Positions 1 through 64,000 of a stretch of 64,000 nucleotides of DNA are shown one piece after another. The position numbers and the translations under genes are program-made. The stretch's first letter is position 1; every line of letters starts with the position of its first letter. Below the pieces are notes generated by a model, which saw only the letters and a list, made by a program, of their open reading frames with translations, had not been told where the DNA came from and did not search any database. Location: positions 1 through 64,000 of the forward strand of contig CAMBMK010000003.1 of the NCBI GenBank assembly GCA_945868745.1, given 5' to 3'. This DNA is from an uncultured Bacteroidales bacterium (GTDB lineage Bacteria > Bacteroidota > Bacteroidia > Bacteroidales > UBA932).

Positions 1-539
1 ATGTCTCATGCTCCCGCACAAGACTGTTACTTCGATTGAACTCGTTTTGCCTATTAAAGCAAGAAATTGCAGTCTGTCGCAACTCGAAAAAACTCTCGAA
101 TTTCGATTTTTCAAACTGATTCTGTTTCTTTCTTCTTTACCTCTTTGTTTTCTCTCAGTATTGTCAATGATCTTTATCTCGCTTTTCGAGAGGTTCCGTA
201 GAACTTGTTTTTCTCTCAAGCGGGGTGCAAAGATACGCACTTTTTCTTTCTCTGCAAACCTTTTTCGGATTTTTTTTGAAAATATTTTCCTTTTCGGCGA
301 TTTTTCACACTTTTCTTTATCTTTTAGGATTTTTATTCCACTTTTTGACACGATTTTTTACGCCCTTCCCGGCAAAGAGAATCCCCGCCCCCGCAACCTG
401 CAGACCCCGGAAAGACGGGACCGGTCCCGCCCGCAGCCCGTACGGAATATATTGCAGGCTGTTTTGAACGGAAAAAACGTTATATTTGTAGGAATGTGTC
501 TCCGGACAGAAAATAATCATACAATATTATATCAAACTT

Positions 540-2516
540 ATGAGCAAACAGAATTTCTCGCTTCCTGAAAACGCAGGCAGGGAGCTCAAGCCGGGCGAAG
601 AGTACAAGCCGCTTCTCAGCCCGGAGAAGAAATACCTTGAAGTGACACCTTATTCGGTGGCAATGGGCATCCTGATGGTCGTCATATTCTCCGCTGCGGC
701 GGCCTATCTCGGCCTTAAGGTCGGTCAGGTGTTCGAGGCGGCCATCCCGATTGCCATCATAGCCGTCGGAGTGACCGGAGCCCTGAAAAAAAGCGACAGC
801 CTCAGCCAGAACGTCATAATCCAGTCCATCGGCGGATGCTCCGGAGCAGTGGTGGCAGGTGCAATCTTCACACTTCCGGCCATCTACATCCTCGGCGTGG
901 ATATCAACTTCTGGCAGATGTTCCTCTCCTCCATGCTCGGAGGCATCCTCGGAATACTCTTCCTCATCCCGTTCAGGAAATACTTCGTCAAGGAAATGCA
1001 CGGAAAATATCCGGTCCCTGAGGCCACGGCCACCACACAGGTGCTTGTAAGCGGTGAAGGCGGAGGCTCCAACGCCAAGACTCTCCTTGTCAGCGGCCTC
1101 ATCGGAGGTCTCTACGACTTCATCGTCGCCACATTCGGCGCCTGGAGCGAGACTCTCACCACCACCGTCTGCCACCTCGGCCAAACCATTGCCGACAAAG
1201 CCAAGGTGATGCTCAAGATCAACACCGGTGCGGCAGTACTCGGTCTGGGATACATCATCGGACTCAAATATGCGTTCATCATCTGCTGCGGCAGCCTCCT
1301 TGTGTGGCTTGTCATCATCCCGCTCCTCAACGCCATCTGGGGCGGCAGCGTGATTGACCTGATGCACTCGGGCATCGTCCAGACCGTGGGCGAGATGAGC
1401 GCTGACGAGATTTTCCGCAACTACGCCCGCCACATCGGCATCGGAGGCATCGCAACTGCCGGCATCATCGGCATCATCAACTCCTTCGGGGTCATCAAAT
1501 CGGCAGCCGGTCTTGCAGTCAAGGAAATCAGGCACAAGGGCGGCCCGGCAGAAAAGGTCGAGAGGACACAGGAAGACCTTTCGATGAAGACCATCATCTT
1601 CGGCATTGTGCTCACCCTCATAGCAGTGTTTGCATTCTTCGCATTCGGCGGCGTGGTCGAGAACATCTGGCAGGCACTTATCGGCCTGCTTCTCGTGGCC
1701 GTGGTATCGTTCCTCTTCACTACCGTAGCCGCCAACGCCATCGCCATCGTGGGCACCAACCCTGTCAGCGGAATGACGCTCATGACCCTCATCATCGCAG
1801 CCCTCGTGCTTGTAGCCGTAGGTCTCAAGGGCAATGCCGGAATGGTCGCAGCCCTCTGCATCGGCGGAGTTGTCTGCACGGCGCTTTCGGTCAGCGGCTC
1901 ATTCATCACCGACCTCAAGATCGGCTACTGGATCGGCTCCACCCCGAAGAACCAGGAAAACTGGAAATTTGTCGGCGTGCTCATCTCAGCGGCAACCGTC
2001 TGCGGCGTGATGATGATCCTCAACAAGACATACGGATTTACTGGGCAGAACGCCCTTGTGGCACCGCAGGCCAATGCAATGGCAGCCGTAATCCAGCCTA
2101 TGATGAACGGCGGAGCGGCTCCTTGGCTGCTCTACGGCATCGGCGCGGTCCTCGCAATCGTGCTCACCTTCTTCAAGGTGCCGGCACTCGCATTCTCCCT
2201 CGGAATGTTCATCCCGATCGACCTCAACCTGCCCCTGCTCGTGGGCGGCGCGGTAGCCTGGTTTGTCAGCACCCGCTCCAAGGACGCTGCAGTCAACAGC
2301 GCAAGGCTCGAAAAGGGCACTCTCATCGCATCGGGATTCATCGCGGGCGGTGCACTCATGGGCGTAGTCAGCGCAATCCTCAAATTTGCGAAGGTTGACT
2401 GGTATATGTATTCGTGGAACGCCACCTACGGCGAAGTCATGTCCATTGTGCCGTTCATCCTCCTGATTGCATACTTCGCCTATGCATCGATGAAAGTTGA
2501 CAAAGCGAAGAAATGA
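540..2516 (+). CDS. OPT family oligopeptide transporter
   Basis: 658-aa multi-pass membrane ORF; start MSKQNFSLPENAGRELKPGEEYKPLLSPEKKYLEVTPYSVAMGILM is typical of OPT proteins. Confidence 0.9.
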   Translation: MSKQNFSLPENAGRELKPGEEYKPLLSPEKKYLEVTPYSVAMGILMVVIFSAAAAYLGLKVGQVFEAAIPIAIIAVGVTGALKKSDSLSQNVIIQSIGGCSGAVVAGAIFTLPAIYILGVDINFWQMFLSSMLGGILGILFLIPFRKYFVKEMHGKYPVPEATATTQVLVSGEGGGSNAKTLLVSGLIGGLYDFIVATFGAWSETLTTTVCHLGQTIADKAKVMLKINTGAAVLGLGYIIGLKYAFIICCGSLLVWLVIIPLLNAIWGGSVIDLMHSGIVQTVGEMSADEIFRNYARHIGIGGIATAGIIGIINSFGVIKSAAGLAVKEIRHKGGPAEKVERTQEDLSMKTIIFGIVLTLIAVFAFFAFGGVVENIWQALIGLLLVAVVSFLFTTVAANAIAIVGTNPVSGMTLMTLIIAALVLVAVGLKGNAGMVAALCIGGVVCTALSVSGSFITDLKIGYWIGSTPKNQENWKFVGVLISAATVCGVMMILNKTYGFTGQNALVAPQANAMAAVIQPMMNGGAAPWLLYGIGAVLAIVLTFFKVPALAFSLGMFIPIDLNLPLLVGGAVAWFVSTRSKDAAVNSARLEKGTLIASGFIAGGALMGVVSAILKFAKVDWYMYSWNATYGEVMSIVPFILLIAYFAYASMKVDKAKK

Positions 2517-2547
2517 CAAAAAACAGACACACAGATATATTAAAGAA

Positions 2548-3768
2548 ATGGAAAAGATAGTTGAAAGATTTCTCAGATACGTGGCCGTGGACACACGGTC
2601 CGATGAAGAAAGCGCAAGCCAGCCGTCGGCTGAAAAGGAACTGAACCTCCTCAGGATGCTTCGCGACGAGCTTGTGGAAATGGGCGTCGGGGCCACCCTC
2701 GACGAATGGGGTTATGTGATGGGGCGTATCCCGTCCAACATCGGCAGGAAGGTGCCTGCAGTGGGTTTCATCGCCCACGTCGATACGGCTCCGGACGCTT
2801 CCGGCGCGGACATCAAGCCGCAGATAATAGAAAACTATGACGGCTCGGACATTGCCCTGAAGGGCGTGGAGGGCCTGATGCTGAAGACTTCGGACTTTCC
2901 GGAGCTTCTCAAGTACAAGGGACAGACACTCATCACCACAGACGGCACGACGCTTCTGGGAGCCGATGACAAGGCCGGAGTCGCAGAGATAATGGAGGCC
3001 GTCAGGTATGTCGTGGAGCATCCTGAGTTCAAGCACGGCGACATCTGCATCGGATTCACCCCGGACGAGGAAATCGGCCGCGGTGTCGTGAAGTTTGACG
3101 TGGAGAAGTTCGGTGCCGATTTCGGATTTACCATGGACGGAGGCGAAATCGGAGAGCTCGAGTTTGAAAATTTCAACGCCGCATCCGCAAAAATCCACAT
3201 CCAGGGACGCAATGTCCACCCGGGCAACGCCAAAAACAAGATGAAGAACGCGATACTGATCGCATCGGAGCTCAACAGCCTGCTTCCTGTGGAGCAGCGT
3301 CCGGAATACACCGAGGGCTATGAAGGATTCTTCCACATCATTTCCTTCAAGGGCAGCGTCGAGGAGGCGGACATCGCCTACATCATCCGCGACCATGACA
3401 GGGAGAAGTTTGAGCAGAAGAAAAAGGTCATCGCCAAGGTCTGCCACTTCATCAACGGCAAATACGGCGAGGGAACGGCCACGCCTGAGGTCAAGGACCA
3501 GTACTACAATATGAAGGAGATGGTCGAGCCTCACTACCACATCATCGAAAAGGCAGTCAAGGCTATGGAAATGGCCGGCGTGAAACCGAAAATCCAGCCT
3601 ATCCGCGGCGGCACCGACGGAGCCAACCTCAGCTTCAAGGGCCTTCCTTGCCCCAACATCTTCGCCGGCGGCCACAATTTCCACGGAAAGATGGAGTATG
3701 TGCCGGTGGAATCGATGGTGAAGGCCGAAGAGGTCATCCTCAACATCATCAGCCTGTTTGCGGAGTAG
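2548..3768 (+). CDS. pepT: Peptidase T (tripeptide aminopeptidase)
   Basis: MEKIVERFLRYVAVDTRSDEES..., FIAHVDTAPDASG, TPDEEIGRG, RGGTDGANLSFKGLPCPNIFAGGHNFHGKMEYVPVESM motifs; ATG at 2548 preferred over 2497. Confidence 0.93.
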   Translation: MEKIVERFLRYVAVDTRSDEESASQPSAEKELNLLRMLRDELVEMGVGATLDEWGYVMGRIPSNIGRKVPAVGFIAHVDTAPDASGADIKPQIIENYDGSDIALKGVEGLMLKTSDFPELLKYKGQTLITTDGTTLLGADDKAGVAEIMEAVRYVVEHPEFKHGDICIGFTPDEEIGRGVVKFDVEKFGADFGFTMDGGEIGELEFENFNAASAKIHIQGRNVHPGNAKNKMKNAILIASELNSLLPVEQRPEYTEGYEGFFHIISFKGSVEEADIAYIIRDHDREKFEQKKKVIAKVCHFINGKYGEGTATPEVKDQYYNMKEMVEPHYHIIEKAVKAMEMAGVKPKIQPIRGGTDGANLSFKGLPCPNIFAGGHNFHGKMEYVPVESMVKAEEVILNIISLFAE

Positions 3769-3830
3769 AAGGCACCTCCACACGGCCGGGATGTCCCGGC
3801 GTGCGGCCCATCAGGCAAAAACGAACTGAA

Positions 3831-3861
3831 AAGCCCTGCTGCAGAGTCTGCAGCAGGGCTT
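3831..3861. terminator. Bidirectional intrinsic terminator between convergent pepT and tdh-like genes
   Basis: Perfect 14-bp inverted repeat AAGCCCTGCTGCAG-AGT-CTGCAGCAGGGCTT. Confidence 0.75.
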
Positions 3862-3874
3862 CCGGTTTGTATTC

Positions 3875-4834
3875 TTACTGGATGTTGAATTTCTTCTTGA
3901 GGCAGACAATCATATCCTTTGACATGGAGTCAAGGTCATATGAAGGCTTCCAGCCCCATTCCTCGCGGGCGCAGGAATCGTCCATGCTGTCAGGCCATGA
4001 ATCAGCAATCGCCTGGCGGACAGGATCGACCTCGTAACGCATGCGGAAATCCGGATAGAACTCCTGGATCTTGTGGTAGATCGTGTCAGGCTCGAAGCTC
4101 ATCGAGGCGATGTTGAAGGAGTTCCTGTGGACAAGCTTGGAAGGATCTGCAAGCATGAGCTCAACTGCGGCACGCAGGGCATCCGGCATATACATCATAT
4201 CCATATATGTGCCTGCGGCAATCGGGCAGACGAATTCCTCACCCTTCACTGCGGCATAGTAGATGTCAACCGCATAGTCGGTGGTACCGCCTCCCGGAGG
4301 AGTCACGTTGGAAATCAGGCCCGGGAATCGTACGGAACGGGTATCGACACCGTATTTGATATGGTAGTAATCGCTGAGGAGCTCGGTAGCCACCTTTGTC
4401 ACTCCGTACATCGAGCGCGGACGCTGGATGGTGTCCTGCGGGGTATTGACATGAGGGGTGGTAGGACCGAACGAACCGATGGAGCTCGGGGTAAACACCG
4501 CACAGTTCTTTTCACGGGCTATCTCGAGGATGTTGATAAGGCCGTTCATCTGGATGTTCCAGGCGAGCAGAGGCTTGCGCTCTGCAACAGCCGAAAGGAG
4601 GGCGGCTAGGTTATAGACGGTGTCGATATTGTACTTGTCCACTACCTCGGCGAGCTGCTGGGCGTTGCATACGTCAGCAAGCGCGCTCGGGCCGCTTTCG
4701 AGAAGTTCTCCCTTAGGTTCAGCGCCGGTGATGTAGCCGGCAACGATGTTCCCTTCAGGAAGCATCCTGCGAAGTTTCATTGTGAGTTCCGAACCGATCT
4801 GACCGGTGGAACCGATTACCAACACATTTTTCAT
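3875..4834 (-). CDS. SDR-type L-threonine 3-dehydrogenase (NAD-dependent epimerase family)
   Basis: MKNVLVIGSTGQIGSELTMKLR Rossmann start, YGVTKVATELL YxxxK motif; divergent from kbl. Confidence 0.85.
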   Translation of the reverse strand: MKNVLVIGSTGQIGSELTMKLRRMLPEGNIVAGYITGAEPKGELLESGPSALADVCNAQQLAEVVDKYNIDTVYNLAALLSAVAERKPLLAWNIQMNGLINILEIAREKNCAVFTPSSIGSFGPTTPHVNTPQDTIQRPRSMYGVTKVATELLSDYYHIKYGVDTRSVRFPGLISNVTPPGGGTTDYAVDIYYAAVKGEEFVCPIAAGTYMDMMYMPDALRAAVELMLADPSKLVHRNSFNIASMSFEPDTIYHKIQEFYPDFRMRYEVDPVRQAIADSWPDSMDDSCAREEWGWKPSYDLDSMSKDMIVCLKKKFNIQ

Positions 4835-4878
4835 TGCGTTAGAGCTATGGTTATTGCATTTATTGGAATTAGGATTGG

Positions 4879-4886
4879 CAAAGATA
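4879..4886 (-). promoter_or_regulatory. Bacteroidota -7 element (TATCTTTG) for tdh-like gene
   Basis: CAAAGATA on + strand = TATCTTTG on - strand, about 45 bp upstream of the start. Confidence 0.5.
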
Positions 4887-4954
4887 ATAATTCTCGTTAA
4901 AAATTGATATCAAATTCATACTTTTTTATGCTTTTTGTAAAAATTTCATAGATT

Positions 4955-4988
4955 TTTGTTTGTGGGACAATTAAATTGTATAAATTTG
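4955..4988 (+). promoter_or_regulatory. Bacteroidota promoter (TTTG ... TAAATTTG) for kbl
   Basis: TTTG at 4955-4958/4959-4962 and TAAATTTG at 4981-4988. Confidence 0.6.
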
Positions 4989-5052
4989 TATCTTCAACAA
5001 AAACGGGTTACCCCGCATAATACTGAAGGAATAACTAAAACTATACATTACT

Positions 5053-6243
5053 ATGTACGGAAAGTTTCAGGAACATCTCCAGAATGAACTGACTTCCATC
5101 AGGGAAGCCGGGCTCTACAAGGCAGAGCGCAACATTGCTTCCGCCCAGTCCGCAGAAATCACCCTTGAGGACGGCTCCAAGGCCCTCAACTTCTGCGCCA
5201 ACAACTATCTCGGACTCGCAGATTCCCCGCGCATCATCGAGGCTGCGAAGAAAGCCATGGATGAGAGGGGATACGGCATGTCATCCGTCCGCTTCATCTG
5301 CGGAACCCAGGACCTCCACAAGCAGCTTGAGAAGGCCATTTCCGACTTCTTCAAGACAGAGGACACCATCCTCTACGCATCCTGCTTCGATGCAAACGGC
5401 GGTGTGTTCGAGCCTCTCCTCACAGCTGAGGACGCCATCATCTCCGACTCGCTCAACCACGCTTCCATCATCGACGGCGTCCGCCTGTGCAAGGCTGTGC
5501 GCTACCGCTACGCCAATGCCGACATGGCTGACCTCGAGCGCTGCCTCCAGGAGGCACAGGCACAGAGGTTCCGCATCATCTGCACCGACGGTGTGTTCTC
5601 GATGGACGGCAATGTGGCCCCTATGGACAAGATCTGTGACCTCGCAGAGAAATACGATGCCCTCGTGATGGTTGACGAAAGCCACTCAGCAGGCGTTGTG
5701 GGCAAGACCGGACACGGTGTTGCAGAGCAGTACAACTGCTACGGCCGCATCGATATCTTCACCGGCACACTCGGAAAGGCATTCGGCGGCGCTGTCGGCG
5801 GATTCACCACCGGCCGCAAGGAAATCATCGAGATGCTCCGCCAGAGGTCAAGGCCATACCTTTTCTCCAACTCCATCCCTCCTATGATTGCAGCAGGCGC
5901 AATCGAGATGTTCAAGATGCTCGGCGAGAGCAACGAGCTCCACGACCGCCAGCAGGAGAATGTGGCTTACTTCCGCGACAGGATGATCGAGGCCGGCTTC
6001 GACATCAAGCCTACCCAGAGCGCCATCTGCGCAGTAATGCTCTACGACGCTCCGCTTTCACAGAAATTTGCCGCCGCAATGGCCAAGGAAGGCATTTTCG
6101 TGACCGGATTCTACTATCCTGTGGTTCCTAAGGGACAGGCCCGCATCAGGGTTCAGCTCAGCGCCGCCCACAAGAAGGAGCACCTCGACAAGGCTATCGA
6201 AGCCTTCATCAAGGTAGGAAAAGAGCTGGGTGTCATCAAGTAG
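5053..6243 (+). CDS. kbl: Glycine C-acetyltransferase (2-amino-3-ketobutyrate CoA ligase)
   Basis: 396 aa PLP alpha-oxoamine synthase; ALNFCANNYLGLADSPRI, FCGTQDLHKQLE, VDESHSAGVVGKTGHG, TLGKAFGGAVGG. Confidence 0.93.
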   Translation: MYGKFQEHLQNELTSIREAGLYKAERNIASAQSAEITLEDGSKALNFCANNYLGLADSPRIIEAAKKAMDERGYGMSSVRFICGTQDLHKQLEKAISDFFKTEDTILYASCFDANGGVFEPLLTAEDAIISDSLNHASIIDGVRLCKAVRYRYANADMADLERCLQEAQAQRFRIICTDGVFSMDGNVAPMDKICDLAEKYDALVMVDESHSAGVVGKTGHGVAEQYNCYGRIDIFTGTLGKAFGGAVGGFTTGRKEIIEMLRQRSRPYLFSNSIPPMIAAGAIEMFKMLGESNELHDRQQENVAYFRDRMIEAGFDIKPTQSAICAVMLYDAPLSQKFAAAMAKEGIFVTGFYYPVVPKGQARIRVQLSAAHKKEHLDKAIEAFIKVGKELGVIK

Positions 6244-6264
6244 GATATCCTGACTGAAACATTC

Positions 6265-6301
6265 AAGGCTGGCGGAATGTCACTTCCTGCCAGCCTTTTT
6301 A
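6265..6301. terminator. Intrinsic terminator of kbl overlapping the 3' end of the convergent OstA-like gene
   Basis: AAGGCTGGC-GGAA...TTCC-(T)-GCCAGCCTTTTT stem followed by T-tract. Confidence 0.65.
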
Positions 6302-9132
6302 TTTGCACGGGCCTCCTTGCGGGCCTTCTGTTTCTCGTATTTCTTCCTGTAGGCCTCAAGCCTTGCCTGCTCTTTCTGGAGCCGTTTCTGCTCGGCAAGG
6401 AGAATCTTCAGCTTGCGTGCGCGTTCCTTCTCGGCCTTTGCCTCGGCCTTGCGTGCGGCCTTTGCAGCATCCAGGCTGTCAAGACGGGCCCATTCCGCCT
6501 CCCTTGCTGCAATCTTCGCAGCCCTCGCAGCCTCTTTCTCACGCCTTCTTGCCTCCTTTTCAGCCTTCGCCCTTTCCTTTGGAGAGAGAGCCACGGTATC
6601 CGCCGCAGCCAATGAATCCCTAACGGCCGACAATGAATCGGAGACTGCCGGAAGCGCATCCGCAGCCGACAGCGAATCGGCAACATGCAAGGCAAGGGAA
6701 TCCACTGCAGAGAGGGAGCCGGCACCTGCTTCAAGCGAATCGGCGACATCATTTGCCGCAAGGAGCGAATCTGCCTGGGCAATCTGCCGTGAAAGCGCCT
6801 CCTGCTCCTTCCTCCGGACATCACGGACCTTTTTAAGGGAATCAGAGACCTCGATCTCCCTGTACACTCCCTCCATATAACCCGGGAAATAGATGTCGGT
6901 CTGCCTGAACTGCGCCCTCGGACGGGACTCGTACTGTTTGCGCTGCGTAGGACGCTTTGTATATGAGGTTATGTCACGCGGCCCCTTCGGACGGTTGTCC
7001 GGGAGCCAGTTGAAGCCTTTGAGCACACGGTCATCCTGCTTCATCTGGGCAAGAGGATAGGCGTCATTCTTGGCCTGGTCATAGTAGGACACGCTCTGGA
7101 GCTCCCCGTCAGTGAGAACGGCATACAGCATCCTGGACTGGCTCTTATTGACGGTTGCGAAAGTGCTGTCCTCCTTGAGGTAGAACACGGCGGAGGCATC
7201 TCCGAGCGCATCGAAACGGCTGAGCCCCCCGTCTTCCCCGAAATATGCCAGCATCTCTGTACTGCGTATCTGGTCAAAGCACAGGGAGTCTTCCTGGACT
7301 ATTATGAATGCCGCCGACTGGAGATATGCCTTGCTGAGGTGTCCGCCGGCAAACGACACATAGATGCTGTCGGAAGAATACTGGCGGTTGCCGTCATTCC
7401 AGACAAACGGATTGCGGTGAAGCCTGACGAGCGAATCCAGATCATTGTATTTCAATGAGTCACACCTCATCTGGAAATCACTCTTGAAAAGGCGCACATC
7501 CTTGATTGCAGTCAGGAAGCCGAGTTTGGTGGAGTCCTTCGGCAGGGCGGCAATCGAATCGGCCACCGCCTTTGCAAGCGAATCGGCCGCAACTCTCGCC
7601 AGGGAGTCGGCCGCAACCCTTGCCAGCGAATCGGCTGCTGCCCTTGCAGCGGCATCCTGCACCGTGTCGGGAATCGAATCCGTCAATGCCACAGCCTGTC
7701 CTGCCCCCGCAGCGGACAACGAATCCGTCAGTGAAAGGGTCCTCCCGGCACCGGCAAGCGTGTTCCGTCCGGCAGCGGACAAAGAATCTGCAGCCGGAGC
7801 GGTCAGCGTATCTTTTTGGGCCACCGGTCCGGCCGATGCCGTTTCAGGCACATCATCGGCCGTTGAAGTGTCATCCTCCGGCACCCCTGCAGCAGCTGCC
7901 GTTGTGTCGGAGGCAACCTTCGGGGCGTCCCCCGCCACATCTTTCTTCGCCGAAGCAGCCGTCTCCTTTGCCTGAGCGGTCTTCTTGCGGTTCTGCTCGG
8001 CCTGCTGACGCGTCTGATAGTCGGCATTGTTCTTCTTCGCCTCCTCCGCAGCCTTGGCAGCATCCTCCGCAGCCTTGCGCCTGTAGGCGGTCACGGCATC
8101 GGCGCCCATATCCTCAAGGCGTTTGGAAGCGGATTCAACTTCAAGGGAGTCAATCCGGAACTTCATTATGGTGCGGTAGCGCAGGGTGTCAGCGCTCACC
8201 CACACGGTGTCCCTGGTCCCCTCGCCCTCCATCACGCCCACCACTGCCGGACGCCTTGTCATCTCGACCTGCGAGAGGGTGTCGCAGTAGAATGCCCTTC
8301 CCGAAAGGGCTGTCACATTGCGCGTAGTGTCGTCGATCTGCACATTGCCGAGCATCTCAATGTCGAGGGTATTCCTGTTGAAATAGAGCGAATCGGACCA
8401 CATTTCCTTGTCCGGATTCATCCCGTGGACATTCCTGTTGAAGAAAAACTGTTCCCTTCCGCGGTCATACCATCCGGCATTGGAAGAGAGCATCGCATCG
8501 TCCTTCCAGGCATCGGTACCCGTTCCGAAAACGGCAATGTCGGTCCCGGCATCATATTCAATCCTCGAGGTCTTGACAAAGACGCTGTCAGTAAACATAT
8601 TGACATCCGACACGAAGGTGAACAGCTTGATTTTGGAATCATATGTCCCCGACAGGCTTTCGATTATCTGGCCGTCGGAGGAGCGCATCGCGCCGCCTCC
8701 CCTGAACACGGCCACACTGTCCTTGGTATTGTAGTCCAGATTCCTGGTCCTCAACACATTGCGGTCCTTGTCCTCAAGCTGCACAAGGTTGCCCCTGAAC
8801 TGTGCGAGGTCATCCTTTACGAAATATGTGAGCTTGTCGCTGGTCAGCTGGGTATCGTTCTGGAGAATCTTCACGTTGCCCATTGCCTCAATGACATCGG
8901 TGTTGACATTCCAGAGCGCCGTGTCACAGAGCAGGTATGTATTGTTGTGGAAAAACCTGGCCGGTCCCGTCACCTTGCGGTAGGAGATGCCGCGTTCCTC
9001 GATGAGCTGCATCGATTCGGCGCTGAGGAGGCTGACAAGCGAATCCTGCTGCCCGGAAGAAGTCTGGGCAGACAGGACAAATGTTTGCAGCAGTGCCGCA
9101 ATTATTGCAATCAGGCTCCTTTTCAGGGACAT
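6280..9132 (-). CDS. OstA-like (LptA/LptD N-terminal domain) protein with long Ala/Asp/Ser and Lys/Arg-rich low-complexity tail
   Basis: Start MSLKRSLIAIIAALLQTFVLSAQ at 9132; repeated beta-jellyroll segments (GNVKILQNDTQLTSDKLTYFVKDDLAQFRGNV); TAATG overlap with upstream gene. Confidence 0.8.
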   Translation of the reverse strand: MSLKRSLIAIIAALLQTFVLSAQTSSGQQDSLVSLLSAESMQLIEERGISYRKVTGPARFFHNNTYLLCDTALWNVNTDVIEAMGNVKILQNDTQLTSDKLTYFVKDDLAQFRGNLVQLEDKDRNVLRTRNLDYNTKDSVAVFRGGGAMRSSDGQIIESLSGTYDSKIKLFTFVSDVNMFTDSVFVKTSRIEYDAGTDIAVFGTGTDAWKDDAMLSSNAGWYDRGREQFFFNRNVHGMNPDKEMWSDSLYFNRNTLDIEMLGNVQIDDTTRNVTALSGRAFYCDTLSQVEMTRRPAVVGVMEGEGTRDTVWVSADTLRYRTIMKFRIDSLEVESASKRLEDMGADAVTAYRRKAAEDAAKAAEEAKKNNADYQTRQQAEQNRKKTAQAKETAASAKKDVAGDAPKVASDTTAAAAGVPEDDTSTADDVPETASAGPVAQKDTLTAPAADSLSAAGRNTLAGAGRTLSLTDSLSAAGAGQAVALTDSIPDTVQDAAARAAADSLARVAADSLARVAADSLAKAVADSIAALPKDSTKLGFLTAIKDVRLFKSDFQMRCDSLKYNDLDSLVRLHRNPFVWNDGNRQYSSDSIYVSFAGGHLSKAYLQSAAFIIVQEDSLCFDQIRSTEMLAYFGEDGGLSRFDALGDASAVFYLKEDSTFATVNKSQSRMLYAVLTDGELQSVSYYDQAKNDAYPLAQMKQDDRVLKGFNWLPDNRPKGPRDITSYTKRPTQRKQYESRPRAQFRQTDIYFPGYMEGVYREIEVSDSLKKVRDVRRKEQEALSRQIAQADSLLAANDVADSLEAGAGSLSAVDSLALHVADSLSAADALPAVSDSLSAVRDSLAAADTVALSPKERAKAEKEARRREKEAARAAKIAAREAEWARLDSLDAAKAARKAEAKAEKERARKLKILLAEQKRLQKEQARLEAYRKKYEKQKARKEARANKKAGRK

Positions 9133-10493
9133 TATTCTTGGACAATCTTTGTCTTCCAGATCTCGCGCCCGAAATCGCAATCCTTGAAGATAGGGTCGAT
9201 GGTGATGTAGGTTTCCTTGACCTTGCCCTTGATGAAGCGGTCGATCTCGTCCATCGACTTTTTCATCCTCGTATCGTCGAGAAGGTCGCTGTAGTCATTC
9301 TCAAAAGTGGCGGTATGTGCGGGAAGCACCTTGTCCACACGGACAATCTTATAGACAGTATTTCCGCTTCGGCCCTCATTGTCAAGCGATTCGAACGGTT
9401 CGGAAATATCCCCCACCTCAAGGTTCTTTATGGCAGTATAGTCCTGCGGCTTGAGCTGGTCGATCTCGAAATAGGACGAGCCGGTGTTGGGGTCTGCCAT
9501 CTGGCCTCCGTTGGTGCGCGTGGTCGGGTCCTGAGAATTGAACCTCGCAGCCATCTCGAAGGTGATTTCCCCGTCCAGTATCCTTGTGCGGAGGCTGTCA
9601 AGCCTGCCAAATGCCTCCTGACGGTCTTCTGATGTGTATTGCGGCTTCATCAGGATATGCCTTGCATTGAACATGTCGCCCTTTTTCTCGAGAATCTCGA
9701 TGATATGGAATCCGTCCGGGGTCTCGACAATCTGGGAGATGACTCCCGGCTTGAGGGACATGGCGGCATCGGAGAATGCAGGCCAGAAGATGGCCTTGGA
9801 CGCCATTCCGAGCTCGCCTCCCTTGCGGGCACTGCCCGGGTCCTCAGAGTAGATGCGTGCAAGCGTGGAGAACTTCTCCCCCTTGATGATGCGCTCGCGG
9901 ATGGCAAGAAGCTTTTCCTTTACGGCCATATTGGCGGCTTCACGGTCAGGATACACACAGATCTGGCTGAGCTGGTAGCGGACCGGCACCACAGGGAGGT
10001 CGGCCGAGTCGGTCTGCGCGATGTACTCCTTGACATCATACGGAGTGAGCTCCGGCACACGGCCCATTATCTCCTGCTGCATCTGCTGGGTAAGATTCTG
10101 GTCTTCAAGAATTTTGGCCCATTCCTGACGAAGTCTGTAGATAGGTTTGCCGAAATACTCCTCCATCTCCTCCTCCCCGCCGAAGTTGGTCTTCATGGAG
10201 GCCACCCTCTGCTCGACCATGGCATTGACCTGGTCCTGGTTGACGGTCAGCGAATCGAGCCTTGCCTGCATAAGGAAGACCTTGGATTCCAGCATATTCT
10301 CCAGGACTGTGCAGCGGTCCATAAAGATCCCCTGCAGGCGGAGCATCTGGATTTCCTGCTCGAGCTGGCTGATGGAGATCATCTCGTTGCCGACCACGGC
10401 CACAGTCTTGTCGATAAGGCCTGCCGGGTATTTCTGCGCTCCAAGGGTCACTGCCGCAAACATCGCCGCGGCAAATAAGAAAAACTTCTTCAT
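9132..10493 (-). CDS. Peptidylprolyl isomerase, SurA-like
   Basis: MKKFFLFAAAMFAAVTLGAQKYPAGLIDKTVAVVGNEMISISQLEQEI; two parvulin-like segments (FSTLARIYSEDPGSARKGGELG; FEMAARFNSQDPTTRTNGGQM). Confidence 0.88.
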   Translation of the reverse strand: MKKFFLFAAAMFAAVTLGAQKYPAGLIDKTVAVVGNEMISISQLEQEIQMLRLQGIFMDRCTVLENMLESKVFLMQARLDSLTVNQDQVNAMVEQRVASMKTNFGGEEEMEEYFGKPIYRLRQEWAKILEDQNLTQQMQQEIMGRVPELTPYDVKEYIAQTDSADLPVVPVRYQLSQICVYPDREAANMAVKEKLLAIRERIIKGEKFSTLARIYSEDPGSARKGGELGMASKAIFWPAFSDAAMSLKPGVISQIVETPDGFHIIEILEKKGDMFNARHILMKPQYTSEDRQEAFGRLDSLRTRILDGEITFEMAARFNSQDPTTRTNGGQMADPNTGSSYFEIDQLKPQDYTAIKNLEVGDISEPFESLDNEGRSGNTVYKIVRVDKVLPAHTATFENDYSDLLDDTRMKKSMDEIDRFIKGKVKETYITIDPIFKDCDFGREIWKTKIVQE

Positions 10494-10494
10494 C

Positions 10495-11361
10495 TCAATA
10501 TATTTCAAACTCCCCGCTTGCCTTTGCCTGCTTTAGGAGATTCTGCTCCAGCGATGCGAGCAAAGCCTGCTTGCGGGTACTCAGGATAATGTCTTTGATA
10601 CGGTCGGCGAAATATTCGACCGGCCCGTTCTGGCCGCTCTGGACAATGTCTCGGACATAGGCTATCAGCCTGTTGCCGTCCTCATCGGTCTTCTCCACAT
10701 ATCCGTTTCTGCGTGCCGACAGGAAAGCCTGGCCGTCCATGCCGAACTCGCCGGCAATTTCCGCAACCCCGATCCACCTGTCGCCGTAATCCTTGTAGAT
10801 GCGGGCTGAAGATACGGCAAGGGTATCTATCGATTCGAAGTCCTGCCCGTCCTCCGTACCTGCGGCCAGATATTTGCGCACCTGTGCAAGATATGGGGAT
10901 TTTCCGTCCACCTGCGCAAACCTTGCCCTGACCACCGTCACCGTGAGCACAAACTGGTCCTTGTGCGCATCGTAATATTTCTGGATCTGGGTGTCGGTGA
11001 TGGTGGTGTCGAGCCTCTGGTTGACGTAGGACTGCTCGTAGCGGTATTTGAGAAGGGCCCTGCGGTAGTCCTCAAGCTCCTTGCTCACGTCCAGGTCCTC
11101 CTTGCCGAGCTCCTTCTGGGCCATGTCCATATAGAGCTGCTCAGTGGCCCAGCTCGTAATGTACTGTGTCACAAGAGCCGTACTGTCCTCGGGCGAGAGG
11201 CCCTTCGGGAGGAAGGATGCAATGTCGGTGGTGTAGAGCCTGTGGGAACCCGCTTTTGCAACAACGTCCCCTTCGTGGACGAACGAAGAGACCGTTTCGC
11301 ACGAAGGGAACATCAAAAGGCCGCACAGGGCGGCCGTCATTGCCGTCAATATCTTTCTCAA
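10495..11361 (-). CDS. Putative lipoprotein, foldase-like (SurA N-terminal-like), no clear PPIase domain
   Basis: MRKILTAMTAALCGLLMFPSCE (TTG start at 11361, or ATG at 11340) lipobox-like; directly upstream of the surA-like gene. Confidence 0.65.
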   Translation of the reverse strand: MRKILTAMTAALCGLLMFPSCETVSSFVHEGDVVAKAGSHRLYTTDIASFLPKGLSPEDSTALVTQYITSWATEQLYMDMAQKELGKEDLDVSKELEDYRRALLKYRYEQSYVNQRLDTTITDTQIQKYYDAHKDQFVLTVTVVRARFAQVDGKSPYLAQVRKYLAAGTEDGQDFESIDTLAVSSARIYKDYGDRWIGVAEIAGEFGMDGQAFLSARRNGYVEKTDEDGNRLIAYVRDIVQSGQNGPVEYFADRIKDIILSTRKQALLASLEQNLLKQAKASGEFEIY

Positions 11362-11362
11362 A

Positions 11363-12865
<1,503 letters not shown>

Positions 12866-12972
12866 TCATTTTTCGTGAAGGAACCGTTTATTTTTTGCCA
12901 TTATGGTTTTTATGAGGTATTTTTGAAGACTTATTTACGGGGGATGCCGCTGCGGCACCCGGGCAATGCATT

Positions 12973-14016
12973 ATGTTTCCGGAAGGCAAGAGATACAACA
13001 CGTTTTCGGGTTATTACAGGCGCACCTACGGCCAGAGGCTCCAGAAGCTGGTGATAGATGCGGGGTTCACCTGTCCCAACAGGGACGGGACCTGCGGCCG
13101 TGGCGGGTGCACCTACTGCAACAATGACGCCTTCCATCCCGGCTACAGCACCCCCGGCAAGAGCATCCGGACCCAGATTGACGAGGGCATCGGATTTCAC
13201 AGGGTGCGATACCGCGGAGTGACAGGCTATCTTGCCTATTTCCAACCGTATTCCAACACCTACGCCCCACTGGAAACCCTCAGGCGGCTCTATTGCGAGG
13301 CCCTTTCGCATCCGGAGATTGTCGGCATCACCATAGGCACGCGGCCGGACTGCGTGGACGCGGAGAAGCTCGATTTCCTGGCGGACCTGCGCGAAGGAAG
13401 GGTGCTGGAAGGATGGCAGCGCACCCTCGGCGGAAAGGTCATCGGAGCTCCGCTCGTCACCCTCGAATACGGCATAGAGTCCTGCTACGACAAGACGCTC
13501 TCACGCATCAACCGCGGACACGGCTTTGCCATCGCGCAGCAGGCTGTGAGGGCAACGGCGGAAAGGGGCATCGACACGGGGGCCCATTTCATACTCGGGC
13601 TTCCCGGAGAGACGGTCCAGATGATGCTTCAGGAATGCAGCCTCATAAATGACCTGCCGCTTACGAGCGTGAAGTTCCACCAGCTCCAGTTTGTCAAGGG
13701 GACAAGAATGGAAGCCGAGCACGACGCGGACCCGTCGGAGTTTGTGGAAATGGATCTTCCGGAGTATCTGGACTTTATGATTGACATGCTCGAAAGGCTC
13801 CGCCCCGACCTCTGGATTGAGAGGATTGCCGGGGAGATGCCTCCGCGCTTTGTGCGCAGCAGCAGATGGGGGCTTGTGCGCAATTTCGAGATCCTGAGGA
13901 TGCTGGACCGCAGGCTCGAAGAGAGGGACACCTGGCAGGGAAGGCTGCTGGATGACATGGCAGGCTGTCCGATGGCTCCGGATGATTGCTGTCCCGACAG
14001 GCAGAGACTGCAATAA
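12973..14016 (+). CDS. TIGR01212-type radical SAM protein (YhcC family)
   Basis: MFPEGKRYNTFSGYYRRTYGQRLQKLVIDAGFTCPNRDGTCGRGGCTYCNND cluster motif. Confidence 0.92.
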   Translation: MFPEGKRYNTFSGYYRRTYGQRLQKLVIDAGFTCPNRDGTCGRGGCTYCNNDAFHPGYSTPGKSIRTQIDEGIGFHRVRYRGVTGYLAYFQPYSNTYAPLETLRRLYCEALSHPEIVGITIGTRPDCVDAEKLDFLADLREGRVLEGWQRTLGGKVIGAPLVTLEYGIESCYDKTLSRINRGHGFAIAQQAVRATAERGIDTGAHFILGLPGETVQMMLQECSLINDLPLTSVKFHQLQFVKGTRMEAEHDADPSEFVEMDLPEYLDFMIDMLERLRPDLWIERIAGEMPPRFVRSSRWGLVRNFEILRMLDRRLEERDTWQGRLLDDMAGCPMAPDDCCPDRQRLQ

Positions 14017-14035
14017 CAAATGGAATTTTTGTAAT

Positions 14036-15010
14036 ATGAGACTGAAATTTATACTGTGCGCCGTGTGCGCTATGCTGCTTTTCTGCGGGAATGCCAGCAG
14101 TCAGGATGTCGTGGTTGCCATCTCGGTGGCGCAGCTCAGGCTTCATCCGGACTATGAGTCACCTCTTGAGACACAGGCTCTTATGGGCACTCAGGCCGAG
14201 GTTCTCGATTCGACCGGGTATTGGCGTCGCATCCGTGTACCGGACGGGTACGAGGCCTGGGTGAACGCTCTTGCACTCGTTCCTCTTCCGCAGGGGTACG
14301 ACAAGGCTGAGAAATACATCGTGACAGCAGATTGGAGTCACGTATTCGAGTCTCCGTCGGAGAATGCCGGGCGGATTTCGGACCTTGTCAGGGGCGATGT
14401 CCTAAGGCGAAGCGGCAGGAAGAAGGCCGGTTTCGTGGGCATAGTGATGCCTTCCGGGCAGACGGGATGGGTACGTGCAAAGGACGTCCTCGACTACGGG
14501 AAGTGGCGGAGTGAAGCCAGGTGCACCGCGGAGAATGTCGTGGCTGAGGCGCTGAGGTATCTGGGAGTCCCGTATCTGTGGGGAGGATGCTCCACCAAGG
14601 GATTCGACTGCAGCGGGATTGTCCAGTTTTCATATTGGATGAACGGGATGCTGCTGCCGCGCAATTCTTCGGCGATGTACCGCACCGGGACAGTTGTCGA
14701 TGCCGCTTCCCTTCTGGAAAAGGCAAGGAGGCGTCCCCTTGGCGTGATGGCATCTCCGGAGACGGCATCCGGGGCGGCTGCAGAGGGGTATGCGCTGACG
14801 GAGGATGACCTGTCGGCACTCCGCCCCGGCGACCTTGTATTTTTCGGCAACATCGAAAAGGACAGGCCCACACACGTGACGATGTACATCGGAGGAGGCC
14901 GCATCATCCACGCCTCGCAGCTTGTCAGGATCAATTCCCTGGACCCGGGCTCGGAGGACTGCTACGAAAACGTGGGAAGGATACTGGGTGTCAGAAGGAT
15001 TATTCAATAG
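14036..15010 (+). CDS. SH3 domain / NlpC-P60 family C40 peptidase
   Basis: VPYLWGGCSTKGFDCSGIVQFSYWMNG catalytic Cys motif; signal peptide MRLKFILCAVCAMLLFCGNASS; start inferred at 14036. Confidence 0.88.
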   Translation: MRLKFILCAVCAMLLFCGNASSQDVVVAISVAQLRLHPDYESPLETQALMGTQAEVLDSTGYWRRIRVPDGYEAWVNALALVPLPQGYDKAEKYIVTADWSHVFESPSENAGRISDLVRGDVLRRSGRKKAGFVGIVMPSGQTGWVRAKDVLDYGKWRSEARCTAENVVAEALRYLGVPYLWGGCSTKGFDCSGIVQFSYWMNGMLLPRNSSAMYRTGTVVDAASLLEKARRRPLGVMASPETASGAAAEGYALTEDDLSALRPGDLVFFGNIEKDRPTHVTMYIGGGRIIHASQLVRINSLDPGSEDCYENVGRILGVRRIIQ

Positions 15011-15091
15011 AATTTATTACATTTGCAGAAGGAATATGTTCAGGAGTCTTTTGAAGATTCCCTATTCCACACATCACTTAAAACTATTAAT

Positions 15092-15370
15092 ATGAATCTC
15101 AGGGATTTCAAAAAAGACGTCGAGTATCTTATCGGCGATTTCATCGATGATTGCGTTCTTTTTGTATCAATCAATCCGCATAAGGCGAGCGAGGAGCTCG
15201 GTGACATCATCAGCGAGGCTGTGGACCTTTACAACGATATGAAGGACAAGGCCAACGAGAAGGTGGAAGGCAATCTCCGCACCTATTTCAACGGTCTGCG
15301 CAAAGAGATGTGCACCAAGGTTGACGAGCTCTACGAAAGGCTCAGCGCCGTGATTACCGCCGGCAAATAG
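15092..15370 (+). CDS. Conserved hypothetical small protein (92 aa)
   Basis: MNLRDFKKDVEYLIGDFIDDCVLFVSINPHKASEELGDII...; tightly packed ahead of galE. Confidence 0.75.
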   Translation: MNLRDFKKDVEYLIGDFIDDCVLFVSINPHKASEELGDIISEAVDLYNDMKDKANEKVEGNLRTYFNGLRKEMCTKVDELYERLSAVITAGK

Positions 15371-15382
15371 CATTTGGGGATT

Positions 15383-16423
15383 ATGGCAAAGACTGTACTT
15401 GTTTCCGGTGGCGCCGGCTTCATCGGCAGCCACGTGACAGTAGAGCTGATTTCCGCAGGCTATGACGTGGTCGTTGCGGATGACATGTCCAACTGTGACC
15501 TGACCTGCTTCGAGGGTGTAAAAAAGATTACGGGCAGGGACAACCTCCCGTTCGTGAAGATGGATTTCTGCGACCTCGAGGCCGTCCATAATCTTTTCGC
15601 AGAATACCATATCGACGCTGTGATCCATTTCGCCGCATTCAAGGCAGTGGGCGAATCAGTTGCAGAGCCTCTGAAATACTACAACAACAACCTTACCTCA
15701 TTCATGAACCTGCTCACCGTGGCCCACGCCCAGAAGAGCGGATGCAATGTGCTGTTCTCGTCATCGGCCACGGTCTATGGAGAGCCTGACGTGCTTCCTG
15801 TCACCGAGGAGTCTCCAAGGCAGCCGGCCACCTCGCCATACGGCAATACCAAACAGATCTGTGAAGACATACTGCGCGACTGCGTGAAAGCCTACAGTGA
15901 GGGTGAAGGTGCACTCAAGGGCATAGCACTGAGGTATTTCAATCCTATCGGCGCCCATCCTTCGGGACTCATCGGAGAGCTTCCGCGCGGAGTGCCCAAC
16001 AACCTCGTTCCTTTCATCACCCAGACGGCCATCGGCAAGAGGGAGTGCCTGAGCATTTTCGGCAATGACTACCCTACGCCTGACGGGACCTGCCAGAGGG
16101 ACTATATCGACATCGTGGATCTCGCAAAGGCCCATGTATGCGCTGTCGGCAGGATGATTGACGGAAAGATGGAGAATGACTATGAGGTGTTCAACATCGG
16201 CACAGGCGTGCCTGTGTCGGTTCTGGAGCTTGTAAATGCATTCGAGAAGGTCAACAATCTGAAGCTCAACTACAAGTTTGCCCCGAGACGCAGCGGCGAC
16301 GTGACCGCAATCTGGGCAGATCCAACACTTGCCAACGAAAAGCTCGGCTGGAAGGCAGAAAGGTCTGTGGAAGAGACACTTGCCGCCGCCTGGAAATGGG
16401 AGCAGCGGATAGCCGGAAAATAA
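15383..16423 (+). CDS. galE: UDP-glucose 4-epimerase
   Basis: MAKTVLVSGGAGFIGSHVTVELISAGYDVVVADDMSN; SSSATVYGEP; SPYGNTK. Confidence 0.94.
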   Translation: MAKTVLVSGGAGFIGSHVTVELISAGYDVVVADDMSNCDLTCFEGVKKITGRDNLPFVKMDFCDLEAVHNLFAEYHIDAVIHFAAFKAVGESVAEPLKYYNNNLTSFMNLLTVAHAQKSGCNVLFSSSATVYGEPDVLPVTEESPRQPATSPYGNTKQICEDILRDCVKAYSEGEGALKGIALRYFNPIGAHPSGLIGELPRGVPNNLVPFITQTAIGKRECLSIFGNDYPTPDGTCQRDYIDIVDLAKAHVCAVGRMIDGKMENDYEVFNIGTGVPVSVLELVNAFEKVNNLKLNYKFAPRRSGDVTAIWADPTLANEKLGWKAERSVEETLAAAWKWEQRIAGK

Positions 16424-16460
16424 AATAAAGGAAGCAGGCAATGCCTGCTTCCTTTATTTT
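16424..16460 (+). terminator. Intrinsic terminator after galE
   Basis: AATAAAGGAAGCAGGCA-ATGCCTGCTTCCTTTATTTT near-perfect inverted repeat. Confidence 0.75.
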
Positions 16461-16948
16461 CAACCCCAGTCTGCTGACGCAGACAGCCCCTTTAGGGGCA
16501 CACCGCTTCCGCTTTGCTCCAGCGGGCGTCTCCGCTATTCGATTTCCTTCGGAAATCTCATTGACGCTCCAACGCGGCGCGTGGTCGCGCCCAGTCTAAT
16601 GCGGATACCTTCTACAAATAATATTGCTTACGTTGGCTTTGATTGCGCCAAGCCACTCAACCCCAACCGCTTACAGCGCAACGGCCACTGCGAGGAGAAC
16701 CCTTTGGTCGAGCTCCCCGCAGCTGTGGCCGATGCAGCCGGAGTGCGTATATTCCGGCTGCGGTGCCAGTACGCATCTTCTCGTCAATACCATCTCCCGT
16801 GAAATTCACCTGGCACGGGCAACCCCTCTACAGGTACCTGTGGGACACTATCCCGTTCCCGGTGGAGACAAATTGCCCTCACCGGGAACGCCAACCCCCA
16901 TTCTACACTACTGTAGGGCATATCCCCGTTCCAGGTGAATTTCATGAG
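16457..16948. repeat. Hairpin-rich interspersed repeat, copy 1 (module order T-Y-B-T'-A)
   Basis: Block A (16657-16948) near-identical to 27783-28075; block B (16574-16622) matches 28082-28131; inverted stem 16798-16819 / 16925-16946. Confidence 0.85.
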
Positions 16949-17143
16949 GGCAGGCCGGGTCCTTCCCACTCCAGCGACGCGGCACCTCCCGGTTCGGGCG
17001 GTCATGTGAGCAGCAGAATACAGATGCGGGTAGTACTTTGTAACACTTAAAAGAGTAGTACCGGGCAATCTACGGCAATGGGTCCGACGGACTACCGGGA
17101 ACCTTACGCAAGGGATTTTCCCCATGGAGCTGGCGGGGAAAAA

Positions 17144-18781
17144 TCAGTTGGTGGCGGCGATGAGGGCAATGATGTGGTCGATTGTGTTGAGGAGTTTCCA
17201 GGAAGGGCCGGTGTAATTGTTGACCATCACGGAGAAGATGACCGTATCCTCTTTGCCGCCGTCAGTCGGGACGACATAGCCGCTGTAGCAGCGGACACCC
17301 TCCATCGAACCGCTCTTGTAATAGACTCTCTCCCTGGCAGATGCATCCTCATATCTCATTCGGCCGACCTGGGTGCCGACACCGGGTTGAGGGAGGCTGC
17401 GGATATAGTCAGGGAACTCGGGCAATTCCATCATTCGGTGCAGAAAACTGCAGAAGAAAGCGGGGCTGACGAGATTTTTGCGGGAAAGACCGCTGCCGTC
17501 CACAAGATGTGCACTGCCGGAAGTCAGCAGGCCAAGGCCGGAGAGGGCTCTTCCCTGAGCCACTGCACACGAATCGTAGCACGCAGACCCGGTCATCTCC
17601 CTGCCAAGGATGCGGTAAAGCGCTTCAGCATAGAAATTGTCGCTGCGCATATTGGTGATGTAGGCTATGCGGCTGATTTCAGGGGAAAGGGTCTCCCCGA
17701 TAATGGTCAGGTCCGATGCGGGATCTGTGCCGGAATACGTGCCCGGAAGGCTGCGGACAAATCCGCGCGGGGCGATGTCAGAAGGCCCTTCCGTCACCTC
17801 CAAGCCATTATCACACAGATATTTGCAAAAATACCACGCACAGGTGTATGTCCCGAACTTATTGCTGCACTCGACCTTCTTTGTCTTGCGGTCGGAGGCA
17901 AGCGTACCGCGCAGTTCGGCTACGGGATAAAGGTCTGTGGCATAGAGATACAGCATATCTCCTGTCCCCTTCCGCCCGGTCGAACAGAAAAACTGATAAT
18001 TCATCCACGGGGTGTCGGGATAGCCCTCGGTAATCTTGAGCGGGTCCCCTGCCGAGGCGCCGGCCGTTACTGTGAAATCCTTGACATTGCGGTAGAAGCT
18101 CAGGGCATTTCCTCCAGTGCCGTAATATGTCCCGAGGTCTTCGGCAAGCCAGGATCCGTGGCTTTCAGGTCCGTCGAAAAACCGTCCGTCACCTATCACA
18201 CGGCCTTCAATGCGTTCTATCCCGGCGCTGCGGATCATTGATTTCCAGCGGGAAAACAGCGTCTGGGCCTGCACGGCAATGGAATCTTTGGCTCCGAGAG
18301 TCGGGTCTCCTCCGCCGATGATATAGAGGTCGCCATGAAGGGTGCCGCCGGAGATTGAGCCGGAGTAGGCAAGGGTGGTTTTGAATCTGTATGATGAGCC
18401 GAGCCCGTGAAGGGCAAGGCCGGTGGAAATGAGTTTGGCATTTGATGCCGGCACAAGCATCCGGCCGCTGTTCCAGGCCACCACGGTGTCGCCTCCGAAC
18501 TTTACTGCCATCACGCCTATCTGGGCTGACGACAGCGGTCCGGAAGCAGTGGCGGTGCGGATGTAGGCCTCAATATCTTCGCACACCGTACCGGGAGCGC
18601 CGTTCCCTTCTGTCCCCGGAGCCTTTTGTCCTGCATCAGCAAAAACCTGCACCGAAGCACCGCAGCCACCCATTCCCGGACGGGCACCGGCGGCAGCGGA
18701 AGAACGGGCACAGACGGCAAGGCACAAGACAGCAAACAGAAAGCTGCGGAGGCATTTTGCAACAGGAACGGCGCTAATCAT
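17144..18781 (-). CDS. dacB: D-alanyl-D-alanine carboxypeptidase/endopeptidase (PBP4 family)
   Basis: LVPASNAKLISTGLALHGLG (SxxK), LVDGSGLSRKNLVSP, YKSGSMEGVRCYSGYV (KSG); ATGA overlap with radA stop. Confidence 0.87.
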   Translation of the reverse strand: MISAVPVAKCLRSFLFAVLCLAVCARSSAAAGARPGMGGCGASVQVFADAGQKAPGTEGNGAPGTVCEDIEAYIRTATASGPLSSAQIGVMAVKFGGDTVVAWNSGRMLVPASNAKLISTGLALHGLGSSYRFKTTLAYSGSISGGTLHGDLYIIGGGDPTLGAKDSIAVQAQTLFSRWKSMIRSAGIERIEGRVIGDGRFFDGPESHGSWLAEDLGTYYGTGGNALSFYRNVKDFTVTAGASAGDPLKITEGYPDTPWMNYQFFCSTGRKGTGDMLYLYATDLYPVAELRGTLASDRKTKKVECSNKFGTYTCAWYFCKYLCDNGLEVTEGPSDIAPRGFVRSLPGTYSGTDPASDLTIIGETLSPEISRIAYITNMRSDNFYAEALYRILGREMTGSACYDSCAVAQGRALSGLGLLTSGSAHLVDGSGLSRKNLVSPAFFCSFLHRMMELPEFPDYIRSLPQPGVGTQVGRMRYEDASARERVYYKSGSMEGVRCYSGYVVPTDGGKEDTVIFSVMVNNYTGPSWKLLNTIDHIIALIAATN

Positions 18782-20157
18782 TTGAAGACTGTTTTTACAA
18801 GTGCCGGGATATCGGCGACACGGACAATTTCGATGCCCGGACATGCTCCCTTTTCAAGGGTGGCATATTTGGATATGAAAATCTTTCTGAATCCGAGACG
18901 GGCTGCCTCGGCGATGCGGCGGTCAATCTGGTTGACAGGGCGGATCTCGCCGCTGAGTCCCACCTCACCCGCAAAACAGAATTCCGGGTCGATGGCAAAA
19001 TCGAAATTGGATGAAAGCACCGCGCAGACCACCGCCAGATCGCACGCCGGCTCCGTGATACGTATGCCTCCCGCCATATTGAGGAACACATCCTTCATAT
19101 TGAGTTTGAACCCTGCGCGCTTTTCCAGTACCGCAAGCAGCATATTGAGCCTGCGCACATCGAATCCGGTCGCACTGCGCTGGGCCGTACCATAGGCTGC
19201 CGTACTCACAAGCGCCTGGACCTCAAACAGAAAAGGCCGTTGTCCGTCGAGCATCGCAGCGATTGCGGTCCCGCTGAGCCCCTGCCCGGTCATCGGCATA
19301 AGTATCTCCGAAGGATTGGTGACCTCACGGAGGCCGGTGCCTGTCATCTCAAAGACAGCGAGTTCGGAAGTGGAGCCGAAACGGTTCTTAATGCTGCGCA
19401 GAATCCTGTACGGTCCCTTGTCGTCGCCCTCAAACTGAAGCACGACATCGACTATGTGCTCGAGAATTTTCGGACCGGCGATGTAGCCGTCCTTGGTGAT
19501 GTGCCCGATAAGGATCACCGGTATGCCCGAGGACTTTGCGAAGCGCAGAAGGACCGAGGCCACCTCCTTGATCTGCGAGACGCTTCCGGCGGAAGAATCC
19601 ACAGTCTGCGAATACATCGTCTGGACCGAATCCACAATCATCAGCCCGGGATTGACCTCCATTGCCTGCTCAAGCACATTCTCAATCTGCGTCTCGCTGA
19701 AAATGAGGCAGTCTTCCGGGAGATTGCCGCCGCTGATGCGGTCCGCACGCATCTTGACCTGACGCGTGCTCTCCTCGCCCGTCACATACAGCGTCCTTAG
19801 CCCCGGACACCCAAGGGGTATCTGAAGGGAAAGCGTTGACTTGCCGATGCCCGGCTCTCCGCCAATCAGAACAAGGGACCCTTCCACAAGGCCTCCCCCG
19901 AGGAGACGGTCCACCTCCGGCATACCGAGCGAGATGCGGTGCTCCTGGGCGGAACCCACTTCACGCAACCTCTGGGGCCTGTTGTCTCCCGATGCGGGTG
20001 CGACCACCGGAGCATTCTTTTTCGGCTTGCCTGTGGCAACGCTCTTTTCGGCCATGGTATTCCACTCGCCGCAGGCAGGACAGCGTCCCATCCACTTCGA
20101 GTACTCATTTCCGCACGAGGTGCAGAACCATATGGACTTGTCTTTACCGGATGCCAT
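18778..20157 (-). CDS. radA: DNA repair protein RadA/Sms
   Basis: WFCTSCGNEYSKWMGRCPACGEWNT zinc finger; GGEPGIGKSTLSLQ Walker A. Confidence 0.96.
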   Translation of the reverse strand: MASGKDKSIWFCTSCGNEYSKWMGRCPACGEWNTMAEKSVATGKPKKNAPVVAPASGDNRPQRLREVGSAQEHRISLGMPEVDRLLGGGLVEGSLVLIGGEPGIGKSTLSLQIPLGCPGLRTLYVTGEESTRQVKMRADRISGGNLPEDCLIFSETQIENVLEQAMEVNPGLMIVDSVQTMYSQTVDSSAGSVSQIKEVASVLLRFAKSSGIPVILIGHITKDGYIAGPKILEHIVDVVLQFEGDDKGPYRILRSIKNRFGSTSELAVFEMTGTGLREVTNPSEILMPMTGQGLSGTAIAAMLDGQRPFLFEVQALVSTAAYGTAQRSATGFDVRRLNMLLAVLEKRAGFKLNMKDVFLNMAGGIRITEPACDLAVVCAVLSSNFDFAIDPEFCFAGEVGLSGEIRPVNQIDRRIAEAARLGFRKIFISKYATLEKGACPGIEIVRVADIPALVKTVFK

Positions 20158-20319
20158 AAGGATTAACTGAAAGAAAGCCTTCTGAACCGTTGCGGGGACA
20201 GTCGGCCATATTGCTTAAGAATTATCAAATGAAATACGCGCAAAAATAGACAGAATATGCTGAAATAGCAAATATGCTCGGAGGCGATTTCAACACCCGC
20301 GCCAAGAGGCAGGGACACA

Positions 20320-20350
20320 AAAAAAAGCACCTGGACATTGTCCGGATGCT
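20320..20350 (-). terminator. Putative intrinsic terminator of the 20413-20637 lipoprotein gene
   Basis: On - strand AAGCATCCGGACAATGTCCAGGTGCTTTTTTTT. Confidence 0.5.
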
Positions 20351-20412
20351 TGAGAATCTGATAAGGATGACCTTTCTCGGGTCAACTGACCATTTGGAAC
20401 GGCAGAGCTGGA

Positions 20413-20637
20413 TTATTCAGCAGCAGCCTCTACTACTTCCTGGGCAGCCTGTCCGAGAGAATCGGCTGCATCTTTGCAGCACTCGCCTTCCTTTTCGCCC
20501 TCACCTGCTTCCTTGCAGTCAGCGACATTCTCTACAGCCTCTTCTACGGCCTCTCCGCTTTTCTTGGAGGAGTTGTTGCAGGCAGCAACTGAAAAGAGCA
20601 CTGCAACTGCGGCCATTGACATGATTACTTTTTTCAT
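20413..20637 (-). CDS. Small acidic lipoprotein (74 aa)
   Basis: MKKVIMSMAAVAVLFSVAACNNSSKKSGEAVEEAVENVADCKEAGEGEKEGECC...; lipobox VAAC. Confidence 0.7.
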   Translation of the reverse strand: MKKVIMSMAAVAVLFSVAACNNSSKKSGEAVEEAVENVADCKEAGEGEKEGECCKDAADSLGQAAQEVVEAAAE

Positions 20638-20775
20638 AAGACTAAAACTGTTAAAAAACCTTTTGTCCGGCAAAAGTACATCACATTTTTCTGATGTCAA
20701 TGGAAAAAATCAATTTTTTGGGAGTAAATCGTTTAATCTCAAGACTTAACGAATAATAAAAATGGTAATAGACGC

Positions 20776-21294
20776 CTATTTTGGAAGCGAGAATACCTCC
20801 ATATCCGAAATGCTGCTTCCGGAGACAGTGAAGCGCAGGGCAGTCCTTTCCACCTGCCATCCCTGCAGACCGGCCGCGCCCGGATTGACCACAAGCAGTG
20901 GGTTTTCCGGATGGAGGGCGGAGTGGAATTCGTGGTCGGGCATCACCCGGAGTATGTGGGAATGGCCGCATACGAAGATGTCGGGACGGTGACGGTCAAT
21001 CATGGCCCTGACATTGAGCGGATAATGGCCCGGATAGCCGCCGATGTGGGTCATCATCACCTTGAGGTCTTCACAATTGAAAAGCTGGACCAGAGGGCAC
21101 TCGAAACGGATTTCCTGCGCATCGCAGTTGCCGTACACGCCCACGAGGGGCTTGAAAGCGGAGATTGTGTGGACAAAGTCAATTCCTCCGCCGAAATCGC
21201 CCGCATGCCAGAGTTCATCGGCCGGCGAGAGGAAATCGCGGAATTCGTCGGAAAACACCCCGTGGGTGTCGGATATTACGCCTATGGTTTTCAT
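20776..21294 (-). CDS. YfcE-family metallophosphoesterase
   Basis: MKTIGVISDTHGVFSDEF, WHAGDFGG, YGNCD, VCGHSH; start at internal Met (21294). Confidence 0.88.
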   Translation of the reverse strand: MKTIGVISDTHGVFSDEFRDFLSPADELWHAGDFGGGIDFVHTISAFKPLVGVYGNCDAQEIRFECPLVQLFNCEDLKVMMTHIGGYPGHYPLNVRAMIDRHRPDIFVCGHSHILRVMPDHEFHSALHPENPLLVVNPGAAGLQGWQVERTALRFTVSGSSISDMEVFSLPK

Positions 21295-21426
21295 TTGATA
21301 TTCAACATTTAAGGTTGGACCCGGTGAATGTTTGGAAGCGGACAGCCAAGTCGCTGAAAGGGCGTGGCCGTTGCTCCGGGCCTTATGAAGGGTGTAAACA
21401 TGGACCGGCAATATTGAATCAGCCTG

Positions 21427-22143
21427 TTACATATAATGGAAATACACGGCTTCGGCGGCGGTCAGGGCAGCGGTTTCGGTGCGCAGGCGCGACGACCCGA
21501 GATGGACAGGGACAAAGCCCCGGGCAACCGCGGCAGTAACCTCCTCCGGAGAAAAATCCCCTTCAGGGCCAATCAGGACAATGATTTCCCGACCGGCAGA
21601 ATCCTCCAGCGCCTCCTTCACCGACAGGCGCGGCACCTCCCCTTCGAAACAGCAGGCAATCAGTTTGAGGGCATCCTCCGGAGCATCCTCAATGAAATCA
21701 CGCACGCCCAGGGGCTCCCTGACCTGCGGAATGGCAGCCTTGAGGGACTGTTTGGCGGCAGAAAGCAGTATCCTGCGGAGCCTGTCGGTCTTATAGACCT
21801 TTCTCTCGGAGTGCTCCCCGATGACCGGTACAATCTCGTCCACACCCACCTCCGTGGCCTTTTCGGCGAACCATTCGTAGCGGTCATTGTTCTTTGTGGG
21901 ACACACGGCGAGAGTGAGCCTGTAAGGATGCGCCCCCCAACCCGGAACCGCCTCGACCACATTGCAGACCGCTCCTGAAAGCGAAGTGTCCGAAAGTATG
22001 CAGCGGTACATTGTCCCGCGGCCGTCAATAACCGTCACCCCATCGCCCGGACGGTGGCGCAGCACCTTCACGCAGTGGCGGGTCTCCTCCTGGTCGAGAA
22101 GGCACACCTGCGGCGAGGCATCATATGAATAAAATATTTCCAT
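21427..22143 (-). CDS. rsmE: 16S rRNA (uracil(1498)-N(3))-methyltransferase
   Basis: LIGPEGDFSPEEV, LGSSRLRTETAALTAAEAVY motifs. Confidence 0.93.
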   Translation of the reverse strand: MEIFYSYDASPQVCLLDQEETRHCVKVLRHRPGDGVTVIDGRGTMYRCILSDTSLSGAVCNVVEAVPGWGAHPYRLTLAVCPTKNNDRYEWFAEKATEVGVDEIVPVIGEHSERKVYKTDRLRRILLSAAKQSLKAAIPQVREPLGVRDFIEDAPEDALKLIACCFEGEVPRLSVKEALEDSAGREIIVLIGPEGDFSPEEVTAAVARGFVPVHLGSSRLRTETAALTAAEAVYFHYM

Positions 22144-22162
22144 TCAACCGGCAATCTGTGAT

Positions 22163-22786
22163 TTACGGACGTATAATCTCGATTTCGCCCTTCAGCCCGA
22201 CCTTGATGATCTGCGAAGCCTTTCCAGTGGATTCACGCTCGAGATACGGCTCCACGACATAGTCCACGGCATCCTTTATCTCCTGCGGGATTTCCGCAAA
22301 CGACTTGGGCGACGGTTCACCGGAAATATTGGCCGAAGTGGACACTATGGGCCTGCCGAGCTTGAACACAAGGTTGCGGCAAAACTCCATCATAGGCACC
22401 CTTATACCCACCGTACCATCTTCAGCCACAACATTATAGGCAAGAAAATGGCGGTCTGCCACCGGCTTTTCGCCCGCCTCCGGAGCCTTTCCGCAGATGG
22501 CACCGGGATAGATGATGGTCATAGGACTGTCATTGACTTCGACAAGGCTAACCGCCATATCCGGAATCTCCCTGACGAACCTGCCGACAGTGTCGAGGCT
22601 GTCCGAAAGCAGCACAAGGGACTTGGAGTCGCTGCGGCGCTTGATTTCATAGACACGGGCCACGGCCTCCGGATTGGTGGCATCGCATCCGATGCCCCAG
22701 ACGGTATCCGTCGGATAGAGTATCACACCCCCCTTGCGGAGCACAGCCAGAGTCTCCGCCATTATGGTATTGATATCCTTTCTCAT
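22163..22786 (-). CDS. L-threonylcarbamoyladenylate synthase (YrdC/Sua5 family)
   Basis: GGVILYPTDTVWGIGCDATNPEAVARVYEIKRR; PIVSTSANISGEPSP. Confidence 0.92.
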   Translation of the reverse strand: MRKDINTIMAETLAVLRKGGVILYPTDTVWGIGCDATNPEAVARVYEIKRRSDSKSLVLLSDSLDTVGRFVREIPDMAVSLVEVNDSPMTIIYPGAICGKAPEAGEKPVADRHFLAYNVVAEDGTVGIRVPMMEFCRNLVFKLGRPIVSTSANISGEPSPKSFAEIPQEIKDAVDYVVEPYLERESTGKASQIIKVGLKGEIEIIRP

Positions 22787-22871
22787 TGTGTATTCTCTAT
22801 TGTTTATTACTATTTCTCGCCATCCGTTTCCACGGGGAGAGGTTTAATTCAGCAACACACCCCGGAGGGCA

Positions 22872-23960
22872 TCATATCCGCAGGGTTGCCACAACCGGAT
22901 AATGGTCCGAGAAACGGTTGTGCACCACTTCGTGGCCCACCGGCTGCACACTTTCCGGGCAAAGGACATAGTCGATGCGCAGAAACGGCCTGAATGCATA
23001 ATAGGTGGCCCCGAAACCGTTTCCCGCCTCCCGGAACGAATCCCTGCGCCCCCGGCTGAGCCTGTAATATGTGTATGACAGCGGATTGTCGTTGAAATCG
23101 CCAGTCACCACAGCCTCAGTCGGACATTCCTCAATATGTTTCATCACTATGTCCACCTGTCCGGCACGGATCGGCACGGAGGATTTCATCTTGTTTTCAG
23201 TATATTTCACCGCTTCGCGGTAGTCTTCGCGGATACTTTTTGCAAGGTGTGGCACCGACAGGCTGTAGCTCTGGAAATGGCAGTTGTAGATGCGGAGGTT
23301 GCGCCCTCCGATGCTGCAGTCGCCATAAAGCGCGAGATTGGTGCTGTTGTCAAACTCTATCTTGCCCTTGCCCTTGAAAGGGAAACGGCTCAGGATAATG
23401 TTGCCCACCCGTCCGCTGCGCAGCGTATAGACATAGTAGTCAAGGTAATAACCTTTGAATCTCTTTGCAAACCACTTCTTTATGTCGGTGACATTGTCGA
23501 GGTGGAACTCCTGGAGGCAGATTATGTCGGCATCCGTTGAATTGAGGAAATCCACAATGCTGTCTGCCGAGGCCTGGGGAGTCATGTCTGAGGCCCCGCA
23601 ACGGAAACGTCCCACGTTGTAGGAGACGATCTTCACGTCAGTTGCATCCCCGGCAGGCTCCTCCCGTTCACCGGAAGGATGGTACTGGAAATAAAGACCG
23701 GCAAAAAGAGCTGCAGGGAGCAGGGCCACAGCGGGGATGAGAACGGCCCGCGACTTTCTGTAAATGGCCCATACGAGAAGGAAAAGGTTGAGAAGGGCGG
23801 CAGGGACAAACAGCAGTCCGAAAACGGTCATCCACCACACTTTGGCGGGATTGACAATGACCGAAAGGTAACTGAGTCCGAGCAGGGCTGCCGCTATGAG
23901 CATCAGCGTCCTGCTTGTGATTCCGAACAGAATCCCTCCCTTTTTCCTCCTGCGGGCCAT
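22872..23960 (-). CDS. Endonuclease/exonuclease/phosphatase family membrane protein
   Basis: N-terminal TM helices, then VKIVSYNVGRF, ICLQEFH, VVTGDFNDNPLS, NRFSDHYPVVATL. Confidence 0.87.
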   Translation of the reverse strand: MARRRKKGGILFGITSRTLMLIAAALLGLSYLSVIVNPAKVWWMTVFGLLFVPAALLNLFLLVWAIYRKSRAVLIPAVALLPAALFAGLYFQYHPSGEREEPAGDATDVKIVSYNVGRFRCGASDMTPQASADSIVDFLNSTDADIICLQEFHLDNVTDIKKWFAKRFKGYYLDYYVYTLRSGRVGNIILSRFPFKGKGKIEFDNSTNLALYGDCSIGGRNLRIYNCHFQSYSLSVPHLAKSIREDYREAVKYTENKMKSSVPIRAGQVDIVMKHIEECPTEAVVTGDFNDNPLSYTYYRLSRGRRDSFREAGNGFGATYYAFRPFLRIDYVLCPESVQPVGHEVVHNRFSDHYPVVATLRI

Positions 23961-23963
23961 AGG

Positions 23964-24650
23964 CTATATCCACTCGTTGTAGTGGTAGATGCGCCCTGTC
24001 CTGCGCCACCACCTCAGCAGCAGCCATCCGAAGAGCATGCCGCCCAGATGGGCGAAATGGGCCACTCCGTCAGCCATTCCGAACACGCCTGTCACAAGCT
24101 CAATGCCTGCGAAAATCAGAACGAACACTTTGGCTTTCAGCGTGATGGGCGGGAATATGAGAGTAAGCGGGGTGTCAGGATAGAGCATTGCGAAGCCGAG
24201 GAGCACTCCGTAGATTGCACCGGAGGCGCCCACGGTCGGAGTCCGCATGACAGCCCAATAGGCAGGGGCATTTACGGCCGAAAGGTAATGCTGGACCTGG
24301 AGCCACTGCACGCCCATGTGGAGGGCCACTGCCCCGAGTCCGGTGATGAAGTAGAATGTCAGGAATTTCTTCGAACCCATTGCCCTCTCCACTACGGTAC
24401 CGAACATAAGGAGCGTGTACATATTGAAGAATATGTGCCAGAATCCCCCGTGCATAAACATATGGGTAACCGGTTGCCACGGCCTGAAAAGGGACGAGGA
24501 CGGGTAGAACATTGCAAATGTCCTTATCATGAAGTCCTCGTTGATCAGGGTGGCAACGAAGACAAGAAGGTTTATCAATACAAGGTTTTTCGTGACCGGA
24601 GGAATGTTGGACATGAAGCCTCCGCTGTTTGCATTATTGTAGTAACTCAT
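23964..24650 (-). CDS. Rhomboid family intramembrane serine protease
   Basis: MFMHGGFWHIFFNMYTL, VGASGAIYGVLLGFAML (GASG), HFAHLGGMLFG. Confidence 0.93.
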   Translation of the reverse strand: MSYYNNANSGGFMSNIPPVTKNLVLINLLVFVATLINEDFMIRTFAMFYPSSSLFRPWQPVTHMFMHGGFWHIFFNMYTLLMFGTVVERAMGSKKFLTFYFITGLGAVALHMGVQWLQVQHYLSAVNAPAYWAVMRTPTVGASGAIYGVLLGFAMLYPDTPLTLIFPPITLKAKVFVLIFAGIELVTGVFGMADGVAHFAHLGGMLFGWLLLRWWRRTGRIYHYNEWI

Positions 24651-26641
24651 CAGAATTTCTTTTCGATTTCGTCTGTTGAAAGTATGGACATTATCCTGTG
24701 CCCCCTGGTCGTGTATTCAGGATTGTCGCAGGAAAATACCTGGTCTATAAGTCTTTGGGCCTGGACAGGAGATGTTATCCTTTCACCTCTCACCGCCCCG
24801 GCAGAGGCAAGTTTTTCGGCTATGGTGCTTTCCATCATTCCTTTGACCAGCTCCGGGCTGTCCTCGAGGATGCGGAGCAGGTCGGCCATCAGCGCCTCGA
24901 CAGCCGGACGTTCGCACGAAAATCCTTCGGGGACTCCGCCCACGACAATGGTGTCGGTGCCGAACGGTGTGATGTCGAAACCGAGGGACTGCAGGAGGCC
25001 GGAGTGCTCGTCAAAGACGAGGCGGTTTTCCGTGCCCACGGTGACCTGGACCGGGAAAAGGGCGGTCTGGCAGACACGGTCATTGGCCTGTACAGCTTTC
25101 AGGAAGCGCTCGTAGAGAATGCGTTCGCGGGCACGGGCTATGTGCACAAGGAGGAGGCCTGACTTGGCGCGGGTGACGATGAACCTGCCGTCAAGGACTA
25201 TGGCCGAAGCGGTAGGCACATTCATCCCGTCGAAAAGCTGGCCGCAGTCTCCCGTCCTGCCGGAATATGTACCCGTGCGGTAGTCAGCCCCCTGCGGGAA
25301 GCTGCCGCCTTCGCTTTGGGAAGCCTGCGGGAAACCGGACGGTGTCCCTGCATATGGCCCGGCCGGGGTATATTGCTGTCCGCCGAAGGATGCCGGAGGG
25401 AAGCCGTCAGTGCCCGGAGACGCAAATCCATTGGCAACACCTTCGCAATCAGGCGATTGGAAACTACCGGAGCCATCCGACCCGGCATTCTCTCCGGAGA
25501 ACGGGTCGTGTATGCCGCCGGTCTGGGCAAACGGGTCGTAGAGCGGGTCCACTGCCGGGTCCGGCGTCCCTATTTCGCCCCTGAAGCTCTCGAAATTCTT
25601 GCCGAGCACCGGCATTTCGGGCACTCCGGATGTGTCAAAATCCATCGCAGAGCCGAAGGAGTTGCGCCCGAGTGCCTCGTGCACAGAGGCATACAGTACC
25701 TGGAAGATTACGGAGTCGTTCTCGAATTTCACTTCAGTCTTGGTTGGAGAGATGTTGACATCCACCGATTCCGGAGGGCATTCGAGGAACAGGAAGTAGG
25801 ATGGAACCGTGCCCGGGGCGACAAGGTTTTCATATGCCTTCATCACGGCCTTGTGGAAATATGCGCTGCGGAAAAATCTGCCGTTCACAAAGAAAAACTG
25901 CTTTCCGGCAGTCTTGGTGCTTAGGTCCGGGCGCCCGAGAAATCCGCTGATGCGTGCGACAGAGGTCTGTGTGTCCATACTCACAACCTTATCGACGGCG
26001 GATGCTCCGAGCAGGTCCTGGATCCTGTATTTCAGCATTTTGGCACTATGGAGCACGAAGATTTCCCTGTCGTTGTGGGTAAGGGTGAAGCTGACCTGCG
26101 GGCGTGTGATGCTGACGCGGGTAAATTCATCGACGATGTGTTTGAATTCGACGTTGTCGGATTTGAGGAATTTGCGGCGTGCAGGGACGTTGTAGAACAG
26201 GTCGCGGACGGCGATGTTGGTCCCCTTCGGGCAGGCGGCTGAGGTGCGTCCGGCTATCTGTGACGCCGCCATTTCCACCACGGTGCCGACCTCGTCCTCC
26301 CCGCGGCGGGTCTTGAGTGTCACCTGTGCCACTGCAGCAATCGACGCGAGGGCTTCGCCGCGGAATCCGAAGGTCATTATCTCGGAAAGGTCTTCCGCCG
26401 TGGCGATTTTGGAGGTGGCGTGGCGCTCGAAGCAGAGTTCCGCCTCGTCGGGGCTCATCCCGCAACCGTTGTCGATGACCTGGATAAGGGTGCGCCCGCT
26501 GTCGCGTATGACTACTGACACCTGTGTCGCTCCGGCATCCACTGCGTTCTCCATCAGTTCTTTGACCACGGAGGCAGGACGCTGGACGACTTCGCCGGCG
26601 GCAATGAGGTTGGCTATGTTGCCCGGTAGGACACGGATCAT
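24650..26641 (-). CDS. mutL: DNA mismatch repair protein MutL
   Basis: MIRVLPGNIANLIAAGEVVQRPASVVKELMENAVDAGAT; DNGCGM; GFRGEALASI. Confidence 0.97.
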   Translation of the reverse strand: MIRVLPGNIANLIAAGEVVQRPASVVKELMENAVDAGATQVSVVIRDSGRTLIQVIDNGCGMSPDEAELCFERHATSKIATAEDLSEIMTFGFRGEALASIAAVAQVTLKTRRGEDEVGTVVEMAASQIAGRTSAACPKGTNIAVRDLFYNVPARRKFLKSDNVEFKHIVDEFTRVSITRPQVSFTLTHNDREIFVLHSAKMLKYRIQDLLGASAVDKVVSMDTQTSVARISGFLGRPDLSTKTAGKQFFFVNGRFFRSAYFHKAVMKAYENLVAPGTVPSYFLFLECPPESVDVNISPTKTEVKFENDSVIFQVLYASVHEALGRNSFGSAMDFDTSGVPEMPVLGKNFESFRGEIGTPDPAVDPLYDPFAQTGGIHDPFSGENAGSDGSGSFQSPDCEGVANGFASPGTDGFPPASFGGQQYTPAGPYAGTPSGFPQASQSEGGSFPQGADYRTGTYSGRTGDCGQLFDGMNVPTASAIVLDGRFIVTRAKSGLLLVHIARARERILYERFLKAVQANDRVCQTALFPVQVTVGTENRLVFDEHSGLLQSLGFDITPFGTDTIVVGGVPEGFSCERPAVEALMADLLRILEDSPELVKGMMESTIAEKLASAGAVRGERITSPVQAQRLIDQVFSCDNPEYTTRGHRIMSILSTDEIEKKF

Positions 26642-26642
26642 G

Positions 26643-26948
26643 CTACAGCAGGGAGTAGAATTTCACTATGTAGATAAGTACCACCACGATAAGCGCAAGG
26701 CCGATGAGACCTATGATGGTCTGGGCACGCGAACTCCCGCGGCGGCGGGCATAGTTGCCGTCACGGAATGCACCGTGGATATATGAGCCCGGCACATAGG
26801 TGTCGTTGCCGTTTTCATTCTTTTTGTCCATGGAGCCGTCCACTTTGCCGAACATGCGGCGGCGTTCCTCCTTTTCGGGGTCATAGTATCTTGGTTTGTA
26901 GTTGAAAACCCTGTGTTCCTGGTCTCCGAACCATCCGAAAGTTGCCAT
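26643..26948 (-). CDS. Conserved hypothetical protein with C-terminal TM helix
   Basis: MATFGWFGDQEHRVFNYKPRYYDPEKEERRRMFGK...IIGLIGLALIVVVLIYIVKFYSLL, immediately upstream of mutL. Confidence 0.75.
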   Translation of the reverse strand: MATFGWFGDQEHRVFNYKPRYYDPEKEERRRMFGKVDGSMDKKNENGNDTYVPGSYIHGAFRDGNYARRRGSSRAQTIIGLIGLALIVVVLIYIVKFYSLL

Positions 26949-26978
26949 ATCTTTTGCTTTATTGGTGTTGGTATCAAA

Positions 26979-26986
26979 CAAAGATA
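26979..26986 (-). promoter_or_regulatory. -7 element TATCTTTG upstream of the 26948 gene / mutL operon
   Basis: CAAAGATA on + strand. Confidence 0.4.
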
Positions 26987-27234
26987 GCATTTTTTTGCTT
27001 TATGAATATGAAAAAGATTGACCTGCATCAGATTTGATCCGGTTTTCCGGTGCAGGTTTTTCTACCGGAAATGAGCCGGCTGCAATCCGGGGGTTGTCCG
27101 GTTGGTGTCGAAAAAAACACGCAAGCAGCTGAATAATTTGTCGATATGGATTATTTGAGGTAATTTTGAGAATGTCTTTTCCGGCTTTCCGGGAAGGGCT
27201 TACAGGATATTACGTTGGATGAAACGACAATAAG

Positions 27235-27750
27235 ATGGATACAATGGAAAACAGGTGCCCGTTCAGGGTGGGCAACGGATATGACGTCCACGCCATGGCC
27301 GGAGGGATTCCGATGTGGCTCGGAGGGGTCAGGATTGATGATGCCCCGGTGGGATTCGTGGCCCATTCGGACGGGGATGTTGCCATACACGCACTTTGCG
27401 ATGCGATTCTGGGGGCGCTGGCTCTCGGGGACATCGGACATTTCTTCCCGGACACTTCCGACGAGTGGAAGGGTGTGGACAGCAAGCTGCTGCTGAAGAA
27501 AGTGGTGGAAATGGCCGCCGCTAAGGGCTGGAAGGTGGGCAACGCCGATGTGACGATTGCCCTGCAGAGGCCCAAGATTGCCTCCTATGTGCCGGCGATG
27601 CGGCAGGCGCTTGCATCGTGCATGGAGGTGGCGGAGGACTGCGTGTCGGTAAAGGCTACCACCACGGAGAAACTCGGTTTCGTGGGCCGGTGCGAGGGCT
27701 GCCAGGTGTGGGCCACGGTATGCCTTTGGGCCTGTGGCCCAAAGGCATAG
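27235..27750 (+). CDS. ispF: 2-C-methyl-D-erythritol 2,4-cyclodiphosphate synthase
   Basis: FRVGNGYDVHAMAGG, GFVAHSDGDVAIHALCDAILGALALGDIGHFFPDTS, TTEKLGFVGR. Confidence 0.94.
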   Translation: MDTMENRCPFRVGNGYDVHAMAGGIPMWLGGVRIDDAPVGFVAHSDGDVAIHALCDAILGALALGDIGHFFPDTSDEWKGVDSKLLLKKVVEMAAAKGWKVGNADVTIALQRPKIASYVPAMRQALASCMEVAEDCVSVKATTTEKLGFVGRCEGCQVWATVCLWACGPKA

Positions 27751-27777
27751 GCATATGCAGGCTGATGCCTGCATATA
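27719..27777. terminator. Tandem perfect hairpins at the ispF stop codon
   Basis: TATGCCTTTGGGCC-TGT-GGCCCAAAGGCATA (27719-27749) then TATGCAGGC-TGAT-GCCTGCATA, followed by ACCCTTTT. Confidence 0.6.
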
Positions 27778-27780
27778 CCC

Positions 27781-28131
27781 TTTTCAACCCCCAGTCGCTT
27801 ACAGCGCAACGGCCACAGCGAGGAGAGCCCTTGGGCCGAGCTCCCCGCAGCTGTGGCCGTAGCAGCCGCAGGTCATATTCCGGCTGCGGTGCCAGTACGC
27901 ATCTTATCGTCAATACCACCTCCCGTGAAATTCACCTGGCACGGGCAGACCCTCCACAGGTACCTGTGGGGCACTATCCCGTTCCCGGTGGAGACAAATT
28001 GCCCTCACCGGGAACGCCAACCCCCATTCTGCACCATTGTAGGGCATATCCCCGTGCCAGGTGAATTTCACGAGGATAAGTGCGGCGCGTGACCGCGCCC
28101 AGTCTGATGTGGGATACCTTCTACCAATAAT
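27781..28131. repeat. Hairpin-rich interspersed repeat, copy 2 (module order T-A-B)
   Basis: Near-identical to 16657-16948 (block A) and 16574-16622 (block B); perfect 22-bp inverted stem 27924-27945 / 28051-28072. Confidence 0.85.
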
Positions 28132-28213
28132 CTCACGGATATTCAGGTGCAGAGCCTGGGGCAGCGGCCAGGCCTTGTACAGGGAATGGCAGGAGCATTG
28201 CCCGGCAGAAGCC

Positions 28214-28660
28214 TTACAGATTGAGCATCGCCTTGCAAGCGGAGAGGATGTCACGGTAGGTGGCTTCGAAATCGCCTGTGTACCAAGGGTCTGCGACATC
28301 ACGGCTGCTTCCGGCAAATGACATCATCAGGCAGATTTTGTCCTGCGGATCGTCCGGGATGATACGCTTTATGAGCCGCAGGTTGGATGCATCCATACAG
28401 ATTATCCTGTCAAAGGCATCGTAGTCCGACGGACGGACCTGCCGCGCACATTTCCCGCGGTCAAAGGCGATTCCATGCCTTGTCAGACAGCTTTTTGCCG
28501 GAGGGTAAATGGGGTTACCCAGCTCTTCGGCCGACACTGCCGCGCTTTCGGCATAATACTCTCCCCCGAGCCCCCTTTCCCTGACAAGGGATTTGAAAAT
28601 GAATTCCGCCATCGGCGAACGGCAGATGTTGCCGTGGCATACGAACAATATCTTTTCCAT
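28214..28660 (-). CDS. Low molecular weight protein-tyrosine-phosphatase
   Basis: MEKILFVCHGNICRSPMAE (CX5R variant) and VADPWYTGDFEATY. Confidence 0.93.
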   Translation of the reverse strand: MEKILFVCHGNICRSPMAEFIFKSLVRERGLGGEYYAESAAVSAEELGNPIYPPAKSCLTRHGIAFDRGKCARQVRPSDYDAFDRIICMDASNLRLIKRIIPDDPQDKICLMMSFAGSSRDVADPWYTGDFEATYRDILSACKAMLNL

Positions 28661-28768
28661 ATCTGAATTTCAATTAATAAGCAGTTCCGGATTGTTTCCC
28701 GGTGTTATATATTACAAGCAGCTTCCGGGACAGCCTCAATTGCGGCAAATCGTGAGCGGTAAGAGCCG

Positions 28769-28795
28769 AAAAAAGGACCGGTTTGCACCGGTCCC
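28769..28795 (-). terminator. Intrinsic terminator of efp
   Basis: On - strand GGACCGG-TGCAAA-CCGGTCC followed by TTTTTT. Confidence 0.75.
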
Positions 28796-28821
28796 TGTTC
28801 AGCATTAATATGGGAAAAACC

Positions 28822-29388
28822 CTAAACGCGCTGGCCGTATGAGCGGTCCGAAGTGTTGATGGAAATCTTCTCGCCCTGGTTGATGAAGAGCGGAACCATC
28901 ACCTTTGCGCCGGTCTCGAGGGTAACCTCCTTGAGGGCACTTGTAGAAGCGGTGTTGCCTTTGACAGCAGGCTCTGCATAGGTCACCTCAAGCTCCACAT
29001 AGGTAGGAAGCTCGCAGGTAAGGCACCTCTCCTCAGGCTCGGTGACGAACATCATCTCCACATGCTGTCCCTCTTTCATAAGGTCTGAATTATCAACGAC
29101 ATCCTTTGGAAGATGGATCTGCTCGAAGGTCTCCTCGTGCATGAAGTTGAATCCCTCGTCGTCAGCATAGAGGAACTGGTAAGGACGCCTCTCGACATTG
29201 ATGGTCTCGATCTTTGCACCGGCGGTGAAAGTATTCTCAAGGATACGTCCGTTCTCAAGGTTGCGGAGCTTGGTCTTTACGAAAGCGGGACCCTTTCCCG
29301 GCTTTACATGCTGGAACCATACGATGCTGCAAGGTTTGCCGTTGTAATTGAGATAAAGTCCGTTTTTGAAATCAGCTGTTGTTGCCAT
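28822..29388 (-). CDS. efp: Elongation factor P
   Basis: MATTADFKNGLYLNYNGKPCSIVWFQHVKPGKGPAFVKTKLRNLENGRILE. Confidence 0.96.
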   Translation of the reverse strand: MATTADFKNGLYLNYNGKPCSIVWFQHVKPGKGPAFVKTKLRNLENGRILENTFTAGAKIETINVERRPYQFLYADDEGFNFMHEETFEQIHLPKDVVDNSDLMKEGQHVEMMFVTEPEERCLTCELPTYVELEVTYAEPAVKGNTASTSALKEVTLETGAKVMVPLFINQGEKISINTSDRSYGQRV

Positions 29389-29427
29389 ATAACTAAATGA
29401 TTTATGATTTGTCAAGCAAATAGACTG

Positions 29428-29459
29428 CAAAATTACAGTTTTGTCCGGTAAGATGCAAA
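29428..29459 (-). promoter_or_regulatory. Promoter of efp (TTTG-N20-TAATTTTG)
   Basis: - strand: -33 TTTG (29456-29459), 20-nt spacer, -7 TAATTTTG (29428-29435). Confidence 0.65.
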
Positions 29460-29466
29460 GGAATCT

Positions 29467-30339
29467 TCAAAATTCCAGAATTTTCCGGGCCACTGCGTCC
29501 AGCAGCCATTTCGGAGTGCTCGTAGCGCCGCACACCCCCACGCTCTGACCGTCGGAGAACCACCCGGCGAGGACCTCGTCAGCAGATGTAACGCAATGTG
29601 TGCGCGGATTTTCCCTGAGGCACAGGTCGGAAAGCACCTTCCCGTTGGAGGACGACCTGCCTGTCACGAACACAATCACATCGTGGCTCCGGGCAAAGTC
29701 GGCAAGACGCTCGTGACGCGAGGCGACCTGACGGCAAATGGTGTCATGGCATACCACCGAAGCAACCCTTGAGCGGAGCAGGGCGCAGATCCCGTCATAC
29801 TCCTGAGGACTCTTGGTGGTCTGCGAAAATACCTCCACGGGTGCATCCGTGCGGATCCTTCCGTCAGCGATTGCCTCCTCGAGCATCTCCCTGTCCTGCA
29901 CGACCACAGCATCCCCTCCCACCTGGCCGATGAGACCGAGCACCTCCGCGTGGCCCACTTTCCCGAAAATCACCAGAGTACCGCCAGCAGCCTTCAGGGC
30001 CGGATATGCGTCACGGATCCTCTTCTGGAGCTGGAGCACAACCGGGCAGGTGCAGTCGGTAAGGCGGATGCCGTACCTTCGGGCCTCCCCGTATGTGGAC
30101 GGAGGCTCACCGTGGGCACGGATCAGCACGTCGGCGCCGGGATGGTCCTTCAATGAATCTATGTCTATGGCAACCAGTCCCTTGCCTTCGAGCCTGCGGA
30201 GCTCCTCCTCGTTGTGGACAATGGCCCCGAGCGAATACAGGGGCCCCTTTCCGCTGTCCAGGAAAGACTCCGCCCTGGAAATGGCACGGATGACTCCGCC
30301 GCAGAAGCCGGAACCGGGATCGACCTCTACCGTCAGCAT
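29467..30339 (-). CDS. ispH: 4-hydroxy-3-methylbut-2-enyl diphosphate reductase
   Basis: VEVDPGSGFCGGVIRAI, LGAIVHNEEE, RAHGEPP, DCTCPVV, ATSTPKWLLD. Confidence 0.93.
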   Translation of the reverse strand: MLTVEVDPGSGFCGGVIRAISRAESFLDSGKGPLYSLGAIVHNEEELRRLEGKGLVAIDIDSLKDHPGADVLIRAHGEPPSTYGEARRYGIRLTDCTCPVVLQLQKRIRDAYPALKAAGGTLVIFGKVGHAEVLGLIGQVGGDAVVVQDREMLEEAIADGRIRTDAPVEVFSQTTKSPQEYDGICALLRSRVASVVCHDTICRQVASRHERLADFARSHDVIVFVTGRSSSNGKVLSDLCLRENPRTHCVTSADEVLAGWFSDGQSVGVCGATSTPKWLLDAVARKILEF

Positions 30340-31031
30340 AGTATGCCGAATTTACCCTGGACAAGACCCCTGAACCAAACCGTCTCCTCGTGAAGGGTCA
30401 TATCGGAATTGTCCAACACATATGCATCCGGAGCCTGCCGGAGCGGGTTGGTCTCACGGTGGGAATCGATGTAGTCGCGTTCGCGCAGATTTTTCAGCAC
30501 ATCCTCCATCGTAGGGTTTTCCCCCTTTGCGACCATCTCGTCGTAGCGCCTTCCGGCACGCACATTTTCGTCGGCCACCATAAAGATTTTGAGCTGGGCA
30601 TCAGGGAAAACGGCTGTGCCGATATCGCGCCCGTCCATTATCACGCGTCCGCGGCGTCCGTACTCGTGCAGCCTGCCGTCCACCCATTCGCGGACACGGG
30701 CAAGCACGGCAATAGGGCTCACCGAAGAAGAAACCTTCAGCGAGCGGATCTCCTTTTCAATGCACCGTTCACCCATATACAGGCCATCGGCGCGGAAATG
30801 CAGGTCTAGGTCGCCGAGCATCGGATAGAGGCGCTCCGTATCGATGCGGTCAGTCCCCTCTATGAGCCCCTGCTCCTGCGCAAACAGGGTCACACCCCTG
30901 TACAATGCCCCGGAATCGAGATACAGGAAACCGAACTCCTTGGCAACAAGTTTGGCGAAGGTGCTTTTTCCTGTCGCGGAGAAACCATCCACGGCAATGA
31001 TGATGTCTGGAAGATTAAGATGTGTTATCAT
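30333..31031 (-). CDS. cmk: Cytidylate kinase
   Basis: IIIAVDGFSATGKSTFAKLVAKEFGFLYLDSGALYR; VIMDGRDIGTAVFPDA; start at internal Met (31031). Confidence 0.94.
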   Translation of the reverse strand: MITHLNLPDIIIAVDGFSATGKSTFAKLVAKEFGFLYLDSGALYRGVTLFAQEQGLIEGTDRIDTERLYPMLGDLDLHFRADGLYMGERCIEKEIRSLKVSSSVSPIAVLARVREWVDGRLHEYGRRGRVIMDGRDIGTAVFPDAQLKIFMVADENVRAGRRYDEMVAKGENPTMEDVLKNLRERDYIDSHRETNPLRQAPDAYVLDNSDMTLHEETVWFRGLVQGKFGILC

Positions 31032-31105
31032 AAAGGCAAAAATAATAATATTTGCTAAATTTGCCATAGTCGGGAGTTGAAACCGGCATTGAAATTTTTG
31101 ATAGT

Positions 31106-32251
31106 ATGAAAATTCTTGTTGTTGACGACGAAAAGTCGATACGTTACTCCATGAAGGAGATCCTTCAGGATGAGGGTTATGAGGTTGAATTGGCAGAAGA
31201 CGGGCCTTCCGCACTCGAATTGGCCGGAAAGGAGCGCTACGATGTCATTTTCTGCGACATAAAGATGCCCGGAATGGAGGGTACAGAGGTGCTCGACAGG
31301 CTTGTGGCAGACGGGGTGGACTCCCCTGTCATCATGATTTCCGGCCACGGGGACATAGGCACCGCCGTTGACTGCATCAAGAAGGGGGCTTTTGATTTCA
31401 TCCAGAAACCGCTGGACCTCAACAGGATACTGATCACCATAAAAAACGCCACCGACAAGAACAACCTTGTCAAGGCCAACAGGATGCTCAAGAAAAAGGT
31501 TTACGGGCAGCAGATGATCGGCCAGTCGCAGGCGCTCCAGCACGTGCGCGACATCATTGCAAAGGTGGCTCCGACCGATGCGCGTGTGCTCATCACGGGC
31601 GCGAACGGCAGCGGAAAGGAGCTGGTGGCAAGGAGCATTTTCCAGCAGAGCGACCGCAGCGCAATGCCTTACATTGAGGTGAACTGCGCGGCAATACCTT
31701 CAGAACTCATTGAAAGTGAGCTGTTCGGCCACGAGAAAGGCTCATTCACCTCTGCCGTCAAGCAGCACAAGGGAAAGTTTGAGCAGGCCGACGGAGGTAC
31801 TCTTTTCCTTGACGAAATCGGAGATATGAGCCTTGCCGCCCAGGCGAAGGTACTGAGGGTTCTCCAGGAGAAGAAGCTTTCGCGCGTGGGCAGCGACAAG
31901 GATATCGAGGTGGACGTACGCGTGATTGCGGCGACCAACAAGGACCTCAAGGCAGAGATTGAGAAGGGCAATTTCCGCGAGGACCTCTACCACAGGCTGA
32001 GCGTGATTGTGATCAAGGTGCCGTCGCTCGATGAGAGGAAGGAGGACATCCCGCTTCTTGTAGAGTATTTCGCAGGGCAGATATGCGCAGCAAGCGGCAA
32101 ACCGGTAAGGGCCTTCGACCCGGAGGCAATAGCAGCACTCCAGAAGCACAGCTGGCCGGGCAACATCCGCGAGCTGCACAATGTGGTGGAGAGGCTCCTG
32201 ATCCTGGGAGGCAATCCGGTCTCCGCCAGGGATGTGGAGGATTATGTGTAG
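31106..32251 (+). CDS. Response regulator with AAA+ sigma-54-interaction-type domain, lacking C-terminal Fis HTH
   Basis: KILVVDDEKSIRYSM receiver; ITGANGSGKELVARSI; GHEKGSFTSAVKQ; GGTLFLDEIGDMSL; ends shortly after WPGNIRELHNVVERLLIL. Confidence 0.92.
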   Translation: MKILVVDDEKSIRYSMKEILQDEGYEVELAEDGPSALELAGKERYDVIFCDIKMPGMEGTEVLDRLVADGVDSPVIMISGHGDIGTAVDCIKKGAFDFIQKPLDLNRILITIKNATDKNNLVKANRMLKKKVYGQQMIGQSQALQHVRDIIAKVAPTDARVLITGANGSGKELVARSIFQQSDRSAMPYIEVNCAAIPSELIESELFGHEKGSFTSAVKQHKGKFEQADGGTLFLDEIGDMSLAAQAKVLRVLQEKKLSRVGSDKDIEVDVRVIAATNKDLKAEIEKGNFREDLYHRLSVIVIKVPSLDERKEDIPLLVEYFAGQICAASGKPVRAFDPEAIAALQKHSWPGNIRELHNVVERLLILGGNPVSARDVEDYV

Positions 32252-32283
32252 AAATCTTCAATAATAACCGATAATATCAGAAT

Positions 32284-32463
32284 ATGGAAACAACAGAAAA
32301 AGTGCTTGAGACAATGCGCAGCGCAGGAAAGCCTGTGTCTGCAGGCGAAGTGGCAACCCTTTCGGGACTTGACCGCAAAGAGGTGGACAAGGCATTTGCG
32401 CAGCTTAAAAAGGACGGGGCAATCGTCTCTCCTGTACGCTGCAAATGGCAGCCTGCCCAGTAG
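32284..32463 (+). CDS. 59-aa winged-helix-like DNA-binding protein (absent from the ORF track)
   Basis: Manual translation METTEKVLETMRSAGKPVSAGEVATLSGLDRKEVDKAFAQLKKDGAIVSPVRCKWQPAQ*. Confidence 0.75.
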   Translation: METTEKVLETMRSAGKPVSAGEVATLSGLDRKEVDKAFAQLKKDGAIVSPVRCKWQPAQ

Positions 32464-32577
32464 GCGGCACATCCGGGCGGTACAGCCCGGTCATTATGAA
32501 CATTGATTCTCCGGGACGGAAGGCAGGAATTAAGGATTCCGAAGCTCCATGCCCGGAGATTTAATAAATTCTTGGAT

Positions 32578-33162
32578 ATGAATATGGAAAGACCTGATCC
32601 GGATATAAGAAAACGGCCTGATCTGACGATAAGAAATGCGCGTGAGGATGATGCGGCCGTGATTGCACGCTGCGTGATGGCAGCGCTCGGAAAGGAGGAC
32701 ACTGAAAGCCCGTCGGAATTCCTGGTGGACATATGCAGGGAAAGAGGTACGCTTTACAGCTGGGAGAATACGATTGTATGCGACGCAGACGGGGTGGCGG
32801 CAGCCGTGATGGTCTCCTATGACGGCAATCTCTACACACAGATGAGGGAGAAGACCTTCAATATGGTAAAATCCGCGGGAGGACCTGACCTGTTTGCCAA
32901 TCCGCTCGAGACAGGGCCCGGGGAATATTACCTCGATTCCCTTGCGGCACTCCCGCAGTACCGCGGGCTCGGCCTTGGCAAAATACTGATGGAAAATGCA
33001 ATAGACAGGGCGCAAAATGCAGGATATGACAATATAACACTTGTCGCGGACCCGCTTCACCCGCGCCTCATATCCTACTATGAGTCAATAGGTTTCCGTA
33101 CCTTCGGAGCCCCGGAGGTCTTTTTCGGCACGGAGTTCATCAGGATGCGCCTGCACGGTTGA
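32578..33162 (+). CDS. GNAT family N-acetyltransferase
   Basis: YYLDSLAALPQYRGLGLGKILMENAIDRAQNAGY acetyl-CoA binding motif. Confidence 0.88.
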   Translation: MNMERPDPDIRKRPDLTIRNAREDDAAVIARCVMAALGKEDTESPSEFLVDICRERGTLYSWENTIVCDADGVAAAVMVSYDGNLYTQMREKTFNMVKSAGGPDLFANPLETGPGEYYLDSLAALPQYRGLGLGKILMENAIDRAQNAGYDNITLVADPLHPRLISYYESIGFRTFGAPEVFFGTEFIRMRLHG

Positions 33163-33184
33163 GAGACTTCCCGGGTGAAGCCTC

Positions 33185-34072
33185 CTATCGCGATCCGATC
33201 CAGATGAGAAGCATTCCCACAAGGATGAAGGCGAGGTCGAGGGCCTTGGCCTTGAGATTGCGTTCCCTGAAGATGAGGGCACCGCACAGGAATGACACGA
33301 TGACCGAGCTCCTTCTGACCAGCGAGACCACCGAAATCATCGAGTCGGGCTGCCTGAGGGCGGAGAGGTAGGCAAAGTCGGCGGCGGAGATGAACACAGA
33401 GATCAGCGGTATGGCCCACGACCAGTGGAACGGGGTGGATTTGCGGCGGTTGGGCAGCCACAGAAGCAGCATCATAAGGCCCATCAGCAGCATCTGGTAG
33501 AAGTTGTACCATCCCTGGACAAAGGTGGCGTCGAGCATCCGCATTATGTATTTGTCATAGAGTCCGCTGCAGGCTCCTGTCAGTGCAGCTGCCGCTATAA
33601 GCCAGACCCATTTGTTGCGGGCGAAATCAATGTTTTCCTTTTTGCCCGAACGGCTCAACAGCAGCAGCGAGGCCATTGCGAGGACCACTCCTCCCCACTG
33701 CCATCCGTTCAGCCTTTCCCCGAACAGGAGCATTGCGCCGAGCAGCACAAGAACCGGTCTCGTAGCATTGATGGGGCCGACTATCGTGATGGGGAGATGT
33801 TTCAGGCCGAAATAGCCGAACAGCCAGGATGTCAGCACTATGCAGGATTTTGCAAAGGTCAGCAGATGGGCCTGAAGCAGGCCTGTCTCCCCTGACGGGG
33901 CTCCTCCCTGCCCGGCTAAGGATGAAATGATGAACGGGGAGAAAATCAGCGTTGAAAACACTGTGTTGAGAAACAGTACGGGGATAACGGCATTGTCCTT
34001 CAATGATGTCTTTTTGGCGGTGTCATACAGTCCCAGCAGCGCCGCGGACAGAAATGCAAGTGCAAGCCACAT
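33185..34072 (-). CDS. EamA/DMT family transporter
   Basis: MWLALAFLSAALLGLYDTAKKTSLK multi-TM, about 10 helices; start at internal Met (34072). Confidence 0.85.
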   Translation of the reverse strand: MWLALAFLSAALLGLYDTAKKTSLKDNAVIPVLFLNTVFSTLIFSPFIISSLAGQGGAPSGETGLLQAHLLTFAKSCIVLTSWLFGYFGLKHLPITIVGPINATRPVLVLLGAMLLFGERLNGWQWGGVVLAMASLLLLSRSGKKENIDFARNKWVWLIAAAALTGACSGLYDKYIMRMLDATFVQGWYNFYQMLLMGLMMLLLWLPNRRKSTPFHWSWAIPLISVFISAADFAYLSALRQPDSMISVVSLVRRSSVIVSFLCGALIFRERNLKAKALDLAFILVGMLLIWIGSR

Positions 34073-34097
34073 TGTTGTATATTCTCTTTTGGGGTGA

Positions 34098-34127
34098 CAA
34101 ATGTACGCAAAAAATGGCGTACATTTG
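34098..34127. promoter_or_regulatory. 30-bp perfect inverted repeat with a -7 element in each arm (divergent promoter/operator candidate)
   Basis: CAAATGTACGC-AAAAAATG-GCGTACATTTG, 11-bp arms; each arm reads TACATTTG outward. Confidence 0.6.
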
Positions 34128-34146
34128 CCCCGGGAGAGCATTTGTT

Positions 34147-35598
34147 TTGAAAAGCGGAAGGACATACATAGCCATTGACCTGAAGTCTTTCTATGCTTCG
34201 GTGGAGTGCGTCGCCAGGGGACTTGATCCGCTGACGGCCAATCTTGTCGTGGCCGACCTTTCGAGGACCGAAAAGACCATATGCCTTGCCGTTTCGCCGT
34301 CGCTCAAGTCGTACGGGATTTCCGGGAGGGCGCGGCTTTTCGAGGTGGTAAGCAGGGTGCGCGAAATCAACGGCCAGCGGCGCTGGAGGAATCGCGGCGA
34401 GCTGCGCGGCGGGGTCTATGACAACAATGAGATACAGCGCAATCCGTCCCTTGCCCTTGACTATATCGTGGCCCCTCCGAGGATGAACGAGTATATGAAG
34501 GTGAGTTCTCAGGTCTATGCGACCTATCTGAAGTTCATTTCCGCAGACGACATCCATGTGTATTCCATCGATGAGGTGTTTATGGATGTCACTGATTATC
34601 TGAAGAGTTACGGATGCTCTGCCCACGAGCTTGCGATGAGGATGATCAGGGAGGTGCTGCGCAATACGGGCATCACGGCGACGGCCGGAATCGGCACCAA
34701 CATGTACCTTGCGAAGATTGCGATGGACATTGAGGCGAAACATTCTCCGGCAGACAGTGACGGGGTGAGGATTGCCGAGCTGGACGAGATGAGCTACCGG
34801 CGCAAGTATTGGGAACATACGCCGCTTACGGATTTCTGGAGGATAGGGCGGGGCATTGCGGCAAAGCTCGAGGCAAACGGAATGAGGACTCTTGGCGATG
34901 TGGCGAGGAGGTCGCTTGCCGGAGAGGAAAGCCTCTACAGGCTCTTCGGGGTGAATGCGGAGCTGCTGATTGACCACGCCTGGGGATGGGAGCCCTGCAC
35001 CATAAGGGACATCAAGGCGTACAGGCCTTCGAGCAGGAGCCTGTCGGTGGGGCAGGTGCTTTCGGAGGCATATCCGTACGGAAAGGCAAGGGTGGTAATT
35101 ATGGAGATGGCGGACAGCCTTTCGCTGGACCTCGTTGAAAAGGGGATGGTGTGCGACCAGATGGTCATCAATATCGGCTACGACGGCGCTTCAATGGACG
35201 GATACACAGGCGATTGCGAAAGCGACCACTATGGGAGGAAGGTCCCGAAGGCGGCCCACGGGTCGCTCAACCTGACGCGTTTCTCCTCATCTTCTTCCGA
35301 GATTGTTGATGCCGTTGCCTGCATTTTTGACCGCATCGTGGACAGGAGCCTGCTGATCAGGAGGATGTCGGTTGTGGCCAATCATACGGTGCCGGAAGGT
35401 TCTCCGGAGGCCATGCAGCTGACGCTCTTTGATACGGACGGCCACAGGGAGGAGGAGGACCGCGAGCGCAGGAGGCAGGAGGCGATTATTGCAATCAAGA
35501 AAAAATACGGCAAGAATGCCATCCTGAAGGGGCTCAATTTCGAGGATGGGGCTACGCAGAGGGAGCGCAATGAGCAGGTAGGAGGGCATAAGGCATAG
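34147..35598 (+). CDS. Y-family DNA polymerase (UvrX/ImpB-MucB-SamB-like)
   Basis: TYIAIDLKSFYASVECVARGLDPLTANLVVADLSRTEKTICLAVSPSLKSYGI; DDIHVYSIDEVFMDVTDYL; TTG start preferred (ATG at 34114 is the alternative). Confidence 0.9.
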   Translation: MKSGRTYIAIDLKSFYASVECVARGLDPLTANLVVADLSRTEKTICLAVSPSLKSYGISGRARLFEVVSRVREINGQRRWRNRGELRGGVYDNNEIQRNPSLALDYIVAPPRMNEYMKVSSQVYATYLKFISADDIHVYSIDEVFMDVTDYLKSYGCSAHELAMRMIREVLRNTGITATAGIGTNMYLAKIAMDIEAKHSPADSDGVRIAELDEMSYRRKYWEHTPLTDFWRIGRGIAAKLEANGMRTLGDVARRSLAGEESLYRLFGVNAELLIDHAWGWEPCTIRDIKAYRPSSRSLSVGQVLSEAYPYGKARVVIMEMADSLSLDLVEKGMVCDQMVINIGYDGASMDGYTGDCESDHYGRKVPKAAHGSLNLTRFSSSSSEIVDAVACIFDRIVDRSLLIRRMSVVANHTVPEGSPEAMQLTLFDTDGHREEEDRERRRQEAIIAIKKKYGKNAILKGLNFEDGATQRERNEQVGGHKA

Positions 35599-35636
35599 GA
35601 ATCCGGGAGATTCCGGGATAATCAATCCGCTGGACA

Positions 35637-36044
35637 ATGGGAAGATACGATGACATAATCGGGCTGGAACACCCGACCTCCGCACGGCATCCGAGGATGT
35701 CGGCCATTGACCGTGCCGCGCAGTTTTCGCCGTTTGCCGCACTCACGGGCTATGAGGATATCATCTGCGAGACGGGACGGCAGACCGATGAGCGGCCGGA
35801 GCTTGACGGGGAGCAGATGCAAAGGCTCAACGAGGCTGTGGGCCGGATCCGGGAGGCTCTTTCTTCGAGGCCGGAAGTCTGCGGCGTCCGTTTCATCCCC
35901 GATCCGTTCAAAGACGGAGGGCGGATGGAGCCGTTCAGGGGCCGTGTCCGCAATATCGACACCGCCGCTTCGCTTCTGGTGCTCACAAACGGCACATCCA
36001 TCCCCCTGTGCGACCTGCTGGAGATAAGGGAAACGGAGCGCTGA
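35637..36044 (+). CDS. YolD-like family protein
   Basis: MGRYDDIIGLEHPTSARHPRMSAIDRAAQFSPFAALTGYEDIICETGR, adjacent to the Y-family polymerase. Confidence 0.82.
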   Translation: MGRYDDIIGLEHPTSARHPRMSAIDRAAQFSPFAALTGYEDIICETGRQTDERPELDGEQMQRLNEAVGRIREALSSRPEVCGVRFIPDPFKDGGRMEPFRGRVRNIDTAASLLVLTNGTSIPLCDLLEIRETER

Positions 36045-36062
36045 GGTTTTCTTTTTGAAAAG

Positions 36063-36845
36063 CTAAACCGTTGATTTGAGGGATTCTTCGTGTTCGCGGC
36101 GGGCGCGCTCGACAGACACGGAACGCTTCAGCACAAAGCCGGAGCCGAGGTATTTGGTGCGCACATCCTCGTCTTCGGAAAGCGACTGCGGGGTACCCTG
36201 CTGGAGGATAGTGCCCTCGTAGAGGAGGTATGCCCTGTCGGTAATCGCCAGAGTCTCACCGACATTGTGGTCGGTGATGATCACTCCGATATTTTTGTAC
36301 TTGAGCTTGGCGATGATGTACTGGATGTCCTCCACGGCAATCGGGTCCACTCCGGCGAACGGCTCGTCAAGAAGGATGAACTTGGGGTCGATGGCAAGGG
36401 CACGTGCAATCTCGCAGCGGCGCCTCTCGCCTCCGGAAAGCTGGATGCCGAGGCTCTTGCGTACCTTTGAGAGGTTGAACTCATCGATGAGGGACTCAAG
36501 CCTGTCATGGCGCTCCGCCTTTGTCATGTCGGACATCTCCATAACGGACAGGATGTTGTCCTCGACACTCATTTTGCGGAATACGGAAGCTTCCTGCGGG
36601 AGGTAGCCCAGGCCGCGCTGCGCACGCTTGTACATCGGGAGCTTGGTGATCTCCTCGTCGTCAAGATAGATATGGCCGTCATTAGGGACAATCTGGCCTG
36701 TGATCATATAGAAGCTGGTGGTCTTGCCGGCTCCGTTCGGCCCGAGGAATCCTACGATTTCCCCCTGCTCGACTTCCATCGAAACGCCTTTGACGACGGT
36801 TCTTACGCCATATTTTTTTACGAGATGTTCTGCTCTGAGTTTCAT
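36063..36845 (-). CDS. lptB: LPS export ABC transporter ATP-binding protein
   Basis: [67 protein letters not shown]. Confidence 0.95.
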
Positions 36846-36862
36846 AATGATGGGATTTCAAG

Positions 36863-38785
36863 CTATTTTGTGTCGAGGTCGAAATCCTGGACGAAGTTCT
36901 TTACCTCGGGATTGGTTTTCATCAGTTCAATTGCCTTTTCTTCAGGCATATACGGCTTTGCCTCGACCTTTTCTTCCGGCAGCACGGACACGCTCAGGCG
37001 GATCTTTCCGCTTCCGGCAAACTGCACGAGCTGCGATTCGAGCTGGCGCAGGAGGTTTTCCTCCACCCACTGCTTCTGGGAGGCGTTTATCACGCAGAAG
37101 TCCACCACCTTGACATCGTCCCCGAGGGTAATGGAGACCTTTGCGGTGGAAAGCATCTTTGAGAGGCGCGGGCGGTTGGCATTGGCCTGCGGCAGTTTTT
37201 TCCAGGCCTCCATTATGGCCTCATCGGAGGCAAGGATGTCGGCGGTGCTGTCGGCCGTGGATGAGTAAGAGCCGACATCGGAAGCGTCATCGCTCTCGAG
37301 GGATGAGATGGAAAGTGACGACGGGGTGCGGGCCGGGCGGCGGCGGGAAGGTGCCGGGGCGGCATCCTGTGAGGCAGCGGCGGACGTGACGCCCGGAGCG
37401 GCGGGAGAAGTCGCTGCTGCAGCTTGCTGTGACGGGGATGAAGACGCTTCCGCCTCAGGGGAAGCCGATACTCCCTGAACCGGCCTGGCAGCAGATGCGG
37501 CACGCGAATCGGTGCCTGCGGCCGGACTGCCTGAAGCACTCTGCCCGCTATGTGAAACAGGGCTCGGACTGCCTGCAGCGGCATCCGGCACAGGAGCGGC
37601 GGATGTGCCGGAAGAGGCAGCGGATGATGCCGGCCGGGATGCGCCATCAGCCGATGCGGCAGGGGCGGCGGTGCGGAGTGAAACTCCGCCGTTGCCGCTG
37701 AGGAAGCTCAGCTTCATCAGCGCAAACTCCACGTGAAGACGTGGATTGACCGCCGCCTTGTACCCGGCCTCACAAGCCGTGGTAATGGAAAGCGCATCAT
37801 AGAGAAACTGCAGCGTACAGTTTCCCGCCTGGGCAGCATACCGCTCCTTCAGCGACCTCGGGAGCTCCAGCAGGGCATCGAGCCCGCCGGTGCGTGCCAC
37901 AATCAGGTCCCTGAGGTGCTGCGACAGCGCCGACACGAAATGGAGCGCATTGAAACCCTTTGCCAGGATCTCGTCAAATTTGAGGAGCGCAGCGCCGTAA
38001 TCCCCCTTCAGGAAACTGTCCACCAGGGCGAAACTGTGCTCATATGAAAACACATTGAGATTTTTCAGCACATCCTCATAACGGATGTCCGTACCGCAGA
38101 AAGCCACGGTCTGGTCGAAAATCGTAAGGGCATCCCTCATCGCGCCGTCAGCCTTCTGGGCAATCACATGGAGCGACTCGTCATCGACCGTGATCCCCTC
38201 CCTGGAGGCGATGCTGCGGAGATTGCCGACAATGTCGGGGATGGAAATGCGGTTGAAATCGTAGGTCTGGCAGCGTGAAAGGATGGTCGGGAGTATCTTG
38301 TGCTTCTCGGTCGTGGCAAGGATGAAGATGGCGTGTGAAGGAGGCTCCTCGAGAGTCTTGAGAAAGGCATTGAACGCCGACTGCGTGAGCATATGCACCT
38401 CGTCGATGATGAACACGCTGTAGCGGCCCACCTGCGGAGGCACATTGACCTGGTCGATCAGTGCCTTGATGTCCTCCACGCCGTTGTTGGACGCGGCATC
38501 GAGCTCGTGGATGCAGTAGGAGCGCCCCTCGCGGAAGGACACGCACGACTCGCATTTGCCGCACGGCTCCATCTCCGGCGAAAGGTCGGAGCAGTTGATG
38601 GTCTTGGCGAAAATCCTCGCCGCACTGGTCTTTCCCACACCCCTCGGGCCGCAGAACAGGTATGCGTGGGCAAGCTGGCCCCTCGCAATCGAGTTTTTCA
38701 GCGTCCTGACTATGTTTTCCTGGCCCACAAGGGACCCGAAGGAGTCCGGCCTGTATTTTCTGGCAGAGACAATATACTGTGACAT
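36863..38785 (-). CDS. dnaX: DNA polymerase III subunit gamma/tau
   Basis: YIVSARKYRPDSFGSLVGQENIVRTLKNSIARGQLAHAYLFCGPRGVGKTSAARIFAKTINC. Confidence 0.96.
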   Translation of the reverse strand: MSQYIVSARKYRPDSFGSLVGQENIVRTLKNSIARGQLAHAYLFCGPRGVGKTSAARIFAKTINCSDLSPEMEPCGKCESCVSFREGRSYCIHELDAASNNGVEDIKALIDQVNVPPQVGRYSVFIIDEVHMLTQSAFNAFLKTLEEPPSHAIFILATTEKHKILPTILSRCQTYDFNRISIPDIVGNLRSIASREGITVDDESLHVIAQKADGAMRDALTIFDQTVAFCGTDIRYEDVLKNLNVFSYEHSFALVDSFLKGDYGAALLKFDEILAKGFNALHFVSALSQHLRDLIVARTGGLDALLELPRSLKERYAAQAGNCTLQFLYDALSITTACEAGYKAAVNPRLHVEFALMKLSFLSGNGGVSLRTAAPAASADGASRPASSAASSGTSAAPVPDAAAGSPSPVSHSGQSASGSPAAGTDSRAASAARPVQGVSASPEAEASSSPSQQAAAATSPAAPGVTSAAASQDAAPAPSRRRPARTPSSLSISSLESDDASDVGSYSSTADSTADILASDEAIMEAWKKLPQANANRPRLSKMLSTAKVSITLGDDVKVVDFCVINASQKQWVEENLLRQLESQLVQFAGSGKIRLSVSVLPEEKVEAKPYMPEEKAIELMKTNPEVKNFVQDFDLDTK

Positions 38786-38855
38786 ACTCTTTCTTTTTCT
38801 TTCAAGGGCATACCCGCAAATGACAAAAGGGACTATTTAGTCAACCTCCGAATTA

Positions 38856-38884
38856 CAAATGTACACATATTTTTAGTAAATTTG
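38856..38884. promoter_or_regulatory. Back-to-back divergent -7 elements between dnaX and the 38910 gene
   Basis: CAAATGTA (38856-38863, - strand TACATTTG) and TAAATTTG (38877-38884, + strand). Confidence 0.5.
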
Positions 38885-38909
38885 CTTGTTAAAAATGGAT
38901 TTTGAAACT

Positions 38910-39752
38910 ATGAAGACAAAACACATATTGACATTCCTTGCGGGGATAATCCTCTGCATCACGGCCTGGGGGCAGGCACAGGTCAATGTCACCATCACCA
39001 CAAAAAAGGACAAGCTCGCCGATTTCCCGATGAAGACCATGAAGGTAGTGCTCACCGGGAACGGATTTATGGACCAGCCCCTGCGCGAGGCCGTCAAGAA
39101 CACATGGAGCATCTCCCCGTTTGAGTTCTGCACGATGGACGAGTTCAACTCATTGAAAACCAGCCAGGATTTCTATTTCATGCTCGTCGTGAGGACCCAG
39201 AACCGCAAGGAGGCGGAGCCGGGCGTATCGTTCATCCAGATCCTCAAGGGCGGGCATGAGGATATCGGGGACATGCTTGAGGTCGTGAGCATGCCGCTGT
39301 GCCCTTCGGCAATGACCTCCGGGCTCGAGGCTGCATTCATGCCTGCAATCCTTGACATAATGCAGGTCTATATCGACACCTCCCTCATCAATGGCTTCAA
39401 GAGCATCCAGAGCGTCATGCGCAAACTTTCCGACATAAAGGGCAAGACTGTGGTTTTCGCTTCGGACGACATCTCGCCGAAGGTCAGCGAACAGTTCAGG
39501 GAAAAGTATTTCACCGGCAATGTGACCGTATGCGACGCGGAAGACGCCGCCGAGGCGATGTTCTCGGGAAGGACGGACACCGTGGTGGGCTACAGCGTGG
39601 CCCCCGCAATCCCGGGCAAGGGCTCAGAGTGCTGGCTGATGCTGTTTGACGCATATACCCACGACCTCTACTATTTCAAGAAATACAAAACATCCGACAC
39701 GGCGGGATTTACCAGGAAAGACCTGTCGGACATCATCTCCGCAAGCAGATAA
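38910..39752 (+). CDS. Hypothetical secreted protein (SBP-like domain possible)
   Basis: MKTKHILTFLAGIILCITAWGQAQ signal peptide; translationally coupled to the M16 peptidase gene. Confidence 0.75.
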   Translation: MKTKHILTFLAGIILCITAWGQAQVNVTITTKKDKLADFPMKTMKVVLTGNGFMDQPLREAVKNTWSISPFEFCTMDEFNSLKTSQDFYFMLVVRTQNRKEAEPGVSFIQILKGGHEDIGDMLEVVSMPLCPSAMTSGLEAAFMPAILDIMQVYIDTSLINGFKSIQSVMRKLSDIKGKTVVFASDDISPKVSEQFREKYFTGNVTVCDAEDAAEAMFSGRTDTVVGYSVAPAIPGKGSECWLMLFDAYTHDLYYFKKYKTSDTAGFTRKDLSDIISASR

Positions 39753-41005
39753 TGATATCAGGGAAAACTTCGTGCGGAATGCTGTACGCCGCAAAGCGCA
39801 GGGCCTCCGGAGTCGGATGCTGTGCGCTGAGCATAAGGTGCGGCACAAGGAGCGAGGAAGGCTTCCACAGCGGCATCGCCCATTTTGCCGAGCACTGCAT
39901 ATTCAAGGGCACCTCCAGACGCGGCAGCAACGCCATCAACAACTGTCTCGACCGTCTCGGCGGCGAGCTCAACGCCTACACCACCAAAGAGGAAATAGTC
40001 ATCCATGCCACCGTGCTGAAGGAGGATCTCTACAAGGCCGTCGGGCTGCTGCTCGAGCTGGCCTCCTCAGCGACATTCCCGGAAAATGAGATTGAGACGG
40101 AAAAGGGCGTGGTCATCGACGAGATAAAATCCTACCGCGACAGCCCCGCTGACGATGTCTATGACCGTTTCGAGGGTATGCTGTTTGAGGGACACCCTCT
40201 CGGAAAGCCCATTCTGGGCACCGCCGAATCCGTAAGGAAGATTTCTTCCGAAGAGCTGCGGCTTTTCGCAAGGCAGAAGTTCCGCCCCGGAGCAATGGCC
40301 CTTACCGTGGTCGCAGACTACGATGAAAAGCTGATGGAGAAAAAAATCAACGCACTGACAGCCAAATATTTCAGCGACCCGTGCGAGGCACCTGTGACGC
40401 CCGCCGGCATCCGTCCGGAAGAGGGGGCGCTTTTCCACGGACCGGAGGTCAATATCTTCGACAGGACAATCGGCAAACGCCACCACGAGGCCAATGCGGT
40501 CATCGGCAGCCTTGCCCCTTCCCTCTATGAACATCCCGACAGGCTCACGGCCATACTGCTCGGCAACCTGCTCGCCGGCCCCGCATCCAACTCCATCCTC
40601 AACAGCGTACTGCGCGAGAAGCACGGATGGGTATATGGCGTAGAGTCCTCATACACACAGTATTCCGACACGGGCATAATGGCCATAAGCCTCGGATGCG
40701 AAAAGGAGAACCTCGAAAAATGCTTTGAGGCAATGGGCAGGGAAATCCTCCGCCTCCAGGAGAATCCGCTCTCCCCCGCGCGGTTGAAAGCCGCCAAGAA
40801 ACAGCTTCTCGGCCAGCTCGCCATCAGCTCGGAAGGCGGTGAAAGCCAATGCCTCGGGATGGGCAAAAGCCTTCTGGCATACGGGACCATTGTCCCGGAC
40901 GAGACCTCACGTAAGGAGATTGAGGCCATTACGGCCGCCGGTCTTCAGGAAATGGCCTGCCGCCTTTTCGGAAAAGACTCTGTTTCACGACTGATTTATC
41001 TTTGA
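39752..41005 (+). CDS. M16 family metallopeptidase (insulinase-like)
   Basis: GIAHFAEHCIFKGT (HxxEH) ... GGELNAYTTKEE. Confidence 0.93.
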   Translation: MISGKTSCGMLYAAKRRASGVGCCALSIRCGTRSEEGFHSGIAHFAEHCIFKGTSRRGSNAINNCLDRLGGELNAYTTKEEIVIHATVLKEDLYKAVGLLLELASSATFPENEIETEKGVVIDEIKSYRDSPADDVYDRFEGMLFEGHPLGKPILGTAESVRKISSEELRLFARQKFRPGAMALTVVADYDEKLMEKKINALTAKYFSDPCEAPVTPAGIRPEEGALFHGPEVNIFDRTIGKRHHEANAVIGSLAPSLYEHPDRLTAILLGNLLAGPASNSILNSVLREKHGWVYGVESSYTQYSDTGIMAISLGCEKENLEKCFEAMGREILRLQENPLSPARLKAAKKQLLGQLAISSEGGESQCLGMGKSLLAYGTIVPDETSRKEIEAITAAGLQEMACRLFGKDSVSRLIYL

Positions 41006-41006
41006 T

Positions 41007-41648
41007 ATGGAAACTCCGCTTGACAGATACCTGCGCACCCACTCTACGCCGCAGAGCGAGGCCCTCGAATGGCTCGAAAAGCAGACCAACATCCGCACCA
41101 ACTACCCCAGGATGCTCTCCGGGGCTGTTCAGGGCAGGTTCATGACCATGCTCGTGAAGATGACCGGGGCACGTGACATCCTCGAAATCGGGGCTTTCAC
41201 CGGCTACTCGTCCATCTGCATGGCCTACGGACTGCCCCAGGACGGACACATCGACACCCTTGAAATCAATGACGAGCTCGAGGACCTGATAATGGAGGGC
41301 TTCGACCGTGCGGGGGTGCGTGAAAAAATCACCCTCCACATCGGCGATGCCAGGGATACCCTGGGACGGCTTGCAGCCGAAGGGCGGAAGTACGATTTTG
41401 TCTATATCGACGCCAACAAGCGCGAATACTGCGACTACTATGAGCCCGTGCTCGGGATGCTGCGCCCGAGGGGATGCATCCTCACGGATGATGTGTTGTG
41501 GGACGGAAAGCCCTACAGCGACCCTGTGCCGCGGGACAAACAGACGCAGGGCATCGTGAGGTTCAACGATATGGTGGCCTCCGACCCGAGGGTTGAGACG
41601 GTGCTCCTTCCGCTTCGCGCAGGCCTCAGCATTACCATGAAGAAATAG
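41007..41648 (+). CDS. O-methyltransferase (SAM-dependent, class I)
   Basis: ILEIGAFTGYSSICMAYGLPQDGHIDTLEIN; YDFVYIDANKREYCDYYE. Confidence 0.92.
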   Translation: METPLDRYLRTHSTPQSEALEWLEKQTNIRTNYPRMLSGAVQGRFMTMLVKMTGARDILEIGAFTGYSSICMAYGLPQDGHIDTLEINDELEDLIMEGFDRAGVREKITLHIGDARDTLGRLAAEGRKYDFVYIDANKREYCDYYEPVLGMLRPRGCILTDDVLWDGKPYSDPVPRDKQTQGIVRFNDMVASDPRVETVLLPLRAGLSITMKK

Positions 41649-41708
41649 GGAAATATATACCTGCGGATTTTGTTTTGTCTCTTGTTTTTTACATTGCTTC
41701 TTTCCATC

Positions 41709-41880
41709 TTTGCCGTGCATTACGGTTCCGCAAGGATCAATAGGGAATCCGGTGTGAGTCCGGAACAATACCCGTTGCTGTAATTCCCCGCCGCCGTCAG
41801 GGGGTTTCACATCTGTGCCACTGTCCATTACAGGATGGGAAGGCGTGAGACCCGGGAAGAGTCAGAAGACCTGCCGGAAT
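41709..41880 (+). ncRNA. Cobalamin (AdoCbl) riboswitch
   Basis: GGTTCC...GGGAATCCGGTGTGAGTCCGGAAC...CCCGTTGCTGTAATTCCCC...GCCACTG...GGGAAGGCG...GAGTCAGAAGACCTGCC, the canonical Cbl core/B12 box. Confidence 0.95.
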
Positions 41881-42013
41881 GCTTTGGATTATACGATGCA
41901 AACGCGGGATTACGGTTGCTGCCTGATTTTTACGGCTTTCCGCCGTAGGTGTCACGTTGTCCGTACCCGCAGGTACACGGGATTATGTACTTCAAATCAA
42001 ATATTTACGGATA

Positions 42014-43075
42014 ATGAAAAAATTTCTTGCAATCCTTTCTGTATGCGCGCTGGCATTGACCGGCTGTATGAAGGAAGACAAGGTCGTTGAAAACGGCTTT
42101 GATGTGAAACCGGCCCCGGGAAGCGGCCTGTTTATCGCCTGCCAAGGCAACTGGAGCTACGGAAACGCTACCCTTTCTTTCTATGACACCAAGACAAAAG
42201 TGGTTGAAAACGAGCTTTTTGCCAGGGCAAATGACCAGAAGCTCGGCGACACTGCCCAGTCCATGACCCTGCACGACGGCACCCTCTGGATTGTGGTCAA
42301 CACATCCAACGTCATCTTTGCAATCGACCCGTACACCTTCAAGGAAAAGGGCAGGATCACGGGTTTAGCTTCCCCGCGCGAGATTTTCTTCGTGTCGGAC
42401 GACAAGGCCTATGTCACCCAGATGGAGGACGGGCGAATCTGCATCGTGGACCCGAAGAAATATGAAATCACAGGCTATATCGAGACAGGTGAGGCAGTTA
42501 CCTCCACAGAGCAGATTGAGGATTTCGGCAGCTATGTAATCACCAACTGCTGGTCCTACCAGAAGAAGATCCTCAAGATTGACACTGCCACGGACAAGGT
42601 GACGGGAGAGCTTGAGGTCGGCATACAGCCTTCCGACATCGCCAGGGACAGGAACGGCAAGCTGTGGGTACTGACCGACGGCGGCGGATGGGACGGCAAC
42701 CCGATCGGTTTTGAAAGCCCTACCCTATCCAGAATCAATCCGGAAACACTTTCTGTCGAAAAGACATTCACATTCGACGGCGCTGTCAGCCCGAGCAAGC
42801 TCGTGACCGACAATAACGGGGACAATCTCTATTACCTCGGGGCCGGTGTGTGGAAAATGTCCGTTTCCGCAGATGCCCTCCCTACGGAGCCGCTTGTCGG
42901 AAATCTCGGTTACGGCATCTATGCCCTTGGCGTATGTCCTTGGGATTCGGACATCTATGTTGCCGATGCAATTGACTGGCAGCAAAGCGGAAGCGTCTTC
43001 AGATATTCTTCCGACGGTACCCTCAAGGATGAGTTCAAGGTAGGGATTATCCCGGGTTCATTCTGCTGGTATTGA
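42014..43075 (+). CDS. btuG: DUF5074/YncE-like surface beta-propeller lipoprotein, BtuG-like
   Basis: MKKFLAILSVCALALTGCMKED lipobox; repeated propeller blades; sits between a cobalamin riboswitch and a btuB-like gene. Confidence 0.78.
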   Translation: MKKFLAILSVCALALTGCMKEDKVVENGFDVKPAPGSGLFIACQGNWSYGNATLSFYDTKTKVVENELFARANDQKLGDTAQSMTLHDGTLWIVVNTSNVIFAIDPYTFKEKGRITGLASPREIFFVSDDKAYVTQMEDGRICIVDPKKYEITGYIETGEAVTSTEQIEDFGSYVITNCWSYQKKILKIDTATDKVTGELEVGIQPSDIARDRNGKLWVLTDGGGWDGNPIGFESPTLSRINPETLSVEKTFTFDGAVSPSKLVTDNNGDNLYYLGAGVWKMSVSADALPTEPLVGNLGYGIYALGVCPWDSDIYVADAIDWQQSGSVFRYSSDGTLKDEFKVGIIPGSFCWY

Positions 43076-45162
43076 TCCGCACGGGCGCAATAGTGCGGTG
43101 CTCCGCTTTGACACTTCTCCTGGCACTATTGTGTCGGGAGAATGCCTTTTGCCTTGTCCGCGGGGAGGTTGCTGACACCCTGAAGGAGTCTACCGTGACG
43201 GGCCTCAGGGCGCTGCGCCAGGCAGGGGTAAACCGTACCGATTTCAGCGAAAAGGCCCTGAAGGAGAACATTTCCCTTTCCTTTGCCGATGTGCTGGCCT
43301 ACAACTCTTCGATATTTGTAAAGCAGCACGGGAGAGCATCCGTGTCAACAGTCTCTTTCAGGGGCACTTCCGCTTCGCACACGCAGGTGCTTTGGAACGG
43401 CCTGAGGATCAATTCCCCGATGCTCGGGATGACTGATTTTTCCCTGATTCCGTCCTTCCTTATGGACAGCGCATACCTTCTTCACGGGTCCTCGTCCCTC
43501 CAGCAGACGGGCGGAGGGCTCGGCGGGGCAGTGGTGCTGGGCTCCGGAGGAAGGGCCCCCGAAGGCTTCGGGATGCAGTATGTACAGGGAGCCGGTTCGT
43601 TCGGGACGTTTGACGAATACCTGAGGCTCAGCTGGGGAGGCAAAAGACTGAGCAGCACTACCAAAGCATATCTGGGCACCTCCGAGAACAGGTTCAGGTA
43701 CGTCAACAGGGACAAGAACGAGATTGTCTATGACGGGGATATGAACATTGTGGAAAGCTATCATCCCGTGGAAGTATTTGACAACGGCGCATTCAGGGAT
43801 TTCCACCTGATGCAGGAGACGGAGTGGGAAGCTCCGGAGGGCAGCCTTGTGAGGTTTTCCACATGGTACATCGACTCTTTCCGCGAGCTGCCGCGCCTGA
43901 GCGTGGACTACAGCGGGACCGATGACTACATCAATGAGCAGAGGGAGAACACCTTGAGGGCCGTGGGCTCGTGGTCGAAAGACCTCGGGGGATGGAAGAC
44001 GGAGGCCTCGGCAGGATATGCCGGGACATATCTCGGCTATGACTATGCGCGCAACGGGGGCGGGGGCATCCGGACCTGGCTCACACGGTCCAGGAGCCAT
44101 TCCAATACCTTTTTTGCAAAGGCGGGGACGGAGCGCTACCTCGGAGGGAGATGGATGGTGAGCGGCAATGTGTCGATGCACTGGCAATCCGCCAAGTCAA
44201 GGGACCTTGCGATGTTTACCGGAGCCGGCCGGCAAAACGGTTACGAGGCAGGCAGGGCGGAGGTTTCGGCATTCGCCTCGCTGAAATGGAAGCCATCCCG
44301 ACGGGCGGGGATTTCGCTGTCGCTGCGCGAGGATGTGTTCGGAAAGGATTTTTCCCCTGTCATTCCGGCCCTTAACGCAGATTTTCTGCTATCGGAGCAG
44401 TGGGGGCTTTTCCTGAAAGGGTCGGTGTCGCGCAATTACCGCTTCCCTACCCTCAATGACCTCTATTTTATGCCCGGGGGCAACCCTGACCTGAGACCCG
44501 AATCAGGTGTGTCATACGACATCGGATATTCGCTGGACCGGAGATTCGGCAGCAGGGGGGCCGTGCGCGCCGAAGGAGGATGGTTCGACTCGTATATCGA
44601 CGACTGGATCATGTGGGTGCCAAGCGGGGCCAAGAAGGATTTCTACACGCCGATGAATGTGATGAGGGTCCACGCCTATGGTCTGGAGCAGAAAGTTTCG
44701 GGAGAATGGTCTCCCGCGGGAGACTGGAAGCTGACTTTCAACGGCAATTTCACCTGGTCCCCGTCCATCAACAAGGGCGAGCCGAGAAGTCCGCTGGACG
44801 ATTCGGTGGGCAAACAGCTTGTCTATATCCCGGAGTTTTCATCGTCTTTTACGGCAGGTGTGTCATGGAGGGGATGGAGCGCGATGTGGAAATGGTGCCA
44901 CTACAGCAGGCGCTACACGATGTCGAGCAACGAGGACAGCATCACGGGTTCGGTACCGGCCTACATCATGAATGACCTCACCCTCGGAAAGACTCTGGAC
45001 ACGAGGTGGGCGGGGCTGTCGCTGTCGCTTGCCGTAAGGAATATTTTCAATGAAAGTTACCAGTCGGTCCTTTCGAGGCCGATGCCGGGAATCAACTGTG
45101 AGTTTTTCATAGGGATCACGCCGAAATTGTCCGGAAAAAAGTCACCGGTTGTTTCGGAATAA
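43072..45162 (+). CDS. btuB: TonB-dependent receptor, vitamin B12 type
   Basis: SVSTVSFRGTSASHTQVLWNGLRINSPMLGMTDFSLIP plug domain; beta-barrel C-terminus; within the riboswitch operon; start codon uncertain (TTG 43072 or GTG 43093). Confidence 0.85.
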   Translation: MIRTGAIVRCSALTLLLALLCRENAFCLVRGEVADTLKESTVTGLRALRQAGVNRTDFSEKALKENISLSFADVLAYNSSIFVKQHGRASVSTVSFRGTSASHTQVLWNGLRINSPMLGMTDFSLIPSFLMDSAYLLHGSSSLQQTGGGLGGAVVLGSGGRAPEGFGMQYVQGAGSFGTFDEYLRLSWGGKRLSSTTKAYLGTSENRFRYVNRDKNEIVYDGDMNIVESYHPVEVFDNGAFRDFHLMQETEWEAPEGSLVRFSTWYIDSFRELPRLSVDYSGTDDYINEQRENTLRAVGSWSKDLGGWKTEASAGYAGTYLGYDYARNGGGGIRTWLTRSRSHSNTFFAKAGTERYLGGRWMVSGNVSMHWQSAKSRDLAMFTGAGRQNGYEAGRAEVSAFASLKWKPSRRAGISLSLREDVFGKDFSPVIPALNADFLLSEQWGLFLKGSVSRNYRFPTLNDLYFMPGGNPDLRPESGVSYDIGYSLDRRFGSRGAVRAEGGWFDSYIDDWIMWVPSGAKKDFYTPMNVMRVHAYGLEQKVSGEWSPAGDWKLTFNGNFTWSPSINKGEPRSPLDDSVGKQLVYIPEFSSSFTAGVSWRGWSAMWKWCHYSRRYTMSSNEDSITGSVPAYIMNDLTLGKTLDTRWAGLSLSLAVRNIFNESYQSVLSRPMPGINCEFFIGITPKLSGKKSPVVSE

Positions 45163-45176
45163 GTATTTTTGCAAAT

Positions 45177-46319
45177 ATGAACTGTATCTCCATATTCCCA
45201 ATCTTTGCGGCAGCCCTTGTGATGGCCGCTTCCTGCTGCCGGGGGTCGCGGACGGCGGAAGTTTTCGACACCGTGTATTATGCCCCTTCGCACGCGGCCG
45301 GTTTTGAAATCATAGGCTGCAGGGACAGCCTGAGCCGTGTCATAAGGGTGATGTCGCCATGGCAGGATGCCGATTCGACGGCCTTCGACCTTTTCATTGC
45401 AAGAGGCGGGGAGAATCCTCCGGAGGGGTTTTCGGGGCAGGTCATCCGAGGGCAGGCAGAGAGAATCGTGGCGATGTCTTCGTCCTATGTGGCCATGCTC
45501 GACCTTGTCGGCGAGACGGGAAGGATCTGCGGAGTGTCGGGTATGGATTTCATTTCCAATGCTTCCGTGCTTGGGCGCAGGGGGAGCATCGTGGATGTGG
45601 GCAATGAGGCGGATGCCGATTTCGAGAAGCTGGTCAGCGTCAGGCCGGACCTTGTGCTGCTGTACGGGATCACTGCTTCGAGTCCCATGGAGGGCAGGCT
45701 GCGTTCGCTCGGGATTCCGTATATGTATGTGGGAGAGTATCTTGAGAGTGATCCGCTCGGGAAGAGCGAGTGGATTGTGGCAATAGCCGAGGTGGCGGGA
45801 GTGGTGCAGGAGGGGGTCTGTGTGTTCGACGGGATCTGCCGGAGGTATGAGGCCCTGAAGGAGGAGGTCCGCGAAAAGGCTGCCGGAAGGCCGAAGGTGA
45901 TGCTGAACGTGCCTTACGGGGACATCTGGTATATGGCTTCTGCGATTTCCCCGGTTGCCACCATGATTGCCGATGCCGGCGGGGAGTATCTCTACAGGGA
46001 CAATCTGACCAACAAGAGCATCCCGATTGATATGGAGAAGGCGTTTGCACTCGCTTCGGAGGCCGATTTCTGGTTTGACACGGGGAGAATCTCATCGATG
46101 GAGGAGCTCCTTTCCTCGTATCCGAGGTTTGCGGGGGTGCGGTGTGTTGCCGAGGGAAATGTGTTCAACAATGACCGTAGGATGTCGCCGGGCGGGGGCA
46201 ACGATTTCTGGGAGTCGGGACAGGTGCGCCCGGACCTTGTGCTTGAGGACCTTGTGGGCATTCTCCATCCGGAACTCCGTGACGGGGAAGGGCTGCATTA
46301 TTACAGGAGGCTTGACTGA
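45177..46319 (+). CDS. btuF: ABC transporter substrate-binding protein (cobalamin/heme type)
   Basis: RIVAMSSSYVAMLDLVGETGRICGVSGMDFI...DVGNEADADFEKLVSVRPDLVLLYG. Confidence 0.87.
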   Translation: MNCISIFPIFAAALVMAASCCRGSRTAEVFDTVYYAPSHAAGFEIIGCRDSLSRVIRVMSPWQDADSTAFDLFIARGGENPPEGFSGQVIRGQAERIVAMSSSYVAMLDLVGETGRICGVSGMDFISNASVLGRRGSIVDVGNEADADFEKLVSVRPDLVLLYGITASSPMEGRLRSLGIPYMYVGEYLESDPLGKSEWIVAIAEVAGVVQEGVCVFDGICRRYEALKEEVREKAAGRPKVMLNVPYGDIWYMASAISPVATMIADAGGEYLYRDNLTNKSIPIDMEKAFALASEADFWFDTGRISSMEELLSSYPRFAGVRCVAEGNVFNNDRRMSPGGGNDFWESGQVRPDLVLEDLVGILHPELRDGEGLHYYRRLD

Positions 46320-47326
46320 TGGGAAGGAACAGGAACTCTTTGCTTATGGCCTGCGGCGGGGCGCTGCTCGTGGTGCTTTTCGTGGCCGACCTTCTGACCG
46401 GCAGCACCTCCATTGCGGCGGGAGATATCTGGAAGGCGCTTTTCGGCAAGGCACCGGATGCGCTTACCGGGTCCATTGTCACGGGTATAAGGCTTCCCAA
46501 GGCCCTCACGGCACTGTTTTCGGGGATTGCCGTGTCGGTAAGCGGCCTTCTGATGCAGACGATGTTCCGCAATCCGCTCGCCGGGCCGTATGTGCTGGGC
46601 GTCAGTTCGGGTGCGTCTCTCGGGGCCGCGGCTTTCGTGCTGGGCTTCGGGCCGGTGTCGCTTACGGGCGGGTCGGTCGTCAATTCGCTCGGAATCGCCG
46701 GTGCCGCGTGGCTCGGTTCGGCTGCAGTCCTCGTGCTGATTGCCTTTGCGAGCCGCAAGATAAAGGACATAATGGTAATCCTGATTCTCGGAATGATGCT
46801 CGGCTCGGGCATTGATGCCCTCGTGCAGATAATGCAGTATCTCAGCGACGAGACTTCGCTCAAATCGTATGTCATCTGGACCATGGGCAGCCTGGGCAAT
46901 GTGACGGGGATGCAGACCGGGCTTCTTGCTGCCGCTGTAGCCGCAGGGCTCGGGATTGCCGCAGCATGCATAAAGCCGCTCAACCTGCTGATGCTCGGGG
47001 AGCAGTACGCCTCCACCTCGGGGCTGGACATCCGCAGGACGCGCAACCTGATATTTCTGGCAACGGTGCTGCTCTCGGGTACGGTGACTGCTTTCTGCGG
47101 GCCCTTGGGGTTCCTCGGGCTCGCCGTTCCGCACCTTACAAGGTTCATCGTAAGGGATGCCGACCACAGGGTGCTGCTTCCGGGGACGGCCCTTTGCGGG
47201 GGCAGCCTGATGCTGGTCTGTGACATGATTGCCAAGACCTCAGCCCTGCCTGTCAACGCCATCACCTCGCTGATGGGCATCCCGGTGATAATCTATGTGG
47301 TAACAAAAAACAGGAGGCTTGTATAA
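46319..47326 (+). CDS. btuC: FecCD/BtuC family ABC transporter permease
   Basis: IRLPKALTALFSGIAVSVSGLLMQTMFRNPLAGPYVLGVSSGASLGAA. Confidence 0.92.
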   Translation: MGRNRNSLLMACGGALLVVLFVADLLTGSTSIAAGDIWKALFGKAPDALTGSIVTGIRLPKALTALFSGIAVSVSGLLMQTMFRNPLAGPYVLGVSSGASLGAAAFVLGFGPVSLTGGSVVNSLGIAGAAWLGSAAVLVLIAFASRKIKDIMVILILGMMLGSGIDALVQIMQYLSDETSLKSYVIWTMGSLGNVTGMQTGLLAAAVAAGLGIAAACIKPLNLLMLGEQYASTSGLDIRRTRNLIFLATVLLSGTVTAFCGPLGFLGLAVPHLTRFIVRDADHRVLLPGTALCGGSLMLVCDMIAKTSALPVNAITSLMGIPVIIYVVTKNRRLV

Positions 47327-48120
47327 TGCTCGAACTTGACAATATCTCTCTCGGATATGGCAGGAAGGTCCTGCTGGATGGGGTGTCAGCCCGTTTCGGA
47401 GCGGGAAAATGCGTGGCCCTGCTCGGAAGGAACGGCGCGGGCAAAAGTACACTGATGCGTGCCGTGTGCGGCCTTGAAAGGCTGCGCAGCGGCAGGATCT
47501 GCATCGACGGCAGGGACATTTCGGGACTGTCGAGGGAGGAGGCTGCCAGGATGGTGTCTTTTGTCGGGACGGAGAAGCCCCGTATTCCCGACCTGAGGTG
47601 CCGGAGCGTGGTTGCACTCGGAAGGGCGCCCTACACCGACTGGCTCGGCAATGCCGACGAGGAGGACAACAAAATGATTGACAAGGCTTTGGCCCTCGTT
47701 GGGATGACGGATTATGCGGAGAGGACGATGGACAGCCTGTCGGACGGGGAGTGCCAGAGGATAATGATTGCACGTGCCCTGGCGCAGGATACCCCTGTGA
47801 TGCTTCTGGACGAGCCCACGGCCTTCCTGGACCTGCCGGGCAAATATGCGGTTGCGTCCCTTCTGGCAAAGCTCGCGCACAGCGCCGGCAAGACGATTGT
47901 GTTTTCCACCCACGACCTTGACATTGCCCTTGAAAATGCCGACGGAATAGCCCTTCTCGACACCCCCGGCCTTATCCACGGCTCCTGCCCCGACATCCTG
48001 CGCAGCGGGGCCATCGGCAGGGTCTTCGGGATCGGGAGGAAGAACGAAAAGTCAAATCTTTCAGAATCCGTTTTCAATACCCTCCCCTGTCGAGCTCGCG
48101 GCGTATGTCCTTTTCCTTGA
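47326..48120 (+). CDS. btuD: ABC transporter ATP-binding protein (BtuD/FecE type)
   Basis: LLGRNGAGKSTLMRAVCGLERL; LSDGECQRIMIARALAQDTPVMLLDEPTAFLDL. Confidence 0.92.
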   Translation: MLELDNISLGYGRKVLLDGVSARFGAGKCVALLGRNGAGKSTLMRAVCGLERLRSGRICIDGRDISGLSREEAARMVSFVGTEKPRIPDLRCRSVVALGRAPYTDWLGNADEEDNKMIDKALALVGMTDYAERTMDSLSDGECQRIMIARALAQDTPVMLLDEPTAFLDLPGKYAVASLLAKLAHSAGKTIVFSTHDLDIALENADGIALLDTPGLIHGSCPDILRSGAIGRVFGIGRKNEKSNLSESVFNTLPCRARGVCPFP

Positions 48121-48526
48121 TGGACTGGCGTTTGTCATACTCTTTCTTTCCCTTTGCCAGGGCAATCTGGAGCTTGGCGTAGCCGTTGTCGGCGATATAC
48201 ATCTTCACGGCGACGATTGTCAGTCCCTTGAGTTTGACGCTCTGCCTCAGATGGCGGAGCTCCCTTTTTGTGAGCAGCAGCTTGCGGTCCCTTGCAGGCT
48301 CGTGCTGGCCCCAGGACCCCCAGAAGTAGGTCGCAACGTTCATTCCCTTGACATAGAGCTGCCCCCTCTGGTCGAAATAGCAGAAGGCGTCCACAAGAGA
48401 TGCCCTGCCGGCACGGATGGACTTGATTTCCGTGCCCGCGAGGACGATTCCTGCGGTGTAGGTCTCGAGAAATTCGTAATCAAACGAAGCTCTCCTGTTG
48501 AGAATCTGTGTTTTCTTCTGTCTCAT
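48074..48526 (-). CDS. smpB: SsrA-binding protein
   Basis: NRRASFDYEFLETYTAGIVLAGTEIKSIRAGRASLVDAFC; C-terminus KEYDKRQSIKEKDIRRELDR. Confidence 0.96.
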   Translation of the reverse strand: MRQKKTQILNRRASFDYEFLETYTAGIVLAGTEIKSIRAGRASLVDAFCYFDQRGQLYVKGMNVATYFWGSWGQHEPARDRKLLLTKRELRHLRQSVKLKGLTIVAVKMYIADNGYAKLQIALAKGKKEYDKRQSIKEKDIRRELDRGGY

Positions 48527-48555
48527 AAGTCACATGTCTTCTGCGAAGGGAAATG

Positions 48556-48563
48556 CAAATATA
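48556..48563 (-). promoter_or_regulatory. -7 element TATATTTG upstream of smpB
   Basis: CAAATATA on + strand, about 30 bp upstream of the start. Confidence 0.45.
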
Positions 48564-48755
48564 GATATTTTTTGCCATTATGGGATATGATAATGTTTTG
48601 ATTTATGCCGCAAAAACATTATGTTAGCGCAGCAGATATGGAGCCCCTTGCCGGACTTCGCGACAAAACCGCAATGAAGCCATTTGCCGGAGACCGTTGC
48701 CGGTTTGATGCAACAGCTCTGAACCGGCAGGGACAATACATGTAAACTGACCGTT

Positions 48756-49712
48756 ATGGGATACAACAATATAGATATGGCACAGCTGCCGGAGCCGGAA
48801 AGAATCGACACCGGAGCGGTGCTGGACATGTATGACCGCGGGGAGATTGACCTCATATGCGTTCTCGGGCCGACAGCTTCGGGAAAGACAAGGTATGCCG
48901 TGGCCATGGCAAAGGAGATCGACAGGATGCGGGGCAGGCGCTGCGCGGAAATCCTTTCGGCGGATTCGCGTCAGGTCTACAGGGGCATGGACATCGGCAC
49001 GGGGAAGGACCTCTCCGAATATGACGGCGTGCCATACCACCTCATCGACATCGTCCCTGCCGGCTCACGCTACAACATCTACGACTACCAGCAGAGCTTC
49101 GAGGCAGCCTTCAGCGAGGTCAAAAGCCGCGGAGGAGTGCCGATACTCTGCGGAGGCTCAGGGCTTTACATCGAGGCTGCGACCTGCGGCTACCGCCTTC
49201 CCCACCTTGAGCCGGACATGGAACTGCGCCGCCGCCTCGAAGAGGAGGATGCCGCTGTGCTGAGGGAAAGGCTGCTTGCCCTGCGGCCGGACACAAGCGA
49301 AGGGGTGATGCAGTCGAAAAGGAGGATCATCCGTGCCCTGGAGGTAGCGTACTATGAGAATGAGCATCCCGTGGAAAGGACGTCGTCACTCCCCAAGAAG
49401 GTCTATTACATAGGCACGCTCGTCTCGCGCGAAGAGAGGATTGCACGCATCGACAAGAGGCTCGATGCACGTCTGGAAGAAGGGATGGTGGAGGAGGTGC
49501 GCTCGCTGCTCGCCTCGGGCATACGAGCAGAAGACCTTGTGTATTACGGACTTGAATACAGGTATGTCACCCAGTATGTGCTTGGCCTGATCCCGTTTGG
49601 GCAGATGCGTACCCAGCTTGCCAATGCCATCCACCAGTTTGCCAAGCGCCAGATGACCTGGTTCCGCGGAATGGAGAGGGACGGCATCACAATCCACTGG
49701 ACCACTGTCTGA
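48756..49712 (+). CDS. miaA: tRNA dimethylallyltransferase
   Basis: ICVLGPTASGKTRYAVAMAKEI; ILSADSRQVYRGMDIGTGKDLSEYDGVPYHLIDIVPAG. Confidence 0.9.
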   Translation: MGYNNIDMAQLPEPERIDTGAVLDMYDRGEIDLICVLGPTASGKTRYAVAMAKEIDRMRGRRCAEILSADSRQVYRGMDIGTGKDLSEYDGVPYHLIDIVPAGSRYNIYDYQQSFEAAFSEVKSRGGVPILCGGSGLYIEAATCGYRLPHLEPDMELRRRLEEEDAAVLRERLLALRPDTSEGVMQSKRRIIRALEVAYYENEHPVERTSSLPKKVYYIGTLVSREERIARIDKRLDARLEEGMVEEVRSLLASGIRAEDLVYYGLEYRYVTQYVLGLIPFGQMRTQLANAIHQFAKRQMTWFRGMERDGITIHWTTV

Positions 49713-49784
49713 TACAGTCTGCTCCAGACGGGCGGAAGCCCGGCATTCCTGTTTCCCCGGACACAGGGCCGCTCCCGATATGGA

Positions 49785-50621
49785 CTATTTCTGCATCCCG
49801 TGACCGAAGGAACGGCGTGTCCCTTCCGCTGCACGCCAGTAGTCGGTATCGAAAGACTGGGGCGAGACAAAAGCCCCTTCGTGGTCAATCCTGAAAGAAA
49901 GATATGTAATCGGCAGGCCCATACCGAGAAACATCCGCTCATAGTATGTCTGCACCTCAAAGAGCGCATCCACGGAGTCAGGGCCGCAGACAGAGGCAAG
50001 GGCTGCGGAGGAAAGAGTCTCGCGCGTACCCCCGGCATAGAGGTCGGCCGTGCTTGCAAGTATCTCCAGGCCGTTTTCCTGCGCAAGGGCAAGGCTGTAA
50101 CGGTAGAGGAACTGGCTGTCGGTCTTGAGGTGCACCACCCCGCCGGGCTTCAGGAATTTGCGGTATCTTTCGAGAAACTGCGGCGAAGTGAGCCTCTGCC
50201 CTTCGCTCTTGAGCTGCGGGTCGGAGAAGGTCAGCCAGATTTCCGACACCTCGCCCGGGGCGAAAAATGCCTCCACAAACTCGACCCTCGTACGCAGGAA
50301 TGCGACATTGGGAAGATTGTGCTCGTGGGCATACTTGGCCCCCTTCCAGAGACGCGCCCCCTTGATATCCACACCGATATAGTTGAAGCCGCCGTTGCGC
50401 AGGGCAAGATCCACGGTGTATTCTCCCCTGCCGCAGCCGAGCTCCAGCACAATCGGACGCCCCGAGCCGCCGAACATCCTTTCGTCCCAATGGCCCTTGA
50501 TTTCATGGTCCTTCACTCCGAACACCCCGTCCCGCACATTGAGGACGGACTCCGAAGAAGGCTGCAGCAGGCATCCGAAGCCCTCGTTTTCCTTGAATTT
50601 GCGTAATTTATCGTGTCCCAT
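49785..50621 (-). CDS. trmB: tRNA (guanosine(46)-N7)-methyltransferase
   Basis: IVLELGCGRGEYTVDLALRNGGFNYIGVDIKGARLWKGAKYA; IWLTFSDPQLK. Confidence 0.92.
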   Translation of the reverse strand: MGHDKLRKFKENEGFGCLLQPSSESVLNVRDGVFGVKDHEIKGHWDERMFGGSGRPIVLELGCGRGEYTVDLALRNGGFNYIGVDIKGARLWKGAKYAHEHNLPNVAFLRTRVEFVEAFFAPGEVSEIWLTFSDPQLKSEGQRLTSPQFLERYRKFLKPGGVVHLKTDSQFLYRYSLALAQENGLEILASTADLYAGGTRETLSSAALASVCGPDSVDALFEVQTYYERMFLGMGLPITYLSFRIDHEGAFVSPQSFDTDYWRAAEGTRRSFGHGMQK

Positions 50622-50626
50622 AAAAG

Positions 50627-51097
50627 TTATTCCTTCTTAATTCTTTCAAGACGCATCCCGACACCCGTCACCCCGAAATCCTCCTCCCCGGGGAGATACA
50701 CCCCGAGCGTCCACAGCCCGTACTCTTCCGGCACAGCCCTCCCCGCAACAGGCACGCACAGGGTCTTGAGGTCCCACGAGGCGCTGCACACCTTCTCACG
50801 GTCAACATCCAGCCTTTCGGCGAACCTTTTTCCCGAAGGGGAGGTAAGCACAACCTCCGCGTCAAAGCCTTCAAAACCCTCAAAAACCGCGTCAGAACAC
50901 ATCATAGGCACGATCAGCGAGATGTCATAGACAAATGAGGAATCGTCAAGGGCAACCGGGAAAACATAGCAGCCGTCATCCAAGCGCTCCGACGCCTTGC
51001 GGAATACCTCATCAGAAGAGGGCCTGGCGCACGAAAAAAGCAGCGGCACAATCACCGCCGCCATCAATGACAACGACCTCACGATGCGCCCCATCAC
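50627..51097 (-). CDS. GldH-like lipoprotein (divergent)
   Basis: Lipobox LLFSCARP; FVYDISLIVPMM; located downstream of ricT as is common for gldH in Bacteroidales. Confidence 0.6.
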   Translation of the reverse strand: MMGRIVRSLSLMAAVIVPLLFSCARPSSDEVFRKASERLDDGCYVFPVALDDSSFVYDISLIVPMMCSDAVFEGFEGFDAEVVLTSPSGKRFAERLDVDREKVCSASWDLKTLCVPVAGRAVPEEYGLWTLGVYLPGEEDFGVTGVGMRLERIKKE

Positions 51098-52257
51098 TGC
51101 TGCTCCTTTGGCGGGGCCGCCTTCTTTTTCTGGCCGCCGCCCTTGCCCTTTTTCTTGCGGCGGGACTTTGTCTGGTCGAAACGCGTGATGCTGTCATCCC
51201 CCACGGAGGTGACAAACTCCGGCGCAGCAGGCTCAGGCTCCACCTTGAGCGACTCCGGCCTGATGCCGTTACGGTTCATCTTTATGATTTCCCTCACCTC
51301 GTCGGCCCTGAGCGCATAGAGGTTGGAAAGGGATGACTTGTCGTAGGAGAAATACATCAGCTCGCGGAGGATATCGGTCTTCATCAGGAAGGCCTGGCCG
51401 TCCTCAAGCTCAAGGGGCTCAGACACTTTCGGGATCCTCGAACGGGCGTCCATATAGGCCTCGACCTCATAGTTGAGGCAGCACTTGAGCTTTCCGCACT
51501 GGCCGGCGAGCTTCTGCGGATTGAGCGAAAGGTCCTGGCAGCGGGCAGCCGTGGTGGTGATGGACTTGAAGTTGGTGATGTAGTTGGCGCAGCACAGCTC
51601 CCTGCCGCACACGCCGATACCCCCGATGAGACCAGCCTCCTGACGGGCTCCGATCTGCTTCATTTCTATACGGATGCGGAACTCCTCGGCAAACACCTTG
51701 ATCAGCTGGCGGAAATCCACCCTGCCGTCGGCAATGTAGTAGAAGATGGCCTTGGTGCCGTCTCCCTGGAACTCCACATCCCCGATTTTCATCTCAAGGC
51801 CAAGCTCCACGGCAATCTGGCGCGCCCTGATCATGGTCTCCTGCTCACGGGCGATGGCCTCCTGCCATTTTTCTATGTCGAAGGGCTTTGCCCTGCGGTA
51901 AATCTTCCTGAACTCATAGGTCTGCGGATCAATGCCCAGGCAACTCAGCTGGCGGGCAACGACCGCGCCCTCAAGAGTGACTATTCCGAGGTCGTGGCCG
52001 GTCTGCGCCTCCACAATCACAAGGTCGCCCATCTTGATGGTCTGGCCCGAATCGTTGCGGAAAATCATCTTGCGCGTATTCTTGAACCGCACCTCAAAAA
52101 GCGAGGAATACTGCTCCTGGCCGATGCCGTGGAGATAATCCCTCGAGCTGAGCTTGCAGCATCCCGGACGGTAGGTGCACACCAGGTCGTCATCCTGGTT
52201 TCTTGTCACCGAGCATCCCCTGCTGCAGTCAAATCGTATATTTTCGTTTTCGTACAT
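51094..52257 (-). CDS. PSP1/RicT domain protein (YaaT-like)
   Basis: IGARQEAGLIGGIGVCGRELCCANYITNFKSITTTAARCQDLSLNPQKLAGQCGKLKCCLNYE. Confidence 0.94.
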   Translation of the reverse strand: MYENENIRFDCSRGCSVTRNQDDDLVCTYRPGCCKLSSRDYLHGIGQEQYSSLFEVRFKNTRKMIFRNDSGQTIKMGDLVIVEAQTGHDLGIVTLEGAVVARQLSCLGIDPQTYEFRKIYRRAKPFDIEKWQEAIAREQETMIRARQIAVELGLEMKIGDVEFQGDGTKAIFYYIADGRVDFRQLIKVFAEEFRIRIEMKQIGARQEAGLIGGIGVCGRELCCANYITNFKSITTTAARCQDLSLNPQKLAGQCGKLKCCLNYEVEAYMDARSRIPKVSEPLELEDGQAFLMKTDILRELMYFSYDKSSLSNLYALRADEVREIIKMNRNGIRPESLKVEPEPAAPEFVTSVGDDSITRFDQTKSRRKKKGKGGGQKKKAAPPKEQQ

Positions 52258-52270
52258 CGTTCTTTATGTG

Positions 52271-53404
52271 CTACAGGCAGACAAACAGCCTGTCGATAAG
52301 GTTTGTGAATATGATTTTCTGATTGACATTGCGGTCAATCATGGTTACAGCCTTTCCCAATGCGTCAATTGCGCTGACGGCAAACGGCTGGCGGCAGGAC
52401 GCGGCAAGAGAGCGCAGATAATCCGCATCCGAAGCCGGAAGGGCGGCGATCTCCTCCATCCCCTGCTGGATCAGGAACACTTTGCGCAGGTTTTCCCCTG
52501 CAAAGGTACAGAAAAGTTTCTGTTTTTCACGGGATTCCATCGCGGCAATCTTCTCCGAGGCCTCAAGCGCACCAAGGAGGTCCCTGCGGAGCAGACTGTC
52601 CATAATCTCACGGAAAACATCCCTCAGGACATCCATCCCGTCCTTTCCCGACAGCTCGTGCAGCCCCGCCCCGATGCTTCCTCCCGCCACTTCGGCGGCA
52701 GCTGCGGCATCCTCACGCGAGGCCCCGGCAATGCTGACAAGGGCACCGGCCACCTCCTCCTTCGTCAGCGGAAGAATCCTCATCCCCTGGCAGCGCGAAG
52801 ACACTGTGGAGAGCACATTGCCCGGAGAATGGGTAATGAAAATGAGAACGGTATTGTCCGGTGGCTCCTCTATGGTCTTGAGGAGCATATTGGCAGTCGG
52901 CACAGTCATCCTCTCCGGGAGCCACATCACCACTGCCCTGTATTTTCCGGAATGCGGGGAAAGGGACAGCTCCCTTATGATGGCCTTGCCTTCGGCCACG
53001 GAAATTATGCCCTGCTTCTTCTCGAAACCAAGCGCTGCATCCATCTCGCTTTCAAGGAAATACGGATTGGAGGTCACAAGCTCGCGCCAATACGGGGCAT
53101 ACATGTCGCAGACAAGGTCTTTCACCACACCCGACACTTTGGTCCCGGAAGTCACAGGGAAAGAGAAATGGATGTCGGGATAGATGAGTTTTGCGCTCTG
53201 GCGGCAGGACGGGCATTCCCCGCACGAATCCCCGCCGCTGCGGTGCTGGCAGTTGAGGTACTGCAGGAAGGCAAGGGCGAGCGCAAGGGCCCCTCCCCCC
53301 TCGTTCTCATACATCATCAGGGCATGTGGCACACGGCCCGAATCCACCATCCCGCGGAGGGCGGAGACTGCCTGCTCATTGCCTGTGATGTCCGAAAAAC
53401 GCAT
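52271..53404 (-). CDS. DNA polymerase III subunit delta' (HolB-like)
   Basis: MRFSDITGNEQAVSALRGMVDSGRVPHALMMYENEGGGALALALAFLQYLNCQ; C4-like GDSCGECPSC; TANMLLKTIEEPP. Confidence 0.9.
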   Translation of the reverse strand: MRFSDITGNEQAVSALRGMVDSGRVPHALMMYENEGGGALALALAFLQYLNCQHRSGGDSCGECPSCRQSAKLIYPDIHFSFPVTSGTKVSGVVKDLVCDMYAPYWRELVTSNPYFLESEMDAALGFEKKQGIISVAEGKAIIRELSLSPHSGKYRAVVMWLPERMTVPTANMLLKTIEEPPDNTVLIFITHSPGNVLSTVSSRCQGMRILPLTKEEVAGALVSIAGASREDAAAAAEVAGGSIGAGLHELSGKDGMDVLRDVFREIMDSLLRRDLLGALEASEKIAAMESREKQKLFCTFAGENLRKVFLIQQGMEEIAALPASDADYLRSLAASCRQPFAVSAIDALGKAVTMIDRNVNQKIIFTNLIDRLFVCL

Positions 53405-53427
53405 ATGTTCACGGCCGCAAACGGCCT

Positions 53428-54411
53428 TTATTTCTTTCTGTCGGCCATATAGCGCGCAAGTCCCTCAAGACAGTCCCTGTCCTTTCCGGCAGGAAGGCCC
53501 CCGAGGGCGCTGATGGCCTTTTCCACATATTCGTCCAGCCTTGCAGCGGCATATTCCATACCGCCGTGAGCATGGACAAAGTCCACGATTTCAGCCTGAT
53601 ATCCAGGATGTTCGTGTATCTTTACAACTTTTTCCCTGACGCGGGAAGCCTCCTGCGGGGAGACATCCGCGAGAGCCCCCAGGAGAGGGAGCGTAATCTT
53701 CTGCTCGAGAAGGTCGAGGCCCACAGGCTTTCCGATGGAGGAGCCGCCTCCGTAGTCAAACATATCGTCCTTTATCTGGAAAGCCGTCCCGAGACTTGAT
53801 GCATATTCCCCCACGGCATCGGCGCAGGCCTCTGAAGCACCGACCGACATCACTGCAGACAGGGCCGCAGAGACAAAGAGGGAAGCGGTTTTCTGATAGA
53901 TGATCCTGTAGTAGTCAGCCTCCGAGGTATCCCCGCTCGAGGCTTTCTGGAGCTGGAGCATTTCCCCTTCGGAAAGGTCTCCGAGGGTGCGTGCAAACAG
54001 GCGGATGACCCTGTCGGAGCTTTCCGACGCCCCCAGGATCCTCTCCACCGCCCTTACGAGCCAGAAATCGCCCAAAAGGACCGATGCCCTGCTTCCGAGC
54101 AATGCATTCACGGTGGGGTTGCCCCTGCGGCTGGAAGCATTGTCTGCCACGTCATCGTGAAGGAGGGTGGCGTTGTGGAGCAGCTCGGTGGCGGCAGCAA
54201 ACCTGTAGGAATCTTCCGTAAGTACCCCGCCGGAGCAGGCGCGTGCGCACAACAGTGACAGCACAGGCCTTACCATCTTCCCCGGACGCGTCATCAAAGA
54301 CTCATTGACGGAGTTCAGCAGGGCTATGTCACTTGAAAGCGATTCCCGCATCAACGATTTGACGCGGGAAAGATCGCATTCCATATATCCGGCTATGTCG
54401 CGGAATTCCAT
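53428..54411 (-). CDS. Polyprenyl synthetase family protein
   Basis: TLLHDDVADNASSRRGNPTVN first Asp-rich motif; AFQIKDDMFDYGG second motif. Confidence 0.94.
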   Translation of the reverse strand: MEFRDIAGYMECDLSRVKSLMRESLSSDIALLNSVNESLMTRPGKMVRPVLSLLCARACSGGVLTEDSYRFAAATELLHNATLLHDDVADNASSRRGNPTVNALLGSRASVLLGDFWLVRAVERILGASESSDRVIRLFARTLGDLSEGEMLQLQKASSGDTSEADYYRIIYQKTASLFVSAALSAVMSVGASEACADAVGEYASSLGTAFQIKDDMFDYGGGSSIGKPVGLDLLEQKITLPLLGALADVSPQEASRVREKVVKIHEHPGYQAEIVDFVHAHGGMEYAAARLDEYVEKAISALGGLPAGKDRDCLEGLARYMADRKK

Positions 54412-54420
54412 CAGGCCCGA

Positions 54421-55077
54421 TTAAAAGAAGTAGGCGAGGTTGATGGTGAGACCCTTGAAGTTGGTGTTCTCATTGAATACGTTCTCGGCAACTTCACCGG
54501 CCACGTCGTTGAGCTTGCCGTTCTCGTCAAAGAGATTGCCGAAGTTCCAGAAGTACTTGACTGAGAGCTGGAGCTTCCACACTTCCAAACCGGCACCCAC
54601 ACCGAGACCGTACTCGAGACGGTTGGTATAGGTATCTTCACCCTTGAAGGAGTCGGAGATGGTGGCGAGCTTGAAGTCGGTCTTCGGATTGACATTGAGG
54701 CCGACAAACGGCTCTGCAAACACGTAAGGACGCAGAAGCATAAGGTCGATACCGTACTGTACCTGCACAGGCACCTCGAGGTAGCCCACCTTGGTATCTA
54801 CCGAAGCGGCTTTGATGTCACCTGCAACCACATCGAGGGATGCACCCTTGACCTGATATACGAGGCTCGGCTGGATGGAGAGTCCCATAATGAGAGGAAT
54901 CTCAAGCGTGACACCCACATTGTACTGGTTCACGGAGTTCAATTCAATATCCTTGATAGAGGATGCGCTTGAAGACGTGAAGCCGGCGGTGATTCCGAAC
55001 CTTGTGCTGCCGATCTGGGCTGATGCCATTACAGCCGTTGCAATTGCAAGGACTGCAGAAATGAAAATTTTTTTCAT
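54421..55077 (-). CDS. Outer membrane beta-barrel / porin family protein
   Basis: Signal peptide MKKIFISAVLAIATAVMASAQIG, amphipathic strands, terminal aromatic FF. Confidence 0.88.
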   Translation of the reverse strand: MKKIFISAVLAIATAVMASAQIGSTRFGITAGFTSSSASSIKDIELNSVNQYNVGVTLEIPLIMGLSIQPSLVYQVKGASLDVVAGDIKAASVDTKVGYLEVPVQVQYGIDLMLLRPYVFAEPFVGLNVNPKTDFKLATISDSFKGEDTYTNRLEYGLGVGAGLEVWKLQLSVKYFWNFGNLFDENGKLNDVAGEVAENVFNENTNFKGLTINLAYFF

Positions 55078-55115
55078 AGAAATGGAGAATTAAATAAAAT
55101 AAAGCCGAAATGGAA

Positions 55116-55430
55116 TTAGAGCAGTTTGCCGAGCCTTCCCTCGATATCTTCCTTGGATACGAGGCCCACGGTACGGTCAACCACCTGTCCGTCCTTGAAA
55201 TAGATGAGGGTAGGTATGCTCATCACACGGTACTTGCCCGCAATCTCCTCACAGTCATCCACGTTGCATTTTGCAACGGTTACCTTTCCTTCATATTCGT
55301 CCGCAATCTCTTCCACTGTCGGTGAGAGCGCACGGCAAGGGCCGCACCAGGTTGCCCAGAAATCGATGAGAACCGGTTTCGGATCGGAGAGTATCTCAGC
55401 GATATTGTTGTCAGTCGCAACTTTATACAT
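55116..55430 (-). CDS. trxA: Thioredoxin
   Basis: VLIDFWATWCGPCRALSPTVEEIA. Confidence 0.97.
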   Translation of the reverse strand: MYKVATDNNIAEILSDPKPVLIDFWATWCGPCRALSPTVEEIADEYEGKVTVAKCNVDDCEEIAGKYRVMSIPTLIYFKDGQVVDRTVGLVSKEDIEGRLGKLL

Positions 55431-55466
55431 AATGTAAAAATTTAAAAATATTAACCTTTGGAATAC

Positions 55467-55513
55467 AAAAAAAGCATTCCCGCCACAAATTTAATAAAAT
55501 ATGGCAGGAATGC
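55467..55513 (-). terminator. Terminator of the RND efflux operon
   Basis: GCATTCC(C)GCCA...TGGC(A)GGAATGC with A-tract on the left (T-tract on - strand). Confidence 0.65.
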
Positions 55514-55534
55514 AATCAAATCTTACCTTACAGA

Positions 55535-55828
55535 TTAAAGACTGTCTTCAACCGGAAGGACATATGCCCTGATTCCGAGCTCGGGCGTATCCGAGTCCTT
55601 CTTGCGCAGGTCCTTCATTATGGAAGCGACCTTGTCGTCGGGAACCACCGTCAGGATGGCCTCGTTCATGGTAGGCCAGGCGTGGTTGCCGAAATGGGGT
55701 TCCCCATCGGCAGTTCCCTGTCCGCAGACGTCGTTCCACTGCGTGAAACCCCTCTGCCCGTTAAAATTCAGGATCTCGGCGATTTCCTTGCCGTAAGCCT
55801 GGTTGTATGATATGAATATTGCCTTCAT
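55535..55828 (-). CDS. PG0541-like transporter-associated protein (PII-like fold)
   Basis: MKAIFISYNQAYGKEIAEILNFNGQRGFTQWNDVCGQGTADGEPHFGNHAWP; last gene of the RND operon. Confidence 0.8.
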   Translation of the reverse strand: MKAIFISYNQAYGKEIAEILNFNGQRGFTQWNDVCGQGTADGEPHFGNHAWPTMNEAILTVVPDDKVASIMKDLRKKDSDTPELGIRAYVLPVEDSL

Positions 55829-55850
55829 AAAATCATTGTCAACTGTTTAA

Positions 55851-58800
55851 CTATGCCTGTCTGAGCTGTTTGCGTGCCTTGAGACTTCTTGCCCTGTTCT
55901 TCTTTGCGGTGCGCCTTTCCTCGCGGGAAGCGAAGACGCAATACACTGCCGGGATGAGGATCAGGGTGACAAGGGTGGAGATTGTAAGACCCCAGCAGAC
56001 CGTCATGCCGAGAGGTCTCCAGAGTTCCGAGCCTTCACCGGTTCCGAGTGCCATAGGAAGCATACCGAGCACGGTGGTGAGGGTGGTCATGAGGATAGGG
56101 CGCAGACGGCTGCGGGCCGCTGTCACGGAAGCCTCGATGACATTCATACCCCTTTCACGCATAAGGATGGTGTAGTCGATGAGCACGATACCGTTCTTCA
56201 CCACGATACCCAGGAGGATGATGAGTCCGATCATCGCCATGACGCTCAGGGCTGTTCCGGTCACTGAAAGGCCGAGGATGACGCCGGTAAACGCGAACGG
56301 CACGGAGAACATGATCACAAACGGGCTCATGAACGACTCGAACTGCGATGCCATCACCATATAGACAAGGATGACGATAAGTACCATCAGCACAATGAGG
56401 TCGGCGAACATATCCTGCTGGTTCTCGTAGTCACCGCCGATGACGGTGGAGATGTTGTTGGGTATCTCGGTGTCCCTGATGATGGCCTGGGTCACCTCGA
56501 CAGCCTCTCCGAGAGGGTGTCCGGTCTTGACGATACCCGACACGGTGATCATACGCTCACGGTTCTTCCTCTCGATGGTAGGAGGCACCTCGGATTCCAC
56601 CACGGTACCGAGTTCCTTGATGCGGATGCCCTTGCCCATAGGGGTGTAGATGATGACATTTTCGATATCCTTGACGCTGGTCCTGAACTCAGGTGCATAG
56701 CGCACGTTGATGTCGTATTCGTCTCCCTCCTCACGGTAGTATGAGGTCACCGTACCGTTCATCGCAGCGCGGAAGGCAGCTGCCGCTGTAGAGGAGTTGA
56801 GCCCGTTGGCGGCAAGCTTGGTCCTGTCGAAATCCACCTGATACTCAGGAGCATAGGCCTCTCGGCTCAGGGTTACCTGGGTAAAGCACGGGTCGGCGAG
56901 CATCTTTTCCTGGATGGCCTTTGCCACGGCATCGGTCTCGGCGAAGTCATAGCCGTAGATTTCAAGCGAAACGGATGACGAGCCTCCGCCCATACCGCCG
57001 CTTTCGGTGACGGTGGCCTTCTGGACCTCAGGGTATTCGGCAAGGTCGGTACGGATGATGTCGGCGATTTCTGCCGATGAGCGCTCACGCTCCTCCATGC
57101 TTCCGAGGTTGATGTACATGGTGATGACATATGTACCGTTGGACCTCATGCTTCCGAGGGCATTGTCGGAGTCGGCCTGGCCGTAGGAATAGCTGCACTG
57201 GCGGATTTCAGGAATCTCGTCGATGAACCTGCGGTAGAGGTTGTCGGCAAATTCCCCGGTCACGGACTGCGCGGTATTGACAGGCAGCTCAATCTGGAGC
57301 TGGAGCGTACCTCCGTCGCTGTTGGGGAAGAACTCGGTCTTGATCGCCGGACCAAGCAGCACGAGCACCGCCACGAAAATGCCGAATGCGGAGAAGATGG
57401 TGGTCTTCCTGTGGGTTACAGCCCAGTTGATTATCCTTGAATAGCCAACGGAAATCTTGTCGAGGAAGTTCTCCACAGGGTCAAATATGATATGGTGCCA
57501 TTTGCCTTCCTTGGCCTTTGTGCGGAGCATCTTGGAGCAGAGCATAGGCACAAGGGTGAGGGCGGCGGTAGTGGACACGATCATGATGATGGACACGATC
57601 CAGCCGAGCTGCTTGAACATGATGCCGGCCATACCGGAAATCATGGTCAGGGGCAGGAACACGCAGAGCATCGTCAGGGTGGACGCCACTACGGAGATTG
57701 CCACCTCGGAAGTGCCGTGCACGGCTGCCTCCTTGGGTTTCTCGCCCCTTTCAAGATGGCTGGAGATGTTCTCGAGCACCACAATCGCATCGTCCACGAC
57801 CATACCGATGGCAATCGAAAGCGCCGACATCGATATGACGTTGAGGGTGTTGCCGGTTGCAAACAGATAAACGAGCGAAGCCAGGAGCGCAATCGGAATC
57901 GAAAGCACGATGATGAAAGTGGCTCTCCATCTTCCGAGGAAGAGGTACACCACGAGCATAACCACCAGAAGCGTTATGATGATGGTCTCGATGAGGGAGT
58001 TGATGGTGTTGATGATGTTCTCCGAACCGTCGACGACGATATCGAGCTTCACATCGGAAGGAAGCGTCGTCTCAATCTCGGCGAGCTTCTTCTTCACGCC
58101 CTTGATCACATTGACGGTGTTGGCGCCGGTCTGTTTCTGGATGGCAATCTGCGCACCCCTGACACCCATTGCATAGGCCACCTGGGACCTCTCGGCCTCG
58201 CCGTCGACAATGGTGGCGACGTCACGCAGATATACGAGGTTGCCTCCGGACATGCCCACAACCACATCAAGCAGTTCGCTCGGGTCGGTAAACTCCTTCT
58301 GCACACGCATTGAATAGGTGCTTGTACCTATGTCGATGCTTCCGGTAGGGATGTTCTTGTTTTCGGCCGCGATGATGTTGGACACGGTGCTGATCGAAAG
58401 GCCGTAGGCCTGGAGCTTGTCAGGGTTGCAATACACATAGACCGTACGCTCCGGGGCACCGTTGACAGACACGGTACCTACACCGTTCACCCTCGCAAGC
58501 GGGGTGGTCACCTTGTCGTCGAGAATCTTCTTGAGTCCCGGAAGGCTCTCTTCGGCAGTCGCGGTGAGAATCATGATAGGCATATCGTCCGCGCTGAACT
58601 TGAACAGCACAGGGACCGATGCACCGTCAGGAAGTGTGGAGTTGACAAGGTCCAGCTTGTCACGGATGTTGTTGCAGGCATCGTCAATGTCCGTTCCGTA
58701 TTCAAACTCCAGTATAAGTATCGATATGTTCTCCTTTGAGCGGGAGGTCATATCCTTCAGGTCCTCAACACCGTTGAGGGAGTTCTCGAGCACCTTCGTG

Positions 58801-58988
58801 AGGTTGGTCTCGATATCGGATGCGCTGGCGCCCGGATAGGATGACATCACCATTACGATGTTGGCATCGAAGTCAGGGAACTGCGCAATCGAAGTGTTCA
58901 TTAGGGAGAATACGCCGAAAATCGCAAAGGCCACGAAAATCAGGGCCGTTGTGACAGGCTTATTCACCGCTGATCTGTATATGCTCAT
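55851..58988 (-). CDS. Efflux RND transporter permease (AcrB/HAE family)
   Basis: 1045 aa; MSIYRSAVNKPVTTALIFVAFAIFGVFSLMNTSIAQFPDFD; AIGMVVDDAIVVLENI. Confidence 0.95.
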   Translation of the reverse strand: MSIYRSAVNKPVTTALIFVAFAIFGVFSLMNTSIAQFPDFDANIVMVMSSYPGASASDIETNLTKVLENSLNGVEDLKDMTSRSKENISILILEFEYGTDIDDACNNIRDKLDLVNSTLPDGASVPVLFKFSADDMPIMILTATAEESLPGLKKILDDKVTTPLARVNGVGTVSVNGAPERTVYVYCNPDKLQAYGLSISTVSNIIAAENKNIPTGSIDIGTSTYSMRVQKEFTDPSELLDVVVGMSGGNLVYLRDVATIVDGEAERSQVAYAMGVRGAQIAIQKQTGANTVNVIKGVKKKLAEIETTLPSDVKLDIVVDGSENIINTINSLIETIIITLLVVMLVVYLFLGRWRATFIIVLSIPIALLASLVYLFATGNTLNVISMSALSIAIGMVVDDAIVVLENISSHLERGEKPKEAAVHGTSEVAISVVASTLTMLCVFLPLTMISGMAGIMFKQLGWIVSIIMIVSTTAALTLVPMLCSKMLRTKAKEGKWHHIIFDPVENFLDKISVGYSRIINWAVTHRKTTIFSAFGIFVAVLVLLGPAIKTEFFPNSDGGTLQLQIELPVNTAQSVTGEFADNLYRRFIDEIPEIRQCSYSYGQADSDNALGSMRSNGTYVITMYINLGSMEERERSSAEIADIIRTDLAEYPEVQKATVTESGGMGGGSSSVSLEIYGYDFAETDAVAKAIQEKMLADPCFTQVTLSREAYAPEYQVDFDRTKLAANGLNSSTAAAAFRAAMNGTVTSYYREEGDEYDINVRYAPEFRTSVKDIENVIIYTPMGKGIRIKELGTVVESEVPPTIERKNRERMITVSGIVKTGHPLGEAVEVTQAIIRDTEIPNNISTVIGGDYENQQDMFADLIVLMVLIVILVYMVMASQFESFMSPFVIMFSVPFAFTGVILGLSVTGTALSVMAMIGLIILLGIVVKNGIVLIDYTILMRERGMNVIEASVTAARSRLRPILMTTLTTVLGMLPMALGTGEGSELWRPLGMTVCWGLTISTLVTLILIPAVYCVFASREERRTAKKNRARSLKARKQLRQA

Positions 58989-59007
58989 AATTTCAGTTCA
59001 GATTTGG

Positions 59008-60033
59008 TTATCGGATGACCTCCACCCTGTCTCCCGAGCGGAGGCTGTTCTGGCCCTTGATGACGATGTTTTCGCCTTCGCTGAGGCCTTCAAGAATCTC
59101 GAATGAGTTGCCGAAATGCACGCCGGTCTTCACTACCCTTGCGGTGACGGTGCCGTCATCGTTGAGTACAAACACATTCCTCACTGCTGAACCCTGCTGC
59201 TTGACCACGGCATCGTCAGGAACCACTATGCTGTGGTTGTCGCCGTAGCTTACGGTCACCCTCGCATACATTCCCGGCCTGAGGGCACGGTCGCTGTTGG
59301 GCACGATGACCTCGGTAAGGAAGGTGTGGGTTGTAGGGTCCATGGTAGGATAGAGCTTGTTGATGCGTCCGGTGAAAGTCCTTCCCGGGATGGCGTCAAC
59401 GGTGATTGTCACCTCGTCGCCCTTCTTTACCTTGGTATAGTTGCTCTCGGTGATGCCCACAAGCAGTTTCACCGGGGTGATCTGCTGGAGCACGAAGAGA
59501 GGCTGGCTCATGGTGTACATATCGCCGCGGTCGTAGTTGCGTGCGGTGATGACTCCGCTTACCGGAGCCCTGAGGATGGTGTTCTCGAGAAGGTTACTGT
59601 ATGTGGTCTTGCTGACGTTGTAGGCAAGCTCAAGCGCCTCATAGTCAGACTTTGAGATACCACCTTCACTGTAGAGGTCGCGCACGCGGCCGAGCTCGGT
59701 GGAATCGTTGGCGAGCTTGAGGCGTGTCTGCTCGAGGTTGACACGGTCCATCTCGGCAAGGATCTGCCCGGCGTTGACAAAGTCGCCCACGTCAACATGG
59801 AGTTTCTGTATGCGGGAACCGCTCTGCGGAGCGATGTTGTTGACAACATTTGCCTGCACATTGGACTGATACACATCGGTCTGCGGCACATCCTGGGCCT
59901 GCACGGCCATAATCTTCACTTTGGAGAGCGACTCCTCCACCGGGGCGCTCTGGGTCTTGGAACCGTTTCCGCAGCCGGCAAGGCAGAGGACTGCCACGGC
60001 TGCACCCGTAATTGATTTGATTGTCTGTTTCAT
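59008..60033 (-). CDS. Efflux RND transporter periplasmic adaptor subunit
   Basis: Lipobox VLCLAGCGN; SGSRIQKLHVDVGDFVNAGQILAEMD; LRAPVSGVITARNYDRGDM. Confidence 0.95.
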   Translation of the reverse strand: MKQTIKSITGAAVAVLCLAGCGNGSKTQSAPVEESLSKVKIMAVQAQDVPQTDVYQSNVQANVVNNIAPQSGSRIQKLHVDVGDFVNAGQILAEMDRVNLEQTRLKLANDSTELGRVRDLYSEGGISKSDYEALELAYNVSKTTYSNLLENTILRAPVSGVITARNYDRGDMYTMSQPLFVLQQITPVKLLVGITESNYTKVKKGDEVTITVDAIPGRTFTGRINKLYPTMDPTTHTFLTEVIVPNSDRALRPGMYARVTVSYGDNHSIVVPDDAVVKQQGSAVRNVFVLNDDGTVTARVVKTGVHFGNSFEILEGLSEGENIVIKGQNSLRSGDRVEVIR

Positions 60034-60047
60034 ATACTCATCTGTTC

Positions 60048-61553
60048 TTATTTTCCGTTTGTCTGCGCAAATCCGCCCTGCAGGTCCGGGCGTCCCTCTT
60101 CGTCGAGGAAGTCATAGCCGAGGGTCTGCTCAAGCCCCGTTTTGGCCACGAGATAGTTGTAAACCGCCTGGTTTTTCTGCAGCTGGGCCTGGGTGAGGGC
60201 GAGCTGTGCATCGTTGAGGTCGGTCAGCGTGCTCTTGCCCACATTGTAGGACTTTGCCGAGATGTCATATGCCTTCTGCGCCATCTGCACGGCCTCGTCG
60301 GCGGCATAGTAGCTCTTCATGTTGGTCTCCATCGTGGTGAGGCTCTGGCGGATGGAAATCTTGAGCTGGCGCTCGGTGTTGAGCCTCTGGAGCTCGAGCT
60401 CGGTCTTCTGGACCTTTGCCTGGCGCACGTCATTGTAGCGCTTTCCGCCGGAGAAAATCGGGATGGAAAGGCTTACGCCCACGAAAGAGTAAGGGGTCCA
60501 TTTGAACTCGGAGAAGTTGAAGTCATTGGTCATCGCGTACATGCTGAAGGAGAACTGCGCACCGAGGGTAGGAAGGTAGGCATACTTCTGCATCTGTACC
60601 GTCTTGGCAAGCTGCTCAGCCTGGATTGCGAGCTGGCGCATCGTGGTGTTGTTGTCAAGGTCGGCACCGCCTCCCATCACCAGGTCACGCATCATCATTA
60701 CAGGATAGTCCCCGAGGCTTCCCTCCACGTCGATATTGAGGTCGAGATCGACGCCCATCACGGCCTTGAGCTGCCACAGGGCCAAAATCACCTGGCTTTC
60801 AGCATTGTACACATTAGGAATGGCGTTGGCGACATTTGCCTTCGCGCGGATGTACTCGAGCTCCGAGGCCTTGTTGACCCTGTATTTCTTTTCGGTCTGG
60901 CCGAAATTCTCCACGGCATTCTCATAGACATCCTTATAGACATTGAAGACCTCCTTTGCGAGGAGCACTCCGTAGTAGGCGTTCTTGACCTGGCTGACCA
61001 TTTCGAGCCTTGAGGCGCGGGCCTGCTCTACGGCAAGCTCCACTGCATCGCCGGTGATTGCTATGCTTTTCCAGAGCTGCGCGTTGACAAGAGGCATGGA
61101 AGCGGTCAATCCGCCGTTGAAGGTATTCCACCTTCCGACCTCGATTCCGCCGCCCGACGGCTTTGAGGCTCCGGCATCGGCGCCAGTGCCAGCACCGGCA
61201 TCGGCGCCTTCACCTTCTCCGCCTCCCGGCATCATGTCGCTCATGTCGAAATCCATATACATCACCTGCTTCTTGATGGTCCTCTGGTAGGAACCCGTCA
61301 GGTCTATGCTCGGGAAAAGGGATGCATATGTGCCCTTCCTGGCATACTGCGCCCTTTCTATCTCTTTGTCAGCCACCTTCACGGCCACGTTTTCGTTGAG
61401 GGCGATCTCAAGCGCCTGCTCAAGGGTGAGGACCACCTTGGAGGTGTCCCCGACCGGAGCGGCAGTCGTGTCCGTCCTGAACTGAGCGAAGGCAGAACCT
61501 CCGGCCACCATGGCCAGCACTGCCGCTGCAATCAAAAACTTCGTTTGTTTCAT
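60048..61553 (-). CDS. TolC family outer membrane efflux protein
   Basis: LTLEQALEIALNENVAVKVADKEIERAQ; FVGVSLSIPIFSGGKRYNDVRQAK. Confidence 0.94.
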   Translation of the reverse strand: MKQTKFLIAAAVLAMVAGGSAFAQFRTDTTAAPVGDTSKVVLTLEQALEIALNENVAVKVADKEIERAQYARKGTYASLFPSIDLTGSYQRTIKKQVMYMDFDMSDMMPGGGEGEGADAGAGTGADAGASKPSGGGIEVGRWNTFNGGLTASMPLVNAQLWKSIAITGDAVELAVEQARASRLEMVSQVKNAYYGVLLAKEVFNVYKDVYENAVENFGQTEKKYRVNKASELEYIRAKANVANAIPNVYNAESQVILALWQLKAVMGVDLDLNIDVEGSLGDYPVMMMRDLVMGGGADLDNNTTMRQLAIQAEQLAKTVQMQKYAYLPTLGAQFSFSMYAMTNDFNFSEFKWTPYSFVGVSLSIPIFSGGKRYNDVRQAKVQKTELELQRLNTERQLKISIRQSLTTMETNMKSYYAADEAVQMAQKAYDISAKSYNVGKSTLTDLNDAQLALTQAQLQKNQAVYNYLVAKTGLEQTLGYDFLDEEGRPDLQGGFAQTNGK

Positions 61554-61585
61554 ACTCCTTCTATTGTCGTTTTTATAGTTTCCTG

Positions 61586-61637
61586 CAAATATAGTAAATT
61601 ATCGAATCACAATAAATAATTTTTAATTTTCGATAAT
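61586..61637 (-). promoter_or_regulatory. Candidate promoter plus TetR operator ahead of the tolC/RND operon
   Basis: - strand -7 TATATTTG (61586-61593); inverted repeat ATTATCGAA (61598-61606) ... TTCGATAAT (61629-61637). Confidence 0.6.
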
Positions 61638-61646
61638 AATTGTACA

Positions 61647-62288
61647 TCATTTGTCCACATTGCCCGCGTTCAGGCTTTCGTATCGCTCGAGTCCCTTTGC
61701 CGAGAGGAGCGACCTTACAAGCGTCATCTTGACAGTCGCCAGCAGCCTTTTCACCGACACCTTGCGGAACCCTGTCACAATCTCCCCGCTGTTGTATTTG
61801 TCGATTCCCGTGTGCATGAGAGGAATCAGCACTATTGTCGCCTCAATGTCGAGGTCGCTCCGGATGAAGCCCTCCTCAATCCCCCTTTCGAAGAAACTGT
61901 ACATCATGTCCCTCACGGTCTTGCTCTTTTCGATGATGACCCTGCGCGAAGTATCCGGATAATACTTGTTGATTTCGTCCATCATCCGCTTGTCGGATTC
62001 CATTATCTTTTTGTTCTCCACTGCATCCAGCCAGCATTTCAGGACTTCCACCACATCCTTGTCCCTGATAAGGTTCTTCAGCATCTGGATGTTCTTCTGT
62101 ATCTGGAACCTGCATACCGATGCCACAAGGTCCTCCTTCTGCGGATACAGCTGATAGAAAGTCTTTTTGGAGATCCCGACGGCACGGCACACATCGTCGA
62201 TTGTCGTCACCCTCACTCCGGACTTCCGGAACAGCCCGTCCGCTGCAAGCAGTATCGATTCTTTGGTTTCTTCAGAGGTCATAACCAT
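61647..62288 (-). CDS. TetR/AcrR family transcriptional regulator
   Basis: TKESILLAADGLFRKSGVRVTTIDDVCRAVGISKKTFYQLYPQKEDLVASV; start at internal Met. Confidence 0.9.
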   Translation of the reverse strand: MVMTSEETKESILLAADGLFRKSGVRVTTIDDVCRAVGISKKTFYQLYPQKEDLVASVCRFQIQKNIQMLKNLIRDKDVVEVLKCWLDAVENKKIMESDKRMMDEINKYYPDTSRRVIIEKSKTVRDMMYSFFERGIEEGFIRSDLDIEATIVLIPLMHTGIDKYNSGEIVTGFRKVSVKRLLATVKMTLVRSLLSAKGLERYESLNAGNVDK

Positions 62289-62626
62289 ACATTTTTCATT
62301 CAACTCCCGCCTGCCTTCTGCAAGCGGCCCGACAATCAATGCAAAACTATTGCCAAGAAAGCCGTTCCAGGCAATTCTGAACAACTTTTTTAACAAAAAT
62401 GAAAACTCAATATTTGTTCAAATATTAGCTATCTTACTGTTATTCATTATATTAAAATGTTACACGCGGAAACTTTGAAATTTTTCAAGTTTCCCGGTAC
62501 CGTGACACCCTGTCACTGACGGAAGCCTCCCGCTGACGTTTTGCACCCCCGGTCTTTTGAGTATCTGCGGATTTTGACTATCTTTGGAGTTTGTCCGGCA
62601 CCAACTGCCGGCCAATCAGACACATT

Positions 62627-63517
62627 ATGTTCGAACTGCTTGCAATCCATTGGAATATGGATCCGGTGCTGGTCCATATCGGCAATTTAGGTATCCGCTG
62701 GTACTCCCTGCTGTTCATCAGCGGCTTCGTGCTCGGATGGTTCATTTTCAGATATTTCTTCCGCAGGGAAGGCATCAGCGAGACACTGCTGGACCCCCTG
62801 CTTTACACGCTGCTCATCGGTACCATCGTGGGAGCGCGCCTGGGACACTGCCTCTTCTACCAGCCCGACTACTACCTGGGCAGCTGGAAGGGTTTTCTCG
62901 AGATATTCATGCCGTGGAAGGGCGGTCTTGCAAGCCACGGCGGAGCGATTGCGCTTCTGATAGCAATGTGGTGGTACGCAAGCCATTACGGCAAGAAAAA
63001 TCACTTTGACTTTGTGTGGATAATGGACCACCTCGCCATAGCAACGGCATTTGCAGCCACCTTCATCCGCCTCGGAAACCTCTGCAATTCGGAGATTTAC
63101 GGATGCGAGACCTCCCTTCCGTGGGGATTCATCTTCGAGCGTAACGCCGACCCTTCAAATCCGGCAGACCCGGAATGGAACCCGCACCATCCGACGCAGC
63201 TCTACGAGGCGCTCTCCTACCTCATCCTCGGCACAATACTCATCCTCATCTACAGATTCAGGCTTGACAAGACCTTCAGGGGCACATTCATCGGCCTTTT
63301 CCTCATCGGATGCTTCGGAATGAGGTTCCTCATCGAGTTCATAAAGAATGACCAGGTGGCATTCGAGGAAGGGATGAAATTGAATATGGGACAGCTGCTC
63401 AGCATCCCGTTCATACTGCTCGGCATCGGTTTCCTTGTCTATGCCCATGTCCGGAAGGTCCCTGCCGCGGCAGTTCACCCGGCTCCCGCAAACTGCAGGA
63501 AGCAGGTCAAAAAGTAA
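62627..63517 (+). CDS. lgt: Prolipoprotein diacylglyceryl transferase
   Basis: IRWYSLLFISGFVLGWFIF; GGLASHGGAIALLIAMWWYA; RLGNLCNSEIYG; HPTQLYEALSYLILG. Confidence 0.95.
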   Translation: MFELLAIHWNMDPVLVHIGNLGIRWYSLLFISGFVLGWFIFRYFFRREGISETLLDPLLYTLLIGTIVGARLGHCLFYQPDYYLGSWKGFLEIFMPWKGGLASHGGAIALLIAMWWYASHYGKKNHFDFVWIMDHLAIATAFAATFIRLGNLCNSEIYGCETSLPWGFIFERNADPSNPADPEWNPHHPTQLYEALSYLILGTILILIYRFRLDKTFRGTFIGLFLIGCFGMRFLIEFIKNDQVAFEEGMKLNMGQLLSIPFILLGIGFLVYAHVRKVPAAAVHPAPANCRKQVKK

Positions 63518-63523
63518 AAGATT

Positions 63524-64000
63524 ATGGCCGGATTTGACGCCGTATTCTTCGACATTGACGGAACACTTGTTCCGTTTGGAGCCACAGGTATGCCGCAAAG
63601 CACCGTCGCGGCGCTGGATGCTCTCAGGGCACGCGGGGTAAAGGTCATCGTCAACAGCGGACGCCCTCCGATGCTCATCAACAATCTCGGCGGTTACCCT
63701 TTCGACGGCTTCGTGTGCATGAACGGCGGTCTGCTCATCCTCGAAGGAAAGGTCGTGTGGAAGAAGCCCATCGACAGGGAGGACGCCCTCGCAGTAATCA
63801 GGATTTCGGAGGAGCTTGGAGTGTCCTGCGCGGCTTTCACGGAGGACAGCCTCATGCTCAACTTCCACAGCGAGAATGAAATACGCCTTGCAAAGGCCAT
63901 CAATATAGAGTTTACCCGCATCGGCGACATCAGGGAGCTCCTCCGCGGCGGAGGGGAAATCTGCCAGTTTACGGTCTATGCTGACGAGTCCCTTGAAAAG
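63524..64000 (+). CDS. HAD superfamily (Cof-type) hydrolase, truncated by window end
   Basis: Manual translation MAGFDAVFFDIDGTLVPFGATGMPQSTVAALDALRARGVKVIVNSGRPP...; no stop before 64000. Confidence 0.88.
   Translation, partial: MAGFDAVFFDIDGTLVPFGATGMPQSTVAALDALRARGVKVIVNSGRPPMLINNLGGYPFDGFVCMNGGLLILEGKVVWKKPIDREDALAVIRISEELGVSCAAFTEDSLMLNFHSENEIRLAKAINIEFTRIGDIRELLRGGGEICQFTVYADESLEK

Follow-up and report, generated by a model that had tools for sequence, protein, structure and literature searches.

The stretch of DNA analysed here (the window) comprises the first 64,000 nucleotides of contig CAMBMK010000003.1 from an uncultured Bacteroidales bacterium (assembly GCA_945868745.1) and carries two copies of a palindromic element whose natural unit is 149 bp long. 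Each copy sits between two convergent genes, copy 1 being flanked by ispF (PF02542) and a gene for a low-molecular-weight phosphatase (PF01451), and copy 2 by genes for an epimerase/dehydratase and a peptidase S13. As the initial annotation had stated, the genes adjoining the two copies include no transposase. Perfect inverted repeats of at least 18 bp with arms no more than 400 nt apart occur in the window only in this element and in a short terminator-like hairpin at 16422-16460. The features of the two loci are as follows.

16574-16622, forward strand: repeat D, a further copy upstream of copy 2
16661-16750, forward strand: repeat A, fused to copy 2
16798-16946, no strand assigned: copy 2 of the REPIN-like element, 149 bp
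27789-27878, forward strand: repeat A, an unrelated hairpin repeat fused to copy 1
27924-28072, no strand assigned: copy 1 of the REPIN-like element, a four-arm palindrome of 149 bp
27924-27945, forward strand: arm 1, made up of the end dyad CGTGAAATTCACC and the species-specific stem, with arm 4 as its partner (from covariation)
27946-27979, forward strand: loop A, with the conserved motif GGGCACTAT (genus consensus approximately RGGCAYNTT)
27980-28016, forward strand: inner hairpin, consisting of arm 2, an AAATT-type centre and arm 3 (from fold and covariation)
28017-28050, forward strand: loop B, with motif GGGCATATC, orientation and motif being as in loop A
28051-28072, forward strand: arm 4, terminating in the dyad GGTGAATTTCACG (from covariation)
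28080-28131, forward strand: repeat D, the third intergenic repeat of the mosaic

The 22-bp perfect arms previously described at 27924-27945 and 28051-28072, with 105 nt between them, are present, as are the internal and upstream sequences listed with them, CCACAGGTACCTGTGG (27954-27969), GTTCCCGGT/ACCGGGAAC, CTGCACCATTGTAG and GGCCACAGC/GCTGTGGCC. The reported second copy with the same 105-nt interior corresponds to 16798-16946, in which the arms match at 20 of 22 positions. The stems lying 5' of the palindrome are likewise there, but they are not part of the same element: they belong to the separate repeat A (27789-27878), which occurs without the core in relatives. The element had also been called duplicated. 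It is indeed repeated, but not just twice: the assembly contains eight complete copies, each of exactly 149 bp, and several more that are truncated by contig ends. Across ten copies, including two on a separately found contig of the same species, column identity averages 94%.

The predicted fold is very stable on both strands, lying 8-10 standard deviations below shuffled sequence, and takes the shape of a long unbranched rod in which an outer stem is followed by two facing loops and an inner stem. In the consensus fold, the region of the GGTACC palindrome is paired across the rod and forms no hairpin of its own; the multi-branch RNA junction envisaged earlier is therefore unsupported, the prediction being an unbranched rod instead. 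An alignment of 33 copies from 24 genomes, built without structure, has 90.8% of its cells paired and yields a covariation score of 0.567, compared with 0.177 when shuffled and at most 0.10 when slid, with the caveat that the aligned members were picked by a model that rewards pairing. The initial annotation had considered that differences among copies might break the pairing; instead, 29 of the 31 stem pairs changed on both sides. The hairpins of the element are real and far from chance. A fold of two hairpins (arm 1 with arm 2, and arm 3 with arm 4) is possible and reaches 80% pairing, compared with 91% for the preferred rod, because arms 1 and 3 are alike, as are arms 2 and 4. The term structured RNA thus holds only for a fold conserved by covariation, and a single-stranded-DNA transposase substrate would show the same.

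The element belongs to a family spread over the genus. R1, a covariance model built from the source-genome copies, recovers diverged relatives from 28 of the 300 genomes of the genus, and R2, a second model built from the 33 aligned copies, recovers relatives from 108 of them. Applied to a sample of the order (n = 394), R2 finds only the source genome, the genus member G667 and, weakly, G569. Family members are 146-150 bp long and share the same succession of parts, namely an end dyad (usually CGTGAAATTCACC), arm 1, a loop A that measures about 35 nt and contains an RGGCAYNTT-like motif, arm 2, centre and arm 3, a loop B carrying the same motif in the same direction, arm 4 and an end dyad. A 76-nt single-loop form also exists. 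Genome G022 (L117-L122) has long arrays in which 76-nt and 149-nt units alternate, separated by related spacers of about 50 nt; at least 54 full-length places are listed for this genome, and at least two of the arrays adjoin tRNA genes.

Between copies within a genome, the stems show 0.04-0.14 differences per site, compared with 0.13-0.50 for the loops. The sister species G239 and G264 have values of 0.04-0.09 in stems and 0.42-0.50 in loops, and the contrast is weaker in the source genome (outer stem 0.04, inner stem 0.11, loops 0.14). The stem sequence is common to the copies of one genome and differs between species, and this likeness within a genome exceeds the needs of pairing. Constancy within genomes and variation between species suggest that the stem is recognised in trans; homogenising gene conversion is another possible source of the likeness. 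In many species no other sequence is as well conserved as the end dyad, which is swapped in several (for example, for GCAAAACGGC in G015), with the stem still paired. No column at the feet of the hairpins or stems corresponds to a conserved GT[AG]G guide tetranucleotide.

Copies are mostly intergenic and lie beside unrelated genes; according to crude gene calls, placement is convergent in 16 cases, co-directional in 10 and divergent in one. No target-site duplication was found in 76 copies. The two sister species have occupied sites in common, but at one site G264 has a copy and the orthologous position in G239 has none. Insertion and deletion fit this last site alike, because about 30 nt round the junction have diverged too, and the occupied/empty pair, when examined for a target-site duplication, gave no clean junction. 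In these two species, a copy also lies in-frame in rsmE (L097 345-1607 in G239 and L104 345-1349 in G264), where it splits the PF04452 domain. The frame is open in both, and the copy is followed by translated tandem repeats (GGN.PAGDQPA.DAL).

The enrichment between convergent genes, together with the strong covariation and the very stable fold on both strands, would suit a selected structured RNA (a 3'-UTR stabiliser, a bidirectional terminator or a processed small RNA) whose spread simply follows that of the genome. We consider this explanation very improbable, however, since the copies adjoin unrelated genes, about two thirds of the genus is without the element by model R2, the stem sequence is common within a genome beyond what pairing needs, one copy is in-frame in rsmE, and there is no U-tract. 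The Rfam match that the initial annotation had envisaged as a counterargument to its proposal is absent for the element in the window and in the loci of 15 relatives, which also argues against a known RNA family. Across these sequences, Rfam matches only cobalamin and FMN riboswitches and tRNAs; a cobalamin riboswitch at 41706-41892 is its sole match in the window.

Comparison across genomes of the open frames adjoining the elements reveals one protein family common to six genomes. The best Pfam match is Y1_Tnp for all six proteins, under the cut-off in five of them, and the gene of G001 scores 13 bits in Pfam. The NCBIfam model for the REP-associated tyrosine transposase matches eight of nine proteins, under its cut-off (29 vs 80 bits). 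An HxH motif and a downstream Tyr are invariant among nine aligned proteins. Judged by this motif, the neighbour gene encodes a candidate divergent HUH/Y1 (RAYT-type) transposase, a RAYT-like enzyme that measures about 320 aa, is extended at the C-terminus and carries the motif CY[VT]x[KR]N[AP].

Eleven such HUH/Y1 genes in ten related genomes have their nearest element copy 10-154 nt away, often with copies on both sides. Full flanks are available for nine genes from eight genomes, in which the element lies 10-154 nt from the open frame and five of the nine are flanked on both sides within 190 nt. In the tenth case, from G264, the distance is 31 nt, and the more distant eleventh gene, from G667, has elements on both sides, one side being an array. 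Six of the transposase genes were found through their adjoining elements, and four hits (G001, G003 and two in G036) were obtained by gene similarity, G001 being in both sets; all four similarity-found genes are flanked by the element. No element lies near three further Y1 genes of G120 or at the other Y1 loci scanned. An HUH/Y1 gene flanked by copies is what defines a REPtron (PMC6006769), and the relatives in which the gene is flanked by element copies therefore show the REPtron layout.

In the source assembly, which is 83% complete, no transposase of this type is present in the 420 kb (25%) inspected, which include the surroundings of the copies and most contig ends. A Pfam search, which misses this subfamily, finds no Y1 genes in that assembly, and Pfam Y1 presence across genomes, with the same subfamily missed, does not correlate with that of the element. 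A search of the PDB with the transposase profile gave no match, nor did a search of a plasmid collection for the transposase or of plasmid and phage collections for the element. Across the genus, most genomes carry Y1-type genes of about 300-360 aa with weak Pfam scores, which apparently form several RAYT-like subgroups.

This recurrent neighbour bears on a second alternative, a classical MITE, that is, a derivative left by deletion within a DDE insertion sequence and mobilised by the DDE transposase via its terminal inverted repeats. Terminal inverted repeats, small size, many copies and intergenic sites are all found here, but the neighbour gene is a Y1 and not a DDE transposase, target-site duplications are absent, and a MITE would not need a conserved inner stem and loop motif. 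No insertion sequence with the element's ends was seen in the assembly either, where repeats are under-assembled, and we regard a MITE as very improbable. An array for a DNA-binding protein (a nucleoid or partition-type site) on the GTGAAATTCAC dyad, to which the conservation of the dyad in many species and the arrays of G022 would lend themselves, is scarcely credible, as several species replace the dyad and keep the stem pairing, and most genus genomes lack the element.

Because copies lie beside REP-type (HUH/Y1) transposase genes in relatives, the element is most likely an oversized REPIN and not a free-standing regulatory RNA. We thus think it probable that a RAYT-type enzyme mobilises the element, which would be a non-autonomous mobile palindrome of REPIN-like type. 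This agrees with one of the two readings offered in the initial annotation, the non-autonomous mobile element, for which the many copies, the homogeneity of the stem within a genome, the presence/absence site and the adjacent RAYT-type transposase in relatives all speak; of the other, the structured RNA, the conserved fold is what survives. That this enzyme acts on the element we infer from its position and from published RAYT biology. In the mechanism that we propose, the transposase would bind the hairpin in single-stranded DNA, for example behind the replication fork, and would cut and rejoin at the foot of the stem, so that the element is moved or copied without target-site duplication. 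The recognition signal would be the species-specific stem with the conserved end dyad, both co-evolving with the transposase, and sites between convergent genes may persist because insertion is least harmful there.

REPINs, RAYTs and REPtrons (PMC3116915, PMC6006769) resemble the present system in several respects. They combine an inverted doublet that forms a long hairpin with many copies, tandem clusters and extragenic placement; their ends are conserved within a genome, the spacer less so, with compensatory changes; and an HUH/Y1 gene is flanked by copies, with no target-site duplication seen. The element described here differs by its length of about 150 bp, its two nested stems and two loops, its end dyad CGTGAAATTCACC and the lack of a GT[AG]G foot, and the protein differs from RAYTs by its length, its C-terminal extension and scores below the curated RAYT cut-offs. 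The nearest described group is subclass 2.6 (Bacteroidetes, with atypical structures; PMC6006769), whose proteins have about 180 aa and the motif YIH[QN]NP, as opposed to CY[VT]x[KR]N[AP] and about 320 aa in the present proteins. REPs tagged with GTAG or CGTC (PMC3733652) are also palindromic repeats between convergent and co-directional genes, and sometimes within genes, but they measure 20-40 bp and have either stems of 8-9 bp (CGTC type) or a GTAG tag. Neither tag nor size recurs here: stems of about 20 bp, loops of about 35 nt and CGTGAAATTCACC-type ends take the place of a CGTC tag, an 8-9-bp stem and a 4-5-nt loop. The system is best filed as a divergent variant of RAYT-REPIN, with the REPtron layout and doublet hairpin present, and the GT[AG]G guide and scores above the curated protein cut-offs absent. 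Whether it forms a new RAYT-REPIN class, in which the enzyme would recognise, instead of the GTAG guide, the species-specific stem and RGGCAYNTT loop motif of a long four-arm hairpin and would co-evolve fast with the stem across one genus, is to our minds an evenly balanced matter.

We know of no RAYT-type neighbour of ERIC or BOX elements, the comparison with whose layout draws partly on general knowledge. These are likewise small palindromic or modular intergenic repeats, in other lineages (PMC10969869). Rickettsia palindromic elements (PMC10969869), set beside the present family by description only, are palindromes of about 150 bp, some of which lie in-frame within protein genes; in the present family such insertion is exceptional and is seen in rsmE of two species. 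The BrickBuilt MITE of Porphyromonas gingivalis (PMC4596501) is a modular, multi-copy, intergenic repeat from a related phylum, but it consists of 23-nt tandem repeats and its ends are like those of known DDE insertion sequences.

RAYT-REPIN systems are a rare case of a transposase long kept by its host, in which the co-evolution of enzyme and repeat is an open question. Dozens of species with their own stems, and a neighbour transposase in at least ten genomes, make both recognition and co-evolution directly testable within one genus. The finding further accounts for a repeat at which assemblies of the genus appear to break, and it shows that this branch is missed by the current RAYT models of Pfam and NCBIfam.

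In the source genome, the element forms mosaics with repeat A. This repeat is also found alone in relatives, at L033 1501-1582 (G026) and L038 1501-1562 (G023), at distances of 19 nt and 164 nt, respectively, from a Y1 gene of another Y1/RAYT-like subgroup. Since repeat A adjoins Y1 genes of other subgroups, a second RAYT may use it as its REP, and the repeat A copies in the mosaics may belong to that RAYT too. A genome-wide DNA pattern scan further returned a contig that is binned as Phocaeicola plebeius and nearly identical to the locus of the source species, the remaining matches being apparently due to chance. This contig, L059 (JALEPZ010000061.1), filed under a Phocaeicola plebeius MAG, is probably mis-binned; it carries two element copies and has the same flanking gene as source contig C59.
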